Below, piece after piece: positions 1-38,956 of a DNA stretch of 38,956 nt (positions within the stretch are counted from its first letter, which is position 1; each line of letters starts with the position of its first letter). The stretch is taken from positions 1 through 38,956 of the forward strand of contig JABJGI010000149.1 of assembly GCA_018662305.1 (NCBI GenBank). Direction: 5' to 3'. A program made the translations under genes and the position numbers. Source of the stretch: Porticoccaceae bacterium. GTDB lineage: Bacteria; Pseudomonadota; Gammaproteobacteria; Pseudomonadales; GM7GCV1. The notes below the pieces were generated by a model. It made no database searches. It was not told the origin of the DNA and saw only the letters and a program-made list of their open reading frames with translations.

Positions 1-2405
<2,405 letters not shown>

Positions 2406-2430
2406 TTAGCTAAAACTCTGGGTTATTTGT

Positions 2431-3525
2431 TTATCTGTCCACCGGAGAAATTTCTCCCTGTTTCACGTGGAACATCTTTAGCTCTCTGTTCTCTTGCCCT
2501 TCAAATCGGGAATGCTCTAGTTCCGTATAGGTTTGCAGAGTCTGACAGCCGCTCTCATCCAGGATTGTTAGAACCTTTTGCCACTTGTCAGAATCTAACT
2601 CAGAAGCCAAATCATCCAACAACAAAACACAGCTATTCCCAGTAGCCGAATTATACAGGCTAGCTTGGGCACACTTGAACGCTATTACCAATATCTTTTT
2701 CTGCCCACGGGAAAGTCTGTCTCTGGCAGAGCTCTTTTCAACGGAAAACTCCAGATCGGCGGAGTGGCAGCCCCTCGTCGTCCTCTTTTCAAAACGGTCG
2801 CGCGCAAATCTTTCCTTTAGCACCTCTTCCAAACCTTTTGCCTCATTCCAGCCAGGTTGATACTGAAGGGTGATCTCGCCCAACTCTGGACCTAGCTGCG
2901 CCATCAACTTCTGAAAAACCGGCAAGAAAGCCTCAAAATAACTCTTCCTAAGCCCGTGGATTTGAAGCGAAAGGCTTGCAAGTTGTTGATTCCAAACAGA
3001 ATAATCAGATATGTCATCGCTGACTTTTAGCTGCGCATTGCGCTGCGCCAACACACGTCGATAATCCCGCCAGAGATTGGAAAAAGAATGTTCCACGTGG
3101 AACACTCCCCAATCCAAAGCTTGCCGACGCTCTTTTGGGCCGCCATCCAGCAGATCAAATGAACTGCTCTCAATGGTTACCACAGGGAACTTAGCTGCCA
3201 ACTCGGCAGAAGAATTTAGACCAGCGCCATTCAATCGAACCGCAGAAGCTGCTGAGGTGTTTTTACTAATGCCCGCCCTACTCTCCTGCCCCTCTGCGTC
3301 GAGGAAGCCACAGCTCACAATCAGCTCTGATTGATCATTCTGAATAAGGTCTTTTGGTTGACGTGATCGAAAGCTTCGGCCATAGCCGAGCAAATGAATC
3401 GCTTCCAGCACCGAAGTCTTTCCTGCCCCATTGTCCCCCACGAGCAGGTTGTGCCCGGAACAGAGATCCAAATTGGCAGATTTGAGATTCCGCAGATTTT
3501 GAATCTCTACGGAGAGAATTTTCAT
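2431..3525 (-). CDS. recF: DNA replication and repair protein RecF
   Basis: RecF is an SMC-like ATPase that binds single/double-strand junctions and loads RecA at gaps with RecO and RecR. The 364-residue protein (E. coli about 357) has Walker A GDNGAGKT at residues 30-37, the ABC signature LSRGQKK near residue 270 and Walker B VLLLDDLASELD near residue 300. The ATG start follows the dnaN stop by 28 bp with no strong ribosome binding site, consistent with expression coupled to dnaN. Unusually, two parS sites are written into its codons (2459-2474 and 3089-3104), each giving an FHV tripeptide in the same codon phase. Confidence 0.96.
   Translation of the reverse strand: MKILSVEIQNLRNLKSANLDLCSGHNLLVGDNGAGKTSVLEAIHLLGYGRSFRSRQPKDLIQNDQSELIVSCGFLDAEGQESRAGISKNTSAASAVRLNGAGLNSSAELAAKFPVVTIESSSFDLLDGGPKERRQALDWGVFHVEHSFSNLWRDYRRVLAQRNAQLKVSDDISDYSVWNQQLASLSLQIHGLRKSYFEAFLPVFQKLMAQLGPELGEITLQYQPGWNEAKGLEEVLKERFARDRFEKRTTRGCHSADLEFSVEKSSARDRLSRGQKKILVIAFKCAQASLYNSATGNSCVLLLDDLASELDSDKWQKVLTILDESGCQTLQTYTELEHSRFEGQENRELKMFHVKQGEISPVDR
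2459..2474. promoter_or_regulatory. parS: parS centromere-like site (ParB binding), recF 3' end
   Basis: The 16-mer TGTTTCACGTGGAACA differs by one base from the consensus TGTTTCACGTGAAACA recognised by chromosomal ParB proteins. It lies inside the last codons of recF, where it is read as MFHVKQ on the minus strand. parA and parB are encoded in the same window, which supports a functional site. Confidence 0.85.
3089..3104. promoter_or_regulatory. parS: parS centromere-like site (ParB binding), mid recF
   Basis: TGTTCCACGTGGAACA is a perfect 16-bp palindrome matching the parS variant known from pseudomonads, with the invariant CACGTG core. It is read as VFHVEH in RecF (about residues 141-146). 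It lies 615 bp from the second site. I saw no other CACGTG-centred 16-mer in the window. Confidence 0.87.
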
Positions 3526-3553
3526 TCAGACAGTATTTTTTCAGACGCTCGAA

Positions 3554-4660
3554 TTAGAGACGCATCGGCATAACAACATACTTGGTTGTTTCGTCCTGGG
3601 GATTTTCCACCAAAGCCGAACTGTTAGAGTCGCTAAGTGTCACCCGGACATCATCGCCCTCCAAGGCGTTCATGGCGTCAATCAGGTAGCTCACATTGAA
3701 TCCAATCTCCAGATCGCCACCGGAATAGTCCAAGCCCACCTCTTCTTCTGCCTGTTCTTGTTCCGGGTTATTGGCAGTAATGCGCAACAAGTCCTGATTC
3801 AGCTGCAAACGCACGCCTCGATATTTTTCGTTAGACAAAATAGATGCGCGCGAAAAAGCTGCTTTCAGGTTCTGGCGGTTAGAGAGAATCAACTTATCGC
3901 CGCCCTGGGGCACAACCTTTTGATAATCGGGGAACTTGCCGTCTACCAACTTCGAAGTGAACTCCATTTCTGGAGAAATAAGGCGGAAATGGTTGGAACC
4001 AATGCTTATTTCTACTTCGTCTTCAGAATCATCTAACAAACGTGCCAGCTCCATCACCCCTTTGCGCGGCAGGATAGACTGGGACGCCTCGTCAGACTCG
4101 CCACCGGTATTGGCTGAAGTCACCATAGCTAGACGGTGCCCATCGGTGGCCACCATACGCAGATGGTCTGCAGTATGCTCAATTAACATTCCGTTCAAAT
4201 AGTACCGAACATCCTGATGCGCCATAGAAAAAGCCACTTTTTCAATCATGCTCTTCAAATTGCCGCGGCCAACTTTAAAACCAACCAGGTTCTGTCCACT
4301 TTCAACATTAGGGAATTCGCTTGCGGGCAAAGTGCTCAACTTAAAGCGGCTGCGCCCACTGACCACCTCTACTTGCTCGGCCTCCTGATGAACACTGATA
4401 TCACTGCCTTCTGGCAATGAGCGAACTATGTCGAGCCATTTGCGGGCCGGAATAGTCGAAGACCCTGCATTGTCTACATGAACCCCTTGAACACGGGCAA
4501 CAATTTCAACTTCCAGATCGGTTCCAGTAAGTTCTAACTTTCCCGAATCAACGACCACCAAAACATTGGACAAAACAGGCAATGTTTGACGGCGCTCAAC
4601 AACACCGGCAACTAGCTGCAGTGCATTTAATAATGACTCTCTATCGGTAGAAAATTTCAT
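3554..4660 (-). CDS. dnaN: DNA polymerase III subunit beta (sliding clamp)
   Basis: Ring-shaped processivity clamp that tethers the replicative polymerase to DNA and recruits other replication and repair proteins. Length is 368 residues, matching the family (E. coli 366). The N-terminus (MKFSTDRESLLNALQLVAGVV), the internal FPDYQKVVP motif and the C-terminal YVVMPMRL are all typical. It lies 69 bp downstream of dnaA and 28 bp upstream of recF, the standard dnaA-dnaN-recF-gyrB cluster, and is likely cotranscribed with it. Confidence 0.97.
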   Translation of the reverse strand: MKFSTDRESLLNALQLVAGVVERRQTLPVLSNVLVVVDSGKLELTGTDLEVEIVARVQGVHVDNAGSSTIPARKWLDIVRSLPEGSDISVHQEAEQVEVVSGRSRFKLSTLPASEFPNVESGQNLVGFKVGRGNLKSMIEKVAFSMAHQDVRYYLNGMLIEHTADHLRMVATDGHRLAMVTSANTGGESDEASQSILPRKGVMELARLLDDSEDEVEISIGSNHFRLISPEMEFTSKLVDGKFPDYQKVVPQGGDKLILSNRQNLKAAFSRASILSNEKYRGVRLQLNQDLLRITANNPEQEQAEEEVGLDYSGGDLEIGFNVSYLIDAMNALEGDDVRVTLSDSNSSALVENPQDETTKYVVMPMRL

Positions 4661-4729
4661 CTGTGGTTAATTCCCGGCTCACTCTCTAAATGGCTAAAGT
4701 TATCTGCTAATAGCTACTAGTCCCTAGGG

Positions 4730-6127
4730 CTAATGGCTTAGCGTTCGGTTTAGGTTTTTCAGGTCTTCTCGCATATCCGCACTACTCTCTTCAAGCTCTT
4801 TAATCTTGCGGCATGCATGCAGTACGGTAGTGTGATCTCGGCCGCCAAAAGCGGTACCGATTTCAGGCAAGCTATTATTAGTCAGAGACTTCGACAATGC
4901 CATAGCTACCTGTCGTGGTCGCGCTAAAGAACGTGTCCGTTTCTTCGACATAAGGTCACTAAGTTTAATTTGATAGTACTCGGCAACGGTTCGCTGAATG
5001 TTCTCAACTGTGACCAATCTGTCTTGCATCGCGAGGAGGTCCTTAAGTGACTCCTTAATCAAATCCAGAGTCACTGGCTCACCCGTGAAGTGAGCGCTTG
5101 CCATCACGCGTTTTAGCGCGCCCTCTAGCTCGCGAACGTTTGACCGGATTCTTTGCGCAATAAAAAAGGCAGCATCTGATGGCAGATCCATGTTCGCCTG
5201 TTGCGCCTTATTCATCAAAATAGCCACTCGAGTTTCCAACTCTGGAGGCTCAACCGAGACCGTTAAGCCCCAGCCAAACCGGGATTTAAGACGCTCTTCC
5301 AAACCGTCAATCTCTTTTGGGTAACGATCGCAACTCATAATCATCTGCTGTCGGGACTCCAACAGTGAATTGAAGGTGTGGAAAAACTCTTCCTGGCTGC
5401 GGTCCTTATTGGCAAAAAACTGAATATCATCGATAAGCAACGCATCGGCGGAACGATAAAACCGCTTGAAGTCATTGATGGCATTGAGCTGAAGGGCTTT
5501 CACCATATCGGCAACAAAGCGTTCAGAGTGCAAATAAAGCACGCGCGCATTGGGGTTCTTTCTCTTTAACTCGTTCCCCACAGCTTGCATCAAATGGGTT
5601 TTACCCAGTCCAACGCCGCCATATATAAAAAGCGGGTTGTAACCCTCCCCTGGGTTTTCGGCGACCTGCTTTGCTGCAGCCAATGCGAGTTGGTTTGATT
5701 TCCCCTCTACAAAGGACTGAAAAGTAAACTGGTTATCCAGGTTGGATCGGCTAGTTCCCATTAAAGAATGGACCTTGCTCGCATCGGAATGATTTTGATT
5801 GGTCTTGGATTCTGAACTTTGGGTGTTTTCTTTCTGGCTGCCCAGGTCGAGCGCTCTACCAAAACTTAGCGCAGGAACCTCGGCATTAGAGTCCTGCAAA
5901 TCAATAATGACTCGAGGCGGTTCATTCGACGCCTCTCCCAATATCGTTCTTATGCGTGACAGAAACTTTTCTGTCACCCAGTCGGACACAAATTTATTTG
6001 GTGCCAACAGCCGCAGCTCTCCATTGCCCTCCTGAGATCTCAGGGGTCGAATCCATGTATTAAACTGTTGTTCCGGTAATTCATCTTGAAGGGCATTGCT
6101 GCACCTCTCCCAAAGAAGGGTAGACAC
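4730..6127 (-). CDS. dnaA: Chromosomal replication initiator DnaA
   Basis: AAA+ initiator that binds DnaA boxes, melts oriC and helps load the DnaB helicase. The 465-residue protein has an N-terminal domain I (residues 1-90), a variable Ser/Asn-rich linker (about 95-130), Walker A GGVGLGKT near residues 170-177, Walker [10 protein letters not shown] near 230-238, and the C-terminal DNA-binding signature [15 protein letters not shown]. The start is GTG at 6127-6125, with AGAGG eight bases upstream. A perfect DnaA box lies 125 bp upstream of the start, consistent with the autoregulation known for dnaA. Confidence 0.97.
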
Positions 6128-6210
6128 CGATAAAACCTCTTTTGCTCTACATTGCCCACTGCTGGCAACTTAGTTTGTCCCCCAACAATCCTTGTTTAGG
6201 AATAGCTATC

Positions 6211-6223
6211 CGCCAAAATGGCG
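6211..6223. promoter_or_regulatory. Perfect palindrome upstream of dnaA
   Basis: CGCCAAAATGGCG is a 13-bp perfect inverted repeat (five-base arms around AAA) located 84-96 bp upstream of the dnaA start and 28 bp from a DnaA box. It could be an operator in the dnaA promoter. I do not recognise the cognate regulator. Confidence 0.3.
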
Positions 6224-6559
6224 AATCCCCTTAATTATTCGAGCGGCGATTTTATCCACAACGAAATGCCTTGGTAAAGCCCTAGCTAATTATGTGTATT
6301 ATTCTTATTTTTCAATGCGTTAGGTAGAGTCAATGAAATCGCCGCTTTTTGCTTTCTATCCCCAAGCACGACACAAATTGCGCCACATCTGTGGATAACC
6401 TGTGAGTTAACAGTGAATTGGCAGTGAAGTGTAAGACATCGCATTAATTTCAACCGTTACCAAATTCATCAACGACATATAAATTCCCGCTATTAGCTTT
6501 TTAACTTAGATAACAAATTTCTAGCGATCTCTCGCATCACATATTTTTTAGCAGTTTCA

Positions 6560-6588
6560 TTGATTTATTCAGGTTGGTTGCTTAGAAT
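6560..6588 (+). promoter_or_regulatory. Sigma-70 promoter of rpmH
   Basis: TTGATT (6560-6565) and TAGAAT (6583-6588) are separated by 17 bp. The bases after the -10 (CGCGCGCCCGC) are GC-rich, the discriminator type typical of ribosomal-protein promoters subject to growth-rate/ppGpp control. It lies about 100 bp upstream of rpmH and would drive rpmH-rnpA-yidD-yidC. Confidence 0.65.
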
Positions 6589-6685
6589 CGCGCGCCCGCT
6601 CGATAGTGATTTTATTACTGGTTGAGCACTCGAATAAAAGCGAGCCGATTCGGCTAGCTAAATTTAGGAAACCGGAAGCAATCCG

Positions 6686-6820
6686 ATGAAAAGAACATTT
6701 CAACCAAGCAACATTCGTCGCAAAAGAACTCACGGCTTTCGTGCACGCATGGCCAGCGCAAACGGTCGTAAAGTTTTGGCTCGCCGCCGAGCAAAAGGAA
6801 GGAAAGTACTGAGCGCCTAA
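6686..6820 (+). CDS. rpmH: 50S ribosomal protein L34
   Basis: Small basic protein of the large ribosomal subunit. The 44-residue product begins [20 protein letters not shown] and contains the family-invariant NGRKVL...RRAKGRK segment ending LSA; length and sequence are typical. GGAAGC lies a few bases upstream of the ATG. It is the first gene of the rpmH-rnpA-yidD-yidC cluster, 56 bp ahead of rnpA. Confidence 0.98.
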
Positions 6821-6876
6821 CTAGCCGCTCAGAAGTGTATTCTTAACTTCCTTCTAGTGGTGCTCCACTATCAAAA

Positions 6877-7305
6877 GTGCTCCGCTACAAATTCCGCCAA
6901 CAAAACCGACTGAAAAGCCCGAAAGAATTTCAGTCGGTCTTTGACCACAACCAAATCCGCGTAGGCTCCCCGAGCATACTGATTCTAGCGAAACCAAACC
7001 AACTCGAGATTTCCCGGCTCGGACTTGTGATTCGTAAAAAGTTTGTTCGTTTTGCCCACGACCGTAATCGCGTCAAGCGCATAGTCAGAGAATCTTTTCG
7101 CCACTCCCAGTCAAGTTTCCCGGGGTTGGATTGCGTTGTGCTGACACGTCCCGGAGCTGGAGATATGGCAAACAAAGAATTGCGTAACCTCCTGGACGAG
7201 ATGTTTACCACCCTGGCCAACAAGAATGTAGCGAACAAGAAAGTGGCCACCAATGAAGTGGCGAATAAGAAAGTCGCAAACAACGGCGACTCTAGCGGAC
7301 AATAG
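6877..7305 (+). CDS. rnpA: Ribonuclease P protein component with repeat-expanded C-terminus
   Basis: Protein subunit of RNase P, which with the M1 RNA removes 5' leaders from tRNA precursors. The 142-residue product starts with GTG and shows the family core [22 protein letters not shown] followed by RESFRHSQ, the basic RNR-type signature. Typical family length is about 110-135. The last 29 residues are a run of VANKK-like pentapeptides encoded by 15-bp tandem repeats, outside the conserved fold and probably dispensable. The start codon is uncertain because no clear ribosome binding site precedes it. yidD follows after four bases. Confidence 0.93.
7216..7290 (+). repeat. 15-bp in-frame tandem repeat in rnpA
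   Basis: Five consecutive degenerate units of 15 bp, of the form GCGAACAAGAAAGTG, encode [20 protein letters not shown] and ANNGD. Units begin at 7216, 7231, 7246, 7261 and 7276. The divergence between units shows the array is not brand new. Confidence 0.85.
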
Positions 7306-7309
7306 ACAG

Positions 7310-7624
7310 ATGACTGACAGCGGGAAAACCGATTCACCAAATAAAAAGAGTAGGGCAGCAGCTCCCTTTATTGGGCTTATTTGGTTGTATCAAAAGCTTA
7401 TTAGCCCACTGCTAGGGCCACGCTGTCGCTTTTACCCAAGCTGTTCCCAATACGCAAAAGAAAGTTTAAGCCTGCACGGTGTAATAAAAGGGGGTTACCT
7501 CTCGGCCCGTCGATGCTTAAAATGCCATCCTTTTCATCCTGGTGGTATTGATCCAGTTCCAAAACCTCGGAACAACAAAATAGATACTTCCACGAATCAA
7601 CCCAATTTAGGTGAAACCTCTTGA
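7310..7624 (+). CDS. yidD: Membrane protein insertion efficiency factor YidD
   Basis: Small membrane-associated protein of the YidD family, encoded next to yidC and thought to aid insertion of inner-membrane proteins. I place the start at the ATG at 7310 (104 residues), four bases after the rnpA stop; an upstream in-frame ATG at 7253 would overlap rnpA by 53 bp and add no conserved sequence. The family hallmarks are present: [27 protein letters not shown], and [15 protein letters not shown]. Its TGA stop overlaps the yidC TTG start (TTGA), which implies translational coupling. Confidence 0.93.
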
Positions 7625-9354
7625 AGAAATTTGATTTTATTAGCGGCGCTTTGGTGTTCGGAATGCTCGCTGTTGCCCTGATGCTTCTTCGAGAGTGGGA
7701 TGACTTTCAAGCTGAGCGTATCGCGATTGCTGAGGAAGTCCTCGCACAAAACATAATTGCTAGTGAAATCCCCAACGCTCCAGAGAATTTGGCATCAGAG
7801 ATTCCAGCAGAATTTTCTGGTATCCCAACAAGTTCGGCCGTCGATGCTCCTCAGGTTCAGGCAACTCCTGCCAGCCAAAATCTCATTCGTTTTGCCAATG
7901 ATGTTTTGGAGCTAAGTATCGACCCCCTAGGTGGCGACATAGTTGAAGCCGAATTACTTACACACCTCGACAGCTTGGATGGTGAGCCCACCACACTGCT
8001 TAGCAACAACGTGAATCACACCTACATCGCACAAAGCGGGCTAGTGGGCGCAAACGGCACGGACACCAATGCCGGAAGACCCACCTTTGTAAGCTACGTC
8101 TCTGATCTGGAAATTAGAGAAGGGCAGGATCAAGTGATTCTCGATCTGCGTTATCAGCAGGGCGGCGTAGAAATTATTAAACGTTTCACCATGAATCGCG
8201 GTGACTACTTTATTGGTGTCGACTACCTCATAGATAACCAAAGCAATGAAAACTGGTCCGCTGCTTTCTATGCGCAAATAAAGAGAGACGACTACGTACC
8301 AGCCTCAACCGGTGGAATGGGCATGAAACCCTTTGTCGGTGCGGCGATTACGACACCCGACGATCGTTATCAAAGGTTTGATTTCGGGGATTTGGACGAC
8401 GACTCTTTCAGCCAATCTGTCGATACCGGCTGGGCCGCCATGCTGCAGGAGTATTTCCTCGGCGCTTGGATACCGGACTCTAGCCTCGCGCTCGAGTACA
8501 ACCTGAGACGGTCCGCGGCAAACGGCTACTACTATGTTGGTTTCACACAGGCTCCGATGGTGATTCAACCCGGTGCGCAAGAAAGCCTGTCCGCTGGGTT
8601 TTACGTCGGGCCTAAAGATCAATATCGCCTGCGAGAAATTAGTGAGCACCTTGACCTAACTGTGGACTACGGCTGGATCTGGTGGGCAGCTCAACCCATC
8701 TATGCGGTTCTCTACTTCTTACACGAAGGCGAAATTAAATCCTTTGGTATTGATGCCCAAGTATTTAGTGGTTTTACCAACTGGGGTATTTGCATCATCT
8801 TGCTGACCCTTATCGTCAAACTTCTGTTTTTCAAACTGTCAGAAGCCAGCTACAAATCCATGGCTCGGATGCGCAAGATCCAACCCAAGATGGCGGCGCT
8901 AAAAGAACGCTATGGCGACGACAAGCAGCAGTTTTCGCAAGAAATGATGCGCATGTATCAGAAGGAAAAAATTAACCCATTAGGTGGTTGTTTGCCTATG
9001 CTGGTTCAGATGCCTGTTTTTATCGCCCTCTACTGGGTATTAAAAGAAAGCGTCGAACTCCGGCACGAACCCTTCTTTGGTTGGATCGTTGATCTATCAG
9101 CCAAGGATCCCTGGTTTATCTTGCCCATTATTATGGGTGTCAGCATGTGGTTCCAAATGCGGCTCAACCCTGCACCGCCTGATCCCACACAGGCTAAGGT
9201 GATGCAAATGATGCCCTTTATGTTCACCTTTATGTTTATGTGGTTCCCGGCTGGGCTGGTGCTGTACTGGGTGAGCAACAACATTCTGTCCATTGCTCAA
9301 CAGTGGGTTATCACCCGCAGCATAGAAAGGGGCGAGCCCGAAGCCACCAGCTAG
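7621..9354 (+). CDS. yidC: Membrane protein insertase YidC
   Basis: Inner-membrane insertase/chaperone working alone or with SecYEG; Fo subunits a and c of the ATP synthase encoded downstream are classic clients. The 577-residue protein has an N-terminal transmembrane anchor (about residues 7-23), a large periplasmic beta domain (about 60-340) and the conserved C-terminal insertase domain (about 370-560) with [20 protein letters not shown] and [21 protein letters not shown] written in the family pattern. The TTG start overlaps the yidD stop. Its length is slightly above that of E. coli YidC (548). Confidence 0.96.
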
Positions 9355-9370
9355 GCTATGGCAGAACAGC

Positions 9371-9479
9371 AGCCCTGAGCGATACGACAGCCCCTGAGCG
9401 ATACGACAACCCTAAGCGATATAGCAGCCTTGAGCCAATCAGAAGCCCTGAGCGACACAACAGCCCTGAGCGACACGAT
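9371..9479 (+). repeat. 18-bp tandem repeat spanning the mnmE start
   Basis: Six units of the form AGCCCTGAGCGATACGAC begin at 9371, 9389, 9408, 9426, 9444 and 9462. Five are 18 bp and the second is 19 bp because it has CCCC instead of CCC. In the mnmE frame the later units encode ALSDTT-like hexapeptides just before the conserved TIVALAT. The array therefore lies across the yidC-mnmE junction and obscures the true start of mnmE. Confidence 0.88.
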
Positions 9480-10896
9480 AGTCGCGCTGGCAACCGCACC
9501 GGGTAAATCCGGAATAGGTGTTATCCGCCTTTCTGGACCTCAAAGCACCATGATTGCGGAATTCCTTGGGGCCGGTGAGTTACAACCCCGCACCGCCAAG
9601 TTCTGTCACTTTGTTAGCCGCGCTAGCGACTCTTCAAGTGCCCACAGCCAATCAAGTGCCCACAGCCAATCAGGTGCCAACAGCCAATTAAAAGAAGAAA
9701 CCATTGATACGGGCTTGGCGCTTTTCTTTGCCAATCCTAATTCTTTCACTGGAGAAGATGTCGTTGAAATTCAAGCGCACGGCAGCCCAGTCACCTTAAA
9801 AAGGCTTATTCGTGAATCCTTGCAGCTCGGCGCTCGACTGGCCGAGCCTGGAGAGTTTTCTCAGCGCGCTTTCTTAAATGGCCGAATCGACCTGGCACAA
9901 GCAGAGGCCATCGCCGACCTTATCGCCAGTGGTAGCGAATCTGCCGCTAGGGCAGCAACCAAATCTCTGGAAGGCGCCTTCTCCAAAATCGTCAATGGAA
10001 TTGCCAACAGAACAGTTGAATTACGTAAGTATGTTGAAGCCGCCATCGACTTTGCCGAAGAGGAAATCGACTTCCTTAGCGATGGCAAAATTGAATCCGC
10101 ATTGAAAGAAATCCAGATTGATATCAGCAACTGCCTGGAAGAGGGCAGGCGAGGGCAAAAACTTTTAGACGGCCTTAGTTTGGTTATTCTTGGTGCGCCA
10201 AATGCCGGTAAATCCAGCTTGCTAAATCATTTTTCTGGATCGGACCGAGCCATTGTCACCGACATTGCCGGAACAACGCGGGACACACTGTCCGAGACGA
10301 TAGATCTAGATGGGCTTGCAGTAACCATTACCGATACCGCAGGTCTCAACGCAAACCCGGATGCAGTTGAAGAATTGGGGATCAAAAGAGCGTTAGATTC
10401 CGCCACCAAGGCAGACCACCTATTGGTGATGTTTGATGCAAATACGGACAGCGCAAAATCGGCTCTAGAGCTTATTGGCAAGTATCAATCAGGGCTGGAG
10501 CAGCAGCTGAGTATCACCTTAGTTGCCAACAAAATTGATCTTTCTGGCGACCTCGAAGGACACTGGGATAGCGGCAAATACGACAGCCTGACCATCTACG
10601 GCACCAGCCTCAAAGAAGGCAAAGGGTTAAACCAACTTACCCAACACTTGAAAGACATTGCCGGCCTCACCGACAGTGAACCTGCATTCTCCGCTCGAAC
10701 TCGTCATATCCACGCTTTGGAGTCTGCACAGCAACATATTGATACCGGCCTTGAGCTTCTGCTATCCGATCAGGCTGGCGAGTTGATTGCCGAAGAACTC
10801 AAACTAGGTCATACCCAACTGCAAAGCATTACTGGCGTTTTTAGTACAGATGACCTCTTGGGGGAAATCTTCTCCAGCTTTTGCGTCGGGAAATAA
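9430..10896 (+). CDS. mnmE: tRNA uridine-5-carboxymethylaminomethyl modification GTPase MnmE
   Basis: GTPase that together with MnmG (encoded next) forms the cmnm5/nm5 group on wobble U34 of certain tRNAs. The 488-residue product has the N-terminal folate-binding domain (TIVALATAPGKSGIGVIRLSG, SFTGEDVVE), a G domain with GAPNAGKS (about residues 255-262), TDIAGTTRDT, DTAG and NKID, and the C-terminal FCVGK. It is about 35 residues longer than usual because of two tandem-repeat insertions: one at the N-terminus and one at residues 69-86. The TTG start at 9430 lacks a good ribosome binding site. An ATG at 9358 is in the same phase but is blocked by a TGA at 9376 (see findings). Confidence 0.95.
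   Translation: MSQSEALSDTTALSDTIVALATAPGKSGIGVIRLSGPQSTMIAEFLGAGELQPRTAKFCHFVSRASDSSSAHSQSSAHSQSGANSQLKEETIDTGLALFFANPNSFTGEDVVEIQAHGSPVTLKRLIRESLQLGARLAEPGEFSQRAFLNGRIDLAQAEAIADLIASGSESAARAATKSLEGAFSKIVNGIANRTVELRKYVEAAIDFAEEEIDFLSDGKIESALKEIQIDISNCLEEGRRGQKLLDGLSLVILGAPNAGKSSLLNHFSGSDRAIVTDIAGTTRDTLSETIDLDGLAVTITDTAGLNANPDAVEELGIKRALDSATKADHLLVMFDANTDSAKSALELIGKYQSGLEQQLSITLVANKIDLSGDLEGHWDSGKYDSLTIYGTSLKEGKGLNQLTQHLKDIAGLTDSEPAFSARTRHIHALESAQQHIDTGLELLLSDQAGELIAEELKLGHTQLQSITGVFSTDDLLGEIFSSFCVGK
9634..9687 (+). repeat. 18-bp in-frame tandem repeat inside mnmE
   Basis: Three adjacent 18-bp units beginning at 9634, 9652 and 9670. The first two are identical (TCAAGTGCCCACAGCCAA) and the third differs at two bases. 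They encode SSAHSQ, SSAHSQ and SGANSQ at residues 69-86 of MnmE, in a surface loop of the N-terminal domain before the conserved SFTGEDVVE motif. Confidence 0.9.
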
Positions 10897-11281
10897 GCTG
10901 CTAAATAAAAAAAGGCAGTAAAAGCTTTTCTTTTCCTACCCCACAAGATCAGCACAGCTTATTCACAGAAGCCGCTGATAAAAAATACTTATCATTTAAT
11001 AAAGTCAGTTTGCTGTGGATCCTTTGTGGGTTGAGCAGGGATAAATTAGAGCGTTCTTTTCGGCTGCAAAACTAAGCACAGGTCCCACTCAAGAATTACG
11101 CAGTTTAGTTAATACTTATCTGCCTAGTTATGCTTCAGCTAAACCCATGAAAGCGTTTAACAAAACCCGGTTATCCACCGCAAACAGCTTCAGTAGTAAT
11201 AACAACAATAATCCTTCTAACTCTTCCATATACATATATATATTCTTATATAAATATTAATAACTAACGTGAAATCAAAGA
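10897..11281. other. oriC: Probable chromosomal replication origin (oriC), mnmE-mnmG gap
   Basis: A gene-free stretch that combines DnaA-box-like 9-mers with a strongly AT-rich tract. Boxes: TTATTCACA at 10959-10967, TTATCCACC at 11171-11179 (one mismatch), and a weaker TGTGGATCC at 11013-11021. A tract of nearly pure A/T runs from about 11226 to 11268. The order box-box-AT tract-mnmG reproduces the E. coli arrangement in which the duplex-unwinding element lies next to gidA (mnmG). From here all downstream genes (mnmG onward) and the dnaA-gyrB block are transcribed away from the origin, while rpmH-mnmE would be head-on, as in E. coli. Boxes are fewer than in E. coli oriC, so the call is probable rather than certain. 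Confidence 0.6.
11191..11211 (+). other. Trinucleotide-phased tract beside the oriC DnaA box
   Basis: Reads as consecutive YAR triplets (TAG TAA TAA CAA CAA TAA, preceded by CAG), between the DnaA box at 11171-11179 and the AT-rich tract. The triplet composition resembles the DnaA-trio element of bacterial origin unwinding regions, but as I understand the published polarity the nearest box lies on the wrong side, so this is only suggestive. Confidence 0.3.
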
Positions 11282-11310
11282 TTTGGCCTTTGCAGCGACT
11301 AGCCTATAAT
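11282..11310 (+). promoter_or_regulatory. Sigma-70 promoter of mnmG
   Basis: A consensus TATAAT (11305-11310) is preceded 16-17 bp upstream by TTTGGC/TTGGCC (11282-11288). It is followed by GCGCGACCC, a GC-rich discriminator. It lies 46 bp upstream of the mnmG ATG, at the edge of the AT-rich origin tract; transcription from it could influence origin opening, as gidA transcription does in E. coli. Confidence 0.7.
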
Positions 11311-11355
11311 GCGCGACCCAAATAAAACTTGATCGATTAAAACCGCAATCAATTT

Positions 11356-13245
11356 ATGAACCATAGTTACGAAGTTATTGTTGTCGGAGGAGGGCATGCT
11401 GGTACAGAAGCAGCGCTCGCGGCTGCCCGTATGGGTGCCAAAACACTCCTGCTGACACATAACATCGAAACACTTGGGCAAATGTCCTGTAACCCTGCAA
11501 TCGGCGGTATTGGCAAGAGCCACCTGGTTCGAGAGGTAGATGCCTTGGGTGGTGCTATGGCATTGGCCACAGATCAAGCTGGCATTCAGTTTAGATTGCT
11601 CAATTCGCGCAAGGGCCCTGCGGTAAGAGCAACAAGAGCTCAGGCCGATCGCCTGCTCTACCGTCAGGCGATTCGAGAAGTGCTGGAAAACCAGGAAAAC
11701 CTAGAGATATTTCAGCAGGCCGTTGATGATCTGGCGATTGAATCGGGCAAAGTGGTTGGTGTCATTACCAATATGGGTTTGCAGTTCAATGCGCCTGCTG
11801 TTGTTCTGACAACGGGTACTTTCCTGGGTGGAAAAGTCCATATCGGACTGGAAAATCATTCAGCGGGTCGAGCCGGTGATCCACCCTCGATTAAATTGGC
11901 AGATCGTTTACGCGAGCTACCTCTGCGAGTGGATCGCCTTAAAACCGGGACTCCTCCTAGAATCGATGCTCGCAGTGTCGACTTTGCGGTGATGACAGAA
12001 CAGTGGGGCGACAAGGACAGCAGAGGCAACGAGCCGGTGATGAGTTTCCTTGGGTCGGCAGAGCAACATCCAGAACAAACATGTTGTTGGATAACTCATA
12101 CCTCTGAACTGACCCACGAAATTATCCGCGGCGGCTTGGATCGCTCTCCCATGTTCACTGGAGTGATCGAGGGTATTGGCCCACGCTATTGCCCATCCAT
12201 CGAAGACAAAATTGTTCGCTTTGCCGACAAAAATTCCCACCAGATATTTGTAGAGCCAGAGGGTTTGCAGACCAACGAACTCTACCCCAACGGCATTTCC
12301 ACCAGCTTGCCCTATGACGTGCAGCAGGCCTTGGTGCAAAGTATTCCGGGTTTTGAGAAAGCGAGAATTACTCGCCCTGGTTATGCCATCGAATACGATT
12401 TCTTTGATCCGCGAGATCTAAAAACCTCGCTGGAAAACAAACATATGCCAGGGCTGTTTTTTGCCGGGCAAATCAATGGAACCACAGGCTACGAAGAAGC
12501 GGCTTCGCAGGGTTTATTGGCAGGGGTTAATGCGGTTCTGCTGGCTCGAGGACAAGAGTCATGGTGTCCCGGACGGGATGAGGCCTATTTGGGTGTCATG
12601 GTTGATGACTTGGTGACTATGGGTACCAAGGAACCTTATCGAATGTTTACCAGCCGTGCCGAGCATCGATTGATGTTGCGCGAGGACAACGCCGACCAAC
12701 GATTGACCGAGAAGGGTAGGGAGCTTGGTTTGGTGAGCGAAGATCGCTGGCAGCATTACCAAGAGAAATGTGAGCTGGTGGAGAAAGAAACCCAGCGGTT
12801 TAAAGACACCTGGGTGCAACCAGGTACCGAACAAGCTGATCGGTTAAGTCAATACATCGACAAACCCATCACACATGAGTATTCGCTCTTTGAACTACTC
12901 AAACGACCACAACTCGACTATCAAAAAGTGTGTGAGCTCAGCCAGATAGAAGAGGTGCGGGAAGATGCCGGTGAGCAGCTGGAGATATCGGCCAAATACG
13001 CTGGCTATATTGATCGCCAAACTCTTGAAGTTGCGCGCCTGAAAAATCAGGAGCATCAAAAGCTTTCAGCAGATTTTGATTACGCATCTGTTTCTGGCTT
13101 ATCCAATGAGGTTCGACAAAAACTGGACCAGGCAAAACCTGAAACCATTGGTCAAGCTTCCCGAGTGCCAGGGGTTACACCAGCAGCAATCTCTTTGTTG
13201 CTGATACACCTTAAGCGTCGCCAAGCTCTTAAGCAGAGCGCTTAA
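11356..13245 (+). CDS. mnmG: tRNA uridine-5-carboxymethylaminomethyl modification enzyme MnmG (GidA)
   Basis: FAD-dependent partner of MnmE in modifying wobble U34 of tRNA. The 629-residue protein (E. coli 629) has the N-terminal dinucleotide fold [19 protein letters not shown] around residues 9-27, the conserved [13 protein letters not shown] loop, the GTPPRID segment and the C-terminal helical domain that binds tRNA and MnmE. It starts the mnmG-rsmG-parA-parB series; rsmG follows after 51 bp. No strong ribosome binding site precedes the ATG. Confidence 0.97.
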
Positions 13246-13296
13246 TGCCCTCAATTTTTTTGGCTAAAGACGCTCAATTCGCTGAGGGCTCTTAAA

Positions 13297-13953
13297 ATGG
13301 CTCAAAGACAGCAGCTTGGCGCAGAGCTGAGCGCTGGACTAAAACAACAATCCATCGATCTAGCCGATCAGCAAATCGAATCTTTGCTGGAATATCTGGA
13401 TCTAATGAACCACTGGAATCGCAGCATTAATCTCACCGCTGTTAGCGATCCGCTCGAGCAAGTTAGACGACATCTTCTCGATAGTTTTTCTGTCTACCCC
13501 TATATCACCGCGTCGCCAGTGCTGGATGTTGGCACCGGTGCCGGCTTGCCTGGCATCCCTTTGGCCATTGCCCAGCCAGATATTGAATGGCATCTATTAG
13601 ACAACAGCACAAAGCGCATAAGCTTTTTGCGGAGGGTGATTACCACGCTCAACCTGCAAAATGTGCAGCTGATCAACTCAAGGGTAGAAGATCACAAATC
13701 AGATCAGCCTTATTCGCTGATTATTTGCAGAGCCTTTGCCAGCCTCAAAGAGATCACACATAATGCCCAACACCTGATGGCTGCCGATGGATCTTTCCTG
13801 GCCATGAAAGGCCAATACCCAGAACAAGAAATTGCCGATATGTCCGACTCCTTTACGGTCACAGAATGTTATCCCCTGACGGTTCCCGGATTGTCAGAAG
13901 ATCGGCACCTGTTACAGATCAAAAAACTCACCAGAGAAACCGCCGCGCAATGA
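13297..13953 (+). CDS. rsmG: 16S rRNA (guanine-527-N7)-methyltransferase RsmG (GidB)
   Basis: SAM-dependent enzyme that methylates G527 of 16S rRNA in the 530 loop. The 218-residue product contains LMNHWNRSINLTAV and HLLDSF segments, the SAM-binding motif VLDVGTGAGLPGIPLAIA near residues 75-92, and the CRAFASLKEI and AMKGQYPEQE motifs. Its TGA stop overlaps the parA ATG (ATGA at 13950-13953), so the two are translationally coupled. Confidence 0.96.
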   Translation: MAQRQQLGAELSAGLKQQSIDLADQQIESLLEYLDLMNHWNRSINLTAVSDPLEQVRRHLLDSFSVYPYITASPVLDVGTGAGLPGIPLAIAQPDIEWHLLDNSTKRISFLRRVITTLNLQNVQLINSRVEDHKSDQPYSLIICRAFASLKEITHNAQHLMAADGSFLAMKGQYPEQEIADMSDSFTVTECYPLTVPGLSEDRHLLQIKKLTRETAAQ

Positions 13954-14720
13954 TTACTTTTGCCATTGCCAACCAAAAGGGTGGGGTGGGTAAAACCACA
14001 ACCGCGGTTAATTTGGCAGCAGGTTTGGCTCGCAGCTTCAAAAAAGTTTTGTTGATCGATATGGATCCACAGGGCAACGCCACCACTGGCAGCGGATTGG
14101 ATAAAAACGACCTACCTTCCTCGGTATTGGAAGTCTTGATGAACGAAACCAATATCGAAGACGCCATCATCAAAACCGAGGCGAGCAACTACGATATGTT
14201 GGCCGCCAATGCTGAACTGACCTCAGCCGAGGTGGAGCTGCTCAGTGAGTTGATGCGTGAACAACGGCTAAAACACGCATTAATGCGCGTCGAAGATGAC
14301 TACGACTTTGCCATTGTTGACTGCCCACCCTCATTGAACATGCTGACCCTCAATGCCTTGGTGGCGGCAGATGGTGTGATTATTCCCGTACAGACCGAAT
14401 TTTTTGCCCTCGAAGGCCTGTCTGCCCTGGTCAACACCATTAAGAAGGTGCAGCAAGTGGCGAACAAAGGCCTGCATATCGAAGGCATTGTCATGACCAT
14501 GTACGACAGCCGAACCACTTTAACAACCGACGTTGCCAAGCAACTGGCGCAGCATTTTGGAGATGTGGTTTATAAAACGGCGATACCGCGCAATGTGCGA
14601 TTGGCGGAATCACCCAGCCACGGCCTGTCTATTTTCGATTACGATAAAGACTCCAAAGGTGCCATCGCCTATATGGGGTTGTCGGCAGAAGTGATTCGCC
14701 GGGTGCGCGAAACAGCCTAG
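13950..14720 (+). CDS. parA: Chromosome partitioning ATPase ParA (Soj family)
   Basis: Deviant Walker-type ATPase that with ParB and parS segregates newly replicated origins. I choose the ATG at 13950 (256 residues), overlapping the rsmG stop; it yields MITFAIANQKGGVGKTT, so the deviant Walker A KGGVGKTT lies at residues 10-17 as in the family. LLIDMDPQGNATTGSG, the Walker B region AIVDCPPSLNMLTLNAL and the switch IPVQTEFFALEGLSAL follow. A longer reading frame extending back to 13866 merely overlaps rsmG. parB starts 62 bp downstream. Confidence 0.96.
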   Translation: MITFAIANQKGGVGKTTTAVNLAAGLARSFKKVLLIDMDPQGNATTGSGLDKNDLPSSVLEVLMNETNIEDAIIKTEASNYDMLAANAELTSAEVELLSELMREQRLKHALMRVEDDYDFAIVDCPPSLNMLTLNALVAADGVIIPVQTEFFALEGLSALVNTIKKVQQVANKGLHIEGIVMTMYDSRTTLTTDVAKQLAQHFGDVVYKTAIPRNVRLAESPSHGLSIFDYDKDSKGAIAYMGLSAEVIRRVRETA

Positions 14721-14782
14721 AGAAAGACTAGAAAGCAACGGATAGACAGAAACAGACAAGCTAGAGAATTTGGACTAAACGA

Positions 14783-15709
14783 ATGTCAGCAAAAAAACGT
14801 GGATTAGGCAGCGGCCTCGATACCCTTCTCGGTGTATCTCAAGAGATAGAACAAGCTCAAACGGAAGCTGCCAAAACCCAAGCAGCTCAAGCCACTCAAA
14901 GTGGTACTGAGTCTCACGCAGACAGCCTGCAAACTCTGCCGGTCGATCAGATTCAGCGCGGCCAGTATCAGCCACGCCGATACTTTGATGAGGACGCGCT
15001 CAATGAATTGGCCGACTCCATAAAAGAGCAGGGTCTGCTGCAACCCATAGTTGTGCGTTCGGTTTCTAAAGGTAAAAAACCGAAGTACGAAATTATTGCC
15101 GGTGAGCGTCGCTGGCGCGCCAGTCAAATTGCTGGCCTGCATGAAATCCCAGTTTTGATCAAAGAGCTCGACGACGAAAGCACCGTTGCCGTTGCTTTGA
15201 TCGAAAACCTGCAGCGTGAAGACCTCAACCCCATGGAAGAGGCCTACGCGCTAAGCCGGCTCAAAGAAGAATTTAATCTGACCCACGATCAAGTGGCCAA
15301 GGCTGTGGGGAAATCCCGTAGCACAGTAACCAACCTCCTTCGTCTCAACAGCCTGACGGAAGCGGTTCGGAAAATGGTCGAAAATACCGATATTGAAATG
15401 GGCCATGCTCGAGCGCTGCTAAGCCTGGATTCTGGCCAACAATTGGAAGCGGCAAAACAAATCGTCGAAAAAGCGATGTCGGTTAGACAGGCCGAGGCTC
15501 TGGTGCGCGGATTTGGTAGCGCTAAGACCAAAGCCACCAAGAAACCGCAAAAACCGGACGCCGATATCCAAAGACTAGAGCAGGAGTTGGCGGAAAAAAT
15601 CGGCGCCTCGACGCAAATTCAGCACAAGGCGAACGGCAAAGGGAAGCTGGTTATTAGCTACAACTCTGCCGATGAACTCGAAGGAATTTTGTCTCACTTT
15701 AAACTCTAG
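14783..15709 (+). CDS. parB: Chromosome partitioning protein ParB (Spo0J family)
   Basis: CTP-dependent clamp that loads at parS, spreads, and is moved by ParA. The 308-residue protein starts KKRGLGSGLDTLLG (the conserved N-terminus that stimulates ParA), then has LPVDQIQRGQYQPRRYFDE, the CTP-binding GERRWRA box near residues 107-113, IENLQREDLNPMEEA and the HTH region QVAKAVGKSRSTVTNLLRL, followed by a C-terminal dimerisation domain. Its target parS sites lie in recF. Confidence 0.96.
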   Translation: MSAKKRGLGSGLDTLLGVSQEIEQAQTEAAKTQAAQATQSGTESHADSLQTLPVDQIQRGQYQPRRYFDEDALNELADSIKEQGLLQPIVVRSVSKGKKPKYEIIAGERRWRASQIAGLHEIPVLIKELDDESTVAVALIENLQREDLNPMEEAYALSRLKEEFNLTHDQVAKAVGKSRSTVTNLLRLNSLTEAVRKMVENTDIEMGHARALLSLDSGQQLEAAKQIVEKAMSVRQAEALVRGFGSAKTKATKKPQKPDADIQRLEQELAEKIGASTQIQHKANGKGKLVISYNSADELEGILSHFKL

Positions 15710-15742
15710 AATTAGCCTCAAAAAAGGGCAAAAACAAAAAGT

Positions 15743-15784
15743 CGATAATTCGTCACAAGCGCCTGAGAAATATCGATTTTTTTA
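15743..15784 (+). terminator. Weak candidate terminator after parB
   Basis: TCGATA (15743-15748) can pair with TATCGA (15772-15777) across a 23-base loop and is followed by seven T residues (15778-15784). The stem is short and the loop long, so efficiency is doubtful, but the position between parB and the separate atp promoter is sensible. Confidence 0.3.
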
Positions 15785-15810
15785 GAAGCGCTATATAGCC
15801 CTCAGCTTCC

Positions 15811-15839
15811 TTGAACAATACACCTGCGATCTCTATAAT
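15811..15839 (+). promoter_or_regulatory. Sigma-70 promoter of the atp operon
   Basis: TTGAAC (15811-15816) and a perfect TATAAT (15834-15839) are separated by the optimal 17 bp. The following CGCGACCCC is a GC-rich discriminator almost identical to that of the mnmG promoter. Expected transcription start is about 15846, giving a 5' leader of about 30 bases before the atpI GTG. Confidence 0.8.
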
Positions 15840-15876
15840 CGCGACCCCGGACTTGGTGCGGTACCCAACTTAGCGG

Positions 15877-16281
15877 GTGCCACTTGGTGTAGCAGATTTG
15901 CAAAAAACCGCTCTGACGATTAGCCAACACCTCCTAACGCTTTTTTGTATTGGTACCGTCCTCAGCCTAGTTAATCTGGTAGTTTCGGTAGATTGGGCCA
16001 CAGGATTCGGGTTTGGCGCGCTGATTTCATTTTTGCCGCAGAGTTATTTTGCACTGCAGGCATTCAGAATCTCGGCAGCAGTTGACCCCCAAAAAGCCTA
16101 CTTCGCAATGATGCGTGGCGAGTCGGGAAAGTTTTTACTAACAGCAGCTTTGTTTGCGTTGTTGTTTAAATTTCGGCCAGACATATTGGCCCCAGCGGTT
16201 TTTACTGGGTTCGGTGTGATGCTGGTGACACAAATTATCGGCAGTGCGTTTCTTCAGAAGAAGCTCGCTGCAAAAAAATAA
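15877..16281 (+). CDS. atpI: ATP synthase protein I (AtpI)
   Basis: Small membrane protein encoded at the head of F1Fo operons; it is not part of the final enzyme and is thought to help c-ring assembly or Mg2+ supply. The 134-residue product has four hydrophobic segments (about residues 15-35, 40-55, 80-97, 100-122) and the family-style LISFLPQSYFALQAFR and GESGKFLLTAALFALLFKF stretches. The GTG start lacks a clear ribosome binding site; a TTG a few codons downstream is an alternative. Confidence 0.88.
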   Translation: MPLGVADLQKTALTISQHLLTLFCIGTVLSLVNLVVSVDWATGFGFGALISFLPQSYFALQAFRISAAVDPQKAYFAMMRGESGKFLLTAALFALLFKFRPDILAPAVFTGFGVMLVTQIIGSAFLQKKLAAKK

Positions 16282-16323
16282 AATTGACGCACTAGGTCAA
16301 TTCGAAAGGTCTGAGAGAGCTGA

Positions 16324-17259
<936 letters not shown>

Positions 17260-17306
17260 TTACGTTTTCACACGCTTTTAAATTTAAAAACACTTCGACG
17301 AATTAG

Positions 17307-17552
<246 letters not shown>

Positions 17553-17577
17553 GATCTCGTTCCGTTGCAGCTAAGGC

Positions 17578-17595
17578 ATTGAGCGCTCGCTCAAT
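17578..17595 (+). promoter_or_regulatory. mRNA hairpin between atpE and atpF
   Basis: ATTGAGCG CT CGCTCAAT is a perfect 8-bp inverted repeat in the atpE-atpF gap, with no T tract. It is more likely an mRNA processing or stability element helping the differential expression of subunit c than a terminator. Confidence 0.45.
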
Positions 17596-17643
17596 AACTG
17601 CTGCCTCACATACGATCCTCGAATCTAAAAAAGGTAAATAACA

Positions 17644-18114
17644 GTGAATATTAACTTCACACTTGTCGGCCAAATGATCTTCTTTGTGCTGTTCGTGATG
17701 TTCTGCGTCAAATACGTTTGGCCGCCCATCACCAACGCTATGAAAGAACGCGCCGAAAAGATTGCCGATGGTTTGGCTGCTGCCGACCGCGCTGAAAAAA
17801 GTTTGGAGCTGGCTCAAGAAAAAGCCGGCGAAGATCTTAAAGAAGCGAAGGCACAAGCCTCTGAAATTATTGATTCCGCTAAAAAGCGCGGTGATCAAAT
17901 GGTTGAAGAAGCCAAGCAAAAAGCTCAAGAAGAAGCGGAGCGAATTCGCACCGCGGCTGAAGCCGAAGTTGAACAGCAAATCGCCAAAGCTCGCGAAGAA
18001 CTGCGCGCCCAGGTTTCTGAACTCTCTATTGCAGGGGCAGAAAAAATACTTGGCGAAAGCATCGACGCTGCGAAACACGGCGACATGCTGAAAAAGCTTT
18101 CAGCAGAACTGTAA
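17644..18114 (+). CDS. atpF: F1Fo ATP synthase subunit b
   Basis: Peripheral stalk subunit anchoring F1 to Fo. The 156-residue protein has one N-terminal transmembrane helix (about residues 6-26) followed by a long charged Ala/Glu/Lys coiled coil, and matches E. coli b (156) in length. The start is GTG at 17644 with AAGG upstream. Confidence 0.96.
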
Positions 18115-18140
18115 CCAAGAGCTGTAACACAGAGTCCACC

Positions 18141-18677
18141 ATGGCAGAACTTAAAACACTAGCTCGACCCTACGCCCGCGCCGCATTCGAACATGCGGAC
18201 GAAGCGAAAAAACTTGGTGAGTGGGAAACACAACTTATCCAGTTGGCGTCGATCTGTTCTGAAGCAAAGGTCGCGGCAGCGCTTAACTCACCCGAGTTAA
18301 CCAGTGCCCAGCGATCAGAGATGGTACTCAGCTTAGGTGGCGACGATTTCAGTAGTGAAGTCGCCAACTTTATCGGCGTACTCGCCGAACAAAAACGTTT
18401 GAATCTGGTTGCGGAAATCTCCGAACTGTTTCAGGCATTGAAAGCCCAGCGAGAGCAAAGCGTCGAAGTGCATGTTGCTTCCGCCTATGAGCTTTCTGAA
18501 GAACAAGTTACCCAACTTTCTACTACCTTGACCAAAACCCTGGATCGCGAAGTCTCTTTGACCTGCGATGTCGACGCTAGCCTTATCGGTGGTGTTCGAA
18601 TTAACGCGGGTGACACAGTCATTGATGCCACGGTTCAGGGACGTCTGAACAAGTTGGCTGAAGCAATGAATTCCTGA
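18141..18677 (+). CDS. atpH: F1Fo ATP synthase subunit delta
   Basis: Peripheral stalk cap linking subunit b to the alpha3beta3 head. The 178-residue product (E. coli 177) starts AELKTLARPYARAAFEHA and ends with the conserved DASLIGGVRINAGDTVID and GRLNKLAEAM segment. It follows atpF by 26 bp and precedes atpA by 11 bp. Confidence 0.96.
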   Translation: MAELKTLARPYARAAFEHADEAKKLGEWETQLIQLASICSEAKVAAALNSPELTSAQRSEMVLSLGGDDFSSEVANFIGVLAEQKRLNLVAEISELFQALKAQREQSVEVHVASAYELSEEQVTQLSTTLTKTLDREVSLTCDVDASLIGGVRINAGDTVIDATVQGRLNKLAEAMNS

Positions 18678-18688
18678 GGAAAAAATAG

Positions 18689-20233
18689 ATGCAACAACTC
18701 AACCCCTCCGAAATCAGTGAGATCATCAAAAAGCGGATTGATTCCCTTGAGGTGACAAGCGAGGCCCAGAACGAGGGCACAGTCGTTTCGGTTCAAGACG
18801 GTATCGTACGTATCCACGGCTTGGCCGAGGTGATGTACGGTGAAATGATCGAATTCGACGGTGGCCTATACGGCATGGCGTTGAACCTGGAGCGCGACTC
18901 TGTTGGTGCCATTGTTCTTGGTGACTATCTAGGTCTTTCCGAAGGTGCAAAAGCCCGCTGTACTGGCCGTATTTTGGAAGTACCTGTTGGCCCGGCTCTT
19001 CAAGGCCGTGTTGTTGACGCCCTCGGAATGCCAATCGACGGCAAAGGCGCCATCGAAACCACAGAAACTGACGCCATCGAAAAAGTTGCACCTGGTGTAA
19101 TTGAGCGTCAATCAGTTGATCAGCCACTGCAAACCGGTTTGAAAGCTATCGACTCCATGGTGCCAATCGGCCGTGGCCAGCGTGAGCTAATTATTGGTGA
19201 CCGTCAGATCGGTAAAACTGCTATTGCGATCGATACCATCATCAACCAGAAAGACACCGGCGTTAAGTGTGTTTATGTTGCGGTTGGGCAGAAGAACTCT
19301 ACCGTTGCGAATATTGTTCGTAAGCTCGAAGAGCACGGCGCCATGGACCACACCATTGTGGTTGCGGCCAACGCATCCGACCCAGCGTCCATGCAATTCT
19401 TGGCTCCTTATGCTGGTGCCACCATGGGTGAGTACTACCGTGACCGCGGTGAAGACGCCCTGATTATTTATGATGATTTGACCAAGCAAGCTTGGGCTTA
19501 TCGTCAAATCTCTCTATTGCTTCGTCGCCCACCGGGCCGTGAAGCCTACCCTGGTGATGTTTTCTACTTGCACTCACGTTTGCTAGAGCGCTCAGCTCGA
19601 GTCAATGCCGAGTACGTTGAGAAATTCACTGGCGGTAAAGTAAAAGGCAAAACCGGTTCTTTGACCGCACTGCCAATTATCGAAACCCAAGCGGGTGACG
19701 TATCAGCCTTCGTACCCACCAACGTGATTTCTATTACCGATGGTCAGATCTTCCTTGAGTCCGATCTGTTTAACTCCGGTATCCGTCCTGCGATGAACGC
19801 TGGTCTGTCGGTATCTCGTGTAGGTGGTGCAGCGCAAACCAAAATCATTAAAAAGCTCGGCGGTGGTATTCGTCTGGCACTGGCTCAGTATCGTGAACTG
19901 GCGGCATTCTCGCAGTTTGCATCTGACCTGGATGACGCTACCCGTGAGCAACTCGAGCACGGCCAAGCCGTAACCGAATTGATGAAGCAGCTTCAATACA
20001 GCCCACAGAACGTGGCCGAGATGGGTGTGGTGCTTTACGCCGCTAACTCCGGTTACCTCAAGGGTATGGAAATCGCCAAGATCGGTGACTTCGAAGCAGC
20101 GGTTATCAGCTACATGAACTCTGAGCACTCTGACTTGATGGCTCAGGTAAATGACGGCGGCAAATGGGACGACGACATCGAAGCGGGCTTTAAAGCGGCT
20201 CTCGACAAGTTTGTTGAAACTCAGTCCTACTAA
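18689..20233 (+). CDS. atpA: F1Fo ATP synthase subunit alpha
   Basis: Non-catalytic nucleotide-binding subunit of F1. The 514-residue protein (E. coli 513) begins [18 protein letters not shown] and has the Walker [12 protein letters not shown] near residues 170-180 and the signature [17 protein letters not shown] with the arginine finger. Codons are strongly biased, in keeping with high expression. GAGGA lies just upstream of the ATG. Confidence 0.98.
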
Positions 20234-20248
20234 TCTAGGTATCGAACT

Positions 20249-21112
20249 GTGGCAGTCGGAAAGGAAGTAAAAACTAAGATCGCGAGTATTCAAAGTACTC
20301 AAAAGATCACTTCCGCTATGGAAATGGTTGCGGCCAGTAAAATGCGCCGGGCTTCTGATCGCATGGCACTTGGCAAACCCTACGCTGACAACATTCGCAA
20401 AGTAATCGGCAACGTCGCTAACGCGAACTCCGAATACCGCCACCGCTATATGGTTGAGCGCGAAGTGAAAAACGTCGGTTTTATCGTAGTTGCCTCTGAC
20501 CGTGGCCTTTGTGGTGGTTTGAACATCAACCTCTTTAAGCAGGTTCTGAAAACATCCAAGACCTACGCCGACCAAGAAATTGGGGTGAAGTTCTGTTCCG
20601 TTGGCGCCAAAGCCATGAGCTTCTTCAACAAATACGGCGGTGATGTTCTCGGTGCAGTGCGCGACCTGGGTGACGCACCTGCGGCAGGGGATTTGCTCGG
20701 CAACGTCAAAGTGATGTTGGAAGCCTTTGATAAAGGCGAGATCGATCGCTTATATCTAGCCGGCAACGAATTTGTAAACACCATGACGCAAGCGCCTCAG
20801 GTAAGCCAACTATTACCATTGCCAAAAATCGAAGCCGACGAGATGTCCCATCACTGGGATTACCTCTACGAGCCAGACGATGCAGGTGTAATTTTGGAAG
20901 GCCTATTGGTTCGTTATGTTGAATCTCAGGTTTATCAGGCAGTAGTAGAAAACAAAGCCTGTGAAATGGCCGCGCGTATGTTGGCCATGAAAAACGCCAC
21001 GGATAACGCTGGCGATATTATTGACGAGTTGCAGTTGCTCTATAACAAGGCTCGTCAGGCAGCTATTACGCAAGAGCTTTCAGAGATTGTAGCGGGCGCC
21101 GCGGCTGTTTAA
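20249..21112 (+). CDS. atpG: F1Fo ATP synthase subunit gamma
   Basis: Central rotating shaft of F1. The 287-residue protein (E. coli 287) starts [20 protein letters not shown] and has [13 protein letters not shown] near the N-terminus; the C-terminal helix holds [15 protein letters not shown] and [16 protein letters not shown]. The start is GTG at 20249, giving the standard family N-terminus. Confidence 0.97.
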
Positions 21113-21150
21113 AGACAGTTGGTTCCCAGAAAATTTAAAGAGAAGAATTC

Positions 21151-21166
21151 GGACAGCACGCTGTCC
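21151..21166 (+). promoter_or_regulatory. mRNA hairpin in the atpG-atpD gap
   Basis: GGACAGC AC GCTGTCC is a perfect 7-bp inverted repeat 30 bp upstream of atpD, without a T tract. It may stabilise or process the polycistronic mRNA; its role is not evident from sequence. Confidence 0.4.
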
Positions 21167-21177
21167 CCAAAAGTTAA

Positions 21178-22572
<1,395 letters not shown>

Positions 22573-22584
22573 GGTAAAACTTCG

Positions 22585-23013
22585 ATGGCCATAACCGTAC
22601 ATTGCGACATCGTCAGCACCGAAGAATCTGTATTCTCCGGCAAGATCGTCAGCCTGACAGCCACCGGCCTCGAAGGAGAGCTGGGTATTCAGTACGGCCA
22701 CGCCGCACTGCTCACCCCGCTTAAGCCCGGCCCGGTTAAGCTGCTGCTCGACAATGACGAAGAAGAAGTGATCTTCGTAAAAGGCGGCTACCTTGAAGTG
22801 CAGCCAAGCCTAATCACTGTGCTAGCCGATGTGGCCATTAAAGCCGATGACCTCGACGAAGCCGCAGCAGAAGAAGCCCGAAAAGCGGCAGAAAACGCCA
22901 TGCAAAACCAATCTGGCGAACTGGACTACGGCAAAGCCAGTTCAGAGCTTGCTGAAGCGGCGGCGCAACTTCTTACCTTACAGAAAGTTCGCAAGAAGAT
23001 GGGTGGTAGTTAA
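22585..23013 (+). CDS. atpC: F1Fo ATP synthase subunit epsilon
   Basis: Rotor subunit that inhibits ATP hydrolysis. The 142-residue protein has the N-terminal beta-sandwich (TVHCDIVSTEESVFSG, GELGIQYGHAALLTPL) and a C-terminal pair of Ala/Glu-rich helices. It starts 12 bp after atpD and is the last gene of the operon, followed by a strong hairpin. Confidence 0.96.
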   Translation: MAITVHCDIVSTEESVFSGKIVSLTATGLEGELGIQYGHAALLTPLKPGPVKLLLDNDEEEVIFVKGGYLEVQPSLITVLADVAIKADDLDEAAAEEARKAAENAMQNQSGELDYGKASSELAEAAAQLLTLQKVRKKMGGS

Positions 23014-23041
23014 CAGTTCACTAATGCTCGGATAATGGAAA

Positions 23042-23073
23042 AAGGCGGCGCTCTTGTATAAAGAGGCCGCCTT
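23042..23073. terminator. Hairpin terminator between atpC and the convergent methyltransferase gene
   Basis: AAGGCGGC (23042-23049) pairs with GCCGCCTT (23066-23073), and inside it CTCTT pairs with AAGAG, leaving only a single bulged G and a 5-base loop. On the minus strand the stem is followed by a T run (A-rich at 23038-23043), on the plus strand only by TTATT. It probably serves both convergent transcripts, better on the minus strand. Confidence 0.75.
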
Positions 23074-23094
23074 ATTGGGCTAGATTCAGAGCGA

Positions 23095-23832
23095 TTACAT
23101 CGCTGGCTTTCTGGCTCTCAACACAAAGCGATCGGTATTTCTTTCCAGTTCACGTTGATGAAGCGTGTGGTCATCCGCTGGGTTGTTCAGCATATAAGCC
23201 TGAGCTTCTACTACAAAACCGGCTTCTTCAATTAGGCCAATGGCAGTGCCCACATCAATGCGGTGCAATGCTTGGTTGTCCATTCCAAGCGAACCTTCAT
23301 GGTCGATCACGGCTAATACTCCGCCGGGTTTTAGGCTGTCGTAGAGCGCACCTAAAAACAGCAGGCCGTTGTCGCGATTGGCATTGGCATTGTCGTGCAG
23401 GTTGAGCGCAGTCCAGGCCGCATCCGCTTGTCCGTCAACGCCATAACCATCTGCATTTTCGGCGGTGATGGTCATGATGTTTGGGTAGCGGGCTACTTTA
23501 AGCGCTTGCGCTGGAGCAACACGCTCGGCAAAGCGCGAGCTATTCTGAGCAATCACTTTGCCATTTGGGCCAACCGCTGCGGCCAGAACTTCGGCATACC
23601 AGCCTGAGCTTGAAAAGGCGTCGAGTACGGTCATGCCGGATTCGATGCCGATAAAGTCAATTACTTGAACAGGTTTGCGTGATTCATCGCGAGCGGCGTC
23701 TGCTGGATCTCGATCGGGATGAGCCAGAGCGGCTTCGATTCGAGAGGCAACATCCTGTGCGCTAGCGGTCATAGAGATGGTGGTTAGCAGTAGCGCTAAT
23801 CCAGCAAGGAAAGTGGTTTTAAGGTGTGTCAT
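23095..23832 (-). CDS. Exported SAM-methyltransferase-like protein
   Basis: The 245-residue protein starts with a clear Sec signal peptide (hydrophobic residues 8-20, likely cleavage after Ala25 in TASAQD). The rest resembles a class I methyltransferase fold: a motif-I-like segment GMTVLDAFSSSGWYAEVLA at residues 66-84, an acidic strand end (ITAENADGYG) and LKPGGVLAVIDHEG as the usual post-motif strand. The canonical GxGxG is replaced by AFSSSGWY. Such exported methyltransferase-like proteins (COG4798-type) are known, but their substrate is not, and SAM availability in the periplasm is questionable. Single gene, convergent with the atp operon. Confidence 0.8.
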   Translation of the reverse strand: MTHLKTTFLAGLALLLTTISMTASAQDVASRIEAALAHPDRDPADAARDESRKPVQVIDFIGIESGMTVLDAFSSSGWYAEVLAAAVGPNGKVIAQNSSRFAERVAPAQALKVARYPNIMTITAENADGYGVDGQADAAWTALNLHDNANANRDNGLLFLGALYDSLKPGGVLAVIDHEGSLGMDNQALHRIDVGTAIGLIEEAGFVVEAQAYMLNNPADDHTLHQRELERNTDRFVLRARKPAM

Positions 23833-24019
23833 GGTTTATCCCCCAATTTAGTGAACTGATTCTAGCTCCTTTAACGGGGAAAGGAGAGAAAAAGGTATTA
23901 CAGATAGGTGAGGAAAACATATCTTAATAATCGAGTATTTAACTCATTGATCAGGATAATTGAATGATGAGACCATGGCCGGTTTTCTCAATACGGCCTA
24001 GTCGGCAGGGAGAGGATTA

Positions 24020-24469
24020 ATGATCGGCTATCGAGAGATGCGCATTGAAGACTATGACGCCGTGCTAGCGCTATGGAAACGCTGCGCTGGTTTGGGTTTA
24101 CGCAATGCGGATTCGTGGACTGGAATTGATCGCTACCTGCAGCGTAATCCCGGCCTGAGCTTTGTTGCGGAGCATTCTGTTGTAGAACGAAGTGGGGAAA
24201 TAGTGGGAACCATTATGTCCGGCCATGACGGCAAGCGCGGATACGTGCAACATCTGGCGGTCGATCCAAAGTTGCGAGAGCAGGGCATTGGAACGACGCT
24301 TCATGATCTCTGTATGGCGGCCTTGGAAAAGCAGGACATTCTGAAATCTCACCTAATGGTCTATACCGATAACCTGGATGCACAACAGTTCTGGGCAAAT
24401 CGGGGTTGGCATATGCGCGATGAAATAGAAACCATGTCCTACATCGCTGGAGAGGACCCAAATGTTTAA
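24020..24469 (+). CDS. GNAT family N-acetyltransferase
   Basis: Predicted acyl-CoA-dependent acetyltransferase of 149 residues. The acetyl-CoA-binding segment is LAVDPKLREQGIGTTLHD near residues 80-97 (the R-x-x-G-x-G pyrophosphate loop), preceded by beta strand GEIVGTIMSGHDGKRGYVQH and followed by NLDAQQFWANRGWH, the typical motif B. Substrate cannot be inferred; the small single-domain style resembles YpeA/RimI-like enzymes. GGGAGAGG lies just upstream of the ATG. The metallopeptidase gene follows 21 bp later and may be cotranscribed. Confidence 0.9.
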   Translation: MIGYREMRIEDYDAVLALWKRCAGLGLRNADSWTGIDRYLQRNPGLSFVAEHSVVERSGEIVGTIMSGHDGKRGYVQHLAVDPKLREQGIGTTLHDLCMAALEKQDILKSHLMVYTDNLDAQQFWANRGWHMRDEIETMSYIAGEDPNV

Positions 24470-24490
24470 CAGCTTGGCTAGCCTTTAATA

Positions 24491-25177
24491 ATGCACCTGG
24501 TTATTTTTGTTGTTCTTATCCTGATTCTTGGTGTGCTGCCACAGTTTTGGGTTCGATACGTCATGCGTAAACACGGCAAGGATATTGAGGAGATGCCCGG
24601 AACCGGCGGAGAGCTGGCGCAGCATTTGGTTGAGCGCTTTGAGCTTGAGGGCGTAAAGGTAGAACAGGGCCAGGAAGGCGCAGACCACTACAACCCGGCG
24701 ACTCAAACCGTGAGTCTAAGCCCGAGCAACTTCACTGGCAGGTCTATTACGGCGGTTTCTGTCGCTGCCCATGAGGTTGGCCACGCTATCCAGTTTTTTC
24801 GCAAAGAACCCCTAAGCAGGCTGCGAGGCAAATACCTGCCTATCTCGGTTTGGCTGGGTAAGCTGGGCATCTATATGTTGTTTGCGATCCCTGTGGTCAC
24901 CATTCTGTTGAAAGCGCCTGCGGCGATCTTCGCCTTTATCGGCTTAAGCATCCTGTTTCAGCTGGCGGGAGCGGCAATGTACCTGATTGTATTGCCGGAA
25001 GAGTGGGATGCCAGCTTTAACAAGGCCTTACCCATCTTGAGAGAGGGAAACTATCTACCTGAGCATATGATGCCCGCCGCAAACAGAGTGCTAAAGGCGG
25101 CAGCCCTTACTTACTGCGCTGCAGCCCTTGCCAATGTCGTCAATATCGGCCGCTGGCTTATGGTGTTGCGGCGTTAG
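24491..25177 (+). CDS. YugP-type zinc metallopeptidase, membrane-bound
   Basis: Neutral zinc metallopeptidase family (Zn_peptidase_2, B. subtilis YugP-like), 228 residues against about 225 in the family. The HEVGH zinc motif is at residues 94-98. Hydrophobic segments lie at about residues 3-17, 117-137, 141-165 and 195-215. The conserved LPEEWDASFNKAL after the third segment resembles the family LPxEFDAS motif, probably containing a further metal ligand. An N-terminal membrane anchor precedes GTGGELAQHLVE. The physiological substrate is unknown. Confidence 0.9.
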   Translation: MHLVIFVVLILILGVLPQFWVRYVMRKHGKDIEEMPGTGGELAQHLVERFELEGVKVEQGQEGADHYNPATQTVSLSPSNFTGRSITAVSVAAHEVGHAIQFFRKEPLSRLRGKYLPISVWLGKLGIYMLFAIPVVTILLKAPAAIFAFIGLSILFQLAGAAMYLIVLPEEWDASFNKALPILREGNYLPEHMMPAANRVLKAAALTYCAAALANVVNIGRWLMVLRR

Positions 25178-25197
25178 CGATTATCTTGCAGTAAATT

Positions 25198-25296
25198 AAA
25201 CTAAATTGGTTTATTATATCGGCAGCAAATAAATCAATATTTGCGTGCGAATAAACGAGAAAATATGATTTATATATTTTTAAACCATTTTGGTTG
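25198..25296. promoter_or_regulatory. Pair of similar palindromic motifs upstream of the SatD-like gene
   Basis: AAACTAAATTGGTTT (25198-25212) and AAACCATTTTGGTTG (25282-25296) are imperfect palindromes of the same form, 84 bp apart, within an AT-rich 124-bp gap. The second ends only six bases before the proposed start codon. Their similarity and spacing suggest binding sites of one regulator, possibly the helix-turn-helix-bearing gene product itself. Confidence 0.35.
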
Positions 25297-25301
25297 AATA
25301 A

Positions 25302-25928
25302 TTGAAGTATATAGCTCTGATTGCGGGACTTTCCGACTCCGGTAGCGAAGAGGCCTGGATTGCCGCTCAGCCAGATCTAGAGGCTGCGTGTAAGCGAATC
25401 AATCAACGCCGGGTCGCTCTTGGCTTAGTTTCTCCCTTTAGCATCACCTCTGACACCGAAGTTCAGGCCGTATTTCGATCGGCAAAGGGTTTGTGGGCCG
25501 CCATTTTTGAGTTGGAGCTTGCTATGGCGCCCTTGCGATTGCGCTATGGCATGGGAATAGGCGAAATCACGACGCGAATAAACGATCGAGAAGCCACCGG
25601 TATGGAAGGTGAGGCCTTTGAAAATGCTCAGGCCAGTTTTGAAAGCTTGAAGGAAAAGGAAGCGGGAAAGGATAAGCATTTTCGTATTAAAGGGATGGGT
25701 GAAGAGGAGATGCTCGCGCAGCACGCGTTAGATCTTGTCTCATACCAACGAAATTCCTGGCGTAACAATCGAGTTGCTACATTTCTGGGCATGTTAAAAG
25801 GAGAGAGTGCACAGATAACCGCCGAAAAGCTCTCTACTAGTGAACAGGCGGTCTATCGAAATATACGGGATGGCGATCTAAAGACGGTTCAGGGGCTGCT
25901 TGCCGAACTGTCTCGGTTGATGGGTTAA
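25302..25928 (+). CDS. SatD family protein
   Basis: The 208-residue product resembles the SatD family (named after Streptococcus mutans satD, function unsettled). Family features: N-terminal MKYIALIAGL strand, SPFSITSDTEVQAVF where the family usually has a GDEFQ motif, LRLRYGMGIGEITTRIND, and MEGEAFENAQASFESLKE. The C-terminal 50 residues (AEKLSTSEQAVYRNIRDGDLKTVQGLL) look like a sigma-region-4-like helix-turn-helix. The GDEFQ acidic motif is degraded to SDTEVQ. The TTG start is weakly supported. The usual DUF3307 neighbour is not seen here. Confidence 0.75.
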   Translation: MKYIALIAGLSDSGSEEAWIAAQPDLEAACKRINQRRVALGLVSPFSITSDTEVQAVFRSAKGLWAAIFELELAMAPLRLRYGMGIGEITTRINDREATGMEGEAFENAQASFESLKEKEAGKDKHFRIKGMGEEEMLAQHALDLVSYQRNSWRNNRVATFLGMLKGESAQITAEKLSTSEQAVYRNIRDGDLKTVQGLLAELSRLMG

Positions 25929-26040
25929 AAGCTAACTAATTAGAGAAGAATGACTTCTTTACTTGTACCTAGTGCGTGTCTCAGATAAAAATAGCCTTCG
26001 ATTTACCTATGCAAACACTATTCGAATACCGGGGGAAACC

Positions 26041-26943
26041 ATGTGTGATGATCTAACCGTTCAAGCGAACGAAGAATTTTTGGCTCAAAAGGATACCGAG
26101 CAAGGTGGCGAAAAGAGCGGTATAAGTCGCCGGACCTTCGGTCAATTATCTGCTGGCGCTGCGGCTCTCGCAATGCTGCCACCCGTTGCCAACGCTCAGG
26201 AAGTGGTTGAGCAAGACGTCAAAGTACCTATGGGCGGCGGCGAAATGTCTGACTGCTACTTTGTCCATCCAGCCAGCGGTCAACACCCGGCTATTGTTTT
26301 CTGGCCCGACATCATGAGCATTCGCCCAGCCTTCCGTGAGATGGGCAAGCGCTTGGCTCAGTCTGGATATTCGGTGCTGGTGGTAAACCCCTACTATCGA
26401 ACCGCGGTTGGCCGCATCACTCCGGAAGGGATGGGATTTAACAATCCAGAGATTCGGGAAATTCTTTTGCCCCACGCTCGAACCCTCTCACCAGAAACCT
26501 GCGTGCTGGACGGCCGCGACTATGTGAGTTGGTTGGACGCGCAAGATTCTGTTGATACCAGCCGTAAGGTTGGCACTGCGGGTTACTGCATGACAGGCTC
26601 TTATGTCATTCGCATGGCGGCAGATATGCCTGATCGTGTTGGCGCTGGTGCGTCTTTCCACGGCGGTGGTCTGGCTTCCGATAGTCCAGCGAGCCCGCAT
26701 TTGCTGGCTGGAAAAGTTAACGCCGGATTGTTAATCGCCATTGCTCAAAACGACGATGAAGGTCAGCCTGAGGCCAAGGATATTTTACGCGAGTCCTTTG
26801 GTGACGCTGGAGTGAGTGCTGAAATCGAAGTCTACCCAGCGCAACATGGCTGGTGTCCTCTGGACTCTTATGTCTACGATGATGTGCAAGCAGAGCGCGC
26901 TTGGTCGCGAATGCTCAATCTGTTTGAGACAGAGCTCGCCTAG
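26041..26943 (+). CDS. Tat-exported dienelactone hydrolase family protein
   Basis: An alpha/beta hydrolase of the dienelactone hydrolase family, 300 residues from the ATG at 26041, chosen because GGGGGAAA lies immediately upstream (the frame extends to 25963 without conserved sequence). A twin-arginine signal SRRTFGQL (residues 29-36) is followed by a hydrophobic stretch and ANA cleavage site near residue 52. The catalytic triad is Cys183 in GYCMTGS, Asp238 or Asp239 in QNDDEGQ, and His269 in QHGWC. The Cys nucleophile is characteristic of this family. It may hydrolyse lactones or esters in the periplasm. The outer-membrane protein gene begins three bases after the stop. Confidence 0.9.
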   Translation: MCDDLTVQANEEFLAQKDTEQGGEKSGISRRTFGQLSAGAAALAMLPPVANAQEVVEQDVKVPMGGGEMSDCYFVHPASGQHPAIVFWPDIMSIRPAFREMGKRLAQSGYSVLVVNPYYRTAVGRITPEGMGFNNPEIREILLPHARTLSPETCVLDGRDYVSWLDAQDSVDTSRKVGTAGYCMTGSYVIRMAADMPDRVGAGASFHGGGLASDSPASPHLLAGKVNAGLLIAIAQNDDEGQPEAKDILRESFGDAGVSAEIEVYPAQHGWCPLDSYVYDDVQAERAWSRMLNLFETELA

Positions 26944-26946
26944 ACC

Positions 26947-27882
26947 ATGTTGAACTATGGCCGCCTTATATTTGGCGGCCTTTTTCTTTTCGCCCTTTTC
27001 CCCGCTGCTACCTTTGCCGGTGGCAGCATTGGTGTTGATTACCTCAGTAGTGAGATAAGGGTTGCCGGTTTCCGTGAGAGCGAAACGGAGATCGAATCTT
27101 CTGGTCCAGGTTTTTCCCTTTCCTTTGATCTTGGGGAAAGGTGGGCCGTTAGCCTGAGCCATTCCAGTGTAGGCAGCGACGGCGCAAAACAAACCAGCAC
27201 CGTTGAACACATCAGTGTTGAGGTAGAAAGCGAAAGTACCTCCAATGGCTTGGGCCTGTCCTATTACGGCGACAATTTCTGGGCCGGAGTTCGTTATCGT
27301 CAATCCGAAGATGAGCAGCAAGTTATTGGGTTTTCCAGACGCAATTCGGCCTTGACCGCGGACATTCGGCAGCAGCAGGAATCTGGAGTTCTCAGTTTTG
27401 AAGTTGGCCGTGATTGGCTTCTGGGCAACTGGTCTCCAGCATTGTCGGTTTCCTTAAGTCGACAGGAATTGGACATTGAACGTGTGGAGCAAATCGACAA
27501 CCTGAATCTCAGTACTCTTGAGGGGCTACAAGAGAGTTTAGAGGGTGTGGATGTGGGTATCTCCGCTTCTCTCGCCTATTATTTTCAGCTGAGCGATAGA
27601 GTTTTATTGGCGCCGAGTTTGGGCTTCTACCACCAAACCAATATTTCTGGAGATGTCAGTGGTTTGGCTGCCTACTCGCAGAGCAGGGGAGATCGATCTT
27701 TTCGTGCGTCGCAGGATTACCGCGAAAAACTGAATGCCCCAGAAAACGCTTCCGTAGATTTTGGCATTAACCTCTTGGCGGGCGATTGGCTCATGAGCCT
27801 TGGCGTATTCAAGAGCTTGTCTGAACGGCGAGGGCAGGAAAATAACGCATCCTGGTTTGCTGGCTTAAGTTATTCCTTCTAA
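26947..27882 (+). CDS. Outer-membrane beta-barrel protein, function unknown
   Basis: The 311-residue protein begins with a signal peptide (residues 1-24, cleavage after ATFA) and then shows alternating hydrophobic/polar strands (GPGFSLSFDLGERWAVSLSHSS, NGLGLSYYGDNFWAGVRYRQS, VGISASLAYYFQLSDRVLLA). It ends in SWFAGLSYSF, the terminal-Phe pattern recognised by the BAM machinery. About 10-12 strands are likely, as in autotransporter-type or OmpW-size barrels; I recognise no specific family. It follows the hydrolase by three bases and its first codons contain the terminator hairpin, so its expression may be conditional. Confidence 0.8.
   Translation: MLNYGRLIFGGLFLFALFPAATFAGGSIGVDYLSSEIRVAGFRESETEIESSGPGFSLSFDLGERWAVSLSHSSVGSDGAKQTSTVEHISVEVESESTSNGLGLSYYGDNFWAGVRYRQSEDEQQVIGFSRRNSALTADIRQQQESGVLSFEVGRDWLLGNWSPALSVSLSRQELDIERVEQIDNLNLSTLEGLQESLEGVDVGISASLAYYFQLSDRVLLAPSLGFYHQTNISGDVSGLAAYSQSRGDRSFRASQDYREKLNAPENASVDFGINLLAGDWLMSLGVFKSLSERRGQENNASWFAGLSYSF
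26959..26990 (+). terminator. Intrinsic terminator embedded in signal-peptide codons
   Basis: GGCCGCC (26959-26965) and GGCGGCC (26974-26980) form a perfect 7-bp GC stem with an 8-base loop, directly followed by TTTTTCTTTT (26981-26990). It lies 16-47 bp after the hydrolase stop, but also within codons 5-15 of the following barrel gene. Confidence 0.75.
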
Positions 27883-27913
27883 ATACTCGTTCTAATTCTT
27901 CGCTAATAAGAGC

Positions 27914-28411
27914 CTATCGCTGAATCTGTCTTTGTTGGCGATCTTGCAACATTTGGCGAAGCTGTCTGCGTTGTTGCGCTGACATGTCTTGATAGAGCTC
28001 CCGCAATCGTCTTCGCTGATCGGTATTCAGTGATTGATAGTTTTCAAAAGCACGACGGATCTGGCGGCGTTGTGTATCAGACAGATCTCTAAACTGGCGA
28101 ACCTGCTGAGTGACGCGATTGCGTGTTTCCGGTGTCATTCTTTGCCAATCATCAAAGCGAGATCGGGCGGCACTTCTCTCTGTGGCATCCAGTTGCAACC
28201 AGCGCTCTGCACCGGCAACCATTTGCGTTTTGCGGTCGGCATCCATGGAGCTCCAGTCGCCTTCAAAACGCTGCAACACACCCTGAACGTCATTGGATAA
28301 ATCATTGAACTCCTGTGCTGTTGCTAACAGCATAAAGCTGCTCAACAGAATCAGAAGCAACAATTTGCTTGCTTGCTCAATTGGTCTATTCATCCTCTTC
28401 ACCATTTTCAA
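27914..28411 (-). CDS. DUF3106 family protein
   Basis: The 165-residue protein has an N-terminal hydrophobic signal segment (about residues 15-32) and then repeated short helices rich in Arg/Gln (RWLQLDATERSAARSRFDDW, RQFRDLSDTQRRQIRRAFEN, YQSLNTDQRRRLRELYQDM), the pattern of DUF3106 proteins. Its role is unknown. It is the last gene in the sigma/DUF3619/small protein/DUF3106 series and its start overlaps the preceding gene by 26 bp, indicating cotranslation. An internal ATG (MNRP...) six codons later is an alternative start. Confidence 0.8.
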   Translation of the reverse strand: MKMVKRMNRPIEQASKLLLLILLSSFMLLATAQEFNDLSNDVQGVLQRFEGDWSSMDADRKTQMVAGAERWLQLDATERSAARSRFDDWQRMTPETRNRVTQQVRQFRDLSDTQRRQIRRAFENYQSLNTDQRRRLRELYQDMSAQQRRQLRQMLQDRQQRQIQR

Positions 28412-28697
28412 TCTCTCTCAACTCGTCTACGTGCTGGGTGACGTCTTGTTCGGCTATCAGTACCAGCTCGTCGTCGGATATTTCTTGTAGCCCGGTCATC
28501 TCTGCTAGTGAGGCGGCAAGGGTTACCGGGTCCTGCCACTCACCATCTACCTCTATGCCTTCAGCCAAAAAAAGCAGAAAGGCTTCACTCAGGGGTTCCG
28601 CATCCTGAGCCAACGCTAGGGACATAAGCCCAAGCGCAAACCAGCCCAATAGGGGCCTTTGATTTTTAGCTTTGCGGTTCAGTCGCAAATGCCTCAT
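28386..28697 (-). CDS. Small exported acidic protein of the sigma/DUF3619/DUF3106 cluster
   Basis: A 103-residue protein with an N-terminal hydrophobic stretch (LGWFALGLMSLALA, residues 18-31, probable signal peptide) and an acidic C-terminus ending in GEEDE. The AFLLFLAEGIEVDGEWQDP segment resembles a short LxFLxxW..G.W.DP pattern that I associate with small proteins in comparable sigma/DUF3619/DUF3106 operons; this is from memory. The start overlaps the preceding gene by 32 bp and the end overlaps the DUF3106 gene by 26 bp, so the three are tightly coupled. Confidence 0.7.
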   Translation of the reverse strand: MRHLRLNRKAKNQRPLLGWFALGLMSLALAQDAEPLSEAFLLFLAEGIEVDGEWQDPVTLAASLAEMTGLQEISDDELVLIAEQDVTQHVDELREIENGEEDE

Positions 28698-29136
28698 CTC
28701 CTAAATCGTTCAACCCTTCAGTACTCAACCCTTCAGTACTCAACCCTTCAGTGCTTAACCCTTCAGTACTCAACCAAAGCGCAAATTCCAAATCCTGTAC
28801 CAAGGCCCATTCGGTATCGTCCAGATCCTCAAGTTCTGCCAGTGTCAGCAGGTAGTCGGCTTCCAGCGGAGTATCTGCTCCTGGCGGTTGCAGTGCCAGG
28901 GTTAGAGCCAGCGCGGTTACTGAAGCCGCGATTGCTCCAGACCAAGCCATCTGTCTACGGTTAAAGGAATATATCTTGGCTGTGGGCTGAGCTGACTCGC
29001 CCGCCGCCGCAGACTCAAGAGCCTTTTTCCGTGCCGCTGCCAGCGCCGAAGTTATATCCTCGGGTAGCTTGTCCAGATGGTCGTCGAGGGCACTGCGTGC
29101 TGCCTTCTCTAGCTGATTGTGATCATCATTATTCAT
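28666..29136 (-). CDS. DUF3619-like protein, putative anti-sigma partner
   Basis: The 156-residue protein has a cytoplasmic N-terminal helical region (residues 1-60, LDDHLDKLPEDITSALAAARKKAL), one transmembrane helix (about 64-82, WSGAIAASVTALALTLAL) and a periplasmic acidic tail. This topology, and position 22 bp after a sigma factor gene, match DUF3619 proteins and suggest an anti-sigma role, which is inferred. The tail contains four perfect STEGL pentapeptides at residues 123-142 encoded by 15-bp tandem repeats. Confidence 0.7.
   Translation of the reverse strand: MNNDDHNQLEKAARSALDDHLDKLPEDITSALAAARKKALESAAAGESAQPTAKIYSFNRRQMAWSGAIAASVTALALTLALQPPGADTPLEADYLLTLAELEDLDDTEWALVQDLEFALWLSTEGLSTEGLSTEGLSTEGLNDLGDEAFATEPQS
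28711..28770 (-). repeat. 15-bp in-frame tandem repeat in the DUF3619-like gene
   Basis: Four 15-bp units (plus strand CAACCCTTCAGTACT, with one or two substitutions in the third and fourth) starting at 28711, 28726, 28741 and 28756. On the coding strand each encodes STEGL. Near-identity of the units suggests recent expansion and likely length polymorphism between strains. Confidence 0.92.
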
Positions 29137-29158
29137 GGCTGTTCTCTCTACTCTCCCT

Positions 29159-29836
29159 TCACTCTTCGAGCACCGCTTTCAGTTTCGCTAGTGCTCTGGA
29201 GTAGTGTACTTTGACACTACCACTATTTAACCGCATTGCTGCTGCAGTTTCCTTTACCGATAGGCCTTCCCAGCTGCGCAACAAAAAGCACTGTTGCTGG
29301 CGTACCGGCAAACTCTCAATGGCGGCCATTATGTTTTTCCCCAATCGGTCGGCCGCGAACTGTCCGGCGGGGGATTCTTCGCTTACTGCTGTTCTCTCCA
29401 GCAAATCAGCATTCATATCTGAGTCGTCGTCATTTGCTGCGGATTCTCCGGCAACAAATAGTCGGCGATGTTTTGCACCGCGATGAAAATCCATGATGCG
29501 GTTGTGCAAGATGCGATAAAAAAGCGGCTTCCATTCCTTGGCCGGCTTTTCTCGGTAGTTCTCCACCAATTTCATCATGGCGTCTTGCACGATATCGAGC
29601 GCATCTGCGTCATTAGCCACGGCGACCCGAGCCATGCTAAAGGCGCGTTTCTCAATGCTGGCCAAAAATTCGTCGAGTTGCTCTAGTGCCATTTCGCCTT
29701 TTACTTTCGCGTTGAGCCGTGCGCTGTCTTTCGCAAATTCTTCGCGCCCAACCTTTGTTGCGCCTTTGGCTAAAACCAGAAAAGCAGGGCCAGCATTGCT
29801 GAGCCCTGTTTCCTGAGATGCCAAAAGCTGGTTCAT
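29159..29836 (-). CDS. Sigma-70 family RNA polymerase sigma factor (ECF type)
   Basis: Alternative sigma factor with region 2 (DALDIVQDAMMKLVENYREK, then FYRILHNRIMDFHR) and region 4 (LPVRQQQCFLLRSWEGLSVKETAAAM). I use the ATG at 29836 (225 residues); the ATG at 29692 would give 177 residues, the normal size for DUF3619-associated sigma factors, and has AAGGCGAA just upstream, so the first 48 residues may not be translated. Region 2 and 4 sequences are typical of the sigma factors encoded with DUF3619 and DUF3106. It lies 36 bp downstream of the lipoprotein gene and may be cotranscribed with it. Confidence 0.87.
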   Translation of the reverse strand: MNQLLASQETGLSNAGPAFLVLAKGATKVGREEFAKDSARLNAKVKGEMALEQLDEFLASIEKRAFSMARVAVANDADALDIVQDAMMKLVENYREKPAKEWKPLFYRILHNRIMDFHRGAKHRRLFVAGESAANDDDSDMNADLLERTAVSEESPAGQFAADRLGKNIMAAIESLPVRQQQCFLLRSWEGLSVKETAAAMRLNSGSVKVHYSRALAKLKAVLEE

Positions 29837-29872
29837 CTTAGATTCCAATTTGTCTTTTATAACCGGGCATCC

Positions 29873-31726
29873 TTAGAACTTCACTACAAGGTTAGCGGCG
29901 GTCAAGACACCCTCTATGCTGTTGTAGTCACCCCGAGCAGTCAACTTGCGGGCGGGTTCACCCAGAGCAAGTTGGTTGGTTAACTCAACCAGAAAATCGG
30001 TATAGCTGCTAAAGATGGTGATGGACTCGCCTGCAATCTGTACCGCAAACCGTCCGTCTTCAACTGTGCCCGTTACTGAGTTCAACTCGAACGCATCACC
30101 GAGGCGCGCCGGTATGCGACCAACCTGGAGCGAGCTTCCGCCTTCATCCAGAACCAGGCTAAAGGAGCTGCCATCGATGACTATACTTTCAGCAGCTTCT
30201 TCTTCCCAGCGAGCCGTCAAAGTGGCATTGAATGTATCTGTGCCATGGTCGGCAACACTCACCGCCTCAAAATCTTCTGGAGCAGAGCCAAAGGGCGAGG
30301 GGTAGCCGCGCACCTGAACCCATTCTTCGGCTTCAAGATTGCTGATGTTCAAGCTACCAGTCTCGATTTCATAATTGGCAGGATCAGCGTCTTCTAGTGC
30401 ACTTGCTCCCGTGCCGCTGAAATCAAAGATATCCAGAGGGCGACGGTTAATAATGGCCAGATCTATGGTCAGGGGCGCAGCGGTTGCCACGCTACCCAAA
30501 AGGGCGGTCAAGCTCATGCGCACTGAGTCGGTAGTAGCATCCAGAGTGCCAACTACATCGCCTGCCTCAACATCACCACCGGTTTGAGTAAAGTCACCCA
30601 TGGCCTGAATGTTCTGGCCAATGGACAGGGAATCGATGTCTGCGTCACCCAAGCGGTAACCGGTAACTGTTGTGTCGTCACCTACGGTCAGGGTAATGGT
30701 GCGGGTAAACAGCGAGCCGTCTGACGTTTCAATTACACCGCCAGAAACTGTGAGGCTATCGCCAGTGCGTGCAGTGACTGTGCCTCTCAGCAAATCTTTG
30801 TCGTCCCAGGGAACGCTGGTTCCGGCAAAGACCTGTGTGGTCAGCGGATTTTCAATTTCCTCGTCGTAGGCGCCATAGGCAACCACGGGAGTGTTTGGCT
30901 CAAGCAATTCCAAAGCAGCCAGACCTTCCGCACCTGTGTACTCAACACCATCAATTTCAAAGGCGGTATCTGTATCGGTGCTTAGAACGGCCTCACCAAA
31001 GCTGCCGTCACGGCGGCGCATGGGGAGAAGGTCGAGAACAAAGCTTTCTTCAAGAGTGTCCACCGATTGAAGTAGGCCTCGAGCTCTGTGCTCGCGTTCG
31101 CCATCCACTTCGGCGGTAGCCATCAAGAAGGGTTCAACCAGCACTTCGGCTGGATCGAAGGAAAGGATTTCGTTCGAAGCGGAAAGATCTAGATCCAAAG
31201 TCAGGTTCGCCACACGAGCGGGGCTGACGATTACAGAATCAGCATCACCGAATTGCAGATCAACATTGAGCAGAGTAATAGGCGTGCCATCCGCATCTAC
31301 GGGACTTGCCATGTGGGGGTTGCCCTCATCGTCCTGAACAATAATTTCCGAGTCTGTGTAGTCCAGTTCAAGTTGAATGGAGTTGTAGTTGCCTGCGGGA
31401 ATGCTTCGAATGGCAAATAGCTCGCTGAGCTCCTGGTATTGCACAAAGTCTACTTCCGTTGCTGTGGTCAGCACGTCAACTTCGCCACCGGCTTCGGTGG
31501 AAAGCGTGATAGACACCACCTCAATTTTGTAAGTGAGAAAGTCTTCTTCGGCGTCGGTCAGCAGAATTTGTACCTTGCCAGTTTCTGTTCCAGAGCCTCC
31601 GTCATTGTCGTTGCCTAAGCCGGCTCCAAGGTTAGTTGAGCCGCCTCCAGATCCGCCACCGCAAGCGACGAGTAGAAGAGTGCTGATTAGCGCTAATAGA
31701 TATTTTGTTTTTATATATGCGTTCAT
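29873..31726 (-). CDS. Large lipoprotein with DUF4382-type domain
   Basis: The 617-residue protein has a lipoprotein signal with lipobox LVAC (Cys22), followed by a Gly/Ser/Asn-rich linker to about residue 50. The next part (VQILLTDAEEDFLTYKIEVVSITLS, YQELSELFAIRSIPAGNYNSI) matches the DUF4382 pattern; the remainder is a series of beta-rich, acidic domains resembling DUF5666-like OB-type repeats (RGTVTARTGDSLTVSGG, QNIQAMGDF). No catalytic residues are recognised. GAGGACGG lies just upstream of the ATG. It precedes the sigma factor gene on the same strand, so it may be part of the same transcription unit or a target of that sigma factor. Confidence 0.82.
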   Translation of the reverse strand: MNAYIKTKYLLALISTLLLVACGGGSGGGSTNLGAGLGNDNDGGSGTETGKVQILLTDAEEDFLTYKIEVVSITLSTEAGGEVDVLTTATEVDFVQYQELSELFAIRSIPAGNYNSIQLELDYTDSEIIVQDDEGNPHMASPVDADGTPITLLNVDLQFGDADSVIVSPARVANLTLDLDLSASNEILSFDPAEVLVEPFLMATAEVDGEREHRARGLLQSVDTLEESFVLDLLPMRRRDGSFGEAVLSTDTDTAFEIDGVEYTGAEGLAALELLEPNTPVVAYGAYDEEIENPLTTQVFAGTSVPWDDKDLLRGTVTARTGDSLTVSGGVIETSDGSLFTRTITLTVGDDTTVTGYRLGDADIDSLSIGQNIQAMGDFTQTGGDVEAGDVVGTLDATTDSVRMSLTALLGSVATAAPLTIDLAIINRRPLDIFDFSGTGASALEDADPANYEIETGSLNISNLEAEEWVQVRGYPSPFGSAPEDFEAVSVADHGTDTFNATLTARWEEEAAESIVIDGSSFSLVLDEGGSSLQVGRIPARLGDAFELNSVTGTVEDGRFAVQIAGESITIFSSYTDFLVELTNQLALGEPARKLTARGDYNSIEGVLTAANLVVKF

Positions 31727-31908
31727 TTTCCGTCCTCTTATTTTCCTGATAAAGCAAAAAAGTTTTGGATTGTCTGAGCGCAGAAATTCTTTTGGGGGGA
31801 GCGCTATTTCCAGAATCCGATATCTCTAAAACGCAAAGTTGCGCCGAAGGTTTACAAGAGAGTGAATATTTTTTCGGGGACGGGAGTGCAGTGATAGAAA
31901 CGAGAGGT
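31727..31908. other. Leader/promoter region of the lipoprotein gene
   Basis: About 180 bp between the lipoprotein start and the preceding terminator hold no convincing gene. Because the upstream gene is terminated, a promoter for the lipoprotein-sigma cluster should lie here, but I could not single out a confident -35/-10 pair; an ECF-type promoter is possible. Confidence 0.4.
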
Positions 31909-31947
31909 AAAAAAAGAGCACCGAGTCATATGGGGGACTGGGTGCTC
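31909..31947 (-). terminator. Intrinsic terminator downstream of the small DUF3106-like gene
   Basis: On the minus strand GAGCACC pairs with GGTGCTC (31916-31922 with 31941-31947), extended by AGTC/GACT after one G-G mismatch, and is followed by seven T residues (A run at 31909-31915). It ends the transcript of the 31999-32352 gene before the lipoprotein gene. Confidence 0.8.
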
Positions 31948-31998
31948 CAAGGCCTCGCTTAGAAGGTTAAGAAAGCGAGAAAGGGGGTCTGTTAGAAA

Positions 31999-32352
31999 TT
32001 AGAGAGTTTCTTCGTCTTGGCTTTCACGATGCTGCTGAACTCGATCTTTCATATCGTCCCGAGCGGCTTGTCGTTCCTCGGTCGTCATGTTTTCAAATCG
32101 ATCTCGTGCCGCTTCGCGTTCTTCAGCCGTCATATTTTGAATGCGGTTGGCCAGCACTCGTTTTTGAACTGGGCGAAGCTGTGCAATTTTTGCCCGTTGT
32201 CCTGGCGTTAAATCCTGAAAGTTGCGATTGGTCTGCAAGCTTTCTTGAGCCGCCGAAGAGAGTTCTGGCAAAGCTGATTCATCAGAAGCAAAGCCACTGA
32301 GAGAGAAGAGCGCTGCGATCAAAAGGGTGAAATATCCTAGGTAGAGTTTCAT
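31999..32352 (-). CDS. Small exported DUF3106-like helical protein
   Basis: The 117-residue protein has a signal peptide (about residues 1-22, SGFASD) and then charged short-helix repeats: LTPGQRAKIAQLRPVQKRVL, NMTAEEREAARDRFENMT and NMTTEERQAARDDM, the last two a roughly 16-residue duplicated unit. The pattern resembles DUF3106 and Spy-like periplasmic proteins but is too short for firm assignment. It shares this architecture with the DUF3106 protein at 27914-28411. A strong terminator follows it. Confidence 0.7.
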   Translation of the reverse strand: MKLYLGYFTLLIAALFSLSGFASDESALPELSSAAQESLQTNRNFQDLTPGQRAKIAQLRPVQKRVLANRIQNMTAEEREAARDRFENMTTEERQAARDDMKDRVQQHRESQDEETL

Positions 32353-32538
32353 AGCCTTAGCTCCAATTGCCGTTTGTAATTAGTTCGTTCAGGTCTAAAA
32401 CGATCGAGTTTCAAAAAGGTTGACGCCAGGTGAAAATATTTTCTTTTCCAGAATCTGGGTTCTAGTGCTATCCAAGTGCCGACTTTGGCGGGCAAATAGG
32501 AGATAATTGCTGGACGATTTGAAGGCAGGGCAGGCGAG

Positions 32539-32802
32539 ATGGAAAGAGAACAACTCAAGCATTTGTTAACCAAGCTACGCGACGAGCTTGAGCAAACTGA
32601 GTCTCTGGATGCCGGCCTGCAAAATCTCGCTGCAGATCTAGACAATCAGCTAAACCGATTGGCTCATGAAGAAGATCACCAGCCGCAGCATGACCTAGGT
32701 GATCAAGTTGATTCAGCAGCAGCCAACTTTGCAGCGAACCACCCGCGCGCCGAAGCTATTTTGCGCGAGCTCGCTGATATTCTTGGGAAGATGGGTATCT
32801 GA
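32539..32802 (+). CDS. DUF4404 family protein
   Basis: An 87-residue, mostly helical, acidic cytoplasmic protein. It matches the DUF4404 pattern: N-terminal LKHLLTKLRDELEQTESLD, a central helix LAADLDNQLNRL and the C-terminal FAANHPRAEAILRELADILGKMGI. Its function is unknown. It is divergent from the small DUF3106-like gene and 81 bp upstream of uvrD. Confidence 0.8.
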   Translation: MEREQLKHLLTKLRDELEQTESLDAGLQNLAADLDNQLNRLAHEEDHQPQHDLGDQVDSAAANFAANHPRAEAILRELADILGKMGI

Positions 32803-32883
32803 GAATTCCCCTTTCAGGGCGAGCAATCGTCTTGGCCTTTCTTAAATTTAAAGTAAAACCGACAACCGAGACTCGTATTTCCC

Positions 32884-35064
32884 GTGGACGTAACTCCGAT
32901 AATTGACACACTAAACGACGCGCAGCGTCAGGCGGTTACCTCCGACAATAAACACATATTGGTTCTGGCGGGTGCCGGCAGCGGTAAGACCCGAGTGCTG
33001 GTGCATCGTATGGCCTGGCTGATCGATGTTCAGCAACAGGCGCCGCAATCGATTCTGGCAGTTACCTTTACCAACAAAGCGGCGCGAGAGATGCGCGGAC
33101 GTATCGAGAACATGCTCGGCATTCCCACTCGCTCGATGTGGGTAGGCACCTTTCATGGTCTGGCGCACCGTCTGTTGAACCAGCACTGGTCTGAGGCCGG
33201 GCTGGAGCAGAATTTTCAGATTCTCGATTCGGATGATCAGCAAAGGCTGGTCAAACGCATCATTCAAGGTCTGGGGATGGACGAGAATCGATGGCCTGCG
33301 AAGCAAGCCCAATGGTTTATCAACGGCCAGAAAGACGAGGGCATTCGAGCCAAGTTTGTTGAGGATACGGACGACCCCTTTATCAAGGCGCACCGCAAGA
33401 TCTATCAAGCCTACGAAGATTTTTGCAAGAACAACTCGCTGGTGGATTTTGGTGAGCTGCTGCTAAGAGCACATGAAATATTGCGGGATGACCCAAATCT
33501 GCTTCAGCACTATCAGCGCCGTTTTAGCAATATCCTGGTAGATGAGTTTCAGGACACCAATACCATCCAGTATGCCTGGTTGAGACTATTGGCCGGTGAG
33601 GATACCGCCATGATGGTGGTGGGCGATGACGATCAATCTATCTACGGCTGGCGTGGCGCCAAAATTGAGAATATCCAGGATTTCAGTCGCGCCTATGCAG
33701 ATACCGAAACCATTCGCCTCGAGCAGAATTACCGTTCTACAGGAACCATTTTACAAGCCGCCAACGCGGTAATTTCACGCAACACCGGGCGCCTTGGTAA
33801 GAACCTTTGGACCTCTCAGGAAGATGGCGACCCTATCTCTCTTTACTCGGCATTTAATGAAATTGATGAGGCCCGTTTTATCGCTGAGTACGTCAAACGC
33901 AGGTTTGAGCAGGGCAACAATTATTCCGAAAGCGCAGTGCTCTATCGTTCCAATGCCCAGTCGCGGGTTTTGGAAGAGGCCATGCTGCGAGCCAATATTC
34001 CCTATCGTATTTACGGCGGTCAGCGCTTCTACGAGCGTCTGGAAATCAAGAATGCCCTGAGCTATCTGCGTCTTTGCCTCAATCGCAACGACGACCAATC
34101 CTTTGAGCGAGTTGTGAATACGCCAACCCGTGGTATTGGCAATCGAACATTGGACGAAGTACGCACAGTCTCCAGAGAACAGGGCGTTTCCATGTGGCAG
34201 GCGAGCTTAAAATTGGTCGACGAAAAGACCATGTCGGCGCGTGCGACCAATGCCCTCTATGCCTTTGTGCAGCTTATTACGCAGCTGGAACAAGCGGTTC
34301 AGGGAATGGAACTGGAAGAACAGGCAGAGCAGGCCATCAATTTGACCGGGCTTGTGGAATTCCACCGCGCGGAAAAAGGCGAAAAAGGTCAGGCTCGTGT
34401 CGACAACCTTCAGGAGTTGGTAAGTGCCTGTAAGGCATATGAAGCCGACGATCCGGATGCGGAAGTACTGCCGCAGTTTCTGGCGCAGGCCACACTGGAG
34501 GCGGGCGACCAGCAGGCAGATGAGCATGAAGATGCACTGCAGATGATGACTTTGCACTCCGCTAAAGGCTTGGAATTTCCACTGGTGATTTTGGCTGGTA
34601 TGGAGGAAAACCTTTTTCCTCATTCCATGTCAGCGGACGAGCCGGGTCGACTCGAAGAAGAGCGCCGCTTGGCCTATGTGGGAATCACTCGTGCTGAACA
34701 GAAGCTGGTGATGACCTATGCCGAATGTCGTCGAATCTACGGGGATGAGAAATTTAATTCGGTATCGCGATTTGTGCGTGACGTACCAAATGAGCTCATC
34801 GAAGAAGTCCGAGCTAATATAAAACGTCCATCTCCTCCTGGCAGAGTTCGTGCGACTGGCGGCAGTTCGCGCCGTTTTTCTACCAGTGATACAGGTATGG
34901 ATACTGGCTTTGAGTTAGGGCAGCATGTGATGCATCCCAAATTTGGTGAGGGGGTTATTCTGAATTTTGAGGGCCATGGGGCCAACGCAAGAGTTCAGGT
35001 AAATTTCCACAGCGAGGGCTCCAAGTGGTTGGTGGTGTCTTACGCTAGGTTGGAATCAATTTAA
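32884..35064 (+). CDS. uvrD: DNA helicase II (UvrD)
   Basis: Superfamily 1A 3'-5' helicase acting in nucleotide-excision and mismatch repair. The 726-residue protein (E. coli 720) starts with GTG and has motif I AGAGSGKT at residues 29-36, motif II VDEFQDTN, motif III GDDDQSIYGWRGA near residues 247-259, motif IV EQNYRST, and motif V/VI MTLHSAKGLEFPLV and RLAYVGITRAE. The C-terminus carries the Tudor-like segment ELGQHVMHPKFGEGVI that in UvrD/PcrA contacts RNA polymerase. Full-length E. coli-like sequence favours UvrD over Rep. No clear ribosome binding site precedes the GTG. Confidence 0.95.
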   Translation: MDVTPIIDTLNDAQRQAVTSDNKHILVLAGAGSGKTRVLVHRMAWLIDVQQQAPQSILAVTFTNKAAREMRGRIENMLGIPTRSMWVGTFHGLAHRLLNQHWSEAGLEQNFQILDSDDQQRLVKRIIQGLGMDENRWPAKQAQWFINGQKDEGIRAKFVEDTDDPFIKAHRKIYQAYEDFCKNNSLVDFGELLLRAHEILRDDPNLLQHYQRRFSNILVDEFQDTNTIQYAWLRLLAGEDTAMMVVGDDDQSIYGWRGAKIENIQDFSRAYADTETIRLEQNYRSTGTILQAANAVISRNTGRLGKNLWTSQEDGDPISLYSAFNEIDEARFIAEYVKRRFEQGNNYSESAVLYRSNAQSRVLEEAMLRANIPYRIYGGQRFYERLEIKNALSYLRLCLNRNDDQSFERVVNTPTRGIGNRTLDEVRTVSREQGVSMWQASLKLVDEKTMSARATNALYAFVQLITQLEQAVQGMELEEQAEQAINLTGLVEFHRAEKGEKGQARVDNLQELVSACKAYEADDPDAEVLPQFLAQATLEAGDQQADEHEDALQMMTLHSAKGLEFPLVILAGMEENLFPHSMSADEPGRLEEERRLAYVGITRAEQKLVMTYAECRRIYGDEKFNSVSRFVRDVPNELIEEVRANIKRPSPPGRVRATGGSSRRFSTSDTGMDTGFELGQHVMHPKFGEGVILNFEGHGANARVQVNFHSEGSKWLVVSYARLESI

Positions 35065-35143
35065 GGTTTTCGGACAGAAGACGTCTTTCCAGAAGTATTG
35101 GCTAGATGAGTAAAGTGCAAATTTCTGTCTCGGGGGAGAAAGG

Positions 35144-36349
35144 ATGAACAGGTTTAACGCGTCACTGGCTTCAGCGAATGTCTCACATATAGACAGCAGT
35201 AGAGGAGCAGCGACACCGGCAATCATATTGGGCTTGGTGGCGGCACTGGTAGTGGTGTTTGCACTTCTGGTGATGGAAAAAAGCCACAACTACATCGCCA
35301 ATGCCGATGAAGAGATGCATGAGGCGAATGAAGCCAATGGCTTGGCCGCTAACAATGGCGAAACCTTCGAATGGCGCATGGTTACCTCCTGGCCAAAAAA
35401 CTTCCCCGGCATTGGTATGGGGCCTGAAAACTTCGCCGAGCTCGTCAATGAAATGAGTGGCGGCCGCTTGGTGATTCATGTCTATGGTGGTGGAGAAATC
35501 GTGCCGGCTTTGGGTGTGTTTGATGCCGTTTCGACCGGTGCAGTAGAAGTTGGTCATACGGGCGGCTACTACCACATTGGCAAAATCCCAGCCTCTCCAT
35601 TTTTTACTGCCGTTCCCTTTGGCATGAATGCTCAAGAAATTAACGCTTGGCTGCACCATGGTGGCGGGCTTGAACTGTGGCGCGAACTCTACGAACCCTT
35701 CAACCTGATTCCCTTCGCTGGTGGTAATACTGGCGTACAAATGGGCGGCTGGTTTAACAAAGAGATAAACAGCCTTGAAGACATTCGCGGCCTAAAAATG
35801 CGCATTCCAGGCATCGCTGGTGAGGTCTTTCAGCGTGCCGGCGGCACAGCGGTAACCATCGCCGGTGGTGAGCTTTATACCTCTATGCAAACCGGTGTGA
35901 TCGATGCAACTGAGTGGGTTGGCCCATACAACGACCGCTCCTTTGGATTCAATGAAGTGGGTCAGTATTACTACTATCCCGGCTGGCATGAGACAGGTTC
36001 AAACCTAGAATTCGATATCAATCTGGACGCTTGGAACCGTTTGCCGGAGGATCTGCAAGCTATTGTAGAAGCGGCTGCCCGGGCGGTTAACCAGGACATG
36101 CTCGACGAATACACGGCTCAAAACGCCATAGTGTTGCAAGAGCTTATCGAGGATGGTGTGGATATTCGCCCCTTCCCGGATGAAGTGATAGCCGAACTAA
36201 AAAGCATCGCCATGGACTTCTACGCCGAGGAAGCAGAAAAGGACGAGACCTTTGCCCATGTATATCAAGAGTACTGGGCTTTCTTCGAAAAGCTTCAGGT
36301 CTGGCATGCGATTTCTGAAGTACCGCTGTATTTAAACAGAGACAATTAA
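35144..36349 (+). CDS. TRAP transporter substrate-binding protein, membrane-anchored (DctP/TakP type)
   Basis: Periplasmic ligand-binding component of a tripartite ATP-independent transporter. The 401-residue protein resembles the TakP branch, which binds 2-oxoacids: EWRMVTSWPKNFPGIGMGPE, GWFNKEINSLEDIRGLKMRI with the carboxylate-binding arginine in MRIPG, GGELYTSMQTGVIDATEWVG and YYYPGWHETGSN. Instead of a short cleavable signal it has about 20 polar residues followed by a 20-residue transmembrane helix (about 24-44, ILGLVAALVVVFALLV) without a clear cleavage site, so it may stay anchored. GGGGGAGAAAGG precedes the ATG. A TRAP permease gene lies 2 kb away on the opposite strand; whether it is the partner is unknown. 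Confidence 0.9.
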   Translation: MNRFNASLASANVSHIDSSRGAATPAIILGLVAALVVVFALLVMEKSHNYIANADEEMHEANEANGLAANNGETFEWRMVTSWPKNFPGIGMGPENFAELVNEMSGGRLVIHVYGGGEIVPALGVFDAVSTGAVEVGHTGGYYHIGKIPASPFFTAVPFGMNAQEINAWLHHGGGLELWRELYEPFNLIPFAGGNTGVQMGGWFNKEINSLEDIRGLKMRIPGIAGEVFQRAGGTAVTIAGGELYTSMQTGVIDATEWVGPYNDRSFGFNEVGQYYYYPGWHETGSNLEFDINLDAWNRLPEDLQAIVEAAARAVNQDMLDEYTAQNAIVLQELIEDGVDIRPFPDEVIAELKSIAMDFYAEEAEKDETFAHVYQEYWAFFEKLQVWHAISEVPLYLNRDN

Positions 36350-36350
36350 T

Positions 36351-36824
36351 ATGTGGCGGTTGTTGCTGGCGCTGGCCTTTTCTGCGGCTGTGCAAGCCCA
36401 GGACCAGATCACAAAACCTGAATATCTGCACTTCGGTGCTTCATTAGTTGAAGTGCAGTCTGCGCTTACCTCAAAATGTACTGCGCTCAATACTCGTTCG
36501 ATCTCTCCGATAACGGCGCCCTTAGCTAGGGAGTCCCAAGTACAAATTGATTGCGAAGGATTCCGCTATGGCGGGGCAGAGCGAAAAATGGAATTGGTTT
36601 TTCAGGATGACCAGCTCGATATCATTTGGATATTACTTGCCGAAGAGGAACTGCCTCTATTCAAGCAGAGGTTCACGGAAGCCTACGGAGAACCTTCCTT
36701 CGAAATTAATTTTGGTACTGTGTTTCTTCAAGCCAATGCCGCAGTGAGAATCCAGCCACCGGAGGTGCTATTTGCGTCGGCCCGTCAGGTAGAAGCTATG
36801 TTGCAGCAGTTGGCGTCAGACTAG
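36351..36824 (+). CDS. Small exported protein, function unknown
   Basis: A 157-residue protein with a signal peptide (MWRLLLALAFSAAVQAQ, cleavage likely after Ala16) and mixed alpha/beta sequence containing two cysteines (CTALNTRS and DCEGF) that may form a disulfide. I recognise no family. The ATG is one base after the stop of the TRAP binding protein gene, so the two are probably translated together and may act in the same uptake system. Confidence 0.7.
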   Translation: MWRLLLALAFSAAVQAQDQITKPEYLHFGASLVEVQSALTSKCTALNTRSISPITAPLARESQVQIDCEGFRYGGAERKMELVFQDDQLDIIWILLAEEELPLFKQRFTEAYGEPSFEINFGTVFLQANAAVRIQPPEVLFASARQVEAMLQQLASD

Positions 36825-36827
36825 GCA

Positions 36828-37157
36828 TCATTGGGATGCCAGATGATTTGAACCCCAGGCCTGTAAGGCATTGATGACGGGGGCAAGGGTTTTTCCGTAG
36901 TCCGACATTGAATACTCTACTTTTGGTGGTACTTCCGCGTAGACCTTCCTTACGACCAGCCCATGAGACTCTAGCTCTCTTAGCTGTTTTGTTAGCATTC
37001 TCTGAGTTATTTCTGGAATCATTCTTCGCAATTCGTTGAAGCGAATAGTTTCTGTAAGTAGGTGATACAGAATGACCCCCTTCCACTTTCCACCTATAAC
37101 TTCCAGCGCTGCTTCAACAGGACAGCCTTCATTGCAATCGTATTTAGCATGAGCCAT
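36828..37157 (-). CDS. HxlR family transcriptional regulator
   Basis: A 109-residue winged-helix regulator. Family features: CPVEAALEVIGGKWKGVILYHLL (residues 12-34), ELRRMIPEITQRMLTKQLRELE and the wing RKVYAEVPPKVEYSMSDYG. The N-terminal Cys12 is the position used for redox or quinone/aldehyde sensing in characterised HxlR/DUF24 members. GAGGTG lies a few bases upstream of the ATG. It is divergent from a quinone-oxidoreductase-type gene, a common pairing, and probably controls it and itself through the palindrome at 37170-37189. Confidence 0.93.
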   Translation of the reverse strand: MAHAKYDCNEGCPVEAALEVIGGKWKGVILYHLLTETIRFNELRRMIPEITQRMLTKQLRELESHGLVVRKVYAEVPPKVEYSMSDYGKTLAPVINALQAWGSNHLASQ

Positions 37158-37169
37158 TAATCACCTCTA

Positions 37170-37189
37170 TAGTATACATTTTGATACTA
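37170..37189. promoter_or_regulatory. Candidate HxlR operator
   Basis: TAGTAT (37170-37175) and ATACTA (37184-37189) form an inverted repeat around 8 bases, starting 13 bp upstream of the HxlR start codon in the divergent gap. The GTATAC-like half-site style is common for HxlR/DUF24 operators. Binding there would sit across the promoter of the regulator gene. Confidence 0.5.
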
Positions 37190-37209
37190 CATACCATTTA
37201 TGTGCGTAC

Positions 37210-37238
37210 TTACCAAAATAGATTATATACCCTATTCT
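37210..37238 (+). promoter_or_regulatory. Possible promoter of the quinone oxidoreductase gene
   Basis: TTACCA (37210-37215) and TATTCT (37233-37238) are separated by 17 bp, 66 bp upstream of the gene's ATG. Both hexamers are imperfect. Confidence 0.4.
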
Positions 37239-37303
37239 CACAGTGTATCCAAACCTAGTGGGTTGAAGAGCGATACCCAGAAAGATTTCAAAGGAGAGCC
37301 GCG

Positions 37304-38292
37304 ATGAGAGCAATGCAATTAAGTAGCTACGGTGAAGACGCCGAGTTTGAAGAAGTAGAGGCCACAATACCGACGGCAAAGTCGGATCAGGTTTTAGTGA
37401 GAATTGAGGCCTCCAGCGTAAATACCGTAGACACCATGATTCGTAAAATGGGGAAGGATTTGCCACTTTCACCGGATACTCCTGCCATTTTAGGGATGGA
37501 CTTTGCTGGAACGGTCGAAGCGATTGGCCAAGATGTCGAAGGCTTTTCTATTGGTGACGAAGTCTACGGCTGTGCTGGCGGCTTGGCAGATTTGCCAGGT
37601 ACATTGGCAGAATACATTGCGGCTGACTGCAAATTGATAGCGCATAAACCCAAAAATTTATCTATGACAGAAGCCGCGGCTTTGCCACTAGTTGCAAAGC
37701 CGCGGCTTATGAGGGATTGGTTCGCGCTGGTGCAGGGAAAGGGCAGAAGGTTTTAGTGCATGGCGGTTCCGGTGGCGTTGGGCATGTAGCCCTGCAACTC
37801 GCTAACCACTTTGGTGCCGAAGTCTTTGCCACTGGTGGTGGCGAAAAACAGCTCGCTCTAATCGAAGGGTTGGGGGCTACTCCGATCAACTATAAATCGG
37901 AAACTGTTGAAGACTATGTTGCTAAACATACCGGAGGTTCTGGCTTTGACGTCGTGTTTGATTCTGTTGGTGGCGCCAATATGCTTAATTCCTTTGAAGC
38001 GGCTGCGTTGAATGGCCAGATTGCTTCGACCGTAGCACTGTGCGAACTCGATTTATCCGTTGCTCACTTCAAGGGTTTGTCCCTGCATGTGGTCTTTATG
38101 CTTATCCCAATGCTATACAACCATAAAAGAGAAGATCATGGAGAAATTCTTGGCAATCTAACCCGGATTGTCGAGGCAGGTGGGTTAACGCCTGTGCTGG
38201 ATCAAAACCATTATTCCTTAAGCGAGGCGGGCCAGGCGCATGCCCGATTGGAAAGTGGTCAAGCAATGGGAAAGGTAGTTATCGAAAATTAA
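37304..38292 (+). pseudogene. Zinc-independent quinone oxidoreductase/MDR alcohol dehydrogenase, frameshifted
   Basis: NAD(P)H-dependent quinone or enone reductase of the medium-chain dehydrogenase superfamily, in two overlapping frames: 37304-37756 and the continuation in another frame to 38292. The first part has the N-terminal GroES-like domain (MRAMQLSSYGEDAEFEEVE, ILGMDFAGTVEAIGQDVEGF) up to SMTEAAALPLVA. The second frame resumes at AYEGLVRAGAGKGQKVLVHG and holds the Rossmann motif GGSGGVGHVALQLA and the rest of the domain. The expected junction (LVA-x-x-AYEGL) is reached by removing two bases near 37697-37704. The break lies in a perfect 15-bp inverted repeat. GGAG is eight bases upstream of the ATG. 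Otherwise intact codons imply a recent lesion or a sequence error. Confidence 0.88.
37671..37708. repeat. Perfect inverted repeat at the frameshift
   Basis: AAGCCGCGGCTTTGC (37671-37685) is repeated in inverted form, GCAAAGCCGCGGCTT (37694-37708), around an 8-base loop. The first copy encodes the normal EAAAL residues of the reductase; the second replaces residues where the family has two variable residues before AYEGL. Confidence 0.95.
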
Positions 38293-38311
38293 GGGTCGAA
38301 CCCTATTGAAA

Positions 38312-38330
38312 AGGGGCTTATGCCCCTCTT
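38312..38330. terminator. Terminator between the reductase gene and the TRAP permease gene
   Basis: AGGGGC (38312-38317) pairs with GCCCCT (38322-38327) with a TTAT loop, followed by CTTTC on the plus strand and by TTTTC on the minus strand. It lies between the two convergent genes and may serve both. Confidence 0.6.
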
Positions 38331-38347
38331 TCATTGCGATGGCGCCA

Positions 38348-38956
38348 CTAGAGAACCGAAGGCAACCAGGTGGCCAACCCTGGCCAGACCGAAAGCATTA
38401 ACAACACCGATAGCTGAATCACAATAAAGGGAATAACACCTCGATAGATATCTGTGGTCTTCACTGAGTCTGGTGCAACGCCTCGCAGATAGAAGAGTGC
38501 AAAGCCAAAGGGCGGTGTCAGGAAGGAGGTTTGCAGGTTAATGGCGATCATTATGCCAAGCCAAATTGGGTCGATACCCATCATTAGCAGCACCGGCCCA
38601 ACGATGGGCACCACCACAAAGGTAATCTCGATAAAGTCGAGAATAAAGCCGAGTAAGAAAATCACCAGCATCACAATCATCATGGCGCCGATATGGCCGC
38701 CCGGCATGTCGGTGAATATGGAGTGAATTAACTCTTCGCCGCCGTAACCGCGAAAGATCAATGAGAAGATCGACGCGCCAATCAGGATCAGGAATACCAT
38801 AGAGGTGGTTTCCAACGTTCCCGACATGACCTGCTTGAGCTTGTCGAGACTGAAGGCTCCCTTAATGAGGGCCAGAATAGTTGCGCCAAGCGCACCCACC
38901 GCGGCCGCTTCAGAAGGCGTTGCGATACCGGCCAGAATAGAGCCCAAAACCAGAAA
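38348..38956 (-). CDS. TRAP transporter large permease (DctM), 5' end outside window
   Basis: The C-terminal 202 residues of a DctM-type subunit (whole family proteins are about 430 residues with 12 transmembrane helices). The frame is open to the window edge. Visible family features: LGSILAGIATPSEAAAVGALG, FILDFIEITFVVVPIVGPVL, GIDPIWLGIMIAINLQTSFLT and the end PFGFALFYLRGVAPDSVKTTDIYRGVIPFI. It presumably forms an Na+-driven carboxylate importer with a small DctQ subunit encoded beyond the window and possibly with the binding protein encoded at 35144. Confidence 0.93.
   Translation of the reverse strand, partial: FLVLGSILAGIATPSEAAAVGALGATILALIKGAFSLDKLKQVMSGTLETTSMVFLILIGASIFSLIFRGYGGEELIHSIFTDMPGGHIGAMMIVMLVIFLLGFILDFIEITFVVVPIVGPVLLMMGIDPIWLGIMIAINLQTSFLTPPFGFALFYLRGVAPDSVKTTDIYRGVIPFIVIQLSVLLMLSVWPGLATWLPSVL

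Follow-up and report, generated by a model that had tools for sequence, protein, structure and literature searches.

A frameshift at a perfect inverted repeat in a Porticoccaceae reductase gene is probably the product of a template switch

Imperfect inverted repeats can become perfect ones through mutation. Ripley proposed that this occurs when the nascent strand switches template, and the account given in PMC7202029 describes support for the proposal at thyA and lacZ reporters. The same process has been documented in natural coding genes of yeast (PMC8604942) and in the genomes of apes (PMC7954356). A few gene-inactivating cases are given in PMC8604942, for example those in T4 rII, E. coli rpsL and thyA, and yeast CYC1. 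In E. coli reporters, DNA-protein crosslinks induce template switching more readily on the leading strand than on the lagging strand (PMC6357072).

Here we describe a locus that is a natural bacterial example of this known type of mutation and not a new kind of event. It lies in a gene for a medium-chain reductase near the right end of the window, by which we mean the whole stretch of 38,956 nucleotides that was analysed. We propose that a single template switch associated with a quasipalindrome recently inactivated an intact accessory reductase gene, and we give this reading a probability of roughly 0.8. The features are listed in Table 1.

Table 1. Positions in the window of the inverted repeat, the broken gene, its regulator and the probable origin of replication.
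Feature	Position	Strand	Description
Left arm (putative template arm), AAGCCGCGGCTTTGC	37671-37685	+	Part of the perfect inverted repeat; codes in frame for the conserved residues EAAALP
Loop, CACTAGTT	37686-37693	+	8 nt; holds the palindrome ACTAGT, which lengthens the imperfect arms to 22 bp
Right arm (rewritten arm), GCAAAGCCGCGGCTT	37694-37708	+	Exact reverse complement of the left arm
Eight-base tract, AAGCCGCG	37697-37704	+	Stands for six bases (Ile-Thr codons) of the homologues; net +2, frameshift
5′ ORF of the broken medium-chain reductase	37304-37756	+	GroES-like N-domain (PF08240), then an out-of-frame tail; stop at 37754-37756
3′ remnant in the other frame	37705-38292	+	NAD(P)-binding domain (PF00107/PF13602); begins AYEGL
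HxlR-family regulator, divergent, beside the reductase	36828-37157	-	PF01638, E = 1.1e-35
Probable oriC	6170-6846		dnaA-rnpA interval; DnaA boxes at 6252 and 6390

A reductase gene broken at an inverted repeat

The gene has the domain order of a medium-chain dehydrogenase/reductase, with a GroES-like N-domain followed by an NAD(P)-binding C-domain. Its 5′ half matches PF08240 (E = 2.7e-17), and its 3′ half matches both PF00107 (E = 1.1e-18) and PF13602 (E = 3.3e-22). The initial annotation placed a change of frame at the inverted repeat, and this is what we find: the ORF that opens at 37304 leaves its frame there, and the remainder continues to 38292 in the frame of ORF 37717-38292. One open frame spans both domains in 93 full-length homologues and is absent here, where it is broken at the eight-base tract. 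Because the 5′ ORF terminates ahead of the NAD(P)-binding domain, the predicted product should be dead. When compared with the NCBIfam models TIGR02817 and TIGR02824, the halves scored 88 and 112 bits against whole-protein cut-offs of 284 and 297. Because both halves stay below the curated cut-offs of the named NCBIfam subfamilies, no substrate was assigned.

The repeat at 37671-37708 has perfect arms of 15 bp and a loop of 8 nt, exactly as annotated from the letters, and the homologues encode the same residues as the EAAALP stretch that had been assigned to its left arm. When two mismatches are allowed, the arms grow to 22 bp (37668-37689 and 37690-37711, with 20 of 22 bp paired), and this imperfect repeat ranks top among the inverted repeats of the 39-kb window. 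The runner-up perfect inverted repeats in the window have arms of 11 and 10 bp. When random 8-mers were put at the lesion, a 15-bp arm arose once in 20,000 trials. A 15-bp repeat at the site of the lesion is beyond chance. Within the gene, the only 8-nt tracts with an inverted copy at most 60 nt upstream are the lesion and one chance pair. Folded as DNA, the hairpin of the window has a dG of -22.5 kcal/mol (z = -8.3), and the two homologous segments that were folded show no special stability (z of about 0).

Two other origins for the repeat were considered and rejected. The 12-mer AAGCCGCGGCTT has two copies in the 2.24 Mb genome, both at this repeat, which excludes a mobile or repetitive extragenic palindrome. 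An intrinsic terminator is excluded because the repeat falls within conserved coding sequence, lacks a T-run and is missing from the homologues.

Elsewhere in the same genome, perfect inverted repeats with arms of 12 and 11 bp are found at L125:6729-6757 and L109:4314-4343. Both sit in long open frames without a T-run, and they may be further quasipalindrome sites.

At least 20 further loci also have an HxlR gene beside a homologue of the reductase. In the window, the regulator and the reductase are flanked by TRAP genes, with the gene for the substrate-binding protein on one side and the DctM gene on the other. In sister genomes, these two TRAP genes are present but no regulator or reductase was detected between them; in the two same-genus genomes the TRAP genes are separated by about 0.2-0.5 kb. 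Because the two sampled sister species lack the pair, we consider the regulator and the reductase to be an accessory, lineage-specific cassette. A 157-aa ORF (36351-36824) behind the TRAP substrate-binding gene had no match in Pfam or NCBIfam, and no counterpart was found at the corresponding position in the sister genomes.

In searches of the order, the class and plasmids, the nearest homologues reached about 71% DNA identity at most, and none of them displays the palindrome from which the present one would directly have arisen. An orthologue was not found in two same-genus and two same-family genomes, and an exact 27-mer scan of viral contigs gave no match. The homologues closest by protein share 64-81% identity over the C-terminal half and come from many phyla, with representatives in Planctomycetes, Bacteroidetes, Verrucomicrobia, Nitrospirales and Gammaproteobacteria. 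This spread suggests that the reductase has frequently been transferred horizontally.

Conservation at the site and age of the lesion

In all 93 full-length homologues, the place of the eight bases is taken by six that encode Ile-Thr. The right arm had initially been described as falling where two variable residues are expected and as bringing in eight bases instead of six. The exchange of eight for six holds, but the residues are not variable, being Ile-Thr in 93 of 93. The perfect inverted repeats of the homologues at this site are just 3-7 bp long, and the flanking GCA and GCTT and the inner ACTAGT are compatible with an imperfect parent repeat. Because a perfect repeat in an intact frame would cost the Ile-Thr codons, the repeat and the frameshift appear to be the same change.

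These invariant residues also bear on whether the frameshift might be programmed or tolerated. A full-length product could conceivably be made by -1 slippage at A_AAG (37696-37699), a tetramer that lies within GCA AAG in the right frame. Alternatively, a second polypeptide could be re-initiated at GTG 37756, which is in the frame of the 3′ half, overlaps the premature TAG and has GAAGG upstream. In favour of rescue, the 3′ half keeps all its conserved columns. However, the -1 product would have Lys-Ala-Ala where 93 of 93 homologues have Ile-Thr, and neither slippage nor re-initiation would restore the invariant pair. No homologue uses such a site. A_AAG by itself is a weak slippage signal, and the hairpin both overlaps and precedes the slip site rather than standing downstream of it. 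We therefore regard rescue by frameshifting or re-initiation as exceedingly improbable. Ribosomal hopping from GCA to GCT across the eight bases was rejected, as the invariant residues would be lost.

None of the 88 near-invariant columns is altered in either half of the gene, and no further indel separates the window protein from the 93 homologues inside the gene. Since no near-invariant column has changed, the gene was probably intact until recently, in support of the earlier view that the lesion is recent. An old pseudogene is excluded by the same unaltered columns and by the absence of a second lesion. A drifting gene would expose about 200 bases to visible change at the 88 columns, and the rule of three then gives a rough bound, suggesting that the lesion is younger than about 1.5% neutral divergence.

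The lesion is thus recent, or else the sequence contains an assembly error. The latter would be a hairpin artefact of assembly, amplification or sequencing, in which case the cells would have an intact gene and the right arm in the contig would have arisen by fold-back. All 88 columns would be equally unchanged if the error lay in an intact gene, the assembly is a 170-contig draft, and the gene is about 660 bases from the end of its contig (38956). However, an artefact could appear in the consensus only by dominating it. The tract is clean in that its arms match exactly and additional errors are absent, and the other long ORFs of the window look unbroken. In addition, perfect repeats with arms of at least 13 bp in 205 kb from other contigs of the same genome were terminator-like only. 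Together, these observations make an artefact unlikely.

Template, strand and proposed mechanism

Linear alignment was set against a model that allows one event, the copying of a tract from an inverted template lying upstream on the same strand. Our own scoring scheme was used, with an 18-bit penalty charged for the switch event, and the ancestral sequence was constrained by the protein conservation of distant homologues rather than read directly. The switch model was better than the linear alignment for 93 of 93 references, with gains of 14.9-26.1 bits (median 20.5), although the references are related and share one descendant, so that a single event is scored many ways and these are not 93 independent tests. 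The tract picked was 37694-37708, copied from 37671-37685, every time. The changed bases lie wholly within the right arm, and there is microhomology at entry (GCA/GCAA) and at exit (GCTT).

A model in direct orientation gained 7.8-19.0 bits and so improved on the linear alignment as well. Being identical to its reverse complement, AAGCCGCGGCTT also forms a 12-bp direct repeat, the right copy repeating the left. Misalignment or patchy gene conversion could in principle have placed this copy 26 nt downstream, without a hairpin. However, a direct copy accounts for 12 of the bases and not 15, and its median score is about 4 bits lower. It would have to enter from a mismatched 3′ end (GCA versus CAG), unlike inverted copying, where GCA(A) is paired. 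Had simple slippage taken place, the 26-nt interval would have been duplicated or deleted, and neither occurred. We consider a direct copy highly improbable. For orientation as such, the margin of about 4 bits gives a moderate preference for inverted over direct copying; because AAGCCGCGGCTT is self-palindromic, orientation is read only from the three extra bases, GCA, and the entry homology.

Template switching in a hairpin, or quasipalindrome correction, had been proposed when the repeat was first noted, and it is the best explanation of the data. It accounts for the exchange of eight bases for six, the exact reverse-complement arm, the microhomology at the switch points and the gain of 15-26 bits.

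The strand on which such a switch would have occurred can be approached from the replication origin. From the start of the window, the gene order is gyrB-recF-dnaN-dnaA on the minus strand, the DnaA boxes, and then rnpA, mnmG, parA/parB and atp genes on the plus strand. Of these, dnaA, dnaN, recF, mnmG and atpA were confirmed with NCBIfam, and the others were identified by sequence and order. The region from dnaA (-) to rnpA (+) occupies 4733-7302 and contains both DnaA boxes, which are perfect copies of TTATCCACA. GC skew goes from negative to positive, with the cumulative minimum near 11.5 kb. Based on the origin genes and boxes and on the GC skew, the fork travels from left to right at 37.7 kb, with the plus strand as its nascent leading strand.

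The rewritten arm is the distal (right) arm on the nascent leading strand, which matches the prediction for intramolecular fold-back. On the leading strand, the left arm would be synthesised first and could template the right arm by folding back. On the lagging strand, an intramolecular fold-back would have altered the left arm instead. We give this agreement modest weight, as it is one binary prediction that would come true half the time by chance.

Under the proposed mechanism, the nascent leading strand, growing from left to right, would have paused after ...GTTGCA(A). Its 3′ end would then have folded back, with GCA(A) pairing with TGC(TT) of its own left arm, and the left arm would have been copied as GCAAAGCCGCGGCTT. 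The strand would next have unfolded and re-annealed to its proper template via GCTT. In this way, the six bases of the Ile-Thr codons would have become eight, making the arms perfectly complementary and shifting the frame, with probable loss of activity.

A broader possibility is a loss-of-function state, caused by the frameshift, that segregates or has been selected in the wild population. Broken and intact copies would then coexist, and the weak quasipalindrome would be a replication-direction-dependent hotspot that repeatedly silences the HxlR-linked reductase. We consider this very unlikely.

Comparison with known systems

Natural bacterial pseudogenes seldom show how they arose. This locus is an unusually clean natural case with a traceable direction: the sequence reveals which arm was the template, where both switches occurred and which strand was probably involved, and the replication origin is on the same contig. 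As a single case, it is an added example and not a new principle. Similar cases across genomes could test whether the leading-strand bias of the E. coli reporters holds in nature.

The gene resembles the medium-chain dehydrogenase/reductase family (PF08240 plus PF00107/PF13602, including HxlR-linked zinc-dependent alcohol dehydrogenase proteins) in its domain order, conserved residues and HxlR neighbour. It differs in being split by a frameshift where the two domains join.

Short-range switches described by comparative genomics under the four-point model, in apes (PMC7954356), yeast genes (PMC8604942) and RNA stems (PMC8794818), are similar to this locus in their clustered change, their reverse-orientation template less than 100 nt away and their scoring against a linear alignment. 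Those studies compared close relatives, whereas here the comparison is with distant homologues only, at no more than about 71% DNA identity.

The closest parallels are the E. coli thyA hotspot and the lacZ QP5/QP6 reporters (PMC7202029, PMC6357072), in which an imperfect repeat is likewise perfected in one step, with one arm copied from the other in a nascent-strand hairpin. Quasipalindrome mutations in E. coli also combine a small indel with clustered changes, often producing a frameshift, and a leading-strand bias has been reported in those systems under replication blocks. In contrast to the E. coli reporters, which are laboratory-selected, the event here is read from a natural genome. It also differs from the E. 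coli systems in that the parent repeat would have been weak (outer AAGC/GCTT, inner TGC/GCA), with six bases becoming eight at once.
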